Part shown: in pieces, positions 1 through 64,000 of the stretch | How positions within the stretch are numbered: the first letter of the stretch is position 1 | Layout of the letters: every line of letters begins with the position of its first letter | NCBI GenBank assembly: GCA_009781005.1 | Contig: WQYX01000006.1 | Location: 1 to 64,000 of the forward strand | Length of the DNA: 64,000 nucleotides | Reading direction: 5' to 3' | DNA from: Polyangiaceae bacterium | Lineage (GTDB): Bacteria; Myxococcota_A; Polyangia; Polyangiales; Polyangiaceae | Translations under genes and position numbers: made by a program | Notes under the pieces: generated by a model | What the model was told of the DNA's origin: nothing | The model's input: only the letters and a program-made list of their open reading frames with translations | Database searches by the model: none

Positions 1-2
1 CC

Positions 3-200
3 GAGCAGCGCGAGGCGCTCCGACGAGAGCTGCTCGTGCAGCTCGAGGAGGAGCAACGAAGCGATGCGATGGAAATCGGCCAAAAGACGACGGGAGCAAC
101 CTACGAGGGGTTCGAAACCTCGCGTCAACTTGAAAGCGGTTCCAAAGCGAAAGAGGTTTATGGTCGCGCGGGCAGATGGAACGAAGACGGCTTCTCGTGA
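3..200 (+). CDS. C-terminal end of an unrecognised protein (5' truncated by window edge)
   Basis: The frame is open from base 3 to a TGA at 198-200 and gives 65 residues, starting Glu/Arg/Leu-rich (EQREALRRELLVQLEEEQ), which suggests the end of a coiled coil. It is absent from the ORF track because it has no start in the window. Its tail contains TSRQLESG, encoded by a 23-bp fragment of the structured repeat family, so part of its C-terminus is repeat-derived. The next gene starts inside it (25-bp overlap), suggesting co-transcription. Function unknown. Confidence 0.5.
   Translation, partial: EQREALRRELLVQLEEEQRSDAMEIGQKTTGATYEGFETSRQLESGSKAKEVYGRAGRWNEDGFS
118..140 (+). repeat. Structured repeat family, arm fragment (copy 0)
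   Basis: The 23 bp CCTCGCGTCAACTTGAAAGCGGT match the right arm of the full copies at 63847-63970 and 59769-59890. Only this arm is present. It is translated within the upstream partial gene. Confidence 0.7.
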
Positions 201-760
201 TCGCGGCGGCGCTAGCTCTGATGCTTCTTGCCATCTTCGTGAGCAGGCGCACCCCATTTCCGAGCGACCACACGCCCGAAGGCGCATATGTCCGCATCGC
301 GAAAAGTGTTGCCGCGGGTGAGCCACGCGCCTTCTTCGCTTACCTCGAGACGGAAGCGCAGTGGGCATGTTTCACCATCCGCGACATGCGTCGCGAGGCG
401 AGTACGAAGGTGCGCGAGAGTTATCCCGAGCCTCAGCGCACGGAGATGCTTGAGCAATACAAGTTATTCTCGGAGGCACAATCCGGCAGCGACATTTTCG
501 CGATCCTTTATGAGCAGCGCGGTTGGGCAAAGCGCCTGCGCAAAGATCTGTCGGGTGTCTCGAAGGTCGAGATCGACGCGGATCGTGCGACGGTCGTGAC
601 GACGCGCGGGACGCGCTGGCCATTTCGCCGCCGCGACAATGGCATTTGGGGCCTCACGATCTTCACCGCCGAGCTCCTGGCAGAGAGCGAGAAAGCCACA
701 CGCGATCTTGCCGTCGTGACAGCCGCCGCCGCCGACTACGACCGCGCGCACAGAAAGTGA
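176..760 (+). CDS. Membrane-anchored hypothetical protein
   Basis: A 194-residue protein with an Arg-rich N-terminus (MERRR) and one strong hydrophobic segment at about residues 7-24, so an N-terminal signal anchor or uncleaved signal peptide. The remaining ~165 residues are charged, mixed alpha/beta in character, and would lie outside the membrane. The shape resembles small NTF2-like or DUF4878-like exported proteins, but no diagnostic motif is visible. It overlaps the preceding gene by 25 bp. A half-copy of the structured repeat begins 6 bp after its stop codon. Confidence 0.6.
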   Translation: MERRRLLVIAAALALMLLAIFVSRRTPFPSDHTPEGAYVRIAKSVAAGEPRAFFAYLETEAQWACFTIRDMRREASTKVRESYPEPQRTEMLEQYKLFSEAQSGSDIFAILYEQRGWAKRLRKDLSGVSKVEIDADRATVVTTRGTRWPFRRRDNGIWGLTIFTAELLAESEKATRDLAVVTAAAADYDRAHRK

Positions 761-765
761 TCACT

Positions 766-808
766 GCGCAGGCCCCAACGATGAGATCGCGTCGAATCGA
801 AAGCGGTC
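766..808 (-). repeat. Structured repeat family, half copy (copy A)
   Basis: This 43-bp stretch is the reverse complement of the left arm plus first core segment of the family (CCCCAACGATGAGATCGCGTC, then GAAAGCGGTC). The other half is missing. It lies 6 bp downstream of the stop codon of the 176-760 gene, the same stop-proximal position taken by several full copies. Confidence 0.7.
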
Positions 809-838
809 CCGGCATGTTGTTCGCAACGATCTTGGCGC

Positions 839-1351
839 ATGAAGTGCCCGTGCTGCGCACGATCGGTCATCGTTAGCCGCGTGCCGGGCGGCACACCTGC
901 GTGCGCGCCGAATGGCGCGAGTACCGACGTTCTGTCCGCGAGATGTCCATATCCGCGTTGCGCGTGCTTGGTCTTCGCTTTGGCATCGCACCCTGACGAT
1001 CCGTTGCGCGAGCTCGTGGACGCGAGCGGTCTTCGGCGTTGGCTCACTCGAGCCATAGCGTTCGACATTCTCCGGACCGCGCCGCTCGTCGGCTTCGTCG
1101 CTCTCTTCGCCTTCGGCCCCCTCGGCGCGGTACGCGCGGCGTTTGAATGGCGTAACGCTGCGTCGGATTGCGCGCTCCTCTTTCTCGGCGCGGTAGTGGC
1201 TGTGCTGCCGGCAGCCATCCTCCTCTTGACGATCCTTGTCGGTCTCGTCTGCGATGCACACCGCACGTGCGGGCGCTTCAACGAGGTCTTCTCTGGCACG
1301 GGCGGCGGCATGCGCCTCGTGCCCGAACCCATCACGTACCGGTCTGTGTAA
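839..1351 (+). CDS. Zinc-ribbon-like membrane protein, hypothetical
   Basis: A 170-residue protein starting with a CPCC motif, followed by a second Cys pair (CPYPRCAC) around residues 36-43, consistent with a small zinc ribbon. Two hydrophobic segments follow at about residues 80-100 and 110-138. The arrangement (N-terminal Zn ribbon, C-terminal membrane hairpin) suggests a membrane-tethered metal-binding or adaptor protein. No family recognised. No clear Shine-Dalgarno precedes the ATG, so the start is uncertain. Confidence 0.5.
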   Translation: MKCPCCARSVIVSRVPGGTPACAPNGASTDVLSARCPYPRCACLVFALASHPDDPLRELVDASGLRRWLTRAIAFDILRTAPLVGFVALFAFGPLGAVRAAFEWRNAASDCALLFLGAVVAVLPAAILLLTILVGLVCDAHRTCGRFNEVFSGTGGGMRLVPEPITYRSV

Positions 1352-1405
1352 CATGCACGCAACGCCTAGTGCGTTCCGTTCAGGGGCCGAAGACGTTAGT
1401 CTCTC

Positions 1406-1975
1406 ATGATGAGCGTCGATCGGAATGCTGCTGCCCTTGCAATCGAGGCTTTTTTGCGCGCCATCGGGCACGATCCGGAGGTTCTGCCGGAGCTCGCGGG
1501 AACGGGTGCGCGGGTTGCGGACGCCTTCGCTGACGAGCTCTGCGTGGGATATCGCATCGATACTCAAGCGCTCGTCGCTGCGAGTGTGATCCCCGCGCCG
1601 TCCCCTGGCGGACTCGTCGTCGTCAGAGACATTCCGGTGACGACCATGTGCCCGCATCATCTCTTGCCGGCCACGGGCACGGCCACCATTGCCATGCTCG
1701 CGCGCGACAGAATCATTGGTCTCGGAACCTTCGCGGCCCTCGTCGACGCGCACGCGCGCCGGCTCACCTTGCAAGAGACCATTGGTGAGGGTGTGGTCCG
1801 GGATTTGTTCGATACGCTCGATCCGATATGGATTGGATGCCGGCTCGTGATGGCGCAGGCATGCATGATTGTTCGGGGCAAGCGTGCGTTCGGTTCACGC
1901 GTGGAGACGGTCGCACTGCGCAGCGAAATCAAGGATGTTGCAACGGTTCATGCAACGTTGGGCGTGGGGCGATGA
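1406..1975 (+). CDS. folE: GTP cyclohydrolase I family protein
   Basis: 189 residues, about the usual length of GTP cyclohydrolase I catalytic subunits. GCH-I converts GTP to 7,8-dihydroneopterin triphosphate at the start of folate/tetrahydrobiopterin synthesis. Visible family motifs: MCPHHLLP (zinc site; family form CEHHLLP) at about residue 76, a RLTLQE segment (family RLQVQER), and CMIVRGKRAFGSR (family CM.MRGV.KPGS), which carries the second zinc cysteine. Several positions differ from the housekeeping consensus, so this may be a divergent paralogue. A terminator-like repeat follows, shared with convergent glmS. Confidence 0.8.
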   Translation: MMSVDRNAAALAIEAFLRAIGHDPEVLPELAGTGARVADAFADELCVGYRIDTQALVAASVIPAPSPGGLVVVRDIPVTTMCPHHLLPATGTATIAMLARDRIIGLGTFAALVDAHARRLTLQETIGEGVVRDLFDTLDPIWIGCRLVMAQACMIVRGKRAFGSRVETVALRSEIKDVATVHATLGVGR

Positions 1976-2005
1976 CGGGGTGGGAATGCAACTGATTGGT
2001 TGCGT

Positions 2006-2071
2006 GGCAGGCACGGGGGCCTGCCCCTACAGTTGACAGACCACTCGTAGGGGTGGCCCTCGTGGCCGCCC
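2006..2071. terminator. Triple-hairpin repeat between convergent genes (family 2, copy K)
   Basis: Three overlapping inverted repeats: GGCAGGC/GCCTGCC (2006-2025), CCCCTAC/GTAGGGG (2024-2053) and GGGTGGCC/GGCCGCCC (2051-2071). The same order recurs at 44775-44842. The element ends exactly at the glmS stop codon and lies 30 bp after the folE-like stop, so a bidirectional terminator is the likely role (inference). Confidence 0.65.
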
Positions 2072-3958
2072 TTATTCTACGGTGACGGTCTTGGCGAGGT
2101 TGCGCGGCTGGTCGACGTCGGTGCCCTTCAAATCGGCCATGTAATAGGCAAGGAGTTGCAGTGGCAACACCGTGAGCAGGGGTTGGACCTCGTTCGCAGC
2201 TTCCGGAATGGTAATGACGTCCGGCTCCGCCGCCGAAAGGATTCCTCGGGTGGAGCTTCGCGGTGCCGCGTCTGAAAAGCAGAGCGCGCGCACGTCTTCG
2301 TCGCCCTCGGTGCACACGGCAATGAGCTGGCCTTCGCGCGCCTTGACCTCCTCCATGTTGGAAAACGTCTTGTCGTACTGGTTGTCGCGCGGGCACACGA
2401 CGACCACGGGCATATCTTCGTCGATGAGGGCAATGGGCCCGTGTTTCATCTCGCCGGCGGCGTAGCCCTCGGCATGAATGTACGAAATCTCTTTCAGTTT
2501 GAGAGCGCCCTCGAGCGCCACGGGGAACTCCGTTCCGCGCCCGAGAAAGAGCATGTCGCGCGTGCGAAGATACTTCTTCGCAATGGCCTTGATGTCCTCT
2601 CCGCGCGCGAGCACTTCGCGCATTTGTGCAGGCACCCGCCAGAGCGCATCGAGGACGCGATGCGCGCCGTCGGTGTCGAGCGTGCCGCGGCGGCGACCCA
2701 TGTAGATTGCAAGCATGAGCAGTGCGGCGAGCTGCGAGGTGAAACATTTGGTCGACGCGACGCCGATCTCGGGTCCCGCATGCGTGTAGAGTGCACCGTC
2801 GGAGGCGCGCGCGATGGCGCTGTCGACGACGTTGGTGACGGCGAGCACGTGCGCACCTGCGGCCTTCGCGGCTTTGACGGCGGCGAGCGTGTCGAGCGTC
2901 TCACCGCTCTGGCTCACGGCGACGACGAGATCATTCGGAACGAATACCGGATCGCGCGTGCGAACCTCACTGCCGATCTCGAGCGTGGAAGGGATGCGTG
3001 CAAGCTGCTCGACCCAGTAACGGCCCGCCATGGCGGAGTGTGCGCTGGTTCCGCACGCGACGAAATAGACGCGGCTCACGCGCTGCGCGAGCTCCGCAGA
3101 CAACCCGATCTCCGCCCCGACGACGTCGGCGTTGGGGAGATCCACGCGCCCGCGCAGCGTGTCCTCGATCGCTCGAGGCTGCTCGTGGATCTCTTTGAGC
3201 ATGAAGTGCTTGTAGCCGCCCTTCTCCGCTTGCATGGGCGACCAGTCGATGCGCTTGTGTTCGCGCGTGATGCGTGTGCCTTCGAGCGTCGAGATCTCGA
3301 CGTGGCTTGCCGTCAGCACGGCCATCTCACCGTCGTGAAGGAGAATGATGTCGCGCGTGTGCGCGAGGATCGCGGGGATGTCGCTCGCAGCAAAATTCTC
3401 GTTTTCGCCGATGCCGAGGACGAGCGGTGAGTCCTGCTTGGCGACGACGATTTCGTCGGGTGCGTCTCCGCTCACGACCGCGATGGCGTATGCGCCGCGC
3501 ACGTGCCCGAGGGCTGTGCGCACCGCCTCGGACAGGCGAGTTCTGCCCTGGCGCATGGCTTCGTCGATGAGGTGCGCGACGATCTCGGTGTCGGTGTCGC
3601 TCTGCAATTTGACGCCGCGGCTCTCGAGATCGCGGCGAAGCTGAACGTGATTCTCGATGATGCCGTTGTGAACGACCGCGACGTGGCCGGCGACGTGAGG
3701 ATGAGCGTTCGCTTCGCTCGGGCGTCCGTGCGTGGCCCAGCGCGTGTGCCCGATGCCCGTTGTCCCCGACAGAGGATTCTTCTTGAGCGCCGCGTCGAGA
3801 TTCGAAAGCTTGCCCACTGCGCGAACGATCTCGACGCCGCGCCCCGTGTGCACCGCGAGACCGGCGGAGTCGTACCCGCGGTACTCGAGGCGACGGAGTC
3901 CCTCCACCAAAATGGGCGCGCAGTCTTTCTGTCCGACGTAGCCGACGATGCCACACAT
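2072..3958 (-). CDS. glmS: Glutamine--fructose-6-phosphate aminotransferase (isomerizing)
   Basis: 628 residues (family ~610). GlmS makes glucosamine-6-phosphate from fructose-6-phosphate and glutamine, the entry to UDP-GlcNAc, peptidoglycan and LPS synthesis. The mature N-terminus MCGIVGYVG supplies the catalytic Cys1 of the class II amidotransferase domain, and GHTRWATHG is the glutamine-site loop. Two SIS isomerase domains follow (CGTSAHSAMAGRYW; SQSGETLDTL), then HAEGYAAGEMKHGPIAL and a C-terminal NLAKTVTVE. It lies downstream of the LeuB-like gene on the same strand. No glmS riboswitch core was recognised in the 132-bp upstream gap. Confidence 0.97.
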   Translation of the reverse strand: MCGIVGYVGQKDCAPILVEGLRRLEYRGYDSAGLAVHTGRGVEIVRAVGKLSNLDAALKKNPLSGTTGIGHTRWATHGRPSEANAHPHVAGHVAVVHNGIIENHVQLRRDLESRGVKLQSDTDTEIVAHLIDEAMRQGRTRLSEAVRTALGHVRGAYAIAVVSGDAPDEIVVAKQDSPLVLGIGENENFAASDIPAILAHTRDIILLHDGEMAVLTASHVEISTLEGTRITREHKRIDWSPMQAEKGGYKHFMLKEIHEQPRAIEDTLRGRVDLPNADVVGAEIGLSAELAQRVSRVYFVACGTSAHSAMAGRYWVEQLARIPSTLEIGSEVRTRDPVFVPNDLVVAVSQSGETLDTLAAVKAAKAAGAHVLAVTNVVDSAIARASDGALYTHAGPEIGVASTKCFTSQLAALLMLAIYMGRRRGTLDTDGAHRVLDALWRVPAQMREVLARGEDIKAIAKKYLRTRDMLFLGRGTEFPVALEGALKLKEISYIHAEGYAAGEMKHGPIALIDEDMPVVVVCPRDNQYDKTFSNMEEVKAREGQLIAVCTEGDEDVRALCFSDAAPRSSTRGILSAAEPDVITIPEAANEVQPLLTVLPLQLLAYYMADLKGTDVDQPRNLAKTVTVE

Positions 3959-4054
3959 AACCAGAACGCTAACTCAAACCACCAATTTTCGCACGGTGCG
4001 CCCGAGCGCCGCCCTGATTTGGGCACATGTAAGCCTCACGCTTTGTGCGACACC

Positions 4055-4075
4055 TGATGCATGTAGTATGCATCA
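4055..4075. promoter_or_regulatory. Perfect 8-bp inverted repeat upstream of glmS
   Basis: TGATGCAT-GTAGT-ATGCATCA is a perfect 8+5+8 palindrome about 97 bp upstream of the glmS start and 15 bp beyond the LeuB-like stop. It is AT-richer than its surroundings and lacks a T-tract, so an operator fits better than a terminator. The binding protein is unknown. Confidence 0.4.
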
Positions 4076-4090
4076 TTGGCGCGCAGCAGG

Positions 4091-5155
4091 TTAGCTATTT
4101 TGGAGCTCGTGCAGAAACCAGTCACCCACGGCCTTCGTGCCCTTTTTGCCGCCGACGTCGGGCGTACAGTTTCCTGTTTCGATGGCGCGGGTAACGATGC
4201 CTTCGATGCGCTCTTCTTCTTCGGGCCAACCGAGATGCGCGAGCATCATCCCGACGGAGAGGAAGCTTGCGAGCGGGTTCGCGAGATCCCTGCCTTCGAG
4301 CGCGATCGCCGACCCGTGCACGGGTTCGAACATCGCCACGCGCTTTGGATTTGCATAATGCACGTTTGCGCTTGCCGCCATACCGAGGCCGCCCTGTAGC
4401 CCGGCGCCGAGATCCGTGACGATGTCGCCGAAGAGATTGTTGGTGACGATGACCTCGAACTGTTGCGGGTCCTGCACCATGAAGAGAAAGAGCGTGTCGA
4501 CGTAGACATGTTTTGCGGTGACGCGCGGGTACTCTTTCGCGACCTCGAAAAAGCAGCGGTGCCAGAGTTCGTGTGCGTGCGCCATGGCGTTCGACTTGTC
4601 GGCCATGTGCACGGTCTTCTTTCCGTGCCTGCTCGCGTAGTCGAAGGCCGCGCGGATGATGCGCTCGACGCCCTTGCGCGTGTTGACGTCTTCGTTGATG
4701 GCGATCTCGTCGGGGGTGCCGCGTTTGAACTGGCCGCCCATGGCTGCGTAGATCCCTTCGGTGTTCTCGCGGAAGACCACCATGTTGACGTCTTTCACGC
4801 CGCGATTCTTGAGCGGCACGAGCCGATCGGCGAGGGCTTTGACGGGGCGCATATTGGCGTAGAGATCGAGCCCGAAGCGAAGTCCGAAGAGGATGTCACG
4901 CGCGTAGTCGTGATTCGGAACGCGCGGATCGCCGAGCGCGCCGAGCAGGACTGCACTGGCTTCGTCGCGAATGCGATCGAACACCTCCCTTGGAAACGTC
5001 ACGCCGTCGCGGAGATATCTTTCCGCACCGAGATCGAGCTCCCAGAGCTTGAGCGGAAGCTTCCGATCGTCGCGGAAATGTTCGAGCATGCGGCGTGCTT
5101 GCAATATGACCTCGGGACCAATTCCGTCGCCTGGGATAATCGCAATGAGGGCCAT
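4091..5155 (-). CDS. Isocitrate/isopropylmalate dehydrogenase family protein (LeuB-like)
   Basis: 354 residues from the chosen ATG at 5155, where MALIAIIPGDGIGPEV gives the canonical family N-terminus; the ORF-track extension to 5293 is Arg/Lys-rich and runs into the divergent gene. This NAD(P)-dependent beta-decarboxylating dehydrogenase family includes LeuB (leucine synthesis), tartrate and homoisocitrate dehydrogenases. Seen: FRENTEGIYA substrate loop, DKSNAM with its Lys, NLFGDIVTDLGAGLQGGLG with metal-binding Asp residues, and EPVHGSA. No leuC or leuD is nearby, so exact substrate is open; 3-isopropylmalate is the best guess. Confidence 0.85.
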   Translation of the reverse strand: MALIAIIPGDGIGPEVILQARRMLEHFRDDRKLPLKLWELDLGAERYLRDGVTFPREVFDRIRDEASAVLLGALGDPRVPNHDYARDILFGLRFGLDLYANMRPVKALADRLVPLKNRGVKDVNMVVFRENTEGIYAAMGGQFKRGTPDEIAINEDVNTRKGVERIIRAAFDYASRHGKKTVHMADKSNAMAHAHELWHRCFFEVAKEYPRVTAKHVYVDTLFLFMVQDPQQFEVIVTNNLFGDIVTDLGAGLQGGLGMAASANVHYANPKRVAMFEPVHGSAIALEGRDLANPLASFLSVGMMLAHLGWPEEEERIEGIVTRAIETGNCTPDVGGKKGTKAVGDWFLHELQNS

Positions 5156-5181
5156 GGTTTTGGTGGCTACGTTAGCATGAA

Positions 5182-5976
5182 GTGAGGATGCTCGTGACCG
5201 CTCGATATGCCTTCGTCGCGCCTTCTTTGATGGGGATTGGCCTTCTGGTTTTCGCTGCGTGCGGTGGCTCCACGGCGCCGTCCGCATCTTCACCCGCCGA
5301 GCTTCCGGCGGCGAGCGACATAGCTGCCGCAGATCGATCGTCCACGCCCAACACGAATGCTCAGATTACCTCGGCGCAGGCCGCTGCCCCCGTAGCGCAT
5401 GAAGCTCCGTGGCCTTTCGGACCGGCGCCAACACCTGAACAGCGCACTCTACAGATCAGTCGATTGCAGATGGATCCTGGACCCATCCGTTCCAACTGGG
5501 TTCCGCCCGGCAAGAGCGAGCGCTACGGGCATGCGGAAGCGCTCATCCTTGCTCCGTACGGTACCGTGCGTGCGAAGATTTCGGACTTTGCACATTACAA
5601 AGATCTTGCTGGGCCAAAGTTCAAGAAGGTGAGCGTCACGGGCAGGCAAGGCGACGCGACCGATATCTATTTTCAACTTCCCATCATGAAAGGGCTCGTG
5701 ACAATCTGGTATGTCACGCGCTTCGTTCCACCACGCCCCGCTGCGGGCGGCGGTGAAGTGGTGGAGGGCACGTTCGTCAAGGGCAACATCAGGGGCATGC
5801 ACATCGCCTTCAAGGTGCGCCCCGGCCCGGACGACGGGAGCACCATTCTTGTTTGCGATCTGCTCCTGTCGCTTGGCATTCCAGCCCCTCAATCGAACGT
5901 CGACGAGGAGCTGCGCGATGCGTGCGGCGACGCCCTCAACGCCGTCCGCGCACGGACGACGTCATCTATCCCGTAA
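5182..5976 (+). CDS. Putative lipoprotein, hypothetical
   Basis: 264 residues from a GTG at 5182 (an ATG follows two codons later). A hydrophobic N-terminus ends in a lipobox-like LVFAAC at about residue 27, so it is predicted to be lipidated. A Ser/Ala/Pro-rich linker follows, then a ~190-residue domain of unknown family. It is divergent from the LeuB-like gene with 26 bp between starts, so promoters must overlap the start regions. Convergent with ald downstream. Confidence 0.6.
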   Translation: MRMLVTARYAFVAPSLMGIGLLVFAACGGSTAPSASSPAELPAASDIAAADRSSTPNTNAQITSAQAAAPVAHEAPWPFGPAPTPEQRTLQISRLQMDPGPIRSNWVPPGKSERYGHAEALILAPYGTVRAKISDFAHYKDLAGPKFKKVSVTGRQGDATDIYFQLPIMKGLVTIWYVTRFVPPRPAAGGGEVVEGTFVKGNIRGMHIAFKVRPGPDDGSTILVCDLLLSLGIPAPQSNVDEELRDACGDALNAVRARTTSSIP

Positions 5977-6022
5977 CGCCGAATTCACCGATTTCGAGCA
6001 AATCCTGGGCTTCGTTCGTTCA

Positions 6023-6106
6023 CGTCGCCGTCGCCGACAACGATCAGGTCAACGTCAACGAACGTGAGCGTGATCGTCGTCGTGGTCTTTGACGGCGACG
6101 GCGACG
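6023..6106. terminator. Long inverted repeat between convergent genes
   Basis: CGTCGCCGTCGCCG (6023-6036) and its exact complement CGGCGACGGCGACG (6093-6106) flank 56 bp that itself contains smaller inverted repeats. It lies between the convergent lipoprotein and ald genes, so a shared terminator is plausible. There is no clear T-tract. Confidence 0.45.
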
Positions 6107-6140
6107 AAAGGTCACTCGGGGCAGCGAGGCGTTGAGGCAG

Positions 6141-7253
6141 CTACCCGATCAATCGTGCGGCCGACAGGAACTCCATCTTGTGGGCCTGCGCGACGGGTTC
6201 GCACGTGACGTAGCCGCCGTATGTGTTGATGCCTTTGAGAAACGCGCGATCGGTCCTGGCAACTCCGGCGACGCCCATGTTGGCGATCTTCACCGCGTAG
6301 TTGATGGTGGTGTTGACGAGTGCCCACGTGCTCGTTTGCGCGACCGCGCCCGGCATGTTTGCGACGCAGTAGTGCACGACGTCGTGAACCTGATACGTCG
6401 GGTTGTCGTGCGTGGTCGGGCGGGCGGTCTCGATGCAGCCGCCCTGATCGACGGCGGCGTCGACGACGACCGATCCGGGCTCCATCTTGGCAATGAGATC
6501 CTCGGTCACGAGAGTGGGCGCACGCGCTCCTGGGACGAGGACGGCACCGATGACGAGGTCGGCGCGCGGCACGCACTGCTCGATGTTCGTGGTGTTCGAG
6601 TAAAGCGTTTCGACGGTGCTGCCGAAGATGTCTACGAGGTAGCTCATGGTCGAAATCTTGGTGTCGAGCACGGTGACTTGTGCACCCATGCCGACCGCGA
6701 TGGTGGCGGCATTGCGACCCACGTTGCCACCGCCGAGGATGACGACGCGGCCGCGGCGAGTACCCGTCACGCCGCCGAGAAGCACGCCTTTGCCGCCTTG
6801 TTCTCGCTGAAGAACGTTGGCGCCAACTTGGACGGCCATGCGCCCGGCGACTTCGCTCATGGGGCGAAGGAGCGGCAGCGTACCGTCGTCGCGCTCGATG
6901 GTTTCGTACGCGATGCTCGTGACTTTCTTGGCCGCGAGCTCGCGCGTGAGCTCGAACTCCGGCGCGAGGTGGAGATAAGTGTAAATTACAAGTTTCTCGC
7001 GGAAGAAGCCGAACTCCGTGGGTAGCGGCTCTTTGACTTTGACGACCATCTCGGCGCTCCACGCGTCGGCGGCGGTTCGAACGATCTCTGCGCCTGCTGC
7101 GATGTAGTCTGCATCTTTGATCTGCGCGCCCTCGCCCGCGCCCTTCTCGACGAGAACCTTGTGGCCATACTGCGTGAGGCTGCGCACGCCCGCGGGCGTC
7201 ATGCCGACGCGGTACTCGCGGGTTTTGATCTCTTTCGGCACTCCGATGATCAC
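6141..7253 (-). CDS. ald: Alanine dehydrogenase
   Basis: 370 residues from a GTG at 7253, matching the family (~371). The start was chosen because AAGGAG lies just upstream and the protein then begins [20 protein letters not shown], the standard Ald N-terminus; the ORF-track start at 7325 adds a basic tail. Ald interconverts L-alanine and pyruvate with NAD+. Seen: KVKEP with the substrate Lys, HLAPE, the NAD-binding [10 protein letters not shown] in a Rossmann fold, and [21 protein letters not shown] near the active site. Confidence 0.95.
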
Positions 7254-7355
7254 GGCGAAAGCTCCTTTTTTACGCGCTTTTGGCGCTGGGGTTTGCGCGG
7301 TGCGGACCATAGCCTTTCGTCTCAACAGAAAGAAGCAGTATGGGAGGGCGGCCGC

Positions 7356-8405
7356 ATGTACTCCGTCCTTCGTCCGCTCTTGTTTTCAATGAATCCAACC
7401 CGCGCGCACGCCGTAGCCATGCGGGCATTGGGTCCCGTCGAACGGCTCGCGCCGTTGCGCGGCCTCGTGCGCGCGAGTTGTGCCGTGCGCGATCCTCGCC
7501 TGGAGGTGCGCGCGATGGGTCTCGTATTCCCGTCTCCAGTGGGTCTCGCGGCGGGGCTCGACAAGAACGCCGAGCGGCCGCGCGCCTTCGCCTCGTTCGG
7601 CTTCGGACACATCGAGCTCGGCACGGTGACTGCGCAGGCGCAAGCGCCGAATCCCGCGCCGAACCTTTTTCGATTGCCAATCGATCATGCGCTCATCAAT
7701 CGCCTTGGCTTCCCGAACGAAGGTGCCGGCATCGTCGCCGCGCGCGTCGGCGCGTGCAAAAAAGATATCGGTGTTCCCGTTGGCATCTCCATTGGCAAGT
7801 CGCGCAGCGTGCCGCTCGATCCCATCGAAGGCGTAAAAGAGGACTATCTTGCGAGCTTCCGCGCCGTCCGTAGAGTTGCGGACTTCGTTGTCATCAACGT
7901 GTCATCACCAAACACGAAGGATCTGCGCGCCATGCAAGCCGCCGACGTTGCGCGCACGCTCTTCGATGCGCTGCTCGAAGATGCTGCGCGTGCCGGCGAA
8001 CGCATTCCAATCCTCGTCAAGATTGCACCGGATTTGGATGACGACGGCATTGATGGAATCTGCGAAGTGGCAAAGAGTGCGGGGCTCTCTGGCATTGTTG
8101 CAACGAATACGACGATCGCGCGCAGCGGGCTTGCTACCCCCGCGGACGAAGTGGAGCGCATGGGTGCGGGAGGCCTGAGCGGCAGGCCTCTCTTCGCTCG
8201 CTCGCTCGAAGTGGTCGAGCGGGTGCGCGCGCGCGTTGGACCATCCATGTGCGTGATTGGTGTGGGTGGCGTTGACGACGTTGATTCAACGTTGGCAATG
8301 CTGCGTGCGGGTGCCGATCTCGTTCAAATCTTTACGGGTTTCATTTATGGCGGTCCGAGGCTTCCCGGCACGATCGCACGCGATCTCCTAACTTCGCGGC
8401 AGTGA
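7356..8405 (+). CDS. pyrD: Dihydroorotate dehydrogenase (quinone), class 2
   Basis: 349 residues from ATG 7356, preceded by a purine-rich GGGAGGG; the ORF-track start at 7161 lies inside divergent ald. PyrD oxidises dihydroorotate to orotate in pyrimidine synthesis, passing electrons to quinone. The N-terminal ~45 residues form the amphipathic membrane-binding extension of class 2 enzymes. Seen: AGLDKNAE, GHIELGTVTAQAQ, NRLGFPNEG, VINVSSPNT, LVKIAPDL, GLSGRPLF and the FMN phosphate loop GVGGV. Its last 18 bp overlap the convergent fic gene. Confidence 0.95.
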   Translation: MYSVLRPLLFSMNPTRAHAVAMRALGPVERLAPLRGLVRASCAVRDPRLEVRAMGLVFPSPVGLAAGLDKNAERPRAFASFGFGHIELGTVTAQAQAPNPAPNLFRLPIDHALINRLGFPNEGAGIVAARVGACKKDIGVPVGISIGKSRSVPLDPIEGVKEDYLASFRAVRRVADFVVINVSSPNTKDLRAMQAADVARTLFDALLEDAARAGERIPILVKIAPDLDDDGIDGICEVAKSAGLSGIVATNTTIARSGLATPADEVERMGAGGLSGRPLFARSLEVVERVRARVGPSMCVIGVGGVDDVDSTLAMLRAGADLVQIFTGFIYGGPRLPGTIARDLLTSRQ

Positions 8406-9722
8406 GAGGCGCTCGGGGAGATCCTCACTTGCAATGAAGCCTCGTTGCCGACCGACTTTGACTTCTTTGAGTAAGCCGCGACGAAGTACATCGAGAAGAT
8501 CCGCGCGGGCGGTTACGTACGTGATGTCGTGCAGCCTCTGGTGAATCTTGAAGGTGATGATCTCGTTTGGTTTCTTGAGCACGGAATCGAGCACGGCTCG
8601 CTGTCGGTGATTCAGATCGGGAATTGCACGAAGCGTGCGCGCAAGTTCTTGCTGCTCGCGCTGCTTTTTCGACAGGTACTCTCGCAAATCCGCAAGCGCA
8701 CGCTTCGTTGCTTCAATCTGAAACATCACGGAGTACGTCAGGTCTTCGTCGTCGCGCTCGCTGTAAAGAAAGGATCTGTAGTACCTCACGCGGTTTCTCA
8801 TGATGACGCGCGATATCGTGAGAAACTCGAAGAGCCCGTAGCCATTTTTGAGCATGAACCAGTAGAAAAGCGCGCGGGCCGTTCGCCCGTTGCCGTCGAC
8901 GAACGGGTGCTCGTAAGCAAGCCAGAAGTGAACGATGGCGGCTTTGACGAGCGGGTGAATGAACTCGGCGCCGTCGGCAGCTGCGTTCGCGTAGTCGACG
9001 AATTTTGCGATCCGGTCTTTGAGTTGCGCGGCGGGAGGCGGGGTGAAGATGACTTCGTTGTCTCGTACGTCGACGATGGCGACAGCATCTGCTTCGGTGC
9101 GCAAGCGTCCAACGCCACTCGGATGATCGAGCGTGTCGTGGGTCATGCTCGCTTGGATTTCGTAGAGCAGATCGAGTGACAAGGGGCGATCTTTTACCGC
9201 CCGAAGCATCTGAATCGTGTTGTAGCTATTCAAGATCATCTGCTCGCTGCGGTCGCGAGGTCGACGGTTTGCACGCAGCATTGCCTTGGCAACCTTTCGC
9301 GTCGTTGCCGCGCCTTCGATCTGACTCGTGGCGATCGCCTCCTCCATGAGCGAGCCCACGATCACTCGATCGCGCATCGGCTGGAGAGTCATCTCCTCTC
9401 CCGATGGAAGGATCCCGCCGTACCATCGATCCACTGCATGCAGTGTCTCGAGCGCCTTTGGCGGCAGCCAGTAGCTGAAGGCATTCCCGTCGACGCTGCG
9501 AAGAGACAACCAGCGCCGCTCGAACATTCGCATCACCTTGACGGCGCCCCAAACGGCTTCAGAACTCAGCTTCGCTGGTACTGGTCTGTGACGCAATTCG
9601 TCCCAGTGGAAGTACTCTGCGTTCGCTTTGGCGAGGAGAGCAGCGACTTCGGGTCGGTCGTCTCGAAGCACGGCAATGATTCTTTTTGTGTCGACCGCTG
9701 GAGGTAGTCGGGGAAGACGCAT
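8388..9722 (-). CDS. Fic family protein with N-terminal inhibitory motif and C-terminal winged helix
   Basis: 444 residues. Fic enzymes usually transfer AMP from ATP onto target hydroxyls. The active-site motif HPFVDGNGRTAR is complete, with the catalytic His, phosphate-binding GNGR and final Arg. Upstream, EEAIATSQIEG matches the (S/T)xxxE(G/N) inhibitory helix of class II Fic proteins, so activity should be self-restrained by that Glu. The C-terminal ~75 residues look like a winged helix, as in many DUF4172/Fic fusions. No antitoxin partner is adjacent. Expression probably starts from the AT-rich region 9730-9780. Confidence 0.9.
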   Translation of the reverse strand: MRLPRLPPAVDTKRIIAVLRDDRPEVAALLAKANAEYFHWDELRHRPVPAKLSSEAVWGAVKVMRMFERRWLSLRSVDGNAFSYWLPPKALETLHAVDRWYGGILPSGEEMTLQPMRDRVIVGSLMEEAIATSQIEGAATTRKVAKAMLRANRRPRDRSEQMILNSYNTIQMLRAVKDRPLSLDLLYEIQASMTHDTLDHPSGVGRLRTEADAVAIVDVRDNEVIFTPPPAAQLKDRIAKFVDYANAAADGAEFIHPLVKAAIVHFWLAYEHPFVDGNGRTARALFYWFMLKNGYGLFEFLTISRVIMRNRVRYYRSFLYSERDDEDLTYSVMFQIEATKRALADLREYLSKKQREQQELARTLRAIPDLNHRQRAVLDSVLKKPNEIITFKIHQRLHDITYVTARADLLDVLRRGLLKEVKVGRQRGFIASEDLPERLSLPRS

Positions 9723-10039
9723 GCATGAGAAACTATATAATTTTTAGAAATCATACACTTACTATCTACTTAAAAAGACGCACGCCTGAGAGCGTGTTCG
9801 ACAGGCGTCGCGAGCGAATTGAGGCTAGGGCGGAGCGCGAGGAGCCCGCGCAAGCGTACGTTGTGGTACGTGCGCAGGCACCGCAGCGCCCAACCGACGA
9901 ATCGATTCGCGCAGCAGGCTGCCCTACACGCTCTGAGCGGCATCGCCCAACTTTGGCTAGGATGCGCGACGTCCAACCGCGGACCGGCATCATCGACGTG
10001 AAGAACGACGGCGCGGTCCGAGAGCGAGGTACGAAAAGG
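9723..10039. other. Gene-free region between fic and the TolC-type gene
   Basis: This 317-bp divergent region opens with a markedly AT-rich stretch (9730-9780) containing a perfect TATAAT at 9736-9741 on the plus strand, although no TTGACA is properly spaced from it. The middle is full repeat copy B (9786-9937). The last ~100 bp are unremarkable. The ORF-track extension of the TolC-type ORF into this region is repeat-derived and not considered real. Confidence 0.6.
9786..9937 (-). repeat. Structured repeat family, full copy B
   Basis: A 152-bp element with imperfect terminal arms (CTGAGAGCGTGT... / ...ACACGCTCTGAG). Its core on the minus strand reads GGTTGGGCGCTGCGGTGCCTGC...GCTCCTCGCGCTCCGCC. 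Its arms match those of copy E at 58251-58395, so these two are recent relatives. It sits in the fic/tolC divergent promoter region rather than after a stop codon. Confidence 0.8.
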
Positions 10040-11386
10040 ATGTGGCGACGATCGGTGTATAGTGCAGTTTTTTTTGGTCTCGTGAGCTTCGCGTCTCACC
10101 TCGTCAAGGCAGACCCGCAGACGCCCGTGCAGCCGTCGGCAGTTGCGCCCGGGCCCGACGCATCCGTCACCGAGCAGCGGCCGCCAATCTCTTCACCGAA
10201 GGTCACGTTCGAGGAGGCCATTCGCCGCGCCATGGAGCGCAACCCAAACAGCGAGATTGCCATGCAGGAGATCCGCCGATCGACGGCGCTCGCAGAGCAA
10301 GTGCGTGCAAACTGGCTGCCCACGCTCTCGGCAAATGGCGCGTACACACGTCTCGACAGCGATCGCGTTTTCGGCGGCAACGTCATGACGTACCGCGACA
10401 CGCTGACCGGAAACATCACGCTGACCGTGCCAATCATCCAGGCGCACAGCTGGGCGGCATCGGCGCGCGCGAACGAGACCGTGGATCTGGCCAAGCTCTC
10501 CGCCATCGACGCAAAAAAGCAGATTGCGATCACGACGGGCCGCGCCTTTCTGACGGTCATCGCGCAGCGCCGCGTGCTCGAGAGTTCGGTCAACGCGCGC
10601 GACACCGCTCTCGCTCACGAACAGTACGCAAAGTCGCGCCTCGAAGGTGGCATCGGCAACCGTCTCGATGCCGTGCGTGCGGGCCAGGAGCGCGCGTCCA
10701 GCGATGCGCTCGTGCAGACACAAACACTCGCACTCGAGCGGACGCAAGAGGCGCTCGGCGTATTGCTCGGAGAGAGCAGCCCCGTCGACGTCGTCGAGAC
10801 GAATCTGCCCGAGCCACCAACGCTCGCCGCCGCACTCTCCGAGGCCGAGAAATATCGGAGTGACGTCATTGCCCAGCGTCAACGCGTGGAGATTGCACGT
10901 AAAGCGGTGCGTGATGACTACACGGATTACCTGCCGCTCGTGAGCGCCGTTGCACAGCCTTTCTTGCAGACGCCGGCAACACCGACCGTCCCAGGGGCTG
11001 GCTGGCAGGCCCAACTCATCTTGGCTATCCCGCTCTACGATGGCGGTGCACGCTATGGTCTTGCTCACGAGCGCGCGGCGGTGCACGAAGAGGAGAAGGT
11101 CAGGCTCGACGGCATGCTTCGCCAGGCTCGCTCCGACGTTCGCATTTCCTTCGAGGGTGTTCGTCGTGCGGACGCGGCGCTCGTGGAAGCGCGCGAGGCC
11201 TCGAAGCTCGCCGCCGAGGCGCTCTCGCTCGCGCAGGACGCGTACTCTGCCGGCACCACGTCGAACCTCGACGTCATCGACGCCGAGCGTCGATCCCTCG
11301 ACGCCGCGACCGGTGCGGCCGTCGCCGAAGACGCGGCGCGCCAGGCCAGACTCGATCTCCTCTTTGCTTCAGGGCGTTTTCCCTGA
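10040..11386 (+). CDS. TolC family outer membrane efflux protein
   Basis: 448 residues from ATG 10040; the signal peptide MWRRSVYSAVFFGLVSFASH follows directly, and the upstream ORF extension is repeat sequence. TolC-family proteins form trimeric outer-membrane channels for RND/ABC efflux or type I secretion. The family pattern is clear: two similar halves rich in long Ala/Arg/Glu helices, FEEAIRRAMERNPN at the first repeat, LPTLSANGAYTRL entering the first barrel strand pair, and GAGWQAQLILAIPLYDGGARYG in the second half. No inner-membrane or periplasmic adaptor gene is adjacent. The stop codon forms the first bases of repeat copy C. Confidence 0.9.
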   Translation: MWRRSVYSAVFFGLVSFASHLVKADPQTPVQPSAVAPGPDASVTEQRPPISSPKVTFEEAIRRAMERNPNSEIAMQEIRRSTALAEQVRANWLPTLSANGAYTRLDSDRVFGGNVMTYRDTLTGNITLTVPIIQAHSWAASARANETVDLAKLSAIDAKKQIAITTGRAFLTVIAQRRVLESSVNARDTALAHEQYAKSRLEGGIGNRLDAVRAGQERASSDALVQTQTLALERTQEALGVLLGESSPVDVVETNLPEPPTLAAALSEAEKYRSDVIAQRQRVEIARKAVRDDYTDYLPLVSAVAQPFLQTPATPTVPGAGWQAQLILAIPLYDGGARYGLAHERAAVHEEEKVRLDGMLRQARSDVRISFEGVRRADAALVEAREASKLAAEALSLAQDAYSAGTTSNLDVIDAERRSLDAATGAAVAEDAARQARLDLLFASGRFP

Positions 11387-11530
11387 AACGCGTTTGCTAA
11401 CCTGCTGCGCGCCGCGATGCCTTCGTTGGGTCCTGCGGTGCCCGCGCACGTACAACAACGTACGCTTCCGCGGGCTCCTCGGACCCGCCTTGGCCTCGCG
11501 GCGCTCGCGACGGTTATCAAACGCGTTTCA
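11384..11530 (+). repeat. Structured repeat family, full copy C
   Basis: A 147-bp element. Arms TGAAACGCGTTTGCTAACC (11384-11402) and GGTTATCAAACGCGTTTCA (11512-11530) pair with one mismatch; the TGA is the stop codon of the TolC-type gene. Core helix GGGTCC pairs with GGACCC where other copies have GGGCCC/GGGCCC or GGGGCC/GGCCCC. Confidence 0.85.
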
Positions 11531-11569
11531 ATCGACATCTCACGCATTCGAGATTCGAGAGGACAAACG

Positions 11570-11611
11570 AACGCGCGCGGTCGATCGCTAGAAGCGATGG
11601 CCGCGCGCGTT
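11570..11611. terminator. Strong GC hairpin between convergent genes
   Basis: AACGCGCGCGG...ATCGCT-AGA-AGCGAT...CCGCGCGCGTT is a near-perfect stem of about 19 bp, followed by TCTCGTTGTG on the plus strand. It lies between the convergent TolC-type and OmpA-type genes, so a bidirectional terminator is likely. Confidence 0.65.
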
Positions 11612-11651
11612 CTCGTTGTGTGTGCCGTCAGATTGTCAGAGCATCATGCTC

Positions 11652-13250
11652 TTAGCGAGACATGAGCACGGCGTCCGTGCGCCGGTTGGCCAAGCGTCCT
11701 GCGGGGGTCGAATTGTCGCCGATGGGGAGCCGATCCAGTCGGCCCATCGTCTCGATGCGTGATGCATCGATGCCTTTGGCAACGAGTTTGTCTTTGACGG
11801 ACTTCGCGCGCTCGCGGGAAAGATGGATGTTGATGGATTCATCTCCAGTCGAGTCCGTGTGACCCACGAGGCGGATGTGCGAAGACGGGTGGTCCTTCAT
11901 CGCTTGCGCCAGCTTGTCGATGGATTCCTCGCCACCGGAGACCATGGTGGCTGTTCCGGTTTCGAAGTTCACGTTCGGCAGCGTGATGCGGCTGGGCAGG
12001 GGCCTTTCATCAGAGAATTGACGCGAGATGAAGTCGCGTGAGACTTTGTTTCCAGTTGCCCTCGCGCCCTTCTGCTCGATTTCTCCGCTGGTCAGCGACG
12101 TCCGCCCTGCGCCTGCGTCCTTCTTCTCTTCACGAGTCGCGGAGGTCTGTCCTGCATCCTTCTTCTCCGCTGCCTCGCTAGGCGTGGGCGCCGCCGCGTC
12201 TTTCTGCTCGATCTCTCCACTGGTCAGTGCGGCTTGCCCGGCGGCATCTTTCTTCTCCGCCATCTCTTTGTCGACCGCCGAGGTTTGCTCCGCCTCATGC
12301 TGCACCATCGCATCCGTGGCGGTTGGCCCACCATCTGTCTTTCCCAGCCAATCGGCGGCGGTGGTCTCCGCGTCCTTCCTCTCCTTGCCGATCTCTCCGC
12401 TGGTCAGCGAAGCTGCCCCTGCCTCAACGGATGGCAAAGCTACCCCCGCGTCGACGGGAGGCAGTCCAGCAAGTGGCCTTTGGAGCTGCGGCACCTCCGG
12501 CGCACGAACCGTCGGTGCTACTGAAGTGCCCAAGCGTGCGCCGCGCATGAAGTAAAGCAGGCCGCCGATGAGGAGCGCACCAACAGCGAGTCCGCCAAGG
12601 ATGGCGGGCCAAGATGGGCCATGCTTGTGCGGTGCGGTCACATCCACCTGCGGACGCTGGGGGCTGCGCTGAGCCACGCTGACGTGTGGCTCGGAGATGT
12701 CCGCATGCGTTCCGCCAAGCTCGGAGATATCGCGAATACCAATGGAGTTCGCGAGCCCAGTTGGCAGACTCGGATGTTCGAGAATCGATTTCTTCTGATT
12801 CATCAAGAGTTCGGACAGCCCGGCAGCGCCGAGCCCTCGCGTTGCGACTTGCTTTGCAAGCGAGCCTGCAACGAGCGGAGCGAGGAAGCCCATGATGCCC
12901 GATGCGGATTCGCGACGGATGCCATGCTGCTTCGAGAGCATGTCAGTGATGCGCCCGCCCGTGTCGCCGAGCATGCTCGAGCTGAGGCGGCTGCCGGAGG
13001 TCATCATCGACTTCGGATCTGTGATGGCGTCCCCCATGCGTGAGTGGTCCACATCTTTCAGGCTCGAGAGCAGCCCAGCGGCGCCAGATGTCGTCGAACC
13101 TCGATGCATGAGTCCTGCAAAGATCGATGGAACGGCCGACGAAATCGCGCCGCTCGTCTTGGCGGGGGTTTCGCCGATGGAGCCGGCAACCTTGCCGACG
13201 ACATCGGACGACAATCGCGCCTCGATGCTCTCAATCAAACTACCGGTCAT
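11652..13250 (-). CDS. DUF937 / OmpA-like peptidoglycan-associated fusion protein
   Basis: 532 residues from ATG 13250, which has AGGAGG about 9 bases upstream. Residues ~1-150 (LIESIEARLSSDVVGKVAGSIGE...) look like a DUF937 domain; a single TM helix follows at about residue 215 (WPAILGGLAVGALLIGGLLYF). A ~160-residue low-complexity linker repeats LTSGEIEQK-type units three times. The C-terminus is an OmpA domain: VNFETGTATM, then HIRLVGHTDSTGDESIN and LSRERAKSVKDKLV with the Asp/Arg peptidoglycan-binding pair. Predicted inner-membrane anchored with the OmpA domain binding peptidoglycan. The DUF937 role is unknown. Confidence 0.85.
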   Translation of the reverse strand: MTGSLIESIEARLSSDVVGKVAGSIGETPAKTSGAISSAVPSIFAGLMHRGSTTSGAAGLLSSLKDVDHSRMGDAITDPKSMMTSGSRLSSSMLGDTGGRITDMLSKQHGIRRESASGIMGFLAPLVAGSLAKQVATRGLGAAGLSELLMNQKKSILEHPSLPTGLANSIGIRDISELGGTHADISEPHVSVAQRSPQRPQVDVTAPHKHGPSWPAILGGLAVGALLIGGLLYFMRGARLGTSVAPTVRAPEVPQLQRPLAGLPPVDAGVALPSVEAGAASLTSGEIGKERKDAETTAADWLGKTDGGPTATDAMVQHEAEQTSAVDKEMAEKKDAAGQAALTSGEIEQKDAAAPTPSEAAEKKDAGQTSATREEKKDAGAGRTSLTSGEIEQKGARATGNKVSRDFISRQFSDERPLPSRITLPNVNFETGTATMVSGGEESIDKLAQAMKDHPSSHIRLVGHTDSTGDESINIHLSRERAKSVKDKLVAKGIDASRIETMGRLDRLPIGDNSTPAGRLANRRTDAVLMSR

Positions 13251-13688
13251 GGGAAATCCCTCCTTTCCAATCCTCGACTCTTTCTTGCGACATCCCATTT
13301 GACGCTGCGCCATGCAGAGCCGATGTCTCGAGCCGAACTGTGCGTGCGCCGTTTTGCTTGGCGCATCGACTGCGGCATTGGCGTTCGCAAGGTGCATGCC
13401 CATACGTTTCGATGTGCACGCCATCGCTCGCGCGCGGCGCCGCACGCGGCGAGCGCAATGAGATCGCGCCCGAGCACGCTCGGCTCGTGCGAGGCATCAT
13501 GCCTCCGAGCGCGACATTCATGGGCGCCCGATCGTCGCTCGTGAGAAGCCGAGAGGTGCGGAGCGATCCCCGCGCGCAGCGGCGGGCGCGCCGGATGCAT
13601 TCGCTCGCCGCAGCATTGTTTCTCAACGTTTCAGCCCGGCGGGAGAGCCGTCGCGAGCGGGAGCGACGACATTTTAAGGAGGCGCGTA
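13251..13688. other. Gene-free divergent promoter region
   Basis: 438 bp between the OmpA fusion gene (minus) and the ysnF-type gene (plus). Small ORFs here are GC-driven and lack ribosome-binding sites. It must contain both promoters, and both flanking genes have strong Shine-Dalgarno sequences. No copy of either repeat family is visible. Confidence 0.5.
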
Positions 13689-14828
13689 ATGAAAACCGTA
13701 GTCGGAATGTTCAACACGGCAGGTGAAGCTCAGCGCACGCTCGACGAGCTGGTTCAAATTGGCTTCGGACCAAAGGACATCAGCGTCGTCACGAATCTTT
13801 CCACGCAGCGCACGCTCGGTGGGCGCCCGAGTCTGTCGGCGATCGACGCAAGCGATGTCGGGAAGATCGCCGCGACCGGTCCCATTGCAGACAACCTCCG
13901 GCAGACGTCTGGAGGCAACAGCGGCTTGACCGGAACGCTGCAATACTTCGGGCTCTCTCCGAAACTCGCCGAGCACTACGCTCGCGGCGTCCAGCATGGT
14001 GAGACGCTCGAGTCGCTGACGGTTGAAGACAAGGATGCCGATCGCGTCGTCGCCGTCATGGAGCGACATGCGCGAACCGAACATGATCTCGCCGCGAAGG
14101 CCGCAGCCGCTGCAAGTGCGACTGCTGGGTCGAAGGCGGAGAGCGCCCCTGCCGCTTCGCAGTCTGCGCAGAACCAAGCAGCGCAGCCCGCGCAGAGCGA
14201 TGCTGCACAGGGGCGCGGTCACGTGTTCAACGGCGTAGACGAGGAGCGCCGCATCCCGATTCTGCGCGAAGAGCTTCGTGTTGGGAAACGCGAAGTGGAT
14301 CGCGGCGGCGTACACGTGAGCGTTCACACCAGGGAAACACCGGTCTCCGAAAACGTGAGCCTGCGTGAAGAGCACGTCGAGATTGAACGTCGCGCGGTCA
14401 ATCGCAGCCCGCGCGTCGAAGAGCAATCGTTCAAGAACGAAGAACTCAACTTCCAGGAGTATGCCGAGGAAGCGGTAGCTCAGAAGGATGTGCGCGTCGT
14501 CGAGGAGGTCGTCGTTCGCAAGCGCACGACCGGTCGCGACGAAGTGGTCACGGATAATCTGAAGAGCACAGAGGTCGACGTGAACCTTCTGCGTGGATTC
14601 GATCGCGACTACTACAAGAAGCAATTCGAGAGCGCGAATCCTCAGGGCTCATTCGACGAATACCTGCCCGCGTACGAAGCCGGATATAGACTGCGCGGAG
14701 CAAAGGGCAATCGCTGGGAAGACGTCGAAGCGTCAGCCCGCAGCACGTGGGAAGCCTCACGCCCCGGCACGTGGGATCGCTACAAGGACAGCATCAAGCA
14801 AGCGTGGACCCGCGCACGCAGCTCGTGA
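13689..14828 (+). CDS. YsnF/AvaK domain (DUF2382) stress-response protein
   Basis: 379 residues, with strong TAAGGAGG just upstream of the ATG. The N-terminal ~115 residues (MKTVVGMFNTAGEAQRTLDEL) resemble the general stress protein 17M-type domain. An Ala/Gln-rich linker follows, then a DUF2382 (YsnF) domain at about residues 185-300 with the typical RIPILREELRVGKREVDRGGV and VVEEVVVRKR segments. The last ~80 residues are a Tyr/Trp-rich tail also seen in related proteins. In other bacteria such proteins are induced by general stress; their biochemical role is unknown. It is divergent from the OmpA/DUF937 envelope gene. Confidence 0.85.
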   Translation: MKTVVGMFNTAGEAQRTLDELVQIGFGPKDISVVTNLSTQRTLGGRPSLSAIDASDVGKIAATGPIADNLRQTSGGNSGLTGTLQYFGLSPKLAEHYARGVQHGETLESLTVEDKDADRVVAVMERHARTEHDLAAKAAAAASATAGSKAESAPAASQSAQNQAAQPAQSDAAQGRGHVFNGVDEERRIPILREELRVGKREVDRGGVHVSVHTRETPVSENVSLREEHVEIERRAVNRSPRVEEQSFKNEELNFQEYAEEAVAQKDVRVVEEVVVRKRTTGRDEVVTDNLKSTEVDVNLLRGFDRDYYKKQFESANPQGSFDEYLPAYEAGYRLRGAKGNRWEDVEASARSTWEASRPGTWDRYKDSIKQAWTRARSS

Positions 14829-14862
14829 TGTAACCGTACCGCGCAACCATTAAGTTGCATTG

Positions 14863-14900
14863 AGGACGCGTTCGCGATCATCGGTCGTGAACGCGTTCTT
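14863..14900 (+). terminator. Terminator-like hairpin after the ysnF-type gene
   Basis: GGACGCGTTCGCGATC...GGTCGTGAACGCGTTCTT forms a stem of about 11 bp with one bulge, 35 bp after the stop codon and ending in TTCTTGTG. Confidence 0.5.
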
Positions 14901-14914
14901 GTGCATTCTGCACT

Positions 14915-14953
14915 CATGTGAGAAACGCATGTGAGAAACGCATGTGAGAAACG
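14915..14953 (+). repeat. Three perfect 13-bp tandem repeats upstream of vgrG
   Basis: CATGTGAGAAACG occurs three times head to tail without a mismatch, ending 38 bp before the vgrG start. It could be a regulatory iteron or simple slippage expansion. Confidence 0.8.
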
Positions 14954-14991
14954 GGAGACTTGACGCGTATTGAGTTGCATTACGCTTAGAG

Positions 14992-17321
14992 TTGAGCGAC
15001 CATCAACATCTCCTCTTGAATACCGCCGAATCCCTCTTTGGTCGTATCGACGAAATCCGCGCCACGCTGCATATCGACGGACAGCCCGACGACGCTCTCG
15101 TGGTCCTGTCCTTCAAGGGTGTCGAAAAGATATCTAAGAACTTCGTCTATAAAGTCACCGTGGCGAGCAGCGCCGAGGCAGCGGCAAAGCTGGATGATGC
15201 GCTCGGGCGCGATGTGCTCTTGACGCTCGGCCGCGCCTCGGACGAGTCGGCAACGCTTTTCGTCCACGGGATGATCCAGGAGGTGTGCCCAAGCGGCGTG
15301 GCCGCGGGCAAAAATCAGCGGCAAACCGTCTTGCGCATCGTGCCGAGACTTCAGGAGCTACGCCACAAGCAGCGATGCCAGGTCTTCCAAGACATGACCG
15401 TGGGGACATTGCCAAGGAGCTCTTCAAACCGTGGCAAATCGAAGTCGTCACGCGACTCCTTCCTGACCCTCTCAAGCGAGATTACTGCACCCAAGTCAAC
15501 GAGACCGACTTCGACTTTCTGCGGCGCATCCTCTCGGAGGAAGGGATCCACTTCCACTTCGAACAGGACGACAAGAAAGCCACCGTGGTCCTGGTCAACG
15601 ATCCACGCGGCTATCAACCCATTGCCGACAAGCAGACTATCGCGTACCGCGACGCCGGCGGCGCTCTGACCACAGATCATATCCGCACCATCGTGCGGGA
15701 GCGGCGCGTCCGTCCGGGGTCGGTTGCTTATCGCGATTACAACTTCCTCCGTCCCACGCGCGCCATGCTGGCGAGCAATGAAGCGACGGCGGAGGGTATG
15801 GGCACGCTTGTGGCGCGTGAGGTTTACGAATACCCCGGACACTACAACGATCCGGACGGCGAGAGCATCGGCGTGGGCGAGGACGTGCAAATTCCAACGC
15901 GCAGCGGCAAAGCGCGTGCGAAACTCCGGCTCGAGGAGCAGCGCGCGGACGTCTTCACGTTCTCGGGCACCACGAATTGCCTGCGCATGCGGGTGGGGAA
16001 AGTTTTCGAAATCAACGACCACCAAGACAAAGCCTTCAATCGAAAGTACACCATCACGCGCGTCGAGCTTCGCGGGGAGGGCGCCGGCGCGCCGGCGCTC
16101 GAGCAGGGGGCCAAGTCGGCAGGCACGGGAGTCTCCGTCACCTTCTGGGCTGTTCCAGCGGAGACACCCATTCGCCCGAAGGTGCGCCCGAAGCCGCCCG
16201 CGCACCTGCGCACCGCGCGCGTGGTAGGACCCAAAGAGGACGAGCCGTACGTCGATGAGTATGGCCGCATCAAGATCCAATTCGCGTGGGACCGAGAAGG
16301 CCCGCTCAACGACAAGAGCTCGTGCTGGGTGCGGATGGCTACCCCCGTGGCGCATCACAATCAGGGGATGTACACGGCGCATCGTGTAGGAGCCGAGGTC
16401 ATTGTTGATTTCTTTGATGGCGATGTAGATCGCCCCGTGGTGGTTGCATCCCTCTTCAACGAAGACAACCGGCAGCCGCAAAAGCTCCCTGACGATGCCA
16501 CGCGGGCGGGTCTCAGCATTCCAGGAAACAAGGGCAACAACGAAATCTCCTGCGAGGACAAGGCGGGACAGGAAGAGATCTTTGTTCATGCGCAAAAAGA
16601 TCTGAATGAGCGCATTCTGCACAACCACGATGAGAAGATTGGCGTCAACCAAACTTCTACCATAGGTGCGAATCAGACGGTGACCGTGGGTGCCAACCAG
16701 ACGGTAACCGTGGGTGCGAATCAAACCATTAGCGTGGGTGCCAATCGTACCGTAACGGTCGGAGCTGATGAGAACATCACTGTCATCCACAAGCGCACGG
16801 AAACCGTCCACCATGGCGAGCTTGTGACGATCAAGGAAGACGGCCGTGACCACACCATCTCGAAGGGGGACGACAAGCTCACCGTCTCGAGGGATAACCG
16901 GATCGTCGACGTGAAGAAAAAACACGAGATCCATTCGCAGTCGCGTGAAGAGAAGGTGGATACAACGATTGACGTGAATGCAGGGACATCCATTTTGCTT
17001 CATCACGGCAAAGATGGGAATCTTAGTATCGAAAAGGAGCTTGTGACGATGTGGACACCCTCGGCAGCCGTCACGATTGCCGGAGGCTTGGTCATGATCA
17101 ACGCCAACGATGCCATCGTGTTGACGTGCGGAGCCGCGAGTCTCAGGCTCGATAGCGATGGGACCGTTACCATCAATGGTTCAGCGTCGGTTGGTCTTAC
17201 GTGCAGCTCTTCGAAGCTCACACTCGAACCGTCAACGGCAGATCTCAAAGGCTCGAGCGTCAACGTGACGGCCAGCGGTATGATGGAGTTGCATGGTGCG
17301 TTTACCAGGATCAACTGCTGA
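14992..17321 (+). CDS. vgrG: Type VI secretion tip protein VgrG, interrupted by a frameshift
   Basis: VgrG trimers cap the T6SS tube. The gene is split: the first ~137 codons are in the frame starting at TTG 14992 (LLNTAESLFGRIDEI..., ending VFQDMTVG), and the rest is in the frame of the 15285-17321 ORF (DIAKELFKPWQIEVVTRLL...). Joining them at the GGGG of 15402-15405 by a -1 shift or one extra G restores the family-typical FQDMTVGDIAKELF and a ~776-residue protein. Later domains: gp27-like fold with NETDFDFLRRILSEEGIHFHFE, OB fold with RIKIQFAWDREG and SSCWVRM, and a C-terminal needle with repeated NQTVTVGA. No other T6SS structural genes are nearby, so this is an orphan effector island. Confidence 0.9.
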
Positions 17322-17365
17322 TCCTGATGTTGAAGATTTAACAATTGAGTTGGAATGGAATTGCG

Positions 17366-17800
17366 ATGAGCGGCAAACCAGCAGCACGATTCGGCGACAT
17401 GCACACCTGCCCTCAGTCATCAGGTCCAATACCGCATGTGGGTGGGCCCATCTTGCCGCCGAATGCGCCCACCGTGCAGATTGGGGGCCGTCCAGCAGCT
17501 CGCATGGAAGACCACGCCTTCTGCGTGGGGCCGCAGGACACCCTCGCGAAGGGTGCTTTTCCGGTGCCAATCTGCGGAAATCCGGCTGCGCGTATGACAG
17601 ACACAACCGCACATGGCGGTGTCATCACGGGAGGTCACGGTACCGTATTGATCGGCTTGGCGGGCACAGGAGGCAACATTTGGGCGGGGAAAGCAATGTG
17701 CCAAGCTGCTGCCGCCGGGCGCACCTCAGGAAAAAACAAAGCAAAGCTACAACAACTGCGGCGTGGAGTCATCACGCCAGATCATCAATCAAGCGAATAA
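17366..17800 (+). CDS. PAAR domain protein (N-terminal part of a PAAR-protease effector)
   Basis: 144 residues from ATG 17366 (an upstream in-frame TTG lies at 17345). PAAR proteins form the sharp cone on VgrG and carry effectors. The domain is complete: PAARFGDMHTCP, HVGGPILPP, VQIGGRPAARMED, VCGNPAARM-type repeats and TTAHGGVITGGHGTVLIG. The reading then enters GRTSGKNK and ends 63 bp later. The next frame supplies a papain-like catalytic domain that normally follows such a PAAR, so this is best seen as the first half of one frameshifted gene with the shift in the A6 run at 17731-17736. Confidence 0.85.
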   Translation: MSGKPAARFGDMHTCPQSSGPIPHVGGPILPPNAPTVQIGGRPAARMEDHAFCVGPQDTLAKGAFPVPICGNPAARMTDTTAHGGVITGGHGTVLIGLAGTGGNIWAGKAMCQAAAAGRTSGKNKAKLQQLRRGVITPDHQSSE

Positions 17801-18323
17801 GAACGACCCGACGAAGAGCACCATCACAGAAGATCAGTTAGTGAAAACAGCGCTCGACAAGGGATGGGCTTTACGCGGGCACGCACCTGGGGCACCCCAG
17901 CCTCCCCCTGTACCACCTGGGACACCCCCGACATTCTGGGATGGCGGGACGTATCCCGATGGCCGTCAAGCCATCCTAGCTAATTCTGGTGTGGCTTCCA
18001 CAGTTCAGCCAAGCAATTTGAACAACCTGGGGCTGGCAACGTCACGTGGGCAAGGTGTGATTGCCGATCTCGATGCCCATGATCTGTGGATGAAGCCCGA
18101 TGGCACTTCCCCGGCACCACCAAAATCGTGGCATGGCATTGTAGTTACAGGTGTCCAATACGATGACGACGGGAACGTCACTCACGTCATCATTAACGAC
18201 ACGGGGACTGGTCAATGTGGTCGGTCAGTGCCCGTAAGTACTTGGAACACAGCAGTGGGCGCAGTGGCGAACGCAGGTTATGCCCCCGCAAGTCTCAATG
18301 TCACAAACAACCCGATCTACTAA
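17718..18323 (+). CDS. Papain-like (C39-type) cysteine protease effector domain, frameshifted from PAAR
   Basis: In the +1 frame relative to PAAR, an open stretch reads through SYNNCGVESSRQIINQA into the 17763-18323 ORF; the ORF-track GTG start lies just after the probable nucleophilic Cys. The remaining catalytic pattern is seen in SWHGIVVTGVQYDDDGNV (His) and VIINDTGTGQC (Asn/Asp), as in papain-fold toxins fused to PAAR or RHS proteins. Without the PAAR part it has no start signal of its own, so translation would require slippage at the A6 run, or the gene is broken or mis-sequenced. Likely role: T6SS antibacterial protease effector. Confidence 0.7.
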   Translation, partial: GAPQEKTKQSYNNCGVESSRQIINQANKNDPTKSTITEDQLVKTALDKGWALRGHAPGAPQPPPVPPGTPPTFWDGGTYPDGRQAILANSGVASTVQPSNLNNLGLATSRGQGVIADLDAHDLWMKPDGTSPAPPKSWHGIVVTGVQYDDDGNVTHVIINDTGTGQCGRSVPVSTWNTAVGAVANAGYAPASLNVTNNPIY

Positions 18324-18402
18324 GCGGCCTCGGCGCCAGATCATGCTCCTGATGGCAGCAGCAGGGCTGACCGGAGTCGTAAGCATCCTCAGGAGTCAAG
18401 GC

Positions 18403-18960
18403 ATGGCCAAGACAAAACGATTCAAAAGTGTTGTGGAACTGACGCAACTGGCACTAAGGGGGGTCATCGGGAGTAGCCCTGTCGCAGGAGGGGGGCCGCG
18501 CGACTCGCTCCCGGTGCCGGTGCGCCGTCAAGGTCAGCCGCTGATCGCTTTCATGTTTTACTTCTACGCATTCACTCCTGATATTGCTTGGGTGTCGCCG
18601 CCCGGCGAGGTGGCATGGCTCGATCCGGTCAGCGGCAAGCTTATTGCGAAGACCACGGTGACGCCTGCTTACTTTGGCCAGACGCGTTCTCCTGATGCGG
18701 GGCCAATGGAGTGGAAGTTCAGTATGCCGTCAGGCATGACTGTCGACTCGTTCGATAAACTGCGTAACCGCCTGCCTGTGCTGTACGACGTGCTGTTCGA
18801 AGCATGGGCCACCAGCCCTTCCATACGGTCCAGCGCCTTGCACGACGCGGCACGCGAGTTTCTGAAGGCCTTTGATGTCGTCAGTGAGCCACCGCTCTTG
18901 CCCTACTACAACGCCCTTGGTCGCGAATACTTTGAATGGGTACGGGCATTGGCCAGATAA
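18403..18960 (+). CDS. Candidate immunity protein to the PAAR-protease effector
   Basis: 185 residues from ATG 18403, which has AGGAG 9 bases upstream; the longer ORF-track start overlaps the effector gene. No signal peptide, so probably cytoplasmic. The sequence (FMFYFYAFTPDIAWVSPPGEVAWLDP) is not a family I can name. Its position directly after the effector and before the RHS gene is the standard immunity position. The function is inferred from context only. Confidence 0.55.
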   Translation: MAKTKRFKSVVELTQLALRGVIGSSPVAGGGPRDSLPVPVRRQGQPLIAFMFYFYAFTPDIAWVSPPGEVAWLDPVSGKLIAKTTVTPAYFGQTRSPDAGPMEWKFSMPSGMTVDSFDKLRNRLPVLYDVLFEAWATSPSIRSSALHDAAREFLKAFDVVSEPPLLPYYNALGREYFEWVRALAR

Positions 18961-18972
18961 CACCCAGGTCCC

Positions 18973-21900
18973 ATGAGTCACATCGGAACGCGTTGCGGTC
19001 GTGTCACGGTAGGCCACTCCATTGACGTAGCCTCGGGTGAGCTCTCCGCCACGCGCGTAGATCACGAGCTGGAGGGCGTGGTGCCCTTCTCGGTTGGACG
19101 AACGTTCAATACCCGGTTTGTTGAGAAACCCCTTCTCGATGAGGTAAAAAAGTTTCCCTTCGGGCCAGGATGGCGTGCGAGCTGGCAAATCGAGCTTCGC
19201 TTGTGCCCGAAAGGATTCATTTACACCCGCGTCGACGGTGAAGAGTTTTCGCTTTACGATTCGGACACCAAGGAGCGCAGCTTCGCGGTCACCGGCAAGC
19301 TTATCACCTCTGCCAACGGCGTGGAGCTTCAACGCATCGACGCGTGCCATGTGAGGGTGGTTGGCTTCGGCACCCATAGGAGTATGAACAGCCTTGTCTT
19401 CGAGGACTGGACGCACGAGCAATATCGACTGAAAAGCATCGAGCGCACGCGCAAAGCGCGTCTTGATTTTTCTTACGACGAGCACTCTCGCGTCATCGGT
19501 GTCTCCCAATCCCGCGAGAAGCGCGGTTATCAAATCCAGTATCAGGGCGATCGCGTCTCCCGCGTTCTTTTGCACCTGCCGGATGGCTTGTCCCGCTTGG
19601 TTGCGGAGTACCATTACGACACCAATGGCCGCCTCATCGAAGTCATCGATTCCCGCGGCTCTGCCGTCCGCTACACGTACGACAACGAAAACCGAGTGAC
19701 CCACGAAGAGTCACGCAATGGCTCCGCGTACGACTTACGCTACCAGGGCGGAACCCGCGTGGATGCAAGAGGGAAGGATGGATTCGATGCCTGTAGCGTT
19801 CAGATAGACCGGGATGGCTGCACTACCCAGGTGACCGATAGCCATGGCCATGTGAAGCGATACATGTGGAACAACTGCGGACAGGTCCTCAAGACGATTC
19901 TGCCGACCGGCAACGTCACCAGCCAAATCTTCGACCAACACGCCCGCCTCATCCAATATGGCCAAGAGGATGGCTCCACGATTGACCACGAGTTCGACGA
20001 GCTGGGCCGGACCGAGTGCATTCGCACTTCGCATGGAGAGAAGACGGAGTTTCACTACGACGAACATCACCGACTGATTGCATATGAAGAACTTGTCAAC
20101 GATGTGGTTGCGACGCGGGTGAAGTTCACCCACGACGAAGACCACAACGTGACGAGCATCCAAATCAATGAGGAACCTCCCTGGAAGTACGAGTATACGG
20201 CGTATGGGGAAGTGGCGAGAATTACGGACCCATCAGGAGCGACGGCATCGAGTTTCTACGATGAACGAGGGGGCGTCCTGAGTGCCACGAATTGGGATGG
20301 GCAGACGTGGAAGTACACGTGGGATGCGATGGGAAGGGTGCTGACGGAGGCGGACCCTCTTGATCAGACGCTGCATATCACGTATTTGGACGACGACGGT
20401 CGCTCGATGCGTGTGAGGGACCGTGACGGGCGCATTTATGCGCGTCATGTCAGCGACGATGAAAGGAGCATCCGGGTAGTCTTGCCAGGAGGAGCCACGA
20501 GAAGCTTGGAACTGAGCTCCCATGGAATGCCCGTCAGGCTCACGGATGAAATGGGGGCGGTGATGCGGCTTGAGTGGGGGACCGAGCCTGGGGAATTGAC
20601 GAGAATCATCAACGCTGACGGTGCCGAATACACCTTTGAGTACGACGCGGACTTACGCATCATCTCGCGCAAGACCTTCGACGGCCGCACGCTAAAAACG
20701 GAGTATAAGCGCGGACGAGTCGTCGCGACATTGGACGGCGCAGGGCAAAAAACCAAGTACGAGTACAATGCGCGTGGGGTTGTTTCCAAGCAAACGAACC
20801 CCGATGGGGTGACGCGGTTTGGGTACGACTTGCAGGGCCTGCTTACGGACATCCAAACGCCGTCCTCAAGGCTCACTCTGCATCGTGATGCGCAAGGCCG
20901 TATCGTGGCAGAGGACGTAGATGGCGTGAAGGTCGAGTGCAGGCTCGACGTGATGGGGCAGCCGATTGCGCATTCAACGCCATACGGACCTGCTACCTCC
21001 TTCGCGTGGACGCCTGGTGGGGATTGCCAATCGATCCGGTATGGCGATGTTGCGGTGACCTTTGCGCGCGACGTGTTCGGCAGAGAGGTTGGCCGGCAAG
21101 TCGGAGAGGCGGGGTACTTCCAGCAGAGTTACGACCCCATCGGGCGGCTTCTGACCCAGGCATTCCACCGAACGCCTGACACCCAGCCGGGAGCAAAGGC
21201 TTTTGCTCCCGAGGTGTTGCGACGCCTTGTCTTCGATGCACGTGGGTTTCTGGAGAGCATGGATGACAGGCAGCGAGGCCCAACGCGTCTCTTGCACAAC
21301 GCGCGCGGCGACTTGACCGGAGTCGTGCGCAAAAACGGCATCAGTGATTTTTACATGTATGACGAGTGCCAAAATCGCTGTTACCATGCGGCGACGCAGC
21401 ATGGAGTCGCGTTGGCGGCAGCTCTCGATCAGGCGGAGCGAGAGCGTGATGTGTATGGCGAGCCTCCGTTTGATGTGATTGCCCAAACGGCCCAAAGGTT
21501 CCCGCATCACGAAAACAACCAAGGCTACGAGGCTGGTGTCCGCAACACCATCCTTCATGGCCCGGGGCATAAAACGGAATTTGAATACAATGCCAATGGG
21601 CAAGTTTTTGCCAAGACGGTTGCGCGCGGCACAGAGAAGTACACGTATCGATATGACTGGAATGCTCGCGGGGAGCTAATCGCCGTCACAACCCCGAACG
21701 GCAAGAAGTGGGAATATCGGTACGATGGTTCAGGGCGCCGCATCGAGAAAAGGAGCCCTGTTGGTGACGTTTGGCGCTACGTGTGGATGGGCCATAAGCT
21801 ATTGCACACGCTCAAGAACGACAAGCTTGCAGAGAGCTACCTCCATGAGCCTGGTGGTGGGTGTCCCATCTTGCGAGATGACGGGGTCGTGCACTTCATC

Positions 21901-22005
21901 TTGCCCGACCAGAACGAATCGTCGGCGGAGGAAGTCGGCAAAGACGGCAGGCTCGAATATGTATATCAGAAGGGGACGTGGGGCGAGGGTTTCCGGGCGG
22001 GTTGA
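18973..22005 (+). CDS. RHS/YD-repeat protein lacking the conserved core end and toxin domain
   Basis: 1010 residues. The N-terminal ~150 residues are a DUF6531-like RHS entry domain (GHSIDVASGELSATRVDHEL; VPFSVGRTFNTR), followed by ~35 YD-type repeats (YDTNGRLIEVIDSRGSAVRY, YDWNARGELIAVTTPNG). Such repeats form a hollow shell that encloses a C-terminal toxin. Here the protein stops after YQKGTWGEGFRAG, before the RYYDPxxGRxxxxDP motif that closes the shell and precedes the variable toxin. It is thus a truncated cage, either a decayed gene or an empty carrier. No immunity gene follows. Confidence 0.85.
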   Translation: MSHIGTRCGRVTVGHSIDVASGELSATRVDHELEGVVPFSVGRTFNTRFVEKPLLDEVKKFPFGPGWRASWQIELRLCPKGFIYTRVDGEEFSLYDSDTKERSFAVTGKLITSANGVELQRIDACHVRVVGFGTHRSMNSLVFEDWTHEQYRLKSIERTRKARLDFSYDEHSRVIGVSQSREKRGYQIQYQGDRVSRVLLHLPDGLSRLVAEYHYDTNGRLIEVIDSRGSAVRYTYDNENRVTHEESRNGSAYDLRYQGGTRVDARGKDGFDACSVQIDRDGCTTQVTDSHGHVKRYMWNNCGQVLKTILPTGNVTSQIFDQHARLIQYGQEDGSTIDHEFDELGRTECIRTSHGEKTEFHYDEHHRLIAYEELVNDVVATRVKFTHDEDHNVTSIQINEEPPWKYEYTAYGEVARITDPSGATASSFYDERGGVLSATNWDGQTWKYTWDAMGRVLTEADPLDQTLHITYLDDDGRSMRVRDRDGRIYARHVSDDERSIRVVLPGGATRSLELSSHGMPVRLTDEMGAVMRLEWGTEPGELTRIINADGAEYTFEYDADLRIISRKTFDGRTLKTEYKRGRVVATLDGAGQKTKYEYNARGVVSKQTNPDGVTRFGYDLQGLLTDIQTPSSRLTLHRDAQGRIVAEDVDGVKVECRLDVMGQPIAHSTPYGPATSFAWTPGGDCQSIRYGDVAVTFARDVFGREVGRQVGEAGYFQQSYDPIGRLLTQAFHRTPDTQPGAKAFAPEVLRRLVFDARGFLESMDDRQRGPTRLLHNARGDLTGVVRKNGISDFYMYDECQNRCYHAATQHGVALAAALDQAERERDVYGEPPFDVIAQTAQRFPHHENNQGYEAGVRNTILHGPGHKTEFEYNANGQVFAKTVARGTEKYTYRYDWNARGELIAVTTPNGKKWEYRYDGSGRRIEKRSPVGDVWRYVWMGHKLLHTLKNDKLAESYLHEPGGGCPILRDDGVVHFILPDQNESSAEEVGKDGRLEYVYQKGTWGEGFRAG

Positions 22006-22071
22006 CGGCGACGGCTACATGACCCCATCATCCTCTGAATCCGTCACGCCCATTGTGGGCATCCTGCACGC

Positions 22072-23703
22072 ATGTATCCTGCACTCATCGATGGCGCTCC
22101 GTACACCCAGAAATCTCCGTTTTTGCTGGGAAACGTGCTCTTCGCGCTTGCGGTGTTGAGTGCGTGCTCGCATCCGAAGACGGTACCCGACGGTAGCGAG
22201 GCTGCGAACGGCAACGACGCGAGTCGCGCGGCCGCCGAAGCACACGACGCGGATGCAAAAGAAGATGGTGGTCTCCTTGCGACCGATCCCTTCGGCGCGC
22301 CCCACGTCGCCGATCGCGTGATGTGCAGCGGCATCGCGGGCAAGCACCTTGCCGATCGCGATCTTCGCACGTCCTTCGTCGAAGGTGACGACTTGCTCGC
22401 TCTCGTCAACCGATCGCCAACGGGCGCACTCGCGCCGTCGTTCGCGCCGTCGGATCTCGTCGAGCTCCGTTCGGGGAAATCGATGACAGCGCGCGATTGC
22501 GATAAAACTCTATGCTTGCGCAAAGAAGCCGCGAGCGCGCTCGAAGACCTGATGCGCGAGATGAAGCAGCGTGGCTTCGCTGGCAAGGTGGAGTCCGCGT
22601 TCCGAAGCTACGCGGCGCAATGCGGGACGTTCCTCCATTGGGCAGCTCAGGGGTCATTCTGCGATGCCACCGAGCAGAGCGCGCTGCCCGGGCACAGCCA
22701 ACATCAACTCGGCACTACTTTGGATATGTTCACCGAAGCGTGGGCAAAAGATGCGCGCGGTGTTTTCCGCGAAGGCTTCGGATGTACGCCGGGCGGGAAA
22801 TTCTTGCAGGAGCACGCGTGGGACTTTGGCTTCGTCATGCCGTATCCCATTCATCCGGATGATCGGCATTCGAAGCGAAGTTGCATCACGCGTGTGGATA
22901 TCCCTGTATTCATCAACCCGAAAACGGGTTACCGCTACGAGCATTGGCACATTCGCTACATTGGCAAAGACGCCGCCGCGCGCTTCAAAAAAGCATTCGA
23001 AGCAAGTGGCCGCGATACGCCGAACGAGCTGACGGTCGAACAATGGCTCCGGAAGGAAAGGGGGCTCGATGGCCCCGACACCGAGCTCCCCGTATGCGAT
23101 GGATGCAATTGCGGCGCATGCGCAACGCTCGCCTCGCCGGGAGAGAGCACGTGCGACAAGAAGAGAGCGAACCGCGCAGGGACGACGCCCCCGGCGCTTT
23201 TTCTCGACGAGCACGGGCGGCCTCTGCCTGCTGCGGGCGCGCCGGTGTTGAAGGGGGCGAAGATCGGTCGTCTGCGAACGCGCCGTGATGGCGTACGCGC
23301 GTCCATGATCGAGGTGACGATCGACGTGCCCGAGCACGTTCTCACGCAACCGCCGATTTTCGGTCCGGGTGTCGAGACTTATGTGCAGGATGCAACTTTC
23401 GAGACGTTTGCCCCTTACCCCGCGACGTCACCGCGCGCGTACGCGCCGCTCGCTGGAACATGGATGATTGGACTCGAGCCAGTGCCGAACGAGACAGCCC
23501 TCGCGTGGCCATGGCGAGCTGGCATTGCCGCGCCCGCGCGAAGTCTTATCTACAATCGCGCCAACGTGGCGTTGCCGGCAGTCACGGGCACGGTGACGAT
23601 GACGATCCCGGTGACGGAGATCACTCCTCAGATCAGAATCGTCTTGCTCGAAGCAGGCATTCCCCGAGGCGAGCCTGTGGTTGTCGATACGCGCCCGCAA
23701 TGA
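22072..23703 (+). CDS. VanY-type D-alanyl-D-alanine carboxypeptidase lipoprotein
   Basis: 543 residues with a hydrophobic N-terminus ending in lipobox-like LAVLSAC. The VanY/LAS peptidase core spans about residues 140-320: SAFRSYAAQ, then GHSQHQLGTTLDMF (zinc His and Asp), and YEHWHIRYIG with the second zinc His. These enzymes trim the terminal D-Ala of peptidoglycan stems. A Cys-rich joint (CDGCNCGACATL) leads to a ~190-residue C-terminal domain of unknown family. The actual start could be a GTG at about 22135 closer to the signal peptide. Confidence 0.85.
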   Translation: MYPALIDGAPYTQKSPFLLGNVLFALAVLSACSHPKTVPDGSEAANGNDASRAAAEAHDADAKEDGGLLATDPFGAPHVADRVMCSGIAGKHLADRDLRTSFVEGDDLLALVNRSPTGALAPSFAPSDLVELRSGKSMTARDCDKTLCLRKEAASALEDLMREMKQRGFAGKVESAFRSYAAQCGTFLHWAAQGSFCDATEQSALPGHSQHQLGTTLDMFTEAWAKDARGVFREGFGCTPGGKFLQEHAWDFGFVMPYPIHPDDRHSKRSCITRVDIPVFINPKTGYRYEHWHIRYIGKDAAARFKKAFEASGRDTPNELTVEQWLRKERGLDGPDTELPVCDGCNCGACATLASPGESTCDKKRANRAGTTPPALFLDEHGRPLPAAGAPVLKGAKIGRLRTRRDGVRASMIEVTIDVPEHVLTQPPIFGPGVETYVQDATFETFAPYPATSPRAYAPLAGTWMIGLEPVPNETALAWPWRAGIAAPARSLIYNRANVALPAVTGTVTMTIPVTEITPQIRIVLLEAGIPRGEPVVVDTRPQ

Positions 23704-23710
23704 CAGCGCG

Positions 23711-24373
23711 TCAACGCACGAGCACGAAATCTGCGTAGTCCCCGGCGCTCTCGCTCTTCGTGTCGTCGCCGTCGGTCATGATCCCAATCCCCTTGAATTC
23801 TGGGACATCGGCGTTTGCGTCGCCGTTCGCGAAGTGGCGGCGGAACTCGTCGCGCAAATCGATCGAGACCGTGCGCCACTCGAGAGGCGAGCCGACCTCC
23901 ATCACGACCGTGTCCTGAGCAACCATTGGGTTGCGCTTCTTGTCGCAGACGGAGCCCTTCGTTCCCACGGTTGTCCAGACGTACTTCAGCGTGTACCAGC
24001 GAAGACCGCGTTTCCATGTAAGATACACGTTTGCGGCAGCGTCGCGTTTTCCGTCGCTGCACCCGTCGCCGCCTTGCGGAAGCGTGACCGCGCGCCATCG
24101 CCATTTGAGGAATTGGGCTTTCGCGGCATCACCATCCGGGACTTGGAAGCCGAGCACCGTGGTTTTGAGGCCCGGATGGTACTCGCCACGGATGAACGAT
24201 GTCGTTCCCTCTGTCAGCACGCGGTAGTAATTGACGGGGCCGGATTTGCGTTCGACGACGCGAAAGTCCTTCGGCGCGACAGCAATCTCGGAAGGCGTAT
24301 CGGCCAACGCAGTCCCCGAGAGCGACACGAGGAGAGCGACGCCGAGAGCACAGAGGGAGCGCGAAGAGATCAT
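23711..24373 (-). CDS. DUF3047 domain secreted protein
   Basis: 220 residues with a cleavable signal peptide (MISSRSLCALGVALLVSLSGTALA). The mature part follows the DUF3047 pattern: FLKWRWRA, a YVWTT-type strand, a VVMEVGS..EWRTVSIDLRDEFRRHF block and the C-terminal GIGIMTDGDDTKS. DUF3047 proteins are periplasmic or secreted with unknown function and a probable jelly-roll fold. Convergent with the VanY-like gene (7 bp gap). Confidence 0.8.
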   Translation of the reverse strand: MISSRSLCALGVALLVSLSGTALADTPSEIAVAPKDFRVVERKSGPVNYYRVLTEGTTSFIRGEYHPGLKTTVLGFQVPDGDAAKAQFLKWRWRAVTLPQGGDGCSDGKRDAAANVYLTWKRGLRWYTLKYVWTTVGTKGSVCDKKRNPMVAQDTVVMEVGSPLEWRTVSIDLRDEFRRHFANGDANADVPEFKGIGIMTDGDDTKSESAGDYADFVLVR

Positions 24374-24391
24374 TGGTCAGACAACCATAGT

Positions 24392-25996
24392 TCATTTCCA
24401 CACCCCATCCGTGCGTTCTATGCGCAGCGGCATATGGCTCATGGCGTGTTCTGCCATGGCCGTGATCGTAAGGCTCGGATTGACGCCGAGGTTTGCAGGG
24501 ATGATCGAGCCATCGACAACGAGGAGGTCCTCGTAGCCGAAGGCGCGGCTGTGGATGTCGACTACACCGTCATCTTCGGAGGCACCGATGGGGCATCCGC
24601 CAAGGACGTGCGCGGTCGTTGCTTTGTTGAAGAGGACTTCGAGCAAGCCGCTCTCTGGAAAACCGTCCCCCATCTTTTCCGCCATCTTCTTTGCGACGAG
24701 ATTCGCAATGGGGATGTAGACGGGCGCAGGGGGGCCTTCACCGTGATCGCTGTCGAGCTTCTTCGTCCATGGCCAGTACCAGCGGCGCCGGAGCGTGTAA
24801 CGCAGGTGATTGTCGATGGGTTGCATGACAAGCAAGACCACCGAGTGCTTCGCCCAGCCGAACGGAACGAGCGTGCGAAGAAACTGGAGTGGGTGCCGGA
24901 AGATCGTGCCGATCCAGCGGAGCGGGCGCGGGATCTTTCCGCCGCCTCCGGTGAGCACGGTGCCAAGCGGCGCGAGCGCGTCGGAGCCGGCCGAGTAACG
25001 GCAAATCTCGATGTGCGTTTTGTCGTCGACGTAGACGCCGCTCGTGATGGCAATACCGCGCGAATAGTCGACGTCTTTGCGCGACGTCGATCGCACGCCA
25101 AGGAGAGCCTCGCTGTTGGTGCGCAGATATTTACCGAGTTGGGCTGAGAGTCTGCCAAGGCTGCCGCGCTCTTTGCAGCGCATCAAGAGATCCACGCTCC
25201 CGTACGATCCGGCCGCGACGACAACGCCGCGGACGCGGAGCTTGCGGTGCGGATGAAAGAACCCCGTCGATTTCTCGAGCGTGAGCTCGTAGCCGCCGCT
25301 TTCGAGCGGGAGCACGTCGACCACGCGCGTCTCGGGCACGACCGCCGCTCCTCGCTTCTCTGCAAGATACAAGTAATTGCGATCGAGCGTGTTCTTCGCG
25401 CCATACCGGCAACCCACCATGCACCCACCACAAAGCACGCAGCCGGTACACTCAGGGCCTTCGCCGCCGAAGAAAGGATCGGGCACGGTTTTGCCAGATT
25501 CTCCGAAATAGACTCCCACCGTTGCGCGATGGAAAGTTTCTCCGCGCCCCATGTCTTCGGCGATGGACTTGAGCATGCGATCGGTCTCGACGATGACGGC
25601 GCTCTCGACGGCGCCGAGCATCTTCTTCGCGGTTTCGTAGAAGGGTGCGAGTGCTTCCTTCCAATCCATGCCGACCCACCGCGGATCTTGGAAGGCTGGA
25701 TCAGGCGGAACGAGCAGCGTGTTCGCGTATACGAGGCTGCCTCCGCCAACGCCCGCACCATGCAAGAAGAAGGCATCCTTCACGAGGGTCATCTGCAGGA
25801 TGCCGTACATCCCGAAGGGCGGGTGCCACAGGTATTTACGCAGGCTCCACGTCGTCTTCGGGAAGTCCTCCGCGCGCCACCGTTTGCCCATTTCGAGCAC
25901 GGTGACGCGATACCCTTTCTCGGTGAGGCGGAGCGCCGACACGCTGCCGCCAAACCCGGAGCCAACAATGGCAAAATCGCAATCGAAGTCTGTCAC
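24392..25996 (-). CDS. GMC-type oxidoreductase, cholesterol oxidase family
   Basis: 534 residues from a GTG at 25996 that overlaps the upstream stop codon (GTGA), so translation is probably coupled. This FAD enzyme resembles mycobacterial ChoD-type cholesterol/sterol oxidases. Seen: FAD-binding FAIVGSGFGGSVSALRL at the N-terminus, GAGVGGGSLVYAN, a Cys-rich CTGCVLCGGCMVGCRYGAKNT segment typical of this subfamily, and the C-terminal AHVLGGCPIGAS and NPSLTITAMAEHAM active-site/FAD motifs. The substrate is not proven by sequence; long-chain alcohols are also possible. The ORF-track extension to 26470 runs through the upstream gene in another frame and is rejected. Confidence 0.88.
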   Translation of the reverse strand: MTDFDCDFAIVGSGFGGSVSALRLTEKGYRVTVLEMGKRWRAEDFPKTTWSLRKYLWHPPFGMYGILQMTLVKDAFFLHGAGVGGGSLVYANTLLVPPDPAFQDPRWVGMDWKEALAPFYETAKKMLGAVESAVIVETDRMLKSIAEDMGRGETFHRATVGVYFGESGKTVPDPFFGGEGPECTGCVLCGGCMVGCRYGAKNTLDRNYLYLAEKRGAAVVPETRVVDVLPLESGGYELTLEKSTGFFHPHRKLRVRGVVVAAGSYGSVDLLMRCKERGSLGRLSAQLGKYLRTNSEALLGVRSTSRKDVDYSRGIAITSGVYVDDKTHIEICRYSAGSDALAPLGTVLTGGGGKIPRPLRWIGTIFRHPLQFLRTLVPFGWAKHSVVLLVMQPIDNHLRYTLRRRWYWPWTKKLDSDHGEGPPAPVYIPIANLVAKKMAEKMGDGFPESGLLEVLFNKATTAHVLGGCPIGASEDDGVVDIHSRAFGYEDLLVVDGSIIPANLGVNPSLTITAMAEHAMSHMPLRIERTDGVWK

Positions 25997-27282
25997 AAAC
26001 CGACTTGACCGGTCACCGTGAGGCCTGCGCCAATGGCGGCTGTTGCGTTGGTTCCCGCAGTTGTCAGGGTTGGTACAATCACGGCCATGCATGCCGTACC
26101 GTGGACACCCAGCGCGCTGATATCGGTAATGAGCTTGAGATTGGAGGTATTCTCGAAGCTTGTTGCAATGCTTGCCATGGTCTGCGCGCGCGCCTTCACC
26201 GCGAGAATGAGGTTTGGCAGGTTCGTCTGCAATGTTGCAATGGCTGCTGCAATGCTCTGGGTGTCCGCTGAAGCAGTGATCACGAGCGGCTTCACGGTGC
26301 AATTTGCTTTTGCATTCACGCTTGCATTGCAATTGGCATCGCACTTCGCGTCCACCTGGCAGCCACCTTGCAGCGTGCCACCCTGGCATGTGATGGGTGT
26401 GTAGTCCGCGCTGCAATTGCCGCTGCATTGGACACTGGCCGAGCCACTTGCGCTGCACTTGCCATCGCACTGACCTTCGAAGGTGCCGTTGCAGTTAACG
26501 CCTGGTGGCACCACTGCACATGTACCTTGGCAGAGCCCCTTGCATGTGCCATCTGGCTGAGGGCCTGTCTCCTCCGCCACCGCGTCATTGGCTGTACAGC
26601 TTCCATCGCACCTGCCCTGGCACTCGACGGTAGCGTTTTGCACAGTGCAGGAACCACTGACCGTCGCATCACAGCTACCCTTGCAATAGAACGATGCGCT
26701 TGCACTCGCGGTGCATGACCCATTGCAGTCGACGATCATCGTTCCACCCGAGCACGTGGGTGGGTTTACTTTGACGTCGCACGAGCCGCTCGCCGAGCAT
26801 TGCGCCTGGCACTTTGCCTTCGCGGAGACCGAGACGTCACATGAGGCTTCCGGCTGCTGAATCGTCAGCGTGTTGTTGAGCACACCGGCTGCCTGCAACG
26901 AGGTGACAGCCAAATTGCACCAAGCTTTCACGCGCACTGCAGGATCCGTATTCGCATCCGCTGCATCTTGGTCGGCCTGCGCTGCACCGAGATCTTGCGC
27001 GATCCCGCGACACGCATTCGTCACGTCGTTGATCATGGCGGTAGCCGTGCTGCTGAAGTCGCTCGCTGCTTGTGCGAGAACCGCGAACTGACCTTGAATC
27101 GATGCGTCGACACCGAAATCAACGCTCGACATGTCTGCGCCAACTTGAAACTCCGAGCAGCACAGGGTGGTCGTCGCGTTGCTGAGCGGATTGTCCGTCG
27201 ATGAGCAGCCGTTCGTGATCACCGGAAGTGTGCAGGCGGCCGCGAGCGCGAGGGACACCGTAAAGCGATTCATCTTTCTCAT
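25993..27282 (-). CDS. Cys-rich repeat secreted protein
   Basis: 429 residues from ATG 27282, which has AAGGAGC just upstream. The N-terminus (MRKMNRFTVSLALAAACTLPVITNGCSS) is a signal sequence with a Cys that could be a lipidation site. Residues ~60-145 and 320-429 are helical, Ala-rich and Cys-poor. The middle ~180 residues consist of irregular CxGxC / CNGSC / CQGQC-like units with Cys every 4-8 residues, suggesting a disulfide-knotted stalk. Similar proteins occur in myxobacteria; function unknown. It is translationally coupled to the downstream GMC oxidoreductase and follows rpiB by 10 bp. Confidence 0.75.
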   Translation of the reverse strand: MRKMNRFTVSLALAAACTLPVITNGCSSTDNPLSNATTTLCCSEFQVGADMSSVDFGVDASIQGQFAVLAQAASDFSSTATAMINDVTNACRGIAQDLGAAQADQDAADANTDPAVRVKAWCNLAVTSLQAAGVLNNTLTIQQPEASCDVSVSAKAKCQAQCSASGSCDVKVNPPTCSGGTMIVDCNGSCTASASASFYCKGSCDATVSGSCTVQNATVECQGRCDGSCTANDAVAEETGPQPDGTCKGLCQGTCAVVPPGVNCNGTFEGQCDGKCSASGSASVQCSGNCSADYTPITCQGGTLQGGCQVDAKCDANCNASVNAKANCTVKPLVITASADTQSIAAAIATLQTNLPNLILAVKARAQTMASIATSFENTSNLKLITDISALGVHGTACMAVIVPTLTTAGTNATAAIGAGLTVTGQVGL

Positions 27283-27292
27283 GCGAAGCTCC

Positions 27293-27757
27293 TTAGGTTG
27301 TCGACAGCGTGCCCGTGCGCTCGAAGGTGTCAAGCTGTGAGATCCGCCTCTGGTGGCGAGTGTCTCCCGAGAATGGAGTGGCAACGAAAATCTCTGCAAA
27401 GCGCACGCAATCTTCCTCTCGATGCATGCGCGCGCCGAGCGACAGCACGTTCGCGTCGTTGTGCGCGCGCCCGAGCTTCGCCGTCTCGTCGCTATGCGCG
27501 AGAGCACACCGCACACCATGCACCTTGTTCGCAGCGATGGCTTCGCCGTTGCCCGATCCGCCGATGACAATGCCTAAACTGCCCGGATCAGCCACCGTGC
27601 GCTCTGCCGTCTTGATGCAGTACGTCGGGTAATCATCATTTGCATCATACACGTATGGCCCGCAGTCGGCGAGCTCGTGACCGAGCTCGCCGAGCCGCTT
27701 CATGATGATTGCCTTGAGCTCAAAGCCCGCGTGATCGGACCCAAAATAGATGCGCAT
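27293..27757 (-). CDS. rpiB: Ribose-5-phosphate isomerase B
   Basis: 154 residues (family 140-160). RpiB interconverts ribose-5-phosphate and ribulose-5-phosphate in the pentose phosphate pathway. The signature N-terminus MRIYFGSDHAGFELK, the YPTYC segment with the catalytic Cys, IVIGGSGNGEAIAANKVHGVRCAL with the phosphate/anion-hole loop, and AHNDANVLSLGAR are all present. It is the second gene of an operon (aspartate aminotransferase, rpiB, Cys-rich protein, GMC oxidoreductase), with gaps of 15 and 10 bp. Confidence 0.95.
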   Translation of the reverse strand: MRIYFGSDHAGFELKAIIMKRLGELGHELADCGPYVYDANDDYPTYCIKTAERTVADPGSLGIVIGGSGNGEAIAANKVHGVRCALAHSDETAKLGRAHNDANVLSLGARMHREEDCVRFAEIFVATPFSGDTRHQRRISQLDTFERTGTLSTT

Positions 27758-27772
27758 CGAGCTCTTTGCTAT

Positions 27773-28990
27773 TCAGCCGCCCTTTGCCTTTTTGATTGCG
27801 GCGTGGATCGACGCGATGCCGCCGCGAATACGCTCTTCGCTCGTGGCGTAACTGAAACGCATGTAGCCCGGCGCGCCGAACCCGCTGCCTGGAACGGCCG
27901 CGACGTGCGCCTCGTCGAGCAAGAAGAAGGCGGCTTCTTCATCGTTCGCAATGGGCTTTCCCTTGTACGGAACGCCGTAGAGCGCGCGGACGTCCGCGAA
28001 GGCGTAAAACGCGCCTTCCGGCATGTGGCACGACACGCCCGGAATCGACCGCAGGCCCTCCACCATCACGCCGCGACGCTTCTCGAACGCGGCGCGCATC
28101 CGCTCGACTTCTTCTTGCGGACCGGTGAGCGCGGCGGCCGCCGCGTGCTGCGCAATGGCCGTTGCGTTCGTGGTGCTCTGACCCTGCACGGTGTCGAGAA
28201 CTTTGGCGAGCGGCACAGGCGCGATGCACCAACCGATGCGCCACCCGGTCATGGCGTACGTCTTCGAAACACCGTCGACGATGACGATGCGATCCATCTG
28301 GTCTTGCGCGAGCTTCGCGGTCGACGTGTGCTTGAAGCCGTCGTAAACGAGGTCGGCGTAGATCTCGTCGACGATGAGCCACGCGTCGCTCTTCTTCCAC
28401 ACTTCAAGCAGGGCACGAAGCTCGCTCTCGGTGTACGCCGAGCCCGTTGGGTTGCTCGGTGTGCAAAGGATGATTGCCTTGGTCTTTGGCGTGAGCGCCT
28501 TTTCGAACGCGGCGGGCGTCATCTTGAAACCGTTTGTTTGCGTGGTTTCGACGATGACGGGCTCGGCACCGAACATCTTCACCTGCTCGGGATAGCTGAC
28601 CCAATACGGTGCAGGGATGACGACTTGATCTCCTGGTTCGTAAAGAGCGAGCCCGAGGTTGAAGAGCGCGTGCTTCGCGCCAACGGTGACCGTGACTTGA
28701 TTGGGTTTCGGCGACCAGCCGCGCACGTTGCGCGTGCGTTCGCACACGGCTTCCTTCAATGAGGCAATGCCGGTGACGGCCGTGTACTTGGACACGCCCT
28801 TGTCAACGGCTTTGCGAGCAGCTTCGAGGACGAACGCCGGCGGCTCGAAGTCGGGTTCACCGACGCCGAACGCGAACACGTCCGTTCCTTTGCTGCGAAG
28901 TTCTGCGGCGCGCGCGTTCATCGCGAGCGTCACACTGGGTTGAACTGCCTTTAGGCGACTAGCAAATGAGAGTGACACGGCGCTGCACAT
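27773..28990 (-). CDS. aspC: Class I/II pyridoxal-phosphate aminotransferase (aspartate aminotransferase type)
   Basis: 405 residues, subgroup I-gamma/AspB-like. Converts aspartate and 2-oxoglutarate to oxaloacetate and glutamate, or a related transamination. Seen: FGVGEPDFEPP near the N-terminus, PAPYWVSYPEQ, CTPSNPTG (PLP-ring Asn), VDEIYADLVYDG (Asp for the pyridine N), VSKTYAMTGWRIG with the Schiff-base Lys, and a C-terminal MRFSYATS with the carboxylate-binding Arg. First gene of its operon; divergent from the serpin gene with 117 bp between starts. Confidence 0.9.
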   Translation of the reverse strand: MCSAVSLSFASRLKAVQPSVTLAMNARAAELRSKGTDVFAFGVGEPDFEPPAFVLEAARKAVDKGVSKYTAVTGIASLKEAVCERTRNVRGWSPKPNQVTVTVGAKHALFNLGLALYEPGDQVVIPAPYWVSYPEQVKMFGAEPVIVETTQTNGFKMTPAAFEKALTPKTKAIILCTPSNPTGSAYTESELRALLEVWKKSDAWLIVDEIYADLVYDGFKHTSTAKLAQDQMDRIVIVDGVSKTYAMTGWRIGWCIAPVPLAKVLDTVQGQSTTNATAIAQHAAAAALTGPQEEVERMRAAFEKRRGVMVEGLRSIPGVSCHMPEGAFYAFADVRALYGVPYKGKPIANDEEAAFFLLDEAHVAAVPGSGFGAPGYMRFSYATSEERIRGGIASIHAAIKKAKGG

Positions 28991-29107
28991 TACTCAGGCG
29001 TGACGAATGATGCGAGAGCTTCTTCATGGACCGCGTGCGACGAAGGGCAAGTGCGGCGTCGATGCGAAACCTTGACGTTCGCCAAGTGAGAGCCGACAAC
29101 CGTTGAC

Positions 29108-30463
29108 ATGTGCTGTGCTTCGATCACGTTGCCGCTCGCCGTCGTGACCGCCGCGGTCTGTCTTCCACTCGTCGCCGGATGCAGAGGCGGCGGCTCATCG
29201 CCGACGAGCACTCCCGCGGCAACCAGCGATGCGGCGACCATCGCGCCGGTGTCGTCACCCACGGGTGCATCGACGATTGCCTCGGGCATGGGCGATCCCC
29301 CGGATGTGACCGACGCCGAGATGCAAGCCGACGTGCGCGCAGCAACCGCGTTCGCGATCAAGGTTTACGCTCGAGCAAAACCCGCCTCTGGCAACTTCAT
29401 GCTCTCGGGCACGAGCCTTCGTCGTGCACTATCGGCCGCATACTTCGGCGCGCGCGGGGAGACGGCGAGCGAGATGGCCCGCACACTCGAAGTCACAACG
29501 GACATGGAGAAAGCGGCGGAGGCCGCAAAAACGGAGAGCTCCGCATGGCAGCGGGCGCGGGGTACGGAGCCGACGAGCGCCGAACTCGTTATCGCGGATC
29601 GCCTCTGGCCCGACAAATCTTTTGTGCTCGAGTCCGCCTATGCAAAGCGCGTGGAGGACACACTTGGAGCTTCCGTGGCGCCGCTCGACTTCGTGCACGC
29701 GTCCGAAGAGGCGCGCACCACCGTCAACGGTTGGGTGGCCGAAAAAACCGCGGACAAGATCAAAGACCTTCTCCCGTCGGGTTCGGTCAACGCTGCCACG
29801 CGCCTCGTCATTACGAATGCCATCTATTTCAAAGGGAAGTGGGCACTCCCTTTTTCGAAGAATGCAACGAAGGATGAAGCATTCACGAGCGCTCCCGGTA
29901 AGACAATCACCACGCCCATGATGCATGCAACCGAGAGCCACCGGTTCGCGGATGCCTCCGGCGCCAAGGCACTCGAGATGCGTTATGGGGGCGGCGATCT
30001 CGCCATGTTGGTCCTTCTTCCGAATGACGACAATGGCATTGGCAAACTCGAAGACGATGTTGCGAAGAACGGTATCGAGGGTTGGGTCAAAAACCTTGCC
30101 CTCGCACGCGTCAACATCACTTTGCCAAAGTTCACGTTCGAATCCGGCGGATCCATGACCAACGTGCTGAAGGCGCTCGGTATGAAGGGGGCATTCACAC
30201 CGAATGCCGATTTCTCCGGCATCGCCAAGCCGCGCGGCACCGAACGCATCTATGTGAGTGAGGTGGTGCAAAAGACGTGGGTGGCCGTGGACGAGGAAGG
30301 GACGGAAGCCGCGGCAGCCACGGGGATCACCATGCGCACCACGTCCATGCCCATGGGCCCCGTCGCCGAATTCAAGGCCACTCACCCCTTCCTCTTCTTC
30401 ATCCGCGACACCAAAACCGGCCGCACCCTCTTCATGGGACGCCTCATGGGTCCCAAGGGGTGA
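29108..30463 (+). CDS. Lipoprotein serpin (serine protease inhibitor)
   Basis: 451 residues with a signal peptide ending in lipobox LPLVAGC. After an acidic/Ser-rich linker, a full serpin domain spans about residues 80-450. Seen: the breach segment LVITNAIYFKGKW, a hinge of small residues (DEEGTEAAAATGI) as in inhibitory serpins, and the C-terminal HPFLFFIRDTKTGRTLFMGRL. The reactive-centre loop runs through about TMRTTSMPMGP, so the likely P1 is Met, Arg or Ser, which cannot be fixed by eye. Probably displayed on the cell surface or in the periplasm against proteases of prey or self. Confidence 0.9.
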   Translation: MCCASITLPLAVVTAAVCLPLVAGCRGGGSSPTSTPAATSDAATIAPVSSPTGASTIASGMGDPPDVTDAEMQADVRAATAFAIKVYARAKPASGNFMLSGTSLRRALSAAYFGARGETASEMARTLEVTTDMEKAAEAAKTESSAWQRARGTEPTSAELVIADRLWPDKSFVLESAYAKRVEDTLGASVAPLDFVHASEEARTTVNGWVAEKTADKIKDLLPSGSVNAATRLVITNAIYFKGKWALPFSKNATKDEAFTSAPGKTITTPMMHATESHRFADASGAKALEMRYGGGDLAMLVLLPNDDNGIGKLEDDVAKNGIEGWVKNLALARVNITLPKFTFESGGSMTNVLKALGMKGAFTPNADFSGIAKPRGTERIYVSEVVQKTWVAVDEEGTEAAAATGITMRTTSMPMGPVAEFKATHPFLFFIRDTKTGRTLFMGRLMGPKG

Positions 30464-30498
30464 TGCTTCGAAAATGCTTCCCAGGGGAGGGATCGACG

Positions 30499-30735
30499 AT
30501 GGACAGGGCCATTATCGTAAGAGGAAGGCTGAATGGGCCGCAACGTATCGACCTCGAGGAGCCCGTAAAAGAGATCACGGGGGAAGTGGAGGTCGTCATT
30601 CATCCCATCGAACGCGCGGGCACCAAGTCGCGGGAGGATATCTTCGAATTTCTCCGCTCACTCCCAACCGGAACGCGCTCGAAGGAAGATATCGATCAGC
30701 AGATTGCCGAAGAGCGTAGTTCGTGGAGTCGGTAA
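30499..30735 (+). CDS. VapB-like antitoxin candidate
   Basis: 78 residues from ATG 30499, preceded by GGGGAGGG; the longer ORF-track frame overlaps the serpin gene. Starts MDRAIIVRGRLNGPQRIDLEEP, a beta-rich opening seen in several small antitoxins, and ends in a charged helix (SKEDIDQQIAEERSSW) that could wrap the toxin. Its stop overlaps the start of the PIN-domain gene (TAATG), the usual toxin-antitoxin arrangement. Assignment rests mainly on this pairing. Confidence 0.65.
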   Translation: MDRAIIVRGRLNGPQRIDLEEPVKEITGEVEVVIHPIERAGTKSREDIFEFLRSLPTGTRSKEDIDQQIAEERSSWSR

Positions 30736-31145
30736 TGGATCACCCTTATCTCGACACGTCCGCCATCATCTATCTCGTCGAAGGCTCGGCCAGCGTGCGT
30801 GCACGGATTGCGGCGCTCGTGGCAAAAGCCGACTGTTGCCCGACGGGCCATCTTCTCACGTCGCGCCTCGCACAGCTCGAGTGCCGGGCGAAACCGCTTC
30901 GCGACGAAGATGCCACGGCACTCGCGATTTACGACGCCTTCTTTACACGGGCACGCCTGACCGTCGTGGAGATCACTCCCCTTGTTCTGGACTGTGCCAC
31001 GGAGCTTCACGCTCGACACGGCTTCACCGTTCCCGACGCCATCCATCTTGCGAGTGCCATGGAAGCTCGCGCAGACTCGTTCGTGACAGCCAATGCAGAT
31101 CTCGCGAACTGCCCGGACGTGAACGTGGAGCTTCTCACTCTCTGA
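30735..31145 (+). CDS. vapC: PIN domain ribonuclease toxin (VapC type)
   Basis: 136 residues from ATG 30735, overlapping the antitoxin stop by one base. PIN domains are Mg-dependent RNases; VapC toxins cut tRNA or rRNA until neutralised. Acidic active-site residues are in place: YLDTSAIIYL (first Asp), QLECR (Glu), TVPDAIHLASA (Asp) and VTANADLAN (last Asp). The length is normal. It heads a run of defence-like genes (DUF262, HipA-like). Confidence 0.85.
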   Translation: MDHPYLDTSAIIYLVEGSASVRARIAALVAKADCCPTGHLLTSRLAQLECRAKPLRDEDATALAIYDAFFTRARLTVVEITPLVLDCATELHARHGFTVPDAIHLASAMEARADSFVTANADLANCPDVNVELLTL

Positions 31146-31212
31146 GCAATTCCCCAGGTGCATCCGGAACCCGACACGCGAACATTGGCTACCCGAGATC
31201 TTCGAGGTAGAC

Positions 31213-32928
31213 GTGAGAAGGCCAATGTCGGAGTCGCCGATCACACAACCGAATGCTACTGCGCTGCATATCGAGGACCTCGTCGCGTACGTTCGCGAAG
31301 GGCGCGTGCGAGTGCCCGCGTTTCAGCGGCCCCTGCGCTGGCAATGGGAAGACGTGCGGCGCCTTTTTGATAGCATCTTGCGCGGATATCCAATCGGGAG
31401 CCTTCTGCTCTGGGAGCGCCCCGCGCCAGCCAAAACCATCCAGCTTGGCGCCATGGAGATCACTGCACGCGCAACGAGCAACGCACTCTGGGTGGTCGAC
31501 GGCCAGCAGCGGATCACGAGCCTTGCGAACGCGCTGAGCGATGAAGGCTCGAAGGATCAGAAGTTTTCGCTGCATTACAATCTTCAAGAACAGAAGCTTG
31601 GACGCCCACGAAGTGATGAACCCCTCTCTTTGCCACTGCCCGTTGTCTTCGACTTGCAGCGGCTCTTGAAGTGGTTCGCGGATCATCTCGAAGCGACCGA
31701 GTATCTCGACGAGGCAACACGCGTTGCGAAGTTGATCCGGCAGTACACAGTCCCCGCGTACATCGTCAAACAAGAAGATGAGAAGGTTCTTCAAGACATC
31801 TTCGACCGAATGAACAACTACGGTCGAAAGCTCACGCGCGCCGAGGTTTTCTCAGCACTCCATGCTGGCACGCAAGGCGGCCCTCCGCGCAACCTCAGAG
31901 ACCTTGCCCAGAAAGTCGAAGCACGTGTCGGCTTTGGTGTCGTCGACGAGAACACGGTACTTCACGCGCTCCTTGCTTGCCGCGGCCCCGACGTAACGCG
32001 TGAAATCCGAATCGAGTTCTTGGAGGGGCGCTCACAAGAATTCCCGAACGACACGCAGGAAGACGCATATCTTCGCGCCGAAGAAGCGCTCGTGCGCGCC
32101 GTCGGGTTCATGCAATGCGAGGCACACGTCCCACACTTTGGCTTTCTCCCGTATCGTTATCTTTTGGTGGTACTCACGCGTTTTTTCGCGCATCACCCCG
32201 ACCCGGCGCCGCGGAATCGCGAACTGCTTCGCCGCTGGTTTTGGCGAGCGGCATTGCTTGGCCCCACCATTGCGCGAGGTGTGTACACCAGCGCGATGAA
32301 GAACCTTGCATCGTGCGTCATTCCGAAGAACGAAAGCGGGTCGGTACAAAAACTTCTCGCAGTCGTCGACACGCATCACAATTCGGCTGCGGCCTTTACG
32401 TTTCCACGCCGGTTCGGGAGCAAGACCGCGGAGGTGCGCTTCGTGCTCTGCGCGATGTGGGAACTGTCACCGCGATCCGCTCGGACGGGGGAGCCGTACG
32501 ATCGCACCACGCTCTCGAACGCGCTCGTCGACCAAGCTACGGCAAGCGAAGCGTTGGAGCTTTGCTTTCCTCGCGTCCCCGGAGTGCGCAGGGAAATGGC
32601 GAATCGGATCTTTTGGTTAGGAGAAGGAGAGGAGGAGGATTGCGCGCCACACGAGAGCCTCGGAGAACGTCCGCCCTCTATGACCAAGAAGACTTGGCAG
32701 GATGTTTTGACTTCACACGCCCTCGATAGTGAACTCACCGAGCTTCTTCGAGATGGGGATCACAAACATTTTTTTGAAAAGCGCAGTCTTCGGATGGCTC
32801 AGATCACAGAAGCGTTCCTCGAGCGAATGACCGAATCATCGTTCGAGAACACACCACCACTCGAAGACCTCGATCTCGACACTGACGAAGACGAAGACAA
32901 CGATGTCGAAACGCACGAGTCCTTCTGA
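31213..32928 (+). CDS. DUF262 domain protein (GmrSD-like N-terminal NTPase/nuclease fold)
   Basis: 571 residues from a GTG at 31213 with GAGGTAG upstream (ATG 31225 is an alternative). The N-terminal ~250 residues match DUF262: FQRPLRWQWEDVRRLFDSILRGYPIGSLLLWE and the diagnostic VVDGQQRITSL. In GmrSD restriction enzymes this domain hydrolyses NTPs and is joined to a DUF1524 HNH nuclease. Here no clear HNH motif is visible in the C-terminal ~300 residues, which end in a very acidic tail (DLDLDTDEDEDNDVE). The last 26 bp overlap the HipA-like gene, so they form a coupled pair. Predicted defence function (inference). Confidence 0.85.
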   Translation: MRRPMSESPITQPNATALHIEDLVAYVREGRVRVPAFQRPLRWQWEDVRRLFDSILRGYPIGSLLLWERPAPAKTIQLGAMEITARATSNALWVVDGQQRITSLANALSDEGSKDQKFSLHYNLQEQKLGRPRSDEPLSLPLPVVFDLQRLLKWFADHLEATEYLDEATRVAKLIRQYTVPAYIVKQEDEKVLQDIFDRMNNYGRKLTRAEVFSALHAGTQGGPPRNLRDLAQKVEARVGFGVVDENTVLHALLACRGPDVTREIRIEFLEGRSQEFPNDTQEDAYLRAEEALVRAVGFMQCEAHVPHFGFLPYRYLLVVLTRFFAHHPDPAPRNRELLRRWFWRAALLGPTIARGVYTSAMKNLASCVIPKNESGSVQKLLAVVDTHHNSAAAFTFPRRFGSKTAEVRFVLCAMWELSPRSARTGEPYDRTTLSNALVDQATASEALELCFPRVPGVRREMANRIFWLGEGEEEDCAPHESLGERPPSMTKKTWQDVLTSHALDSELTELLRDGDHKHFFEKRSLRMAQITEAFLERMTESSFENTPPLEDLDLDTDEDEDNDVETHESF

Positions 32929-34144
32929 GCGAAGATTTTCTGTCGATATCCATGGCCGTCGGGCGGGCATTCTGCACGCTGCCGGTGATAACAGTTGGTT
33001 CGTGCTCGACCAAGCGTACATGGATGATCCCCAAAGGGCAGTTCTCGGCCTGCGCTTCGAGGAAGATCGTTACGCAATCCATCGTGCGCACCTGCTTCTG
33101 CCACCCTGGTTTTCGAATCTGCTGCCGGAGGGCCTGTTGCGCGATTGGATCGCCACACAGCGTAGCGTCTCGGTCGAACGCGAGCTCGAGTTGCTTGTAG
33201 AGGTCGGCATGGATCTGCCGGGAGCGGTCACCGTCACACCGACCACCGATGAAGTCGCCGTGCCAGCGTCTCGTCGTGAAGTTGTCGCGAAGAGACCGCG
33301 AGAAGACCGCGACACTTGGCGATTCTCTCTTGCTGGTGTGCAAATGAAATTCTCCATGCTGTCTTCCGGGCAGCGCTTCACGGCACCCGCTCGCGGCGAA
33401 TATGGCGGCTGGATCATGAAGCTTCCCGACACCAAGTTTCCACACGTTCCGCAGAACGAATTCGCGATGATGGAGCTTGCACGTCAATCGGGTATCGATG
33501 TTCCCGAGACGCGTCTGGTTCATCGCGACCAGATTGCGTCCGTTCCGAGCCAGCTCTGGCCGGACGGCGAAGAGCTCGCGTACGCGATTCGTCGCTTCGA
33601 CCGCGGTCCGAACGGGACTCGCATTCACATGGAGGACTTGGCGCAAGTGCGCGGATTCTATCCGCACCACGACGGGAAATACCGCGGGGACTACGAGACC
33701 GTCGCGAATCTCATTTACCGTGGACGCGATATCCAATCTCTCGAAGAGTTCGTGCGCCGATTGGCATTCAACGTTCTTATTCGGAATGGTGACGCTCACC
33801 TAAAAAACTGGTCGCTCCTCTACCGCGACCCGCGCATCCCCGCGCTGTCGCCGGCTTACGATCTCGTGTGTACGAACGTGTACCAGGGCGTTGACAATCT
33901 CGCTCTAAAACTTGGGGGCTCGAAGCGCTTCGAAAACGTAACCCTCGGCTCCTTCGGTGCGCTCCAACATCGTCTTGGCATCACTTCGACGGACTTCGCC
34001 GATCTTGCCAATGAGACGATCGAGCGCGCGTTCGCCGCGTGGCCGGACGTCGAGGCGAATCTCAGTGGAACCGCGCTCGTCCGGCGGATCGGCGCGATCC
34101 TGCAAACCAGCGCCAGCGCGATGCGAAAGAACGAACCGGCCTGA
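32903..34144 (+). CDS. HipA-like Ser/Thr kinase, without an adjacent HipB
   Basis: 413 residues. HipA kinases phosphorylate targets such as glutamyl-tRNA synthetase and cause growth arrest. Seen: N-subdomain-1 opening (FSVDIHGRRAGIL...LPPWFSNLLPEG), the FSLAGVQMKFSM loop with the conserved Ser, IMKLPD with the ATP-binding Lys, the catalytic NGDAHLKNWSLLY, and LSPAYDLV (metal Asp). The usual HipB antitoxin is missing: the upstream gene is the DUF262 protein, overlapping by 26 bp. Either the DUF262 protein replaces HipB as partner, or both act together in defence. It ends 3 bp from convergent tatA. Confidence 0.85.
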   Translation: MSKRTSPSERRFSVDIHGRRAGILHAAGDNSWFVLDQAYMDDPQRAVLGLRFEEDRYAIHRAHLLLPPWFSNLLPEGLLRDWIATQRSVSVERELELLVEVGMDLPGAVTVTPTTDEVAVPASRREVVAKRPREDRDTWRFSLAGVQMKFSMLSSGQRFTAPARGEYGGWIMKLPDTKFPHVPQNEFAMMELARQSGIDVPETRLVHRDQIASVPSQLWPDGEELAYAIRRFDRGPNGTRIHMEDLAQVRGFYPHHDGKYRGDYETVANLIYRGRDIQSLEEFVRRLAFNVLIRNGDAHLKNWSLLYRDPRIPALSPAYDLVCTNVYQGVDNLALKLGGSKRFENVTLGSFGALQHRLGITSTDFADLANETIERAFAAWPDVEANLSGTALVRRIGAILQTSASAMRKNEPA

Positions 34145-34147
34145 TCG

Positions 34148-34360
34148 TCAAGACTCTTCGGCGGGTTCGTCCTTCTTCTTCGACTTCTCGGACTTCGCTG
34201 CCGGCTTGTCGTTGTCTTCGTCTGTTTCCTTCAAGCCTTGCTTGAAGCTTTTGATGCCCTGGCCGAGGCCCTTGCCAACGTCTGCGAGGCGTTTGCCGCC
34301 AAAGAGCAAGAGCGCGACGAGCGCGATGAGAATGAGCTCCTGTGCGCCGATGTTCCCCAT
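34148..34360 (-). CDS. tatA: Sec-independent protein translocase subunit TatA
   Basis: 70 residues. TatA oligomers form the passage of the twin-arginine pathway. Typical structure: short N-terminus, TM helix LILIALVALLLFGG with the FGGKRL hinge, an amphipathic helix (LADVGKGLGQGIKSFKQGL) and a charged disordered tail. No tatC is nearby. Its 5' end is involved in a tandem duplication that created the small ORF at 34440-34559. Confidence 0.93.
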   Translation of the reverse strand: MGNIGAQELILIALVALLLFGGKRLADVGKGLGQGIKSFKQGLKETDEDNDKPAAKSEKSKKKDEPAEES

Positions 34361-34439
34361 GATGAAAAGCCTCTATCGCCACTCGTACCAGCCGGAACAT
34401 GGCGCGGCAAGCGCGAGATGCCCGCTCGGTACCGAGCGG

Positions 34440-34559
34440 CTACCGGCGTTTGCGCCTGGAGCTTGCGACGAGTGCCACCGTTGCCAGCGCCGCGCCGCCG
34501 AAGAGCACGAGCGCGATGACTGCGATGACGATGAGCTCCTGCGCGCCGAAGGACATCAT
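34440..34559 (-). CDS. 39-residue TatA-like chimeric ORF from a tandem duplication
   Basis: Absent from the ORF track. The first half (MMSFGAQELIVIAVIALVLFGG) copies the TatA N-terminus and TM helix; the second half (AALATVALVASSRRKRR) copies the C-terminus of the neighbouring membrane protein (AVLATVALVASLRRKRQRRA). This is what a tandem duplication spanning the 3' end of the upstream gene and the 5' end of tatA would produce. GGAG lies about 10 bases before the ATG, so it may be translated as a small membrane protein with a basic tail, lacking the TatA amphipathic helix. Confidence 0.55.
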   Translation of the reverse strand: MMSFGAQELIVIAVIALVLFGGAALATVALVASSRRKRR

Positions 34560-34618
34560 AATGAAAAATCTCCGCCGGTGCGCGTATCAGCCTGAACATG
34601 GGCGCGGCAAGCCGAATG

Positions 34619-35629
34619 TCATGCTCGCCGTTGGCGTTTGCGCCTGAGGCTTGCGACGAGTGCCACCGTTGCCAGCACCGCGGAGACGGCCGCGACGGGG
34701 ACCAACACCAAGACGCTGAGCCACGGCCCTGGCGTCACGTCGGGGACGCGGAGCTCGAGTGCGCGCAGCACACCGAGCGCTGCGAGCGGACCTATCGCAC
34801 CGAACCCGACCGCCACGACGCTTCCAATTCTTCGCCGCCGAAGTCTGAGCAGCGCGAGGACGACCGCGCACGAGGTGCCCAACCCCGACGTCGTCACGAC
34901 GAGCGCGCGCACGAACGGCGGCACCGACGAAGCGCGCGTCCACGGAGCCATGCCCGAGAGCGACAGCGACCCGACGTGGACGCGAACGGCGGCGCCCTCG
35001 GGTGCTCCGAGGAGCAAGCGCGCGTCGTCGAGATCGATGCGACGCAGATCGTCGCTCACGTGCGCATTGGCGGCGTTGAATACGACATGACCGAGAGGCG
35101 CACGCCCCACGAGCCTTGGTGAGTCCGTGCTGCAGAGCCACGTCGCCGAGACGAATGGCACTGCGCGCGCAACCTTTTGGTTGCCTGAGGTCGATGCGCA
35201 ATCGGAGCGCCCCTGTTGCACGAGGGCATCAACCACGCGCCCCGGCGCACGCGCGTCGCGACCGAGCACGAGCGACGTCATGGCGAGCAGAAGAACGAAG
35301 AGCATGGCTTGAGGCACGAGTCTCGCCATCGTGCGCAAGGGCGACTCGCCGAGAGACGCGAGCACGCGCGCCTCGCCGCGCTCGACGAGCCGCTGCACGG
35401 CGAACGCCCACCCGACGGGCCAACCCGTGAGGATGGCTGCTTCGACAGCGACGGCGAGAAGACTCTTTGCAAACGGCGCGAGCGTGCCATTCGTCAGCGT
35501 TGGATCGAGCACCCACGGCAGGAGGCGCACGCCCGCGCCGATGAGCGCCGCGATCAGAACGAGAACAGTCGCCACGCACACGGCACGCAGCGCTGAGCGC
35601 GCGATGGGATCTGGATGGCCGCGCAGCAT
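34619..35629 (-). CDS. Putative LptF/LptG-like multi-pass membrane protein
   Basis: 336 residues from ATG 35629; the ORF-track extension to 35860 is basic and improbable. N-terminal hydrophobic segments near residues 15-40 and 55-80, a cytoplasmic stretch EARVLASLGESPLRTMAR resembling the LptF/G (YjgP/YjgQ) coupling region, another TM, a ~120-residue soluble loop, and three C-terminal TM segments. This layout fits LPS-export permeases, but sequence support is weak and no partner gene is present. The stop region is one side of the tandem duplication affecting tatA. Confidence 0.45.
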   Translation of the reverse strand: MLRGHPDPIARSALRAVCVATVLVLIAALIGAGVRLLPWVLDPTLTNGTLAPFAKSLLAVAVEAAILTGWPVGWAFAVQRLVERGEARVLASLGESPLRTMARLVPQAMLFVLLLAMTSLVLGRDARAPGRVVDALVQQGRSDCASTSGNQKVARAVPFVSATWLCSTDSPRLVGRAPLGHVVFNAANAHVSDDLRRIDLDDARLLLGAPEGAAVRVHVGSLSLSGMAPWTRASSVPPFVRALVVTTSGLGTSCAVVLALLRLRRRRIGSVVAVGFGAIGPLAALGVLRALELRVPDVTPGPWLSVLVLVPVAAVSAVLATVALVASLRRKRQRRA

Positions 35630-35680
35630 GTGCGTGGAATCTACAACGTTGGTGTCACGCGAGGCGCCAAACTGAACGTC

Positions 35681-36250
35681 GTGATACCGTCGCGCACGTT
35701 GAAGCACGAGACGTCGCGCAATCGCGCCTTTGCCATCGCAACGACCGCGTTGAGTGTTCTTGCAACGCCCCGCACGGCGCACGCCGATGACGCGTCGCCT
35801 TCGGGCAGGGGGGCCACGGGCGGCGCGCTGCTCGGCAGTGAGATTGTCGTCGTTGCACAAGCACTCTTCGGTGTGCGATCTGTGCCGGCATACGTCTTCG
35901 GGGCCCTTGGTGGCGCCGCGGCCGGCGGCGTTGGCGGCTACTTTCTCGAGCGAGGCGTGAGCAACGGGCGCGTGCCGACGTACTTGCTTGCGGGCGGGCT
36001 CGCGCTCGTCATTCCGACCATCGTAATCGCACTCGATCGGACGCGTTACGTCCCTACTCCGGCTTCGAGTCCGGATGCCGGCGGCGCTCGAGGGACTGCA
36101 TCACTCTTGAATGTACGAGGTTCCGTTTTCGCCATTGGCGCTCCGGTGCCGGAGGTGGGCCCGGTGTTCAACGCTGCACAAACGAAGGCGTTCGCCGTAC
36201 AGAACACCGGCAGTGAAGTGCGTTTTCCTGTCGTGGCCGTTCAGTTTTGA
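35681..36250 (+). CDS. Exported hypothetical protein with two hydrophobic segments
   Basis: About 189 residues from a GTG at 35681; the longer ORF-track start would overlap the divergent membrane-protein gene. A signal-peptide-like N-terminus (RNRAFAIATTALSVLATPRTAHA) is followed by Gly/Ala-rich segments at about 55-85 (GALGGAAAGGVGGYF) and 97-113 (LLAGGLALVIPTIVIAL) and a beta-rich tail. No family recognised. The start is uncertain. Confidence 0.5.
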   Translation: MIPSRTLKHETSRNRAFAIATTALSVLATPRTAHADDASPSGRGATGGALLGSEIVVVAQALFGVRSVPAYVFGALGGAAAGGVGGYFLERGVSNGRVPTYLLAGGLALVIPTIVIALDRTRYVPTPASSPDAGGARGTASLLNVRGSVFAIGAPVPEVGPVFNAAQTKAFAVQNTGSEVRFPVVAVQF

Positions 36251-36448
36251 GTGACTGCAGGGCCGCAATGAAGAAGCGACCAAACGTGATCCACGCGACG
36301 GTCAAGTCGTTCGTTGTGTGCTGCATGGATTTGGGCCCGTCTCTGTAGCCTGCGACTCGTGTTCGCTGTACGTTCGAAAGACGTGGCCACCCGAGGCGGG
36401 CATGGCGAAGACGTCGCCAATGGTCGCGTAACAACCGAAGGAGCATTG

Positions 36449-38200
36449 GTGAACACCTCGCGCAACGTCACGAAGCCGCAAGATCCCATGCTTGGCCGCG
36501 TGGTCGCCGGACGCTATCGCCTCGAAGCGCGTGCCGGCGAAGGCGGCATGGGTGTCGTGTACAGGGCCCGTCACGTCCTCATCGATCGCGTCGTCGCGCT
36601 CAAGTTGATTCGACCCGATCTGCGCGGTGAAACGCACCTTCGCGCATGGATGCTCCGTGAAGCGCGTGCGGCCAATCGCGTCGATCATGCGCACATCATC
36701 GACATTCACGACATCGGAGAAACCGAAGAGGGCGAGCTTTATCTCGTCATGGAATACCTCGTTGGCACTTCGCTCTCGAGCGAGCTTGCCAAGGGACCCA
36801 TGCCGCTCGCGCGTGCCGTGGACATCCTCGAGCAGATGTGCGCCGCCCTTGCGCGCGCCCACGACCTCGGCGTCGTGCATCGCGATCTAAAGAGCGACAA
36901 CATTCTTCTGGCGACCCGCGGCGGCCGAAAAGACTTCGTCAAGATCCTCGATTTCGGTCTCGCGCATCTCGCGCTCGATCCGCGCCTCGCACCGAAGGGC
37001 GCCGTGTTTGGAACGCCGGAGTACATGTCACCCGAGCAAGCGCGCGGTGAAGAAGCCGGCCCGCCGAGCGATCTCTATGCGCTCGGGATCCTCTTCTACG
37101 AGATGCTGACCGGGCAGCTTCCTTTCCGTTCGGGCGATCGCGAAACGCTCCTCGAGATGCAACGGAGTGCGCCCGCGCCGAAACCGACGTCCATCAAACC
37201 GGACGTGCTCCCGCGGGCGGAAGCCATCGTGCTCAAGCTCCTCGAGAAGGAGCGGCGCAAGCGTTACCAGGATGCGCACCACCTGCACGAGGAGCTCAAG
37301 GCGCTTCAGCGCTCGCTGCCGGCGACGCCGTGGGAGGTGCAGCAGACGGTGCAGGAGAACAACAGCAACGTGGTGCCTCCGCCGCCTCCGCTGCAGTCGG
37401 CTGGCGTGATTGAATGGGCAAACCGCGCCGCGCTGTTCTCGCGCATGGTGAGCCGCGTGTATCCTGCAGGCAATCTGCCGCCCGACGTTCAGAGTGCCCT
37501 CGCGCAGTCGTGGGATCTCGCGTCACGCGCGACGCGCCTCGAAGGTGAGGTCGCAACCCATACGCGCAAGCTCGAGTCGCTCGAGCGACGGGGCCGCGCG
37601 CTTCGCGCCGAGATCGGCCGCAAGGTCGAAGAGCTCGCTCATGAGGAATCGCGCGCGCTGCGCGACGCTGCCTCCGAGCAATACGAGGTAAGCAGGCTCC
37701 GCGAGCTCGTGCAGATCGCCGAGCGAGCTGCCGGGATAGCGAAGGCGCAGGCCGATCAGGTCATCCCGCAGAGCACGAACGCCGCGATGCTTCGCAACAT
37801 TTATGAGTGCTCGGGCGCGGCCACGGCATTGCTGGAAGCGCGCCGCGAAGCGCTTCGTGACCGTGAACAGAAAGCCCGCGTCAAGGACGCCCAGGCAAAG
37901 GATCTTCGCAAGCAGATCGACGAGCTCCGTGCGCAGCTCGCGCGCTACGCCGAAGCGCTCGACGAGGATCTGGCTGCGGGTCGAGAGAAGGTGACGGTAC
38001 GCACACGCGAGGGTGTCGCGTTCGAAAAAGCATTCAACGAAGTATCGAGCCTTCTTTTGAACCACCTCCGGCAAAAGCCCGAGGTGCGCGATCTCATGAC
38101 CGAGCTTTTTTCGGTCATGCACGGCACGTCGATGCCTGGCACTGCGAGCTTGAGGAACAATGCGCCGCCGCCCGCGATACCGGAGAGTCGCGGATTCTGA
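36449..38200 (+). CDS. Hanks-type Ser/Thr protein kinase with C-terminal coiled coil
   Basis: 583 residues from a GTG at 36449 chosen because AAGGAG lies 5-6 bases upstream; the earlier ORF-track ATG has no such site. Kinase domain ~18-275: GEGGMGVVYRA (P-loop), VVALKLI (Lys), HRDLKSDNILL (catalytic loop), DFGLAHLAL, GTPEYMSPEQ (activation segment) and SDLYALGILFYEMLTG. The second half is a long Arg/Glu-rich coiled coil (~390-555). No TM segment, so cytoplasmic. Convergent with another kinase gene. Confidence 0.93.
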   Translation: MNTSRNVTKPQDPMLGRVVAGRYRLEARAGEGGMGVVYRARHVLIDRVVALKLIRPDLRGETHLRAWMLREARAANRVDHAHIIDIHDIGETEEGELYLVMEYLVGTSLSSELAKGPMPLARAVDILEQMCAALARAHDLGVVHRDLKSDNILLATRGGRKDFVKILDFGLAHLALDPRLAPKGAVFGTPEYMSPEQARGEEAGPPSDLYALGILFYEMLTGQLPFRSGDRETLLEMQRSAPAPKPTSIKPDVLPRAEAIVLKLLEKERRKRYQDAHHLHEELKALQRSLPATPWEVQQTVQENNSNVVPPPPPLQSAGVIEWANRAALFSRMVSRVYPAGNLPPDVQSALAQSWDLASRATRLEGEVATHTRKLESLERRGRALRAEIGRKVEELAHEESRALRDAASEQYEVSRLRELVQIAERAAGIAKAQADQVIPQSTNAAMLRNIYECSGAATALLEARREALRDREQKARVKDAQAKDLRKQIDELRAQLARYAEALDEDLAAGREKVTVRTREGVAFEKAFNEVSSLLLNHLRQKPEVRDLMTELFSVMHGTSMPGTASLRNNAPPPAIPESRGF

Positions 38201-38249
38201 ACGGTGCCGCACTTCGGCGCGTGCGTCGATTCCCGCTGTCTAGCCCGGG

Positions 38250-39533
<1,284 letters not shown>

Positions 39534-39536
39534 CTC

Positions 39537-41987
39537 TCAGGCTCGAAGCGTGGCCCCAAAGCGATCGGTGACTTCCTCGACGACGTGTGCGTGAGCCGCG
39601 TCGACTTCGGCATCCGTGAGCGTGCGATCGGGCGCGCGGTAGACGACGTGGAACGCGACGTTCGATGAGCCTTCGGGAACTACGCCGCCGACGAATCGAT
39701 CGAACAGGCGCACGGCTTCGGCAAGAGGACCCGCCGCATCACGCACGACGCGCTCGATCTCGCCCGCCGGAACGCTGTCTTTGACGATGAACGCGACGTC
39801 GCGCGTACTCGCGGGAAAGCGCGGGACGGCGACGTATTGCTTGCGCTCTACACCTTTTGTGAACGGCTCGAGATCGATCTCGCAGACGAGAACCTCGCCG
39901 TCGAGTTCGAGCGCGTCGGCGACGTCCGGGTGCAAGGGCCCGAAGGATCCGACGCGCTTGCCGTTGACGCTCAAGAATGCTGCGCCGCGCGGATGAAGAT
40001 GCGCGGGAGCGTGCGCACGACTCGCGGGCTCGACTCGGGCGGACTGCCCGGAGATGCGCTCGAGCAGCGCGACGGCATAACCTTTCGCGTCCCACGCATC
40101 GAGCGACTTGGGTTTTTCGAGCCAGCCCGGACGTTCGCCTGCGAGAACGAACCCGATGTGCATCTCTTCGCGCGACAGCTCGACGTCCTTCGCGATTTCG
40201 GGCGCGGTCTGGAGAAACACCGGGCCCACTGTGAACTGCCTTACGTCACGTTCGCCGTGGCGGCGCGCGTTCTTCACGGCATCGAGGAGGCCGGGCAGCA
40301 CGGTCGTGCGCATGACGGCCTGGTGCTCGCCGAGCGGGTTTGCGAGATGCACCGCAGGCGCGGGCGCCGACAAGAGCGACAGAACGCGCTCGGACGTGAA
40401 GCCGAACGTGACGGCTTCGGAGAGTCCGATCGACGTTGCTGCCGCTCGTGCGACGCGCGCCAGCTCCTCGCGGCCACCTACGTCGCGCGATGCTCGAATG
40501 GCCGGAACCTCCGCGGGAACGCTGTCCATGCCGTGCACGCGAATGATCTCCTCGATGAGATCGATCTCGCGCACGAGATCGGGTCGGTGCGTGGGGACAA
40601 GAACGAAGGCCTCTTCGTTTGCCGCCCCCGCGAGCGTGATCTCGCAACCGAGACGCGTGAGGATGTCCGTTGCTTTCGCAAAGGGTACGTCGACGCCCAA
40701 GAGACCGCCGATGCGCTTTTTGCGCAGATGCACGGTGCATCGCTGTGGCGGCGTGGGCTGCGCGTTGATGCGTGCGCCTTGCACGTGAATCTGACCCTTC
40801 GTCGCTGCGCCGCCCGCGAGCTTGGTGGTGAGCGCCACGGCGCGCTCGAGCACGCGTACTACGTCGCCCGGATCCACGCCGCGCTCGAACCTATGGCTCG
40901 ACTCGGTGTGCATGCCGTGGCGGCGAGCGGTCCTTCGAACGCCCCGCGGATCGAACCACGCGACCTCGAAGAGCACACGCTTGGTCGGCCCTTGAATCTC
41001 GCTCGAAGCGCCGCCCATGACGCCCGCGAGTGCGACCGGGCCGCGGCCATCGCAGATGAGGAGATCGTCTGTGACGAGCGTGCGCAGGGCGCCGTCGAGC
41101 GTGACGAGTTTCTCGCCGTCGGACGCGCGACGAATCACGATGCGCGCGTCCGCAACGCGATCGAGATCGAATGCATGCATCGGATGGCCGTACTCGAGCA
41201 TCACGACGTTCGTGATGTCGACGACGTTCGAGATGGATCGAACGCCGAGCGCTTGGAGCCGGTAGCGGATCCACAGCGGCGACGGACCGATCGTCACGTC
41301 GAGCGCGCCGGCGGCGCCGTAGTGCGGGCACCGCTCGGCGTCTTCGACGGAAATGGAGACGAGGCCAGAAGTGGCTTCGGTGGCAAGGGCAGGTTTGTTC
41401 CCCGAAGAAGGCCACGCAAACGAGAGATTGTAGAGTGCACAGATCTCCCGCGCGATGCCGACGTGCCCGAGGCAATCGGGCCGATTCGGCGTAACACCAA
41501 TTTCGAAGATCGTGTCACGGGCATTCGGCACGGCCTTCGCGAGCGTCGTCCCCGTCGTTCCTTCTGGCAAGATGAGGATGCCGCTGTGATCGTCGCCGAG
41601 TCCGAGCTCGTCTTCGCTACAGAGCATGCCCTCGCTGTCCACGCCGCCGATCGCGCGCTTGGCGATGGTCACGTTCTTCGCGGGCAAGTGCGCGCCGAGC
41701 GGCGCAAGCACCACGAGGCCTCCGGGATCGGGCACGTTCGGTGCGCCGCAGATGATTTGTTGCGTGTGTCCGCCGCCGCGATCAACGGTGACGAGACGGA
41801 GGCCGCTCTTGGATGGATGAGGGCGCGCCGATACCACGCGCACGACGAGGCACGCGTCCGCCGCAACGCCGTATTCGCTGATTGCTTCGACTTCGAGCCC
41901 GGCACCCGTCAGACGTGCAGCGAGATCGCGGGGAGATGCCTCGAGCCCGGGAACGAGCTCGCGCAGCCATCGATAGGAAGTCTTCAT
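39537..41987 (-). CDS. pheT: Phenylalanine--tRNA ligase beta subunit
   Basis: 816 residues (family ~800). With PheS it forms the (alpha-beta)2 enzyme that charges tRNA-Phe. Domains in order: tRNA-binding EMAP-like domain (~40-150), B3/4 editing domain (~210-390), B5 (~400-480), a degenerate synthetase core, and the C-terminal FDX-ACB anticodon-binding domain ending THAHVVEEVTDRFGATLRA-like. MKTSYRWLRELVPG is the standard start. It is separated from pheS by 322 bp of structured, gene-free sequence. Confidence 0.96.
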   Translation of the reverse strand: MKTSYRWLRELVPGLEASPRDLAARLTGAGLEVEAISEYGVAADACLVVRVVSARPHPSKSGLRLVTVDRGGGHTQQIICGAPNVPDPGGLVVLAPLGAHLPAKNVTIAKRAIGGVDSEGMLCSEDELGLGDDHSGILILPEGTTGTTLAKAVPNARDTIFEIGVTPNRPDCLGHVGIAREICALYNLSFAWPSSGNKPALATEATSGLVSISVEDAERCPHYGAAGALDVTIGPSPLWIRYRLQALGVRSISNVVDITNVVMLEYGHPMHAFDLDRVADARIVIRRASDGEKLVTLDGALRTLVTDDLLICDGRGPVALAGVMGGASSEIQGPTKRVLFEVAWFDPRGVRRTARRHGMHTESSHRFERGVDPGDVVRVLERAVALTTKLAGGAATKGQIHVQGARINAQPTPPQRCTVHLRKKRIGGLLGVDVPFAKATDILTRLGCEITLAGAANEEAFVLVPTHRPDLVREIDLIEEIIRVHGMDSVPAEVPAIRASRDVGGREELARVARAAATSIGLSEAVTFGFTSERVLSLLSAPAPAVHLANPLGEHQAVMRTTVLPGLLDAVKNARRHGERDVRQFTVGPVFLQTAPEIAKDVELSREEMHIGFVLAGERPGWLEKPKSLDAWDAKGYAVALLERISGQSARVEPASRAHAPAHLHPRGAAFLSVNGKRVGSFGPLHPDVADALELDGEVLVCEIDLEPFTKGVERKQYVAVPRFPASTRDVAFIVKDSVPAGEIERVVRDAAGPLAEAVRLFDRFVGGVVPEGSSNVAFHVVYRAPDRTLTDAEVDAAHAHVVEEVTDRFGATLRA

Positions 41988-42309
41988 GGGTTAAGGGGCC
42001 CCATCCGCCATGGCTTCGCCATGGCTGCCTTCCCCTTGCCACGTGCTCGTCAGGCGGGCGAAGCGCCCGCCTTCCTGCGCACGGACGGGGAAGGCCCGTA
42101 ATTGCTGCGTCGTAGCAAGACTATATTTCCCGTGGTTCATACTTTTCATATTATTAAGGATCCTGGCGCTGACGATTGCCATGATGTTGGCAGTCTTGGC
42201 ATGATGGGCTCCCCCGCCCGCGCGCAGGAGGGCGCGCTTCGCGCCCGACGAGCACGAGGCCGGGGGGAGCACGCGCGGTGAGCGGAGCGAGACGCGCGGA
42301 GGGGGCATA
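41988..42309. other. Structured gene-free region between pheS and pheT
   Basis: 322 bp. Segment 1 (42003-42094): hairpin CCATGGC-TTC-GCCATGG, then CCTTCCCC (42028-42035) pairing with GGGGAAGG (42087-42094) around GGCGGGCG-AAG-CGCCCGCC (42053-42071). Segment 2 (~42119-42163): AT-rich, a candidate pheT promoter. Segment 3 (~42207-42305): GCTCCCCC/GGGGGGAGC enclosing GGGCGCGC-TTC-GCGCCC. Such a gap is unusual inside pheST. I recognise no T-box or attenuator peptide. Confidence 0.5.
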
Positions 42310-43383
42310 TTAAAATTGGGCGAGAAAGCGGGGATCGTTTTCGAAGAGCAGCTTGATGTTCGGGATGCCGTAACGAAGCATGGCGATGCGCTCGAGACCC
42401 ATGCCGAGCGCGAAACCAGACCACTTTTCGGGATCTATCCCGCGGTCTTTGAAGCAGTTTTCGAAGACGACGGGATGAATCATTCCGCAGCCGAGAATTT
42501 CGATCCAGCCGGTGTGCTTGCAGAGGTTGCATCCTACACGTACCCCGCTGGCGCCCTTGCAGAAGACGCAGCCGATGTCGACTTCGGCGCCGGGTTCGAC
42601 GAATGGGAAGTAGCTCGGACGCAGGCGCACGGGCGTGCCGGGTCCGTAGAGGCGTTCGGCGAACTCGGCGAGGATGCCTTTCAAATGCGCGAAGGTCACG
42701 CTCCGATCGACGAGGAAGGCTTCGATCTGGTGAAACATCGGAGAGTGGGTTGCATCGTCGTCGCGGCGGTAAACCGTGCCGGGTGCAATGAACGCCATGG
42801 GTGGCTCGATGGTCGAGAGCGCGCGGATCTGGATGTTCGACGTGTGCGTGCGAAGAAGCTTCCCGGACGTCGTCCAGAAGCTATCTTGCATGTCCGTGGC
42901 GGGGTGATCCGGTGGGAAACCGAGGTGCGTGAAGTTGTTTTCTTCGTGCTCGATTTCGGGGCCATCGAAGACCGCAAAACCGAGCTGGCGGAAGATGGCG
43001 ACCACGTCCTCTCGAACGATGGAGACCGGATGCTCGTGCCCCCTTGGAATCGGCATGCGCCCCGGCAGCGTGAGATCGAACGCGGGCGCGGAGAGCTCCG
43101 CTTCTCTCGCCTTGCGTTTCAGGTCGGAAAGACAGCTTTCAAAACCCGTTTCGACTTCCTGTTTGAGGGAGTTGACCTTCTCGCCAATGGCCTTGCGACT
43201 CGCGGGAGCGGCCTGACCGAGCTGCTTCAAGATGGCCGTGAGCTCGCCTTTTTTCCCGAGGATCTTCGCGTTCTCGTCGCGCAGCGCCTGCTCGGTCGCG
43301 GCGGCGCGAAAACGCGGAAGGAATGCCTCGCGTAGATCGGCAAGCGCACGATCGATGGTTTTACCGAGGTCGGTCTCCGCCAT
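42310..43383 (-). CDS. pheS: Phenylalanine--tRNA ligase alpha subunit
   Basis: 357 residues from ATG 43383 (AAAGGG upstream); the ORF-track GTG at 43401 is an alternative. An N-terminal coiled coil (~1-85) is followed by the class II catalytic core: motif 2 region with HTSNIQIRAL and FHQIEAFLVD, and motif 3 GMGLERIAMLRYGIPNIK near the end. Two CxxC pairs (GCVFCKG; GCNLCKHTGW) suggest a structural zinc site, seen in some PheS proteins. Confidence 0.95.
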   Translation of the reverse strand: MAETDLGKTIDRALADLREAFLPRFRAAATEQALRDENAKILGKKGELTAILKQLGQAAPASRKAIGEKVNSLKQEVETGFESCLSDLKRKAREAELSAPAFDLTLPGRMPIPRGHEHPVSIVREDVVAIFRQLGFAVFDGPEIEHEENNFTHLGFPPDHPATDMQDSFWTTSGKLLRTHTSNIQIRALSTIEPPMAFIAPGTVYRRDDDATHSPMFHQIEAFLVDRSVTFAHLKGILAEFAERLYGPGTPVRLRPSYFPFVEPGAEVDIGCVFCKGASGVRVGCNLCKHTGWIEILGCGMIHPVVFENCFKDRGIDPEKWSGFALGMGLERIAMLRYGIPNIKLLFENDPRFLAQF

Positions 43384-43473
43384 GCGCCGGCCCTTTAGCA
43401 CATAATGTGGCCTGCGTTTTGGAGCAGGTTCATGATGGCGCGGCCGCCTACTGCCACAACCGCGAGGAGTGAC

Positions 43474-44760
43474 GTGAACCCGAGTTCGTCAGCGTCCATG
43501 AGTCATCCGTTCGCCACCCCAGACAAGCGCGTTCGGGCGCGGCTGTCTTGGACGGACGGAGCAGGATCCCACACCGTTGATGTGCATCATGCACGTACCG
43601 CAGGCAAAGCGCCGGAATGCGATCTCGTCGTGTCCGACCGAGCCGTCTCGCGCATTCACGCAGAGATTGCGCCGCGCGAAGACGGACTCTGGGTGCGCGA
43701 TCTCGGCAGCGTCAACGGCACGTTCATCGGTGGGGTGAAAGTCAACGAAGGGCGCGTGCCGCAGGGCGCTTCCATCCGTCTCGGCACGACGGAGATCGCG
43801 GTCACGTACGGCGCGCATGACGAGGCTCCCGCGCTCTGGCCGGAGGAGCGCTTCGGAACACTTCTCGCCGCAAGTGTTGCCATGCGCGAAGTGTTCGCCA
43901 CCGTGGCTTCTCTCGCGAGCATGGACACGTCTGTCCTCTTCGTCGGCGAGCCCAGCACGGGCAAGCAATCGCTCGCGCGCATGCTGCACGAGACGTCGCC
44001 GCGCGCCGGCTCTCCGCTCATCGTCGTCGACTGCGCCGCACTTCCGGAGCCCGTGCTCGCCGCCGAAGTTTTGGAGGACGCGCTGCGAAGCGCCGAGGGC
44101 GGCACGCTCTTGCTCGAAGAGCCGCAGGAGCTCTCGCTGGCGCTGCAACGCGAACTGCTCCCACCGCTCGCCGCACGCGTCTTCCGCGTCGTCGCGTCGA
44201 CGTCGCGCGATCTGCGCCCGCTCGTCAACCAAAACGCATTACGCGAGGGCCTCTATTTCAGGCTCGCCGGAGCCACCGTCAACGTCCCCGCGTTGCGCGA
44301 CCGACCCGCCGACGTTCCTCTACTTCTAAAGCATTTCTTGGGCGACGACGCGCCGCTGCTCACGACCGCGTTGCTCGACGATCTTGCGTGGATGCCGTGG
44401 ACAGGCAACGTGCGCGAGCTCCGTCGCGTGGCCGAGCATCTGCGCTCGAGCGGCGGCGTGCTCGGCGATTGGCCGAGCCCTCCGGAGCCATACGAAGAGT
44501 CCGTGATGGCGCTAGAGGGCGATGCTTTTCACGACACCGTTGAAGTTGCCGGGCGGACGCAAAGCGATTTGCCGGTGCGGCTCGAACCGTGGTTCGGAAC
44601 CGGGTTCAAAGAATTTCGCGAACGCTGGATTGAACTCGGCGAGCGCGAATACTTGCGCCGCTTGATGGCGCGAACGAATCGTTCGAGCTCGAAGGCTTCA
44701 CGTGAAGCCGGCCTCGAGCGAACGTATCTTTATCGACTCCTCAAGAAGCACGGAGTTTGA
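43474..44760 (+). CDS. FHA domain plus degenerate sigma-54-type AAA+ regulator
   Basis: 428 residues from a GTG at 43474 (AGGAG 4 bases upstream; ATG 43498 is an alternative). FHA phosphopeptide domain ~25-110 (SDRAVSRIHAEIA; DLGSVNGTFIGG). AAA+ domain ~125-335 with Walker A GEPSTGKQSLA and Walker B GGTLLLEEPQEL (Asp replaced by Glu). The GAFTGA loop that contacts sigma-54 is deleted; the sequence runs directly to LEDALRSAEGG. Arg-finger region FRLAGATVNVPALRDRPADVP is present. The C-terminus is a Fis-type helix-turn-helix. Probably a regulator that no longer activates sigma-54, perhaps controlled by the local Ser/Thr kinases (inference). Confidence 0.88.
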   Translation: MNPSSSASMSHPFATPDKRVRARLSWTDGAGSHTVDVHHARTAGKAPECDLVVSDRAVSRIHAEIAPREDGLWVRDLGSVNGTFIGGVKVNEGRVPQGASIRLGTTEIAVTYGAHDEAPALWPEERFGTLLAASVAMREVFATVASLASMDTSVLFVGEPSTGKQSLARMLHETSPRAGSPLIVVDCAALPEPVLAAEVLEDALRSAEGGTLLLEEPQELSLALQRELLPPLAARVFRVVASTSRDLRPLVNQNALREGLYFRLAGATVNVPALRDRPADVPLLLKHFLGDDAPLLTTALLDDLAWMPWTGNVRELRRVAEHLRSSGGVLGDWPSPPEPYEESVMALEGDAFHDTVEVAGRTQSDLPVRLEPWFGTGFKEFRERWIELGEREYLRRLMARTNRSSSKASREAGLERTYLYRLLKKHGV

Positions 44761-44774
44761 GGAGACCCCACCGC

Positions 44775-44842
44775 GGGGCAGGCACAGGGGCCTGCCCCTA
44801 CGGCCAACGACGCATTCGTAGGGGCGGCCCCCCGTGGCCGCC
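44775..44842. terminator. Triple-hairpin repeat between convergent genes (family 2, copy L)
   Basis: GGGGCAGG/CCTGCCCC, CCCCTACG/CGTAGGGG and GGGCGGCC/GGCCGCCC follow one another with shared arms, as at 2006-2071. It ends exactly at the rplT stop codon and begins 14 bp after the regulator's stop. The shared arms allow two alternative foldings. Confidence 0.7.
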
Positions 44843-45190
44843 CTATGCGTTGGCCGTCTGGACGACTTTCTTGAACGCCGCGGGATCTGCGACGGCGAGG
44901 TCCGAGAGAACCTTGCGATCGAGGGTGACGCCGGCATTCTTGAGCGCGTGCATCAAGCGCGAATACGAGACGCCACTCAAACGCGCTGCGGCGTTGATAC
45001 GCGTAATCCAGAGACGGCGAAAATCACGCTTGCGGCGACGGCGATGGGCGTACGCATAAACCCACGCTTTGTGCACCACCTCTTTTGCATATGCGAACAG
45101 GCGTGAGCGGGCGCTGTGATAACCGGAAGCGTGTTTGAGAATGCGATTGCGGCGACGGCGCGCCTTGAAACCACGTTTTGCGCGGGGCAT
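44843..45190 (-). CDS. rplT: 50S ribosomal protein L20
   Basis: 115 residues, the standard length. MPRAKRGFKARRRRNRILKHASGYHSARSRLFAYAKE is typical of L20, which is essential for early 50S assembly and in some bacteria represses its own operon by binding leader RNA. It follows rpmI but with a 180-bp gap holding a full structured repeat (copy D). Confidence 0.98.
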   Translation of the reverse strand: MPRAKRGFKARRRRNRILKHASGYHSARSRLFAYAKEVVHKAWVYAYAHRRRRKRDFRRLWITRINAAARLSGVSYSRLMHALKNAGVTLDRKVLSDLAVADPAAFKKVVQTANA

Positions 45191-45227
45191 GAGAGTTCTC
45201 CGTATTCCGTATTTAGACTTAAGACTT

Positions 45228-45372
45228 AGAGGGTGTTTACCAGCCGTTGCGAGCGACGTGAGGCCAAGGCGGGCCCGAGGAGCCCGCGTAAGCGTACTGG
45301 TCGTACGTGCGCAGGCACCGCAGGGCCCAACGAAGGCATCGCGGCGCGCAGCAGGCTGGTAAACACCCTCTT
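45228..45372 (-). repeat. Structured repeat family, full copy D, inside the rpmI-rplT operon
   Basis: A 145-bp element. Arms AGAGGGTGTTTACCAGCC and GGCTGGTAAACACCCTCT pair perfectly; the outer edge includes two bases of the rpmI stop codon. Core helix GGGCCC/GGGCCC with conserved internal-loop strands TGCGGTG and GCTCCTC. Transcribed in the rpmI-rplT message, it would form a hairpin of more than 60 nt per side. Confidence 0.85.
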
Positions 45373-45565
45373 AACCGTTGAGAAGACGCTTGATCTTCTT
45401 CTCGTGCGTGGTCGAAACCATGTCGTTGTTGCGCAAGCGACGGAGACGTTTGCGCGGCTTGTTGATGAGCCCGTGGTTGCCGCCCGCTTTCGAACGACGG
45501 ACACGGCCCTTGCCGGTCAATTTGAACCGCTTCGCCGCGGTCTTGCTGGTCTTCATCTTCGGCAT
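45371..45565 (-). CDS. rpmI: 50S ribosomal protein L35
   Basis: 64 residues from ATG 45565, giving MPKMKTSKTAAKRFKLTGKG, the exact L35 N-terminus; the ORF-track extension is not real. GGAATGGAAGG precedes the start. L35 normally sits in infC-rpmI-rplT; here infC is not upstream (a divergently unrelated phosphohexomutase gene is). Confidence 0.97.
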   Translation of the reverse strand: MPKMKTSKTAAKRFKLTGKGRVRRSKAGGNHGLINKPRKRLRRLRNNDMVSTTHEKKIKRLLNG

Positions 45566-45673
45566 AACGTGCCTTCCATTCCTTTTGCCGCTCCCACAGG
45601 GCCGCTTGGGCAAGCTGTTCTCGTGCTCCTCGGGATGCGGGGCGCAGGTTTATGACGAAAGACGCGATCTTTG

Positions 45674-47455
45674 TCAAGGTGCGGCGATGGCCATGAAGGC
45701 GTCGGCCAGCTTCTTCATCGTGATCGCGGCGCGCTCTTCGGCCGCGGCAACGGGCTCGCTCTCGCTCATGGCCTCGCGAACGTCGAAGTAGAATTTCGCT
45801 TTTGGTTCTGTGCCGCTCGGGCGCGCAATGATGCGGCAACCGCCTGAAAGCTCGAAGGTGAGCACATCGCTCTTCGGCAGCGTGATGGGGGCTTTCTCAC
45901 CGTTCTTCGCGGTGCGCACCTGCGCCATGTAATCGCGAACGGCAAGGACCTCGTGACTGCCGATGATCTTCGGCGGCGAGCCGCGGAGGCGCGCCATGAT
46001 CGCGCGGATCTCGGCGGCTCCTTCTGCACCCTTGCGCGTGAGACTGACTTGCGAGCTCACGAAGAGCCCGTAGTGCCGATAAAGTGACTCGAGGTGGGCG
46101 AGCACGGTCGTCCCCTTTGCGCGAAGAATCGCCGTAAGCTCGGCGAACGTCACCGCGGCGCTGATGCCGTCCTTGTCGCGAACGAGCTCGCCCACGGTGT
46201 AACCGAGCGCTTCTTCGTAACCGAAAAGGAAATGCATTCCCTCGCTTGCTTTGAGATCCATGGCGCGGTTCGCGATCCACTTGAAGCCCGTCAAGACCTC
46301 TTCGTACCGAACCGACATCTCCTCTGCGATGACGCCGAGCATGGGCGACGAGACAATCGATTCGAGGACGAGCGGCGCGCCTTTCACCGCCTCTGCGCGA
46401 TGGTTCTTGAGTCCGCCGGTCAAGATATAGTGTCCCAACATCACGCCAACCTGATTGCCCGTGAGCTGCTGATACCCAGTTGGCGAGGACGCATCCGGAA
46501 CGGCAATGGCAAGCCTGTCCGCATCGGGATCATTGGCAATCACGAGATCGGCCTTTTTGGATCGCGCGAGCGAAAATGACAGATCCATGGCGCCCTTCTC
46601 CTCCGGATTCGGAAACTTCACGGTGGGAAAAGCGCCGTCGGGTTTCTGTTGCTCGGGCACCGACGTGACGTTCGAAAAACCTGCTTGGGCAAGCGCGAGG
46701 CGCGCAAGCTTGTCGCCAACACCATGAAGGGGTGTGTACACGATGGCAAAATCACGCGGACCATCGCTGCGCACGGAGAGTTTCTTCACCTCCGCGAGAT
46801 AAGCTTTCTCGAGTTCGTCATCGAGAATCGTGACGAGCCCCTTTTTGCGAGCCTCGTCGAGCGGCATATACGGGACGTCTTTTGCAGCAGGCGCGCGATC
46901 GATCTCGCTCGCAATCCCCACGTCGATGGGCGGAACGATTTGTGCGCCATTGTCCCAATAAGCTTTATAGCCATTGTACTCCGGTGGGTTGTGGCTTGCG
47001 GTCACCATGACACCCGCCGCGCATCCAAGATGCGTGACCGCAAAGGCGAGCATGGGAGTGGGTTCGACATCGGCAAAGAGCGAGCTTGGAATGCCGGCGG
47101 CGGCGAGGACGCATGCGGTGTCGGCGGCGAGCTCGCGACTCATGCGACGCCCGTCAAAGGCAATGACGACTCCGCCTTTGGCCTTCGATGCGTGGAGGAA
47201 ACGCGCAAGTCCCCATGTGGTGCGGATGACGACCGCACGGTTCATGCGATTGGGACCGGCGCCGATGATGCCGCGCAGGCCGGCCGTGCCGAACTCGAGT
47301 GAGCCTGCAAACCTGTCGGCGAGATCGGTCTTGCCGATGTCGGACGAGGCGAGCAAGGCTTCGATCTCGGCGCGCGCGGCGGGATCGGGATCGTTTTCGG
47401 CCCACTGTTTCGCGCGGGCCAAGAGCTCGTTGGTGGCATTTGCAGGAGCGTTCAT
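45674..47455 (-). CDS. Phosphoglucomutase/phosphomannomutase family protein
   Basis: 593 residues from ATG 47455 (in-frame ATG 47473 is possible). Long alpha-D-phosphohexomutase of the PGM2-like group, interconverting sugar 1- and 6-phosphates or pentose phosphates. Seen: EFGTAGLRG near the N-terminus, the phosphoserine loop VTASHNPPEYNGYK, metal-binding IANDPDADRLA, the sugar-binding GYEEALGY and C-terminal RPSGTEPKAKFY phosphate loop. The four domains are complete. It feeds glycogen, cell-wall or nucleotide-sugar pathways. Confidence 0.92.
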   Translation of the reverse strand: MNAPANATNELLARAKQWAENDPDPAARAEIEALLASSDIGKTDLADRFAGSLEFGTAGLRGIIGAGPNRMNRAVVIRTTWGLARFLHASKAKGGVVIAFDGRRMSRELAADTACVLAAAGIPSSLFADVEPTPMLAFAVTHLGCAAGVMVTASHNPPEYNGYKAYWDNGAQIVPPIDVGIASEIDRAPAAKDVPYMPLDEARKKGLVTILDDELEKAYLAEVKKLSVRSDGPRDFAIVYTPLHGVGDKLARLALAQAGFSNVTSVPEQQKPDGAFPTVKFPNPEEKGAMDLSFSLARSKKADLVIANDPDADRLAIAVPDASSPTGYQQLTGNQVGVMLGHYILTGGLKNHRAEAVKGAPLVLESIVSSPMLGVIAEEMSVRYEEVLTGFKWIANRAMDLKASEGMHFLFGYEEALGYTVGELVRDKDGISAAVTFAELTAILRAKGTTVLAHLESLYRHYGLFVSSQVSLTRKGAEGAAEIRAIMARLRGSPPKIIGSHEVLAVRDYMAQVRTAKNGEKAPITLPKSDVLTFELSGGCRIIARPSGTEPKAKFYFDVREAMSESEPVAAAEERAAITMKKLADAFMAIAAP

Positions 47456-47662
47456 GAGCAAGCGAATTACCATAAAAACATCGCTCGAGCCTGCCTACAT
47501 GGATGACGTTCGAAGCGTCACATGTGCTCGCGAACGAGCTTCGATCCGAGGCGTGGCATTCTCACGCTCGAGCCGCTGCTACGCGGCGGCCAGCACGAGC
47601 GCCGAAAAACATCGCGCTGCCGCTGAGGCACGACGGACAATAGGCACTACGTTTGGTGGACG

Positions 47663-48820
47663 ATGATGAAGATGCGGCTGCTGATCGTGGAGGACGACGA
47701 GGCCCTTCGCAGTAGTCTCGTAAGGTCGCTCGACCGCTCGTATGTGATCGACGAGGCTGGCGATGGCAGGGAAGCTTCCGAGTGTTTGACGCACAAAAGA
47801 TTCGATGTTGTGTTGAGCGACATTGACCTGCCGCATGGCTCCGGGATCGACGTGCTGCGCCTCGTGCGCGATTGCGATCTCGATGTGCCGGTGATCTTGA
47901 TGACGGGACAGCCGAGTGTCGACACGGCCATTGAGGCAATGGATCTCGGTGCTTTTACGTATCTCAAGAAGCCTTTCGAACGAGGTACGCTCGAACGCGC
48001 CCTCGGCCGTGCCGGCACGCTCGGGAAGCTCGCGCGCATCAAACGCGAGGCCATGTCGACACTCGGTAAGAACGGCGCTCTTCCCGGAGATCGCGCCGGA
48101 TTGTCGACGATCTTTCAGCAGGCGCTCGACACTCTGTGGATCGCATACCAACCCATCCTGTGCCGGCAGACGCAGAAGACCATCGGTTTCGAGGCCCTGT
48201 TGAGGTGCAAGGCGATGCCGACGCCAAACGCAGTCATCGAAGCGGCCGAACGACTCGATCGCATTCACGATCTTGGCCGGCGCGTGCGAGAGTGCGCGGC
48301 AGCGTGTTTCAAGCCGTGCAATCGCGACATGCTCCTCTTCGTCAACCTCCACGCCGTCGACTTCAGCGATCCCGAGCTTTATTCGTCCACGACCCACCTC
48401 GCAAAGATCGCATCGAGCGTCATTCTCGAAGTCACCGAGCGCACGGCCATCAACGACATTACGGATACGCGCCGTCGCGCAACCGAGCTTCGCTCTCTCG
48501 GTTATCGCATCGCCGTCGACGATCTCGGTGCGGGCTACGCAGGGTTGACGACGTTCGCAAACCTCGAGCCCGAAGTCGTCAAGCTCGATATGTCACTTGT
48601 CCGCAATATCGAAAATTCGCCGGTGCAATTTCGCATTGTCGAGGGCATTACGAATCTTTGCCACTCCCTCGGAATGAAGGTCGTTGCCGAAGGTATCGAG
48701 ACAACGAGAGAGCTTCAAACCATCCATGAGCTCGGATGTGACTATCTTCAGGGGTATCTGCTCGGTGCGCCTCAACCCTTCCTCCTCGATCACGTGATGC
48801 AGCAGCCCGCTTCGATTTGA
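47663..48820 (+). CDS. Response regulator with EAL cyclic-di-GMP phosphodiesterase domain
   Basis: 385 residues. Receiver domain ~1-120: LLIVEDDE, phosphoacceptor Asp in VVLSDIDLPHGSG, ILMTGQP (Thr) and LKKPF (Lys). EAL domain ~145-380: the signature appears as EALLR, followed by VNLHAVDFSD, ILEVTER, AVDDLGAGYAGL, VKLDMSLV, VVAEGIET and LQGYLLGAP, so metal and catalytic residues appear intact and it should hydrolyse c-di-GMP. No partner histidine kinase is adjacent. The last codons and the stop lie within the arm of repeat copy G. Confidence 0.92.
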   Translation: MMKMRLLIVEDDEALRSSLVRSLDRSYVIDEAGDGREASECLTHKRFDVVLSDIDLPHGSGIDVLRLVRDCDLDVPVILMTGQPSVDTAIEAMDLGAFTYLKKPFERGTLERALGRAGTLGKLARIKREAMSTLGKNGALPGDRAGLSTIFQQALDTLWIAYQPILCRQTQKTIGFEALLRCKAMPTPNAVIEAAERLDRIHDLGRRVRECAAACFKPCNRDMLLFVNLHAVDFSDPELYSSTTHLAKIASSVILEVTERTAINDITDTRRRATELRSLGYRIAVDDLGAGYAGLTTFANLEPEVVKLDMSLVRNIENSPVQFRIVEGITNLCHSLGMKVVAEGIETTRELQTIHELGCDYLQGYLLGAPQPFLLDHVMQQPASI

Positions 48821-48925
48821 CGCGATCTCATCGTTGGGGCCTGCGGTGCGGTCCTCAAAGCCATACAAGGCTGTTCCGTTCCGCTCCTCGGCCCCGCCTC
48901 GACCTCGCGTCAACTTGAAGCGGGC
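48805..48925 (+). repeat. Structured repeat family, full copy G
   Basis: A 121-bp element. Arms GCCCGCTTCGATTTGACGCG and CGCGTCAACTTGAAGCGGGC pair; the TGA in the left arm is the stop of the REC-EAL gene. Core GGGGCC/GGCCCC and inner AAAGCC...GGCT. It lies between the convergent REC-EAL and ABC-F genes. Confidence 0.85.
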
Positions 48926-48943
48926 CAGATTTTGTAACGTTCG

Positions 48944-50563
48944 TCATTGGCGCATGCCCGGAGCTTCGCGCCCCGTCGATGAGACGTACTCATCATAGTT
49001 GCCGCCATAAAGACGAGGACCGTCCTTTGACAGCTCGAGGATGCGCGTCGCAATCGACCGCAGAAATGTCCGATCATGCGAGACGAACACGATCGTACCT
49101 TCGTAGCCGGAGAGCGCTTTCATGAGCGCGCGCTTGGTGACGATGTCGAGATGGTTGGTCGGCTCATCGAGCACGAGCAAGTTCGGCGCGTCGAAGAGGA
49201 TCTTCGCGAGCGCGAGGCGTGCGCGCTCACCTCCGGATAAGACGGTGATGGGCTTGTCCTGGTCGTCGCCCTGAAAGCCGAACGCGCCGGCTAGATTGCG
49301 CAGCGTGCCGAGGTTCGTCGTTGGCGCGTGCGCGACGAGTTCCTCGATGACCGTGCGACGCGCATCGAGTTGCTCCATCTGGTGCTGCGCGAAATAGCCC
49401 ATCGTGACGGATGCGCCGATCGTCACCTTGCCCGCATCCGGCTCGAGCGCCCCCGCGATCATCTTGAGGAGCGTCGTTTTGCCCGAGCCGTTCTCGCCCA
49501 TGACGGCCCAACGCTCGGCGCGACGCACGAGCAGACTCGTGTTCGCGTGAACGATTTTCGAACCGTACTTCTTCGCAATGCGGTCGACCTTCACCACGTC
49601 GTCCCCGCTTCGAGGCGCGGGCTTGAAGTCGAAGGTCTTCTCGACGATGCGCCGCGGCTCTTTGACCTTGTCGATCTTGTCGAGTTTCTTGATGCGTGAT
49701 TGCACTTGCGCGGCGTGGCTCGCGCGCGCTTTGAAGCGATCGATGAACGCCTGCTCTTTTGCGAGCATGGCCTTTTGGCGCTCGTATTGTGCTTCGAGCT
49801 GCGCGAACGCAATCGCGCGCTGCGCCTCGTAAAAGTCGTAATTGCCCGAATAGGTTTTTATCTCTCCCCCGTCGATCTCGACGATCTTTTTGACGACGCG
49901 ATTCATGACTTCGCGATCGTGGCATGTCATCAAAACCGCGCCCTTGTATTCGCGTAAAAAGCTTTCGAGCCAAAGAATGGATTCGATATCGAGATAGTTC
50001 GTCGGCTCGTCGAGCAAGAGGACGTCGGGGCGCGCAAGGAGGATCTGTGCGAGCGCGACGCGCATCTTCCAGCCGCCGGAGAGCGCGCCGACGTCCCCCG
50101 CGACTTGCTCGGGTGACAGGCCGAGGCCGGCGAGGATGGCGTGCGCGCGCGCCTCGAGATCGTAGCCGCCGAGCTCTTGAAAGCGCGCCTGCGCATCGCC
50201 GTAGCGCTCGACGACTTCGGCGAAGTCCGGAGCCTCATGATCGTGAAGCCTCTTCTCGAGCTCCGCGAGCTCTTCGCCGAGACGACCTGCCTCGCCCGCG
50301 CCCGCGAGTGTCTCGGCGAGCACGCTCCGGCCTTTCAGGTCGCCGACGTCCTGACGAAAATAACCGATCGTGATGCGCTTCGGTCGATCGACGACGCCGT
50401 CGTCGGGCTGCTCTTCGTCCGTGATGAGACGAAAGATCGTGCTCTTGCCGGCGCCGTTCGCACCCACGAGTCCCACCTTTTCACCCTGGCCAAGAAAGAA
50501 AGACGACTCGACAAAGAGGATCTGGCCGCCGTACTGCTTCGAAACGTTGGAGAGTGCAATCAT
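48944..50563 (-). CDS. ABC-F family ATP-binding protein
   Basis: 539 residues from ATG 50563 (MIALSNVSKQYGGQ); the ORF-track start adds 8 residues. Two ABC modules without TM segments: Walker A GANGAGKST and GENGSGKTT, signatures ALSGGWKMR and LSGGERARLAL, Walker B VLLLDEPTNYLD and LLVLDEPTNHLD. The ~80-residue interdomain linker (P-site tRNA interaction motif) is Arg/Lys-rich and helical. ABC-F proteins bind the ribosomal E site and relieve stalling or protect from antibiotics; this one resembles housekeeping types (YbiT/YfmR-like) rather than a clear resistance factor. Confidence 0.92.
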   Translation of the reverse strand: MIALSNVSKQYGGQILFVESSFFLGQGEKVGLVGANGAGKSTIFRLITDEEQPDDGVVDRPKRITIGYFRQDVGDLKGRSVLAETLAGAGEAGRLGEELAELEKRLHDHEAPDFAEVVERYGDAQARFQELGGYDLEARAHAILAGLGLSPEQVAGDVGALSGGWKMRVALAQILLARPDVLLLDEPTNYLDIESILWLESFLREYKGAVLMTCHDREVMNRVVKKIVEIDGGEIKTYSGNYDFYEAQRAIAFAQLEAQYERQKAMLAKEQAFIDRFKARASHAAQVQSRIKKLDKIDKVKEPRRIVEKTFDFKPAPRSGDDVVKVDRIAKKYGSKIVHANTSLLVRRAERWAVMGENGSGKTTLLKMIAGALEPDAGKVTIGASVTMGYFAQHQMEQLDARRTVIEELVAHAPTTNLGTLRNLAGAFGFQGDDQDKPITVLSGGERARLALAKILFDAPNLLVLDEPTNHLDIVTKRALMKALSGYEGTIVFVSHDRTFLRSIATRILELSKDGPRLYGGNYDEYVSSTGREAPGMRQ

Positions 50564-50593
50564 CGGAAGGGCGCGGCTATAACCCATTTCGAG

Positions 50594-52129
50594 ATGATCG
50601 CTTTCGCTCTTCGACGCGCAGCATGGGCGATCCCCACGCTGTTCGGTGTGAGCTTCGTGGTCTTCCTGTTGACGACGCTCCTGCCCGATCCCGAGAACGT
50701 CACCGCAGTTGCGAAGAGCGACGTGGCCGCTCGCCTTCGCGTCAGGGAGCAGAGGCGCGCGCTCTTTTTAGACTTGCCGCGCTTCTTCAACGTCGAGCCG
50801 AGGGATGTTCGCGCGCGCGTCGATGATTGTATCTTGCACATCAAAGCCTCGGACGACGACGCCGCGATGTGCGAGGCGCGTCTCGCAGCGATCGGTGGTG
50901 CAGGATTGCCCATTCTCTTGCCCCGTCTCGACGACGTTCCGCCCTCTGCGCGCGGGCGCATCGCCGTCGCGCTCGCGCCGGTTGCGCGTCGCATGGATAT
51001 CGGCACCGAAGATGTCTTGATGGATCCGGATCGCGCGACGCATTTCTGGCAACGCTTCTGGACCGATCGCTCCGTCGACTTTACCCGTCCGGCCGTGCGC
51101 CGTTCGGTGCAGCGCCTCGAGACGCGCGAGAGCAAATTGCTCGAGGAGGATTTGAGACTGGTCGACACCTTCGCTCTTGCCGAGATCATCGATGCGCTCG
51201 GTCGGACGACGGACACGAAGGCCCTCTCACGCCTCACGCGCGTCGCCTCCCGCGCAACGGCGCGTGACGCCGCCCTTGCCGAAGACGCCGATCGAGACGA
51301 GGTGCGGGCGATCGTCTCCGATTGGATGTCGTGGTGGTACGTGCACGAAACCGATTACGTCACGATCGAAGGCGAAGAGAAAATCACGGCAAGCATCACG
51401 CAGACTCGTTATGCGAAGTGGGTGCTCGGAGCGGTCACCGGGCGGCTCGGGCTCTCCACCCGCGATGGTGCGCCCATCGCGCAAAAGCTCCTTGCGCGCG
51501 CCCCCGTCACGCTCGGCATGGTGCTGCTCGCGCTCTTGGTCGCAATTGCGATCGCGATCCCGCTCGGCGTTCTGACCGCGTGGCGGCGCGGTCATGCAAT
51601 CGATGTTACGGCGAGCGTGCTGCTCCTCGCCGTCTACTCGCTACCGACGTTTCTCGTCGCCGAGCTCCTCGCGACGTTCGGACCGGCATCGGCATCGGGC
51701 TACACGCTACCGGTGCTCGCGCTCGCAACGGTCTCGGTCTCGGTGATGACGCAGCAGCAGCGCGCGTCGATGATCGAAGCGATGACCGAAGACTATGTGC
51801 GCGCCGCGCGGGCCAAAGGAGCACACACGATTCGCATCGCCATCGTGCACGCGCTCCGCAACGCGCTCATGCCAACGGTGACTCTCGCTGGACTGCAGTT
51901 TCCGGCTCTCATCGGGGCTGCGTTCGTTGTCGAGGAAGTTTTCGACGTTCACGGCATGGGCTGGGAGACGCTGCGAGCGCTCGAGGCACGCGACGCGGCG
52001 TGGATTGTTGCCGTCACGCTTCTTTGCGCTGTCGTGACGACGTTGTGTCTAACGGGTAGCGAAGTCACCTATGGCGTGCTCGATCCGCGCGTGCGCGAAA
52101 AGCAAATGGGGAGAAGAGATCTCGCCTGA
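50594..52129 (+). CDS. Dpp/Opp-type ABC permease (B subunit) with a large insertion after TM1
   Basis: 511 residues from ATG 50594 (usual B subunits are ~310-340). TM1 (RRAAWAIPTLFGVSFVVFLLTTL) is typical of DppB/OppB. Then ~255 extra residues follow, with helical, HEAT-like stretches (LPILLPRLDDVPPSARGRIAVALAPVA), before the normal five-TM permease core (VTLGMVLLALLVAIAIAIPLG...) and the EAA coupling loop EDYVRAARAKGAHTIRIAIVHALRNALMP. The insert should face the periplasm. No ATPase or binding protein is adjacent; its likely partner permease is at 57227-58195. Confidence 0.85.
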   Translation: MIAFALRRAAWAIPTLFGVSFVVFLLTTLLPDPENVTAVAKSDVAARLRVREQRRALFLDLPRFFNVEPRDVRARVDDCILHIKASDDDAAMCEARLAAIGGAGLPILLPRLDDVPPSARGRIAVALAPVARRMDIGTEDVLMDPDRATHFWQRFWTDRSVDFTRPAVRRSVQRLETRESKLLEEDLRLVDTFALAEIIDALGRTTDTKALSRLTRVASRATARDAALAEDADRDEVRAIVSDWMSWWYVHETDYVTIEGEEKITASITQTRYAKWVLGAVTGRLGLSTRDGAPIAQKLLARAPVTLGMVLLALLVAIAIAIPLGVLTAWRRGHAIDVTASVLLLAVYSLPTFLVAELLATFGPASASGYTLPVLALATVSVSVMTQQQRASMIEAMTEDYVRAARAKGAHTIRIAIVHALRNALMPTVTLAGLQFPALIGAAFVVEEVFDVHGMGWETLRALEARDAAWIVAVTLLCAVVTTLCLTGSEVTYGVLDPRVREKQMGRRDLA

Positions 52130-52197
52130 ACCCGACGCGCGAAAGCGTCGCAATTTACCTCGCTCGTACGCGAGCTTCTTGGTAGACGGCGCTGACG

Positions 52198-52737
52198 ATG
52201 GCAGGCGGATCGCAGCGCACGGCGTATCTCTTGTTGCTGGCTGCGTTGCCTGCATGCTTGAGCGCGCCCGACACCACGGTGGTGATCGAAAACCACTACC
52301 CGCCGTCGTCCACGAACGCGCTCGTCATTTTCCGTGCATCCTACAAAGAAGCGGGCGAGGCGACGGGGGACACGGGAGCCGCGTTCGACCAGCCGATCGT
52401 GCCTGGAGCATCGTCTGATCCTCAATCCGTCGTGGCGGCATCGGACAACCCCGCGTACGTGCTGCTTGCGCCGGGGTGGGATCCCGCGAGCTCGTCGCCT
52501 CCGACCTCGTTCGTCGTTCTTCGATCGCGCGCAGGCTTCGCCGTGCAGTACGGCGATGAGCTCCGCATCCCGGTCGACGACACGACCTTCGCTGGCAACT
52601 GCGCGTCGGGCAGCGTGCTCACGCAGGCCGACGCAGACTTCATCACGCAGCGCATTTTCCCTGTCGCATTCAACACACTTCGCTACGACGCCGCGAGCTG
52701 CACCACGGCGGTGCTCGGTGATGCCAGTGCGAACTAA
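52198..52737 (+). CDS. Putative lipoprotein, hypothetical
   Basis: 179 residues. Signal sequence with lipobox LAALPAC, so predicted lipidated. The mature part is beta-rich (VVIENHYPP, SFVVLRSRAGFAVQYGDELRIPV) with two conserved-looking Cys (GNCASG; SCTTAV). No family recognised. It overlaps the following porin gene by 17 bp and follows the permease by 68 bp, consistent with one operon. Confidence 0.6.
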   Translation: MAGGSQRTAYLLLLAALPACLSAPDTTVVIENHYPPSSTNALVIFRASYKEAGEATGDTGAAFDQPIVPGASSDPQSVVAASDNPAYVLLAPGWDPASSSPPTSFVVLRSRAGFAVQYGDELRIPVDDTTFAGNCASGSVLTQADADFITQRIFPVAFNTLRYDAASCTTAVLGDASAN

Positions 52738-54205
52738 AACGCATTGTCGTTGTCTGCTCGTCGTGGCGTTGTTGGGCGCGCCCCTCGTCCTTCACGCGTC
52801 GCCCGTGATGGCGCAGGCAGCTCCTCCTGCGGGACACGAGGACGACTCCTTCGACGTCATGAACCTGCTCTCCCAGCATGGTCTTCACGACATCGACAAT
52901 GAGGCGTGGAATCTCTACGGGCAATTCACTTACGTCGCGAGCCAAAAGTTCGCGTTCAATGCAAAATACACGAATGCGAACGGTAGCGTGAATTCGCTCG
53001 TGCCGGGTGCCGAGCGGAGTTTCACGATGACCTTCACGCCGTTCTTCGGGCTCAGGCTCTGGCCCGGCGGTGAAGCGTATTTCGTCCCCGAGGTCATCGC
53101 CGAGCGGCCGCTCTCGAGTCTGCGCGGCATTGGCGGTTCCATTCAGATTTTCGAACTTCAAAAGGATGGCACGGTAACCCCTCAAATTTACCGCTCGCGC
53201 ACCTTTCTTCGCCAGACCATCAATCTCGGTGGCCAGCGCGTCAAGAAAGAATCCGACCCCATGCAACTCGGCGCAACGGTGGACAGCCGGCGCATCGTGC
53301 TCACGGGCGGCACGTTCACGATTCTCGACGTCTTCGACCACAACAACGTCACCTGGGATCCGCGCCAGACATTCGTGAACATGGCATTCATGACTCATTC
53401 GTCGTGGGATTTCGCGGCAGATGCGCGAGGGTATTCACTCGGTGGCACCGCCGAGCTCTATTGGGATGAATGGGCACTGCGCATCGGGCGCATGGCGCCG
53501 CCGTCGAATCCAAATCAGCTCCCCATCGTCATCGATTTTTTGCGCCAATACGCTGACGCGTTCGAACTCGAGCACGACCACAAGATCCTCGGACAACCCG
53601 GGGCTGCGCGTCTTTTGGCATACCGAAATCGTGAGATCACCGGACGCTTCAATGAGGCCATTGCGGCCTACGAAGCCGATCCCGTGGGCAGAAATGCCAA
53701 AGCATGCACTGGATTCAATTACGGCTCTGGCAATGCCACGGCGCCCGATCTTTGCTGGGTCCGAAGGCCGAATACCAAAGTGGGAATTGGCATCAATCTC
53801 GAACAATACGTGGCGAAGGATATCGGCCTCTTCTTCCGCGGGATGATCTCCGATGGGAAAACCGAAGTCGATGCCTTCGACCCCGCCGACCGTTCGCTCT
53901 CGTTCGGAAGTGTTGCCAAAGGCTCGGCATGGCACAGGCCTCTCGATGTCACCGGCATTGGGTTCGCATCGAGTTGGATTTCGAAGGACCACGCACGTTA
54001 CCTCGCCATGGGCGGTGTGGACGGCTTCGTGGGCGACGGCGCGCTCACGAAAGCTGCCGAATGCGTCGTGGATTTGTTTTATAGTGTGAATTTCCTTAGA
54101 GCCATTTGGCTGACTGCCGATTACCAGCATCTTTGGAATCCCGGATTCAACTCCGACCGCGGCCCCGTCAATATCCTTAGCGGGAGGGTCCATGCTGAGT
54201 TCTAG
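52721..54205 (+). CDS. OprB-like carbohydrate porin
   Basis: 494 residues from ATG 52721; the ORF-track start lies inside the preceding gene. Signal peptide MPVRTKTHCRCLLVVALLGAPLVLHASPVMA, then a beta-barrel protein ending in Phe (RVHAEF), the outer-membrane insertion signature. LLSQHGLHDIDNEAWNLYGQFTYV, the DVFDHNNVTWDPR region, and YSVNFLRAIWLTADYQHLWNPGFNSDRGPV resemble OprB/carbohydrate-selective porins. Probably a substrate channel for the neighbouring ABC transporter (inference). Confidence 0.85.
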   Translation: MPVRTKTHCRCLLVVALLGAPLVLHASPVMAQAAPPAGHEDDSFDVMNLLSQHGLHDIDNEAWNLYGQFTYVASQKFAFNAKYTNANGSVNSLVPGAERSFTMTFTPFFGLRLWPGGEAYFVPEVIAERPLSSLRGIGGSIQIFELQKDGTVTPQIYRSRTFLRQTINLGGQRVKKESDPMQLGATVDSRRIVLTGGTFTILDVFDHNNVTWDPRQTFVNMAFMTHSSWDFAADARGYSLGGTAELYWDEWALRIGRMAPPSNPNQLPIVIDFLRQYADAFELEHDHKILGQPGAARLLAYRNREITGRFNEAIAAYEADPVGRNAKACTGFNYGSGNATAPDLCWVRRPNTKVGIGINLEQYVAKDIGLFFRGMISDGKTEVDAFDPADRSLSFGSVAKGSAWHRPLDVTGIGFASSWISKDHARYLAMGGVDGFVGDGALTKAAECVVDLFYSVNFLRAIWLTADYQHLWNPGFNSDRGPVNILSGRVHAEF

Positions 54206-55346
54206 CCCGCTTCCGCTTTGGCGCGATCTCATCGTTGGGGCCTGCGCTGCGGTCCTCAAAGCCAAGAGGTTGTTCACTTCGCTTCGCTCCGTCGCTCTCA
54301 CTGCACTCCGTCCACTTCGTGGACTCCGTGCCGTTCGAGTCCGGTCGCTTCCCGTGCCCCGCCTCGACCTCGCGCCAAATCGTTTGCGGTCTAGCGTCGT
54401 GTTCGCGCTGGTTTTTGGTGTGGTAACAACATGGATATCGCCCGCGAAGGCCGAGCCGCAAGCCCTCGGCTTCGGCGTGGAGCGGCTCTCTCCGTCCGCG
54501 CCCGGCGCGGGCTGGTTTGTGCTCGATTCTCTCGATATGCACGGCGGCTTTGGTGGTGTGATGGGGCTCACGCTCGGCTATGCACACAACCCGCTCGTCA
54601 TTGACCGTGGGGGCCAGCATCTCGCGGTCATATCCAATCAAGCGTTCGTAGATTTCGGTTTTGCGCTCACGTATGACCGTTTTCGGCTGTATACGAATTT
54701 CGATAGACCCCTCGTCATCGAGGGAAAGAGTGGAACGGCTCTCGGCCGCACCTTCACGGCACCTGGCATCAATCCCGCCACGCCGCCCGATGTACTGACC
54801 GACGTGCGCATCGGCTTCGATGCGCGCCTTGTTGGCAGCGAAACGAGCCCATTTCGTCTTGGTGCGGGAATACAGCTTTTGGCTCCGAACGGTGAGCGCG
54901 AGAATTACGAAACGGATGGTACTTATCGCGTGATGGGGCGCGTGCTCTTTGCCGGTGATCAAGGACTCTTCACGTACGCGGGCCACCTCGGCGTGCACGT
55001 CCGTCCTCTCAACGACGCACCCACCCCCGAGAGCCCGCGCGGCAGCGAGTTGCTCTTTGCAGCCGGCGGCGGCGTGCGTTTGCCGGTCGGCGGCACCTCT
55101 CACGTGCTCGTGATCGGCCCGGAAATTTTCGGTGCAAGCGCGTTTCGCGCGCTGTTCGGAGGTGAGACCACGGCGCTCGAAGGACTCCTCTCGGGGCGGC
55201 TCGAAGGCACGGCCAGCGACGGGCCCCAACTTCGCTTCAAGCTCGGTGCCGGGGCCGGCATCGATCCACGTTTTGGCGCGCCTGACTTCCGCATGGTCTT
55301 TGGTATTGAAGTCTTCGATCGAGGCAACAGCCGCCACCTGAAGTAG
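54192..55346 (+). CDS. Outer membrane beta-barrel protein whose start was altered by an in-frame repeat insertion
   Basis: 384 residues from ATG 54192, which has GGGAGGG 6 bases upstream. After MLSS the reading enters repeat copy H for 63 codons (RDLIVGACAAVLKAK...RLDLAPNRL) and then reaches a normal signal peptide (VVFALVFGVVTTWISPAKA). Removing one TCTAGC duplicate and the insert restores MLSSSVVFALVFGVVTTWISPAKA. The mature part has amphipathic strands, Gly/Tyr/Phe-rich, typical of a small barrel. Whether the longer N-terminus still allows export is unknown; an in-frame TTG just before the signal core could serve as a new start. Confidence 0.75.
   Translation: MLSSSPLPLWRDLIVGACAAVLKAKRLFTSLRSVALTALRPLRGLRAVRVRSLPVPRLDLAPNRLRSSVVFALVFGVVTTWISPAKAEPQALGFGVERLSPSAPGAGWFVLDSLDMHGGFGGVMGLTLGYAHNPLVIDRGGQHLAVISNQAFVDFGFALTYDRFRLYTNFDRPLVIEGKSGTALGRTFTAPGINPATPPDVLTDVRIGFDARLVGSETSPFRLGAGIQLLAPNGERENYETDGTYRVMGRVLFAGDQGLFTYAGHLGVHVRPLNDAPTPESPRGSELLFAAGGGVRLPVGGTSHVLVIGPEIFGASAFRALFGGETTALEGLLSGRLEGTASDGPQLRFKLGAGAGIDPRFGAPDFRMVFGIEVFDRGNSRHLK
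54201..54395 (+). repeat. Structured repeat family, full copy H, with 6-bp target-site duplication
   Basis: TCTAGC at 54201-54206 and again at 54390-54395 flank the element. Arms contain TTTGGCGCGA and TCGCGCCAAA, where other copies have GTTGACGCGA/TCGCGTCAAC: a compensatory change. The core is ATCGTTGGGGCCTGCG; this copy carries an extra stem (GTCCACTTCGTGGAC). The offset between duplicates is 189 bp, so the frame is kept. Confidence 0.85.
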
Positions 55347-55386
55347 AATCGAGCTCGATCTCGATGATATTCAAAGGCCGCTCACG

Positions 55387-56628
55387 ATGATTGTGCGCAT
55401 CTGGGTCAAGAATTTTCGCATGCTGGCGAGTAACCGGGTGGACCTTAGACGGTTCGCCGTGCTCGTCGGCCGAAACGCGTCGGGCAAGAGCACGCTCATG
55501 TCGGCATTGCGTTTCGTGAGCACCGTACTCTCCGACGGGGTCGAACGGGCCGTCGACGTCGCACTCGACGGATCCGGCGCAAGCTTTCGTGATCTCTGCT
55601 TCGAGGAACACAAACCGATCGCCATCGCACTCGTGGTGAACTTGGCAGAACGCTACTATCGCTACGAAATCGAGGTCGCTCAGTACGGTAGTGACACCCC
55701 GGTGGTCAAGCGTGAGAATCTGTTCCTTCTGCCCGAGCTCCCCGAGGATGCAACCGACCCATCCCGCTTGCAAACGAGCCTTTTTGGCGATCTCGAGCTC
55801 GACGAAGTCGTCCACCAAAACAGCCCACGTGGGGCGCGATGGCGAAAAATCGTCGGCAAGACGGCCGAAGGCAAAGACTATTTTCAAGACGAGAAGACAG
55901 ACTGGAACAACCAATTTCGCTTTGGCCCAACGCGCTCGGCACTCGGCAATATCCCTGAAGACACAGATCGTTTTCCTGGAGCCATTGCCGTCCGCAACCT
56001 GCTGCGCGACGGCGTCAGGATGATTGAGCTCGACTCGCACAAGCTCCGAATGCCATCTCCGCCGCGCAGCGCCACGGCGCTCTCGAACGATGGCGGAAAC
56101 CTCGCGATCGCAGCGCGCATCCTCGAAGGGCGTGACCGTGTTGCATTCGAGCAATGGGTTGCTCACGTGGCGGACGCCGTCCCCGGCTTGACGTCCATCG
56201 ACACCTGGGAACGCCCCGAAGACAAGCATGTCGTGCTTCGCGCGCGCTTCGACGGAAACCATACCGATCCCGTACCGTCGTGGCTTCTTTCGGACGGCAC
56301 ACTGCGCCTGCTTGCCCTCTCGCTCCTCGCGTTCGCGGAGACCGAGGATCAGCCCGGCCTATGCCTCGTGGAAGAGCCCGAGAATGGCCTTCACCCTCTC
56401 GCAATTCAATCGGTGTTCCAAGCGCTTTCGCAAATGCACACAACACAGGTCTTTGTCGCAACACATTCCCCTGTGTTTCTCGCGCAAACATCTTTGGAGG
56501 AAGCACTCGTCTTCCGTCGAGGCCCCCTCGGAGTTTCACAAATTCAGCGAGGCGCTGAGCTCGCCGCACTCGCCAACTGGAAAGAGCGCGTCATCCTCCC
56601 CGATCTGTTCGCGACCGGAGTCCTCTGA
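55387..56628 (+). CDS. AAA15/AAA_21-type ATPase (OLD/RecF-like), first gene of a defence-like pair
   Basis: 413 residues. ABC-type ATPase head of the OLD/SMC-like group: N-terminal VKNFRMLASNRVDLRRFAVLVGRNASGKST (Walker A), ABC signature WLLSDGTLRLLALSLL, Walker B LCLVEEPENGLHPLAI, and switch ATHSPVFL. No TOPRIM nuclease is fused. Its stop overlaps the next start by one base (TGATG), and the next gene supplies a candidate TOPRIM-like partner, a configuration seen in anti-phage pairs such as PARIS and related AAA/DUF4276 modules. Function predicted, not shown. Confidence 0.85.
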   Translation: MIVRIWVKNFRMLASNRVDLRRFAVLVGRNASGKSTLMSALRFVSTVLSDGVERAVDVALDGSGASFRDLCFEEHKPIAIALVVNLAERYYRYEIEVAQYGSDTPVVKRENLFLLPELPEDATDPSRLQTSLFGDLELDEVVHQNSPRGARWRKIVGKTAEGKDYFQDEKTDWNNQFRFGPTRSALGNIPEDTDRFPGAIAVRNLLRDGVRMIELDSHKLRMPSPPRSATALSNDGGNLAIAARILEGRDRVAFEQWVAHVADAVPGLTSIDTWERPEDKHVVLRARFDGNHTDPVPSWLLSDGTLRLLALSLLAFAETEDQPGLCLVEEPENGLHPLAIQSVFQALSQMHTTQVFVATHSPVFLAQTSLEEALVFRRGPLGVSQIQRGAELAALANWKERVILPDLFATGVL

Positions 56629-57230
56629 TGGGTAGGGTCGATCTGGTCGTTCTTTTCGCTGATGCCGACGCGGAGCGATTCGTTACAAAGCTCATCGAAC
56701 GAGGAATCGAACGCAGTTGTCTGCGAAACATGAACCGAAAGTTCGTCCGCGATCCCATGTGTGATTCACATGTTGCCAGCAAGCCAACCGCGGCACTCGC
56801 CCCTTATCTTGGCCAGCCAACGTGCCGCTTTTTAGTAGTGCTCGATCACCATGGTTCTGGGTATGAAGCGCATCCTCGGGAAAGGCTCGAACAAGACATT
56901 GTCGACCACTTGGTGCGCGCAGGCGTCGACGGGAAGCAGGTTGCGGTGATTGCGTTCGAGCCCGAGCTCGAGATCGCGTTGCTCCCCGCATGGGAACGCG
57001 TGGTCGCACTGCTTGCGAAGAAGCGCGACGAGCTTCCTTCGACGACCATCGCCATGGACGCGCAGGATCCAAAATCGAGTTTGGCAGCTGCTCTCAAATA
57101 TTACCGCTTGAAGAGTGGGGCCGCTCTCTTCGCTGATCTGGCAAACGAGTTGTCGCTGGAACGCTTGAAGACGGGGGTGGCGTTGGGGCGGATTTCGCAG
57201 CATTTGGTCGACTGGTTCGGCATGCGATGA
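56628..57230 (+). CDS. Candidate TOPRIM-like (DUF4276-like) partner of the upstream ATPase
   Basis: 200 residues. Short hydrophobic strands ending in acids at the expected TOPRIM spacing: LVVLFADADAERF near the N-terminus, then FLVVLDHHGSG and VIAFEPELEIALL (conserved Glu residues). The tail is helical. This matches the general plan of stand-alone TOPRIM/DUF4276 partners of AAA15 ATPases. The stop overlaps the following permease start (ATGA), so the defence-like pair is embedded in the transporter operon. Confidence 0.6.
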   Translation: MGRVDLVVLFADADAERFVTKLIERGIERSCLRNMNRKFVRDPMCDSHVASKPTAALAPYLGQPTCRFLVVLDHHGSGYEAHPRERLEQDIVDHLVRAGVDGKQVAVIAFEPELEIALLPAWERVVALLAKKRDELPSTTIAMDAQDPKSSLAAALKYYRLKSGAALFADLANELSLERLKTGVALGRISQHLVDWFGMR

Positions 57231-58195
57231 ATCGCCTGGCCGTACGTGTGCGTGTCGTTCGCGCGGCCGTGATCGTGTCGGCGATCTTCGCGCTCGTCGC
57301 CATCTTCGCGGATTTTCTGGCGAGCGATTTGCCCATCATGAGCAAGATCTCCGGCAAGATCTGGCTCTTTCCGAATGTCACCCGCCCGGCTGCACTCACG
57401 AAAATGACCGCGAGCGAGCGAGCGAACGCGACCGAGTGGCAACTTCCCGCGCTCGTTGCGCACGGACCCTTGATTGCCAACGAGGATCCCGCCGCGCGTC
57501 TTCGCGGTCCGTTCGCGCTGCCCGGGCATCCGCTCGGCACCGACCGCGCCGGTCGCGACATCTTCGCGCGATGCGTCCATGGCGCGCGCAACTACCTCGT
57601 CTTCGCGCTCGCTGCGGTCATCGCATCGCTCGTCTTGGGTAGCTTCTTTGGCGGTGTTGCCGGCCTCTTCGGCGGCGTCACGGACGCTTTCGTCAATCGG
57701 GCGATCGAGACGATCTCGGCTTTTCCCGCGCTCGTTCTCATCCTCGGCATTCAAGCCGCGGTTCCGCACGCAACGCTCACGACGCTCTTCTTTGCTATCG
57801 CGCTAACGCGCTGGCCGGAGATCGCGCGACTCGTGCGTGCCGAGGTCATGCGGATTGAGGCGCGCGACTACGTCATGGCCGCGCGCGCGCTTGGAGCTTC
57901 GCCGCTGCGCGTTCTCTGGCGGCACGTTCTGCCGAACATCCGCGGACAGGTCGCGGCGCTCGGCGCCTTCGGAATTCCCGCCGTCGTCCTCGTCGAAGCG
58001 TCGCTCGATTTCTTGCGCATCGGCATTGGCGAAACGACGTCTGCATCGTGGGGCGAGACCATGAGCCAGTTCCGCGGCGTCTCTCACGCTTGGTGGTTGC
58101 TCGCGTTCCCCGGCATTCTTCTTTTCGTCATGGTCGTAGCCATGAACATCGTGGGCGAAGCATTGCGCGCAAGCTCGGATCCACGCGGTCGTTAG
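57227..58195 (+). CDS. Dpp/Opp-type ABC permease, C subunit
   Basis: 322 residues. N-terminal TM, a periplasmic stretch leading to PGHPLGTDRAGRDIFARCVHGARN (the signature entry of DppC/OppC), five TM segments, and EAA loop ARDYVMAARALGASPLRVLWRHVLPNI. Together with the B subunit at 50594-52129 it would form the channel of a peptide- or nickel-type importer. ATPases and the binding protein must be encoded elsewhere. Overlaps the upstream gene by 4 bp. A nested repeat follows 2 bp after the stop. Confidence 0.9.
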   Translation: MNRLAVRVRVVRAAVIVSAIFALVAIFADFLASDLPIMSKISGKIWLFPNVTRPAALTKMTASERANATEWQLPALVAHGPLIANEDPAARLRGPFALPGHPLGTDRAGRDIFARCVHGARNYLVFALAAVIASLVLGSFFGGVAGLFGGVTDAFVNRAIETISAFPALVLILGIQAAVPHATLTTLFFAIALTRWPEIARLVRAEVMRIEARDYVMAARALGASPLRVLWRHVLPNIRGQVAALGAFGIPAVVLVEASLDFLRIGIGETTSASWGETMSQFRGVSHAWWLLAFPGILLFVMVVAMNIVGEALRASSDPRGR

Positions 58196-58197
58196 CC

Positions 58198-58467
58198 AGT
58201 TCCCATTCGGAAACTGCTGCGCGCCGCAAATCGTGGGTTCGGCCTCCCTCAGAGCGTGTAGGGCAGCCGTCGCGAGCGAATCGAGGCTAGGGCGGAGCGC
58301 GAGCACCGGGCGGAACAGGCTTAATGCCTTTGAGCACGGAGCGCAGCGCCCAACCGACGCATCGATTTCGCGCAGCAGGCTGCCCTACACGCTCTCAAAA
58401 TACTCCGAGTATTCCTCGTTCGGCCTCGCTAGCTTTGCGTCGCTCGCGACGTTTCCGAATGGGAACT
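58198..58467 (+). repeat. Structured repeat family, copy F, interrupted by nested copy E
   Basis: Arms AGTTCCCATTCGGAAAC (58198-58214) and GTTTCCGAATGGGAACT (58451-58467) pair perfectly. Just inside are the family ends TGCTGCGCGCCGC and GCGTCGCTCGCGAC. The centre is occupied by full copy E in the opposite orientation, so F was present before E inserted. Begins 2 bp after the permease stop. The gene-free 58196-58523 gap is essentially this composite. Confidence 0.8.
58251..58395 (-). repeat. Structured repeat family, full copy E (nested in F)
   Basis: 145 bp with perfect arms AGAGCGTGTAGGGCAGCC / GGCTGCCCTACACGCTCT, the same arm sequence as copy B about 48 kb away. Core helix GGGCGC/GCGCTC. 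Same arms in two distant copies show that arms travel with the element, at least in this branch. Confidence 0.85.
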
Positions 58468-58523
58468 TTGCCGGGGCGCGGGGGCTTGGTTCTCAGCATA
58501 GGATGCGTTACGTGTAGGCTCTC

Positions 58524-59222
58524 ATGCATATTTTCGGTGGTTCGAAGGGGCGCGATGGAAGTCTCCCGGGGCAGGGCGGCAAAGGCGTGTTGCCTAGCGT
58601 GACGGAACGAGACTTCGAGCAGCAAGTGCTGCTCAGCGAGATCCCCGTGCTCGTGGAATTCATGACCGAGCGATCGCAGTCTTGCCAAGCCATTGCGCCC
58701 GACGTCGAAGCTTTCGCGAAGGAGATGGAGGGCAAGCTCCGCGTCGTGAAGGTGGATATCGAGAAATCACCCATGCTCGCGCGGCAACTGCGCCTGCAAC
58801 AAGTTCCAACGTTCATGCTGTTCGTCGATCAGCGCCTCGGCGACGCACAGGTCGGACCGCTCAACAAGAAGCAGCTCCTTGCGATGGTCGAACCGTTTTT
58901 GCCTCGGCAAGAAGGCGCGCTCAAGGCGATCGAGGTCGACGTGCTCATCAGGCGCGGGGCCGTCGTCGCCGTCGACATGCGCGACGCATCGGCCTACGGA
59001 CGCGCGCACTTGCCGGGCGCGAAGAACATCCCCGAAAACGAAATCGCGTCACGGCTCGCCGAGCTCTTCATGTTTCAGGGCCAGCCGGTGCTCTACGATC
59101 GCTCGGGAGACAAGACCAAGAAGATCGCGGCGGCGATGGCCGAGCAGGGCACGCCCATCGCGTTCCTCGAGGGTGGCATCCTCGCGTGGGAAGCCGAAGG
59201 TCTCCCCATCGAGCGATCGTAG
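58524..59222 (+). CDS. Thioredoxin-rhodanese fusion lacking both catalytic cysteines
   Basis: 232 residues. Thioredoxin-like domain ~25-130: VLVEFMTERSQSCQAIAPDVEAFA aligns with the WCGPCK site, but the nucleophilic Cys is Ser (SQSC); the cis-Pro segment QQVPTFMLF is kept. Rhodanese domain ~135-230: VDMRDASAYGRAHLPGAKNIP and FLEGGILAWEAEGLPI are typical, yet the active loop reads LYDRSGDKT where the sulfur-carrying Cys should stand, so Cys is Asp. Both enzymatic activities should be absent; a binding or scaffold role is more likely. Upstream of fur in the same orientation. Confidence 0.85.
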   Translation: MHIFGGSKGRDGSLPGQGGKGVLPSVTERDFEQQVLLSEIPVLVEFMTERSQSCQAIAPDVEAFAKEMEGKLRVVKVDIEKSPMLARQLRLQQVPTFMLFVDQRLGDAQVGPLNKKQLLAMVEPFLPRQEGALKAIEVDVLIRRGAVVAVDMRDASAYGRAHLPGAKNIPENEIASRLAELFMFQGQPVLYDRSGDKTKKIAAAMAEQGTPIAFLEGGILAWEAEGLPIERS

Positions 59223-59233
59223 CGGGGGCAGCC

Positions 59234-59716
59234 GTGAAGCCGCGGAAGATTCGTGACGTGACGACCTCCCCGAATCTGGATCATTTCCGGAGTGTGCTTC
59301 ACGCGCACATGCTCAAATGCGGATTGCGCTCTACTGATCAGCGAAAGCTTATTGTGGAAACGTTCTTTCACGGACCGCACCATGTAAGCATTGAAGAATT
59401 GCTCGCCGAGGTGCGCCGCCAAGATCCGAAAGTTGGATATGCCACGGTCTATCGCACGCTCAAGCTCTTGACGGAGTGTGGTGTTGCATTCGGCCGCGAA
59501 TTCGGTGACGGACTCACACGATACGAGCTCGCCGATGAAGCGTCGCACCACGATCATCTGATTTGTGTCGAATGCAGCAAGATCGTCGAATTCGAAGAAC
59601 CCGAGATTGAAGTTTTGCAGGCGCGCGTTGCTGCGCGTTACGGCTTCCTATTGAAAAGCCATAAGCACGAGATGTACGGCACTTGCGCGGAGTGCCAGGC
59701 AAAAAGCGTTAAGTAG
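59234..59716 (+). CDS. fur: Fur family transcriptional regulator
   Basis: 160 residues from GTG 59234 (GGGGG upstream; a later in-frame GTG is possible). Winged helix ~25-90 (LRSTDQRKLIVETFFHGPHHVSIEELL; VGYATVYRTLKLLTECG) and dimerisation/metal domain with SHHDHLICVECSKIVEFEE and a C-terminal HKHEMYGTCAECQ, giving the structural CxxC pairs. Could be Fur, PerR or Zur; residues seen do not settle the metal. It follows the Trx-rhodanese gene by 11 bp. Confidence 0.92.
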   Translation: MKPRKIRDVTTSPNLDHFRSVLHAHMLKCGLRSTDQRKLIVETFFHGPHHVSIEELLAEVRRQDPKVGYATVYRTLKLLTECGVAFGREFGDGLTRYELADEASHHDHLICVECSKIVEFEEPEIEVLQARVAARYGFLLKSHKHEMYGTCAECQAKSVK

Positions 59717-59768
59717 ACTCACCGCATCCCGGCACGTTGTACTCTATGAGATAGTACATCTTCAGCTA

Positions 59769-59890
59769 GACCGCTTTCAAGTTGACGTGAGGTCGAGGCG
59801 GGGCCGAGGAGCGGACCGGAACAGCCTTGAAGGCTTTGAGGACCGCACCGCAGGCCCCAACGAAGAGATCGCGTCAAATCGAAAGCGGTC
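59769..59890 (-). repeat. Structured repeat family, full copy I
   Basis: 122 bp. Arms GACCGCTTTCAAGTTGACGTGA and TCGCGTCAAATCGAAAGCGGTC. Core on the minus strand: TTCGTTGGGGCCTGCGGTGCGGTCCTC...GCTCCTCGGCCCCGCC. Its end includes two bases of the aminotransferase stop codon; lies between convergent fur and that gene. Confidence 0.88.
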
Positions 59891-61148
59891 AGAAGGCGGC
59901 GACGAGCTCTTCGAGGTGGGTAAGCGCGCGCTCGACGACCTCCGCCGACGGGCCGAACGAGAAACGCACGTAATCGCGAAAGCGCGATGCGCGGCCGTGG
60001 CGTCGCTTGCCAGGGTTCACGTCGAAAAACTCGCCGGGCACGACGATGACTTTCTTGGATAGCGCCGCGCGAAACAATCCCATACCGTCGTTGAGCGGTG
60101 AGGGGAGGTTCGCGACGTTGCCCCACGCGTAGAACGTGCCGTCCGGGGCGCGGTCGAAACGTATGCCGATGCGCTCGAGACGCGAGAGCATCCGATCGCG
60201 CTTGTCGCGGAACACGTTTTGAATCGCCATGGTCTCTTGGATGACGTGCTCCTCTTCGAAGAGCGGGATGGCAGCGCGCTGAAGTGGTCTGCTCCCGCCG
60301 CCGTCGAGAAACGATCCGGCGCTTGCGAAGCGTTCGATGACGGTCTTCGGGCCGAGCGCCCACGTGATGCGCCACCCTGGATAGCGCCAGTTCTTGGTGA
60401 GGCCGTCGAAGACGACGACGGGATCACGATCGACGTCTTCGACGTAGCGCGCGGCGCTCTCGACGGCCAGCGATCCGGGACGACCGCGATAGATGTAATG
60501 GGAATAGAACTCGTCGAGCAGGAGCGTGCAGTCGAGATTGCGTGCAGTGTGCACCCAACGATCGAGCTCGTCATCCGAGACGAGTTTGCCTGTGGGATTG
60601 CATGGATTCGACAGAAGCAGCGCGGAGAGGCCGCGCCCCAAGATTTCGCGCCGAAGGTCGTCGGAGGTGAAGCTGTAGCCGCGAGCGCCCTCGAGCAGAA
60701 TGGGGATGCTCGTGAACGCCTTGAAGATGTCGAGCAGCTCCTCGTATGCCGTGTAGTCGGGGAGAAAGTGTCCGAGGTTGATGCTGCCGAGACTGGCTGC
60801 AGCGCGCGTGAGCGCAGCGCGGCCGCCACCGGAGACGCACACGTTCTCGGCCGTGTACTGCGAGGGCAGACCCTTGCGATAGAGGCGGTTATAAAGATTT
60901 GCGACCGCTTCGCGCAGCTCGGGCAGGCCCTGGATGGGCGCGTACTCCTGGTCGTCCGGGTCGACGGTGACTTCGCGCACGCGCGGCGGTGCGCCGGGAA
61001 GTTCGCCGGTCTCGGGCTGCCCCTGTCCGAGGTTGCACCAGGCAGGATCGTTCGAGCGAAATCCGAGCTTCGCGGCTTCGCTCGTGACGTAAATGACCCC
61101 CGTTTTTGGTACCGGGCGGAACGCGTAGAAATCGTCGACCACGGTCAT
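59889..61148 (-). CDS. Class I/II pyridoxal-phosphate aminotransferase
   Basis: 419 residues from ATG 61148 (GAGGGAAC upstream). Fold type I enzyme: CNLGQGQPETGELPGAP, YAPIQGLPELREAVANLY, NPCNPTGKLV (PLP Asn), LLLDEFYSHYIY (Asp and Tyr), and the Schiff-base Lys in GLTKNWRYPGWRITWALG; C-terminal YVRFSFGPS has the carboxylate Arg. Differs from the aspC-type gene at 27.8-29.0 kb, with an unusual N-terminus (VIYVTSEAAKLGF). Substrate unknown. Confidence 0.88.
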   Translation of the reverse strand: MTVVDDFYAFRPVPKTGVIYVTSEAAKLGFRSNDPAWCNLGQGQPETGELPGAPPRVREVTVDPDDQEYAPIQGLPELREAVANLYNRLYRKGLPSQYTAENVCVSGGGRAALTRAAASLGSINLGHFLPDYTAYEELLDIFKAFTSIPILLEGARGYSFTSDDLRREILGRGLSALLLSNPCNPTGKLVSDDELDRWVHTARNLDCTLLLDEFYSHYIYRGRPGSLAVESAARYVEDVDRDPVVVFDGLTKNWRYPGWRITWALGPKTVIERFASAGSFLDGGGSRPLQRAAIPLFEEEHVIQETMAIQNVFRDKRDRMLSRLERIGIRFDRAPDGTFYAWGNVANLPSPLNDGMGLFRAALSKKVIVVPGEFFDVNPGKRRHGRASRFRDYVRFSFGPSAEVVERALTHLEELVAAF

Positions 61149-61351
61149 GTTCCCTCGGCGTTCGTCAGGCATTCCGCCGACGCTAGCATGCTCAGCTTCG
61201 CTTCCGCAATGACGCTTGATGAGCTCCGTAAGCAGCCGGCAGCGCGGCTTGGACGCGATCTCGAACCGCGGTCGAGCAGTGAAATCCTAACGCAAGCAGG
61301 CACTACCATTGTTTGACAGGTTTTCTCAGTGCTACCTATCCTCGAAATGCG

Positions 61352-63766
61352 ATGGGGCAAGCAGTCCTAATCTTCGAGAGCGACGCCACATTTGCGAGTC
61401 AGCTCCGCACTGAGCTCCAGAAGTTCGGCTGTCAAGTTCACGTCGTCGACGACGGCAATGCGGGTTTGCAGCAAGCGGCTTCGGCGCGGCCCGATCTGAT
61501 TCTGTTGTCGATCGAGCTCCGACGCATGAACGGTTTTTCTGTCTGCAACAAGTTGAAAAAAGATCCGACGCTCAAGGATGTTCCACTCATCATCATGTCG
61601 AGCGAGTCGAGCGACGAGACCTTCGAGCAGCATCGAAAGCTCCGGACGCGCGCGGAAGATTACGTGCACAAGCCGATTGGGTTTGCCGAGTTGCTTACGC
61701 ACATTGAGCCGTTCATGCCGCTTGCCGAGCCCGAGCCTGAGCCCGTGGTCATCGAGCCGGAGCCCATTGCGGAGCCGGAGCCCGTCTTCGTTCCACCCGA
61801 TGTCGAACTCGAGGTTGAATCCGACGCCGAGCTCGATGCCGATGACGAGATCCTCATCGAAGAAATGCCGTCCGGACCGCCCGCGTGGCATTCCTCGCAC
61901 GCAGAGGTCGTCGCGGCGGCGTCGCATGCAAACGGTCACGGACCTACTACGCTCGACGCGGCGTTGAGCGGGACGAGTCCGCCACCTGCTCCGCGCGTCA
62001 GCGAGATCCCGCCGTTCGATAACAGTCGCGTCGAGGCGCTCTTGCGTGACGTCGAAGTGGCAGAGGAGCGAATCCGCGAACTCGAAGAGGCGCTCGAGTC
62101 TGTGCGTCGTGAGGCCGATCAATCGCGCCGTGACGCGGACGAAGCCGAGGCGCGTGCGGCTGCCGCGAGCGCGAGGCCCGCGATCCTCGCGTCACGTCCC
62201 GGGCGCGAGATCCTCGATCTGCGAGAGGCACTCAACAAAAAAGACAAGGAGCTTCTCTCTCTCAGAGAGGGGCTAAGCAAGAAGGACAAGGAGATCGTCG
62301 AGGTTCGCGAAAGGTCGCTGGGTCTCGAGCGGCAGAAGGCCGATCTCGACGACAAGGTCCTCGAACAAGAGCGCGCGCTCGCAGACTATGCCGACAGGGT
62401 TGCCTCGCTTCAGGCCGACAAAGAGCAGGCGAGGAAGGCAGGCGACGATTTCAAACGTCGCGCCGAGCGCACGCAGCAGGAGGTGTTGGCGCGCACGAGC
62501 GAGATCGCGGAACTCAGAGAGACGCATTCGCGTGAGCTCGAAGCGCGTGAAACTGACATGCGAGCAGAGGCCGACGCTGCGCTCGCCGCAGCGAAGCAAG
62601 CGCACGAGCGTGCGATGGCGGAGGCCGACGCCGTGCTCGTCGCAGCGGAGCAAGCGCACGAGAGCGCGATGGCGCAGGCAGCGGCCGACAAGCGATCCGC
62701 ACTCGAGGGGGCGAGGAAGACCGCGGAAGAGGAGCGGGCGCGCGCTCTCGATCAGCAGAGACGGGAGCTGACACTCGCACACGAAGCCGAGACTTCTGCC
62801 GCTGCGCAGGCGCATCGTGAGGAGGTCGCGAAGATTTTCGCCGAGCACGATGACGCGGTTGCCGCGCTCACGACGAGCCACGAAGAGGCGCTCGCCGCGC
62901 TGCTCAGCAGGCACGAAGAGGAGCTCGTTTCGCAGAAGAACGCGCTCGAAGCGGAGCGCGATGAGAAAGTTGCTGCTGCGAACGCAGACGCGGCCCGGGC
63001 GCGCGAGGATGCCGATCAGCGCGTGGCGCTGGCGGAGAAGAACGCGGCGGAGAAGATCTCGGCCCTGACCGAAGAAGCCGCGGAGAACCTTTTTGCGGCA
63101 CAACAAGAGGCTGCCGAGAAACTCACCGCATCCGAGAAACGCGCAGCAGAGAAGTTTCTATCATCGCAAGAAGAGGCACGAGAGAAACTCGCGGCGGTAG
63201 AGCGAGAGGCGGCGGACAAGCTCGCAGCAAGAGAGCGTCATGCGGCGGACGAATTCGCTGCCGCGCAGAAGGAAGCGTCAGACAAGCTTGCGGCCGCCGA
63301 AAAAGCAGGCGCCGATGCGCTCGCCGCGGCGAGCGCCGAAGCGGCCGATAGGCTTGCCGTGGTCGAGCAAGACGCGGCGAACAGGCTTACGCAAAGCGAG
63401 GTCGAGAGAGCAGCAAGCAAAGCTACGAGCGATGCGCGCATCAAGGAGCTCGAAGACGAACTCCAGAGCCTACGTCAGATCTCCGACCAGCGGGCCAAGG
63501 AGCTCGCGCAGACGACGGCGGTTCGCGATGGCTTCGAGCGAGACGTGGTGCAAGCTCGCGAGCGCGTCGCCGCGCTCGAGGTGGATCTTGCTGCTGCGAA
63601 GCTGGCCCACGAGGAAACCAAGACACGCCTCGTCGCAGAGACCGGGCGTCTCGACAAGGCGTTCGCGAAGATCGAGGCCGACAAGTCGTCGCTCGATCGC
63701 GCGAAGGACGCTCTTGCCGTGGCTCTCGCGCAAATCGAAGAAGCCGAGGCACGCACAGCCTCGTGA
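61352..63766 (+). CDS. FrzS/AglZ-like pseudo-receiver coiled-coil protein
   Basis: 804 residues from ATG 61352. N-terminal receiver-like domain ~1-125 (AVLIFESDATFASQLRTELQ; SVCNKLKKDPTLKDVPLIIMSS; EDYVHKPIGFAELL), but the phosphoacceptor Asp is replaced: LILLSIELRRMNGF has Ser at that place, so it is a pseudo-receiver. An acidic Pro/Glu linker follows, then ~560 residues of coiled coil with Ala/Glu/Lys-rich repeats (EKLTASEKRAAEKFLSSQEE). In Myxococcus xanthus, FrzS and AglZ share this plan and act in polarised motility. Ends overlapping the next gene by GTGA. Confidence 0.85.
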   Translation: MGQAVLIFESDATFASQLRTELQKFGCQVHVVDDGNAGLQQAASARPDLILLSIELRRMNGFSVCNKLKKDPTLKDVPLIIMSSESSDETFEQHRKLRTRAEDYVHKPIGFAELLTHIEPFMPLAEPEPEPVVIEPEPIAEPEPVFVPPDVELEVESDAELDADDEILIEEMPSGPPAWHSSHAEVVAAASHANGHGPTTLDAALSGTSPPPAPRVSEIPPFDNSRVEALLRDVEVAEERIRELEEALESVRREADQSRRDADEAEARAAAASARPAILASRPGREILDLREALNKKDKELLSLREGLSKKDKEIVEVRERSLGLERQKADLDDKVLEQERALADYADRVASLQADKEQARKAGDDFKRRAERTQQEVLARTSEIAELRETHSRELEARETDMRAEADAALAAAKQAHERAMAEADAVLVAAEQAHESAMAQAAADKRSALEGARKTAEEERARALDQQRRELTLAHEAETSAAAQAHREEVAKIFAEHDDAVAALTTSHEEALAALLSRHEEELVSQKNALEAERDEKVAAANADAARAREDADQRVALAEKNAAEKISALTEEAAENLFAAQQEAAEKLTASEKRAAEKFLSSQEEAREKLAAVEREAADKLAARERHAADEFAAAQKEASDKLAAAEKAGADALAAASAEAADRLAVVEQDAANRLTQSEVERAASKATSDARIKELEDELQSLRQISDQRAKELAQTTAVRDGFERDVVQARERVAALEVDLAAAKLAHEETKTRLVAETGRLDKAFAKIEADKSSLDRAKDALAVALAQIEEAEARTAS

Positions 63767-64000
63767 GAGTGACGTGCGTCATCGAGCGCATGACCGAGGC
63801 CGATCTCGACGAAGTCGTTACGATCGATCTCGACGCGTTTCATCCCGACCGCTTTCAAGTTGACGCGATTTCATCGTTGGCGGCTGCGGTGCGGTCCTCA
63901 AAGCCGAAGCAGGCTGTTCCGGTCCGCTCCTCGCCGGCCGCCTCGAACTCGCGTCAACTTGAAAGCGGTCTAGAAAGTGCGCGCGTGCTCCGAGAGGCGA
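63763..64000 (+). CDS. rimI: RimI-like N-acetyltransferase, 5' part, carrying an in-frame repeat insertion (3' truncated by window edge)
   Basis: Open from GTG 63763 to the window end (79 codons). IERMTEADLDEVVTIDLDAF is the GNAT entry segment of RimI (ribosomal protein S18 alanine N-acetyltransferase), and SARVLREA at the window end looks like the start of the next helix (family form ..LREEL). Between them lie ~41 residues encoded by repeat copy J (DRFQVDAISSLAAAVRSSKP...SRQLESG), an alpha1-loop insertion. Family members have no such segment, as far as I know. Translationally coupled to the upstream gene. Confidence 0.65.
   Translation, partial: MRVTCVIERMTEADLDEVVTIDLDAFHPDRFQVDAISSLAAAVRSSKPKQAVPVRSSPAASNSRQLESGLESARVLREA
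63847..63970 (+). repeat. Structured repeat family, full copy J, inside a coding region
   Basis: 124 bp. Arms GACCGCTTTCAAGTTGACGCGA and TCGCGTCAACTTGAAAGCGGTC pair perfectly. Core shows GGCGGC facing GCCGCC where the consensus is GGGGCC/GGCCCC, another compensatory pair. No stop codon arises in the reading frame used by the rimI-like gene. Confidence 0.88.

Follow-up and report, generated by a model that had tools for sequence, protein, structure and literature searches.

A palindromic repeat of Polyangiaceae-related genomes is probably a modular MITE family with a hairpin core common to Myxococcota and Burkholderiales

In G000, a Polyangiaceae-related draft genome of 4.77 Mb in 199 contigs, the gene for an outer membrane efflux protein ends within an imperfect palindrome that recurs along the window (the whole stretch of 64,000 nucleotides that was analysed), and its copies differ by matched base changes in their two arms. 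Compensatory changes are usually taken as proof of a functional RNA, and this locus raises the question of whether they reflect selection on the structure at each site, or instead arise from the way in which a mobile palindrome is propagated. We conclude that the repeat is probably a modular MITE family, with IS5-type ends in one subfamily and a core common to Myxococcota and Burkholderiales. The palindrome beside the efflux gene is referred to as copy C.

10055 to 11386, + strand: outer membrane efflux protein (OEP) gene (PF02321), ending at copy C
11384 to 11530, + strand: copy C, a C-type imperfect palindrome of 147 nt (fold z -9.0; 156.6 bits with covariance model R1)
11384 to 11386, + strand: TGA stop codon of the OEP gene, the outermost 5' bases of the palindrome
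11387 to 11402, + strand: left terminal arm AACGCGTTTGCTAACC, the C-type tip of copy C
11428 to 11433, + strand: 5' strand of the core helix, GGGTCC, covarying
11434 to 11440, + strand: conserved strand TGCGGTG, with a bulged T, G2, G4, G5 and G7 paired, and C3 and T6 mismatched
11474 to 11480, + strand: conserved partner strand GCTCCTC
11481 to 11486, + strand: 3' strand of the core helix, GGACCC, covarying
11512 to 11530, + strand: right terminal arm GGTTATCAAACGCGTTTCA of copy C
11652 to 13445, - strand: DUF937/OmpA-domain gene, convergent, on the far side of copy C

Copy C is predicted to fold at -91.9 kcal/mol as RNA, with none of 200 shuffles as low, and it also folds as DNA (-55, z -7.7); RNA and single-stranded DNA, both of which the preliminary description of this repeat had allowed, cannot be told apart from these data. 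The tip of copy C is GAACGCGTTTG-TAACC, and the 3' tip of the palindrome is TCA. The OEP domain reaches residue 440 of the 443 in the efflux protein, and the orthologous gene in the sister genome G009 (the termite-gut MAG WQZB01) has the same terminal codon, but as TAA. Neither an intrinsic terminator (GC-rich hairpin with a T-run) nor a promoter was found around copy C. The window holds these further copies:

739 to 808, - strand: copy A, partial, the left half (found with nhmmer; only 16.6 bits with R1)
9790 to 9933, - strand: copy B, B-type, tips GAGCGTGT.., flanks TCA/TCA
45229 to 45370, - strand: copy D, a C-type core with tips GAGGGTGTTTACCAG, flanks TAA/TAA
48804 to 48930, + strand: copy G, J-type, with convergent stop codons on its two sides
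54198 to 54391, + strand: copy H, J-type with extra sequence at its apex, lying between an OprB-porin stop codon and the next gene
58252 to 58394, - strand: copy E, B-type, inside another palindromic repeat, TGA duplicated
59766 to 59890, - strand: copy I, J-type, where an aminotransferase gene has its stop codon
63847 to 63973, + strand: copy J, J-type

The exact core pattern occurs six times in the window and never in shuffles. As had been described, the core helix is GGGTCC/GGACCC in copy C, GGGCCC/GGGCCC in D, GGGGCC/GGCCCC in G and I, and GGGCGC/GCGCTC, with one G.T, in B and E. The 3' strand in copy J, given earlier as GCCGCC, is actually GCCGGCCGCC, in which one G must bulge. The arms GTTGACGCGA/TCGCGTCAAC of J and TTTGGCGCGA/TCGCGCCAAA of H are both present. 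The strands TGCGGTG and GCTCCTC, which had been called unpaired, are so only at the bulged T and at the C.T and T.T mismatches, while G2-C7', G4-C5', G5-C4' and G7-C2' are pairs. Similarly, the statement that these strands hardly change does not hold as it stands: copy E has TGCGCTC/GGTGCTC, TGCGCTG is found in copy H, and TGCGCTG/GCTGCTC is common among J-type copies, with changes that are nearly always matched in pairs. The extra apical sequence of copy H has short inverted repeats of its own (CACTTCG..CGTGG). Other repeats in the window are a second palindromic family, GGCAGGCACGGGGGCCTGCCCC...GTAGGGGCGGCCC, at 2002-2059 and 44773-44830, which in G009 (L100) takes the place behind the efflux gene that copy C has in G000, and 24-nt tandem repeats inside an open frame at 16641-16760, with GANQTVTV-like units.

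The repeat is abundant in the two sister genomes and scattered beyond them. Two DNA searches of G000 returned 418 and 341 first-look candidates, and the search with copy C in its own genome yielded 47 matches from the 40 candidates scored of the 418. The model R1 found at least 150 matches in each of G000 and G009 and two in G005, whereas nine further genomes of the same genus had none. About 15 copies lie in 144 kb of sequence picked without regard to copies, and each genome probably holds several hundred, an estimate from sampled stretches rather than a census. At E ≤ 1e-5, R1 had matches in 12 genomes out of 282 from Myxococcota and in 21 out of 200 from the order of Noviherbaspirillum aerium; N. 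aerium itself has 37 matching places. An outer ladder, AACCTGCTGCGCG...CGCTCGCGACGGTT, is common to the Burkholderiales copies, and the weaker R1 matches among them depend on this ladder rather than on the TGCGGTG core; several have GAG-like tips and TNA flanks, as read by eye. The N. aerium copies L196-L223 have near-perfect tips CTAGGCTGTGTTTGATAAGC..GCTTATCAAACACAGCCTAG, and several of them end long open frames with TAG. A plasmid search with an N. aerium copy gave no match. The single match from a pattern search of viral contigs was unreported by R1 at E ≤ 1, and pattern-scan matches in Dactylosporangium, Sphingomonadaceae, Amycolatopsis and others are likely due to chance; R1 gave no confirmation for most of the other organisms listed. 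Rfam had no match at gathering or relaxed thresholds, and the open full-text literature, with subscription papers outside its scope, held no description of this palindromic repeat. It would be unusual for a single core to be combined with several transposon ends in two phyla, if this is borne out in complete genomes.

The tips vary among copies as blocks (TTCGAC/GTCGAA, TTTACC/GGTAAA, AGGGC/GCCCT), and one subfamily has the ends of a known transposon family. G000 has IS5-family transposases (NCBIfam NF033580, 140 bits; Pfam DUF4096/DDE) with the terminal sequences TGCTGTCGAACACGCTC and CCTGGTAAACATGCTC at their ends, and the sequences at the start are GAGCATGTTTACCAG in G000 and GAGGGTGTTCTACAG in G009; these 15-bp ends match the tips of GAG-tipped copies exactly or nearly. 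Identical three-base flanks border 24 of the 28 GAG-tipped copies, all of them TNA (TAA 8, TGA 7, TTA 6, TCA 3), compared to a mean of 6.4 and a maximum of 15 when flanks were shuffled. Duplication of TNA is a property of the IS427 and IS1031 groups of the IS5 family. Moreover, when the flanks of copy E are joined minus one TGA, the sequence is 90-91% identical to two uninterrupted repeats (L255 and L308). This third repeat core (..GGCCGAAC..AATACTCGGAGTATT..), which copy E splits into 58150-58251 and 58395-58480 of the window, has in common a ladder CTGCTGCGCG/CGCTCGCGACG, and L308 has a C-type tip. Copies are also stacked at three loci (L017, L025 and L072), the stacks being a C-type copy between the TGA of a gene and a J-type tip, and a B-type copy that has been inserted into a J-type tip with duplication of TTA.

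Comparison with G009 shows that sites differ in occupancy between the sister genomes. The element is absent from three orthologous gene ends in G009, and another subfamily is present at a fourth. At the site of copy C the interval is element-free rather than empty, as another kind of palindromic repeat, GGGCGGCCACGGGGGGCCGCCCC..., takes it up; the G009 gene of L086b has its stop at the identical TGA but no element there, and L076 is likewise without it. Behind the same stop codon at L018, the copy is C-type in G000 but J-type in G009 (L018/L124). At the gene end that has copy I, G009 has a degenerate J-type copy three codons away, and at L027 both genomes have related copies, that of G009 being truncated.

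These copies have the properties expected of MITEs: they are 120-147 bp long, numerous and putatively non-coding, with inverted ends, and their past mobility is seen in the nested copy E and in the G009 sites without the element. Target duplication and ends shared with an IS are found for the GAG-tipped copies. The C-type and J-type copies would belong to the same family by virtue of the shared core, the occurrence of C-type cores on GAG tips (in G009 and in copy D), the sequence identity of dispersed copies and their absence from orthologous sites. The C-type core has tips GAACGCGTTTG in G000 and GAGCATGTTTACCAG in G009, and hybrid tips exist. Against the MITE reading, no IS was found for the C-type tip, which copy C has, or for the J-type tip: among 35 exact C-type tips, two of which are on another repeat core, none flanks a recognised transposase, and a search for an IS with J-type tips found none. 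Neither tip has a clear target duplication, although about half of 17 C-type copies are flanked by TA/TA. A core common to two phyla also exceeds what a MITE needs. We propose an element with short inverted ends, which in the best-understood subfamily are the 15-bp IS5-family ends of the same genome or of G009, and a long imperfect hairpin with a central core, predicted to have a bulged T, a C.T and a T.T around G-C pairs. The shared ends suggest that an IS5-family transposase moves the GAG-tipped copies in trans and duplicates the TNA target.

To what extent the matched changes exceed common descent was examined with a tree-conditioned test, for which we used our own script in the manner of R-scape and not R-scape itself. 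For 41 copies, RNAalifold predicted 28 pairs, of which 18 have double changes, in sequences that are related because they come from one genome. With conditioning on the tree at E ≤ 0.05, the subfamilies of one genome had no significant structure pairs (C/B/T-type) or two (J-type). A combined MAFFT alignment of C-type and J-type copies misaligned the arms; separate and anchored alignments were used, and six chance matches were left out of the anchored alignment by name. A wider alignment took in 109 cores of Myxococcota and Burkholderiales, including 35 that come from neither G000 nor G009, and in it the pairs o2, o3, o4 and i1 were significant (E 0, 0, 0 and 0.02), all in the helix, with none elsewhere. 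A lack of covariation beyond phylogeny in a large alignment had been named as the refuting outcome, but at this depth the four helix pairs do covary, at E ≤ 0.02. The pairs G5-C4' and G7-C2' are always Watson-Crick across the 109 cores, with 5 and 7 independent double changes, although neither is significant on its own (E 0.77 and 1.7). In the same cores the C.T mismatch is CT in 108 and TT in one, and the T.T mismatch is TT in 100 and another non-pair in 9, neither ever being a pair; the bulged T is invariant.

Covariation does not separate selection from copying of one arm onto the other. If RNA of the + strand were under selection, one-sided changes should favour G.U, but on terminal branches we counted 30 G.T and 55 A.C, with no G.U preference. 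We counted 17 inner double changes confined to one or two copies, whereas about 0.1 would be expected if the two sides changed independently at the rate of private changes. An excess of more than 100-fold, with no excess of G.U, undercuts the earlier use of compensatory changes as proof of selection, and suggests arm-to-arm template switching. In RNA genes, template switching yields instantaneous, clustered compensatory changes in stems (PMC8794818). The loss of one base relative to the consensus from each arm of copy G fits such an event, and unsampled master copies could also be the source of private double changes. Pure homogenisation would repair the C.T and T.T mismatches; since they are kept, we infer selection in the mobile lineage for a particular imperfect hairpin as the best reading of the core. 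In the outer arms of GAG-tipped copies, covariation would arise because ends have been swapped among IS5-family transposases. The earlier claim of selection on structure is supported for the core, with its covariation and kept mismatches, but not for the outer GAG-tip arms, which follow captured IS5-family ends, and no result here points to protein binding by the internal loop that had been proposed as a binding site. The matching changes may thus have three sources: both ends have to fit one transposase and would change in step, one arm may be copied onto the other by template switching as the DNA is replicated, and the imperfect hairpin may be preserved by selection in the mobile lineage.

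Only 2 of about 87 copies lie inside genes. Genes in the sense orientation stop precisely where the element starts on its 5' side, and their stop codons are TGA, TAA and TAG in approximately the proportions of the genome. In G000 and G009, the copies that abut stop codons are sense-only in 43 cases, antisense-only in 4 and both in 3, with gene ends taken from a home-made gene caller, for which a gene truncated by insertion would likewise end at the element. Natural stops are supported by the OEP and OprB domains, which finish at or near the stop, and by orthologues that end at the same codon. Stop-codon residence may be due in part to the fact that TGA and TAA are themselves TNA, such that the duplication leaves the stop intact; TNA targeting accounts neither for the TAG stops and the strand bias nor for the tips of C-type and J-type copies. 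The antisense strand carries a purine-rich GAGGAGC that resembles a Shine-Dalgarno sequence. In N. aerium, the stop-codon copies appear mostly antisense, by inspection of small numbers, and a general RNA role is therefore uncertain.

The sense bias bears on two other explanations. According to one, which is compatible with the MITE reading as a second layer and which we consider a possibility, albeit a doubtful one, the element has been domesticated at 3' ends, where the sense hairpin ends or protects the mRNA, or antisense copies are harmful. The 43 sense-only versus 4 antisense-only copies in two genomes would be expected from such a role, as would different subfamilies at one orthologous stop (L018/L124), and MITEs at 3' ends do alter mRNA decay elsewhere, as with ERIC in Yersinia and RNase III on Correia elements (reviewed in PMC10969869). 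However, copy C is not an intrinsic terminator, as it has no T-run, many copies lie away from stop codons, recent changes lack an RNA-type constraint and the orientation bias may fail in N. aerium. The other explanation is that of the preliminary description, a cis-acting structured RNA or single-stranded DNA in which purifying selection at each locus maintains the stem and a fixed internal loop, perhaps a protein-binding site. The core covariation beyond phylogeny, the conserved mismatches with the invariant bulge, and a sense bias that puts the same strand into mRNA behind stops all favour it, but we judge it quite unlikely: recent one-sided changes have no G.U bias (30 versus 55 A.C), sister genomes differ in their copies at orthologous sites, Rfam has no match and the outer arms track transposase ends.

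Abundant palindromic extragenic copies beside stop codons would also be typical of a REP/BIME-like element, a single-stranded hairpin moved by a Y1 (IS200/RAYT) transposase. IS200/IS605 elements make no target duplication, whereas the GAG-tipped copies have TNA duplications and ends that match DDE-type IS5 elements. Furthermore, the sole Y1 transposase found in the genome is that of an ordinary IS200, with its own hairpins and unrelated ends, and an origin of this kind is very improbable. An IS200-type element of this ordinary kind, bounded by terminal hairpins of its own, lies at L108 (G000:C187).

Returning to the MITE reading, we add a tentative extension that is itself rather improbable: a hairpin module found across phyla may swap ends among transposases and settle in the sense orientation behind stop codons, where its core would act in the 3' region of the mRNA on a shared host factor. 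If this were true, the module would be a mobile 3'-UTR module tolerant of stop codons, whether selfish or symbiotic. By swapping transposase ends and copying one arm onto the other, a mobile palindrome may yield strong, even tree-corrected, covariation, and covariation scans of repeats need controls, namely G.U versus A.C counts, private double changes and matching of the ends. A genome that may hold several hundred hairpins, of which about half lie at natural stops with a roughly tenfold sense bias, would offer a system in which to study the filtering of orientation in 3'-UTRs.

Among known systems, ERIC and Correia/NEMIS elements (PMC10969869) are alike in being short and non-coding, with inverted ends and target duplication, and in lying between genes, often at gene 3' ends; their stable hairpin transcripts are a further likeness, although folding is only predicted here. 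As far as the descriptions of those elements set them apart, the repeat differs in having one GC-rich core with several IS ends and a core common to two phyla, and in its exact abutment of stop codons with a sense bias. IS5-family IS (NF033580) resemble the GAG-tipped copies in their 15-bp ends and in duplicating TNA, but of their sequence only the ends are in common, and the hairpin core is not part of the IS. REP/BIME with RAYT (PMC2817692) are likewise abundant extragenic palindromes, and differ in length, target duplication and transposase class. Finally, the maintenance of hairpins by template switching has been described for RNA genes (PMC8794818), and is here proposed for repeated mobile hairpins.

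Follow-up and report, generated by a model that had tools for sequence, protein, structure and literature searches.

MIRUs are units of 46-100 bp that carry an open reading frame of their own and are not long palindromes. They are dispersed and mobile, and they insert at stop/start junctions where the downstream gene is kept translationally coupled (PMC12548453). The termini of GTAG-REPs often supply TAG stops (PMC3733652), while RPEs are palindromic mobile repeats of about 100-150 bp that are found in frame inside unrelated proteins (PMC2229807, PMC10969869), and bacterial MITEs such as Correia, RUP and ERIC are short, non-coding, mobile elements of high copy number with inverted repeats, many of them with TA ends (PMC2229807).

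The repeat family described here was met as one copy, copy H, in a window of 64,000 nucleotides from a Polyangiaceae bacterium (host genome G000, 4.77 Mb in 199 contigs), and it combines traits of MIRUs, GTAG-REPs and RPEs. Like MIRUs, the members of what we call family 1 are dispersed mobile repeats, and some lie at stop/start junctions. They differ in using all three stop codons, in forming a hairpin of 45-320 bp whose terminal stems are interchangeable, and in being able to become joined to the downstream reading frame; stop/start sites of the MIRU type, DTGA, are matched by one ATGA case (G0C1 114113, minus strand) and by the overlap at H, most copies being found at stops of all three kinds. 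The resemblance to the GTAG and CGTC families of REPs and REPINs is that of high-copy palindromes near gene ends. REPs, however, measure 20-40 bp, bear a tetranucleotide tag and are partnered by a RAYT (Y1), whereas the present units are longer (mostly 120-190 bp or, more widely, 119-320 bp), their ends vary among subfamilies and show neither GTAG nor CGTC at the base of a 20-40 bp palindrome, and the genome of the sister species G009 has no Y1_Tnp. The likeness to RPEs is one of position, since a palindromic repeat lies in frame within unrelated open reading frames in three cases, a minority of the copies, but RPEs are as a rule situated within reading frames, whereas here the three cases, in different frames, stand among many stop-codon insertions. 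As in MITEs we find a short non-coding element with terminal inverted repeats and many dispersed copies, but no target-site duplication was detected across 64 copies, no parent transposase was found among DDE_3 and the four DDE_Tnp_1 loci inspected, and the terminal sequences vary while their pairing is kept. Among the traits compared, the target duplication of MITEs and the tag and a RAYT in both hosts expected of REPs are lacking, and we place the family among the small palindromic mobile repeats, as a new variant.

Copy H lies at the junction of two genes, where the window holds the following features:

52334..54205, plus strand: open reading frame of the upstream OprB-like porin, longer than the likely gene, with its TAG stop at 54203-54205
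54182..54188, plus strand: GGGAGGG ribosome-binding site of the downstream gene, kept before the ATG in G009 and reading GGGAGGC in G012
54192..54205, plus strand: insertion target, ATGCTGAGTTCTAG, where the downstream ATG and the porin stop overlap over 14 nt, insert-free in G009 and G012
54206..54394, plus strand: copy H, palindromic element CCCGCTTCCGC...GTTTGCGGTCTAG, 189 bp or 63 codons, with empty orthologous sites
54192..55346, plus strand: downstream protein, 384 codons long, of which about codons 5-67 are the 63-codon insert
54384..54452, plus strand: region of the original signal peptide, or alternative TTG start, MRSSVVFALVFGVVTTWISPAKA

The upstream gene matches OprB (Pfam PF04966, E 1.8e-20), and its product ends in HAEF at the same stop codon in three genomes, namely in the window and in the orthologues of G009 and G012. 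The downstream protein is 77% identical to its G009 orthologue and has a predicted structure of 12 long strands (mean pLDDT 69.7), for which the best PDB matches are outer-membrane channels, barrels such as FapF, 4RL8 and OmpG, and it is accordingly predicted with moderate confidence to be an outer-membrane beta-barrel. Elsewhere in the window an AAA_21 ATPase (Pfam) is followed by an overlapping small gene (55387-57230), a pair that resembles two-gene OLD-like or AbiEii-like defence pairs, and 24-bp tandem repeats (GGTGCnAAyCAGACnGTnACCGTG) are found at 16641-16760.

The initial annotation of this stretch, made from the letters alone, described a mobile repeat that had added 63 in-frame codons ahead of a signal peptide, with a 6-bp target duplication. 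The insertion is borne out by two element-free orthologues, and the duplication is not. In the sister species G009, GGGAGGGTCCATGCGGAGTTTTAG is followed by AGTCCTGCTC and then directly by the signal peptide, and in G012, which belongs to another genus, ATGCGGAGTTCTAG is followed by GTTCGCC, neither of them with an insert. Placed side by side, the junctions read ATGCGGAGTTTTAG and AGTC in G009, ATGCGGAGTTCTAG and GTTC in G012, and in the window ATGCTGAGTTCTAG (54192-54205), 189 bp ending in GCGGTCTAG (54394), and CGTC, which continues as CGTCGTG. If the insert is taken out, the window encodes M-LSSS-VVFALVFGVVTTWISPAKA, the layout that had been anticipated and that is indeed present in the element-free orthologues. 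These comparisons show copy H to be a real insertion of 63 codons behind the porin stop, inside the 14-nt gene overlap. What would have spoken against this, according to the initial annotation, was the presence of the 63 codons in orthologues whose genomes are otherwise devoid of the repeat; this was not observed, the G009 and G012 orthologues both being insert-free. That the insert is instead ancestral and was precisely lost from the relatives is exceedingly improbable, since two separate lineages are without it and have a clean stop/start overlap, and since the copies most similar to H are found in its own genome; no observation in its favour was found.

A transposon that duplicates 6 bp upon insertion was suggested by the TCTAGC hexamers, which do flank H on both sides (54201-54206 and 54390-54395, spaced by 189 bp), the porin TAG lying within the left one. 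This is nonetheless highly improbable, since the right TCTA(G) is the family's own end: the bases after GCGGTC are T in 72% of the family copies, then A in 65% and then G in 51%, and this end is present whichever stop precedes the element, TGA, TAA or TAG, and whatever the left flank. The left TCTAG is native target sequence (TTCTAG in G012), the C that immediately precedes CCGC is found again at 13 of 16 H-subtype loci read, at unrelated genes, and the base after the TAG is G in G012 and A in G009, not C. Furthermore, the longest word shared by 64 paired flanks averages 3.11 nt against 3.09 +/- 0.10 in shuffles, and duplications of 2-6 bp, sought in several registers over 64 copies, gave no signal; chance alone is expected to give such a set at least one 6-nt match, as 588 of 1000 shuffles hold at least one copy with a flank match of 6 nt or more. 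As far as the flanks can tell, the TCTAGC match at H is a coincidence. At most loci the insertion boundary cannot be fixed to the base, the intergenic sequence being about 77% identical to that of the nearest relative, but the copy at G0C2 30804 has a clean boundary, with TTTTGA followed by ATTATG in G009 versus TTTTGA, CCGC..GCGGTTTA and ATCATG in the occupied site, and here the terminal TA belongs to the element and no base is duplicated. The case for mobility, which had been built on the duplication, rests instead on the empty orthologous sites.

The segment between the hexamers belongs to a dispersed palindromic repeat, as had been recognized, and its abundance is far beyond chance: the full copy H gives 41 BLAST hits, left arms number about 199 in the host genome and 98 in G009, and the exact core 20-mer occurs 106 times in the host genome, 23 times in G009, 10 times in G107 (another genus of the family) and once in one further genome, being absent from the rest of the 317 genomes of the class, so that 4 of 317 carry it in a patchy distribution. 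Many host contigs (C2, C16, C23, C28, C38, C96, C171 and others) end within the repeat; the assembly thus appears broken by it, and the copy number is probably underestimated. Besides H, the window contains these copies:

59765..59894, minus strand: family-1 copy, short form, with its left end at the TGA stop of a minus-strand gene
48802..48929, plus strand: family-1 copy, the upstream gene now ending at an in-element TGA (+12)
63846..63975, plus strand: family-1 copy
9785-9937, 11393-11522, 45222-45374 and 58205-58400: second family, with the same inner core CGTTGGGCCCTGCGGTGC and terminal stems TRAGAGnGTG...

The short form folds as one long hairpin, in which 42 pairs are 98% paired over 26 copies, with two-sided changes at 15 of the hairpin pairs in the same 26 copies. 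The covariation score of 0.116 compares with 0.030 in shuffles, where 0 of 500 were as high, a count that is not a probability because related copies are not independent, and the slid controls (at most 0.026) agree. The RNA of H alone folds at -77.3 kcal/mol (z -4.43), the terminal stems vary among subfamilies with the pairing preserved, and Rfam covariance models gave no match at E <= 1 in six loci. The family-1 element is a covarying hairpin. Taken over the subfamilies, the ends of the elements read (C)TAGACCGC..., TRAGAGnGTG... (second family) or TAACACCG..., and most subtypes have TTTGA at +12 on the left side or CTTGA close to the right end, while the H subtype (CCGCTTCCGCTTTGG...CCAAATCGTTTGCGG) has neither. 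A search for long copies with cargo returned two pairs of left and right arms 1.2-1.4 kb apart, all others being within 0.32 kb.

Hairpins of a third type, with GTAGGGGC arms, lie directly behind stops at three G009 loci (L110, L111 and L113) and also occur in the window at 2002-2059 and 44773-44830. The one in L113 ends in TTTGAAAGCGGTCTAG, which is the family-1 right end, and the elements therefore look chimeric. At G000:C3:21058-21238 (L084:1058-1238) the gene-end word GGCTGGTGGCGTTGA recurs after the element, where a second left arm comes next, an arrangement that resembles a tandem duplication of flank and element and that may possibly hint at the mechanism. As to the enzyme responsible, a RAYT/Y1 transposase was rejected, there being one Y1_Tnp in the host genome and none in G009 despite its roughly 98 copies, and so was a group II intron or other retroelement, as neither genome has a reverse transcriptase (RVT_1). 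IS630-type transposases (DDE_3) were likewise not found in G000, G009 or G107, and the four DDE_Tnp_1 loci inspected hold no family-1 arms or core, one of them having a weak family-2 arm match.

That H adjoins a stop codon had been no more than a side remark in the initial annotation, and it now emerges as the general pattern of the family. A left end was scored as stop-anchored when the stop of an open reading frame of at least 120 codons starts 3-8 nt before CCGC, that is with the element 0-5 nt behind the stop. This holds for 53 of 97 left ends versus 13 of 88 right ends (distinct ends, sequence read; Fisher p 1.7e-8), the stop starting at -3 in 28 and at -4 in 16, and for about 1% (0.5-0.9%) of equal-sized control windows 25-90 nt away. 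About half of the left ends have no long-ORF stop at the edge, and the insertions are mostly in sense orientation relative to the upstream gene. The junction stops TGA:TAG:TAA are used 30:17:6 versus 299:128:92 in the genome (p 0.33), an indication that the stops are native and were not brought in by the element. Of 13 orthologous pairs examined, 8 have the stop of the G009 gene at the homologous codon (H, G0C2 30804, G0C1 113994, G0C1 38757, G0C1 13637, G0C3 71443, G0C3 59663 and the C27 copy), and in 3 of these 8 G009 has a different hairpin repeat, of the GTAGGGGC type or similar, directly behind that stop. The five pairs that are not identical comprise one off by one codon, one off by three with both genomes occupied, and three in which the last few codons have been replaced by the element. 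The second family, with its other terminal stems, begins at stops as TRA followed by GAG..., many genome copies having the gene's stop codon as their left end, and the G107 relatives, which share the core but not the ends, start TAA followed by CACCG..., this being the end of an upstream open reading frame in 4 of 8 read. At the family level, and from the orthologous sites, the copies can thus be seen to insert mostly in one orientation directly behind gene stop codons.

Of the 16 H-subtype loci read, 12 lie within 8 nt behind a stop and 3 are read through from a start codon just upstream. The latter are H, G0C1 114113 (minus strand), where an ATGA overlap precedes an exported-protein gene with a CXXCH motif, and L048, a lipoprotein gene with an in-frame insertion. 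The G009 orthologues are insert-free at all three, the old signal sequence follows the insert in each, and both H and G0C1 114113 are stop-free in every forward frame. The three inserts are read in three different frames, and hence have no common peptide. The simplest reading is that out-of-frame insertions are lost and in-frame ones tolerated.

The explanation that we consider very probably correct as a whole is that of a mobile hairpin inserting behind stops, with H inside a gene overlap, its frame kept and the extension tolerated. H is one of the roughly 200 copies of a mobile element that is non-autonomous and forms a single long hairpin. It landed behind the porin TAG and, because this stop and the start of the following gene overlap over 14 nt, inside the downstream beta-barrel gene, placing 189 bp within about codons 5-67, and since the H subtype has neither the TTTGA at +12 nor the CTTGA, the forward frames are open and the reading frame survived. 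As originally described, the downstream frame is open from its ATG (54192, with GGGAGGG at 54182-54188) through the repeat for 63 codons, which include SPLPLWRDLIVGACAAVLK. Translation would probably still begin at this ATG, coupled to that of the porin, and as the ATG keeps both the GGGAGGG and the porin-stop overlap, the likely product is predicted to be a 384-residue precursor with a 67-residue leader ahead of the old signal peptide. From the TTG at 54384, which lies within the element and has no clear Shine-Dalgarno or ribosome-binding site, a signal peptide of 23 residues would result.

It may be argued that the 63 residues have been domesticated and now serve the barrel protein as a useful leader, much as has been suggested for some palindromic elements of Rickettsia, and the intact frame as well as the fact that three independent insertions precede signal sequences would fit such a role. 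We regard this as improbable, however, since the three insertions use three frames without a common peptide and since the leader is absent from the G009 and G012 orthologues; the use of three different frames rather suggests that the extension is probably tolerated and not useful. A more serious alternative concerns the stops themselves, namely that insertion is wide and untargeted, and that purifying selection leaves mainly those copies right behind stops that spare the upstream protein and the downstream start. The agreement of junction stop usage with that of the genome is what one would expect without trinucleotide recognition, some copies have replaced the last codons of genes, and stop codons lie near the ends in most subtypes, and we therefore hold this to be a real possibility, if one that falls short of being probable. 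Selection alone should leave many copies 10-100 nt behind stops, but the level there is about 1% per 6 nt versus 55% at the edge, and the strong sense orientation (53 of 97 versus 13 of 88) is not obviously selected. The covarying fold, the sense orientation and the position at gene ends would also agree with a hairpin that serves the host at gene 3' ends as terminator, attenuator or RNA stabiliser and is retained behind stops by that function. This seems doubtful, as different elements occupy the same stop in two species, several of the orthologous sites have no insert, the copies read have no U-tract after the hairpin, and the presence over the class is patchy.

Returning to the mobile hairpin, we tentatively suggest, while thinking it rather unlikely to hold in every part, that it finds its targets as stop codons of any kind, perhaps by way of RNA or the terminating ribosome, without a reverse transcriptase and without target duplication, and that overlapping genes are open to invasion by its stop-free subtype, which would extend their products neutrally at the N-terminus. 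Palindromic repeats are often placed near gene ends in loose terms, whereas the position seen here is precise to a few bases, directional and independent of the type of stop. It holds for two families and for two genera, alongside orthologous sites that are empty, and this makes targeting of stop codons, as opposed to mere retention there, directly testable. For the proteins concerned, it means that the repeat can lengthen them at overlapping genes without destroying them.
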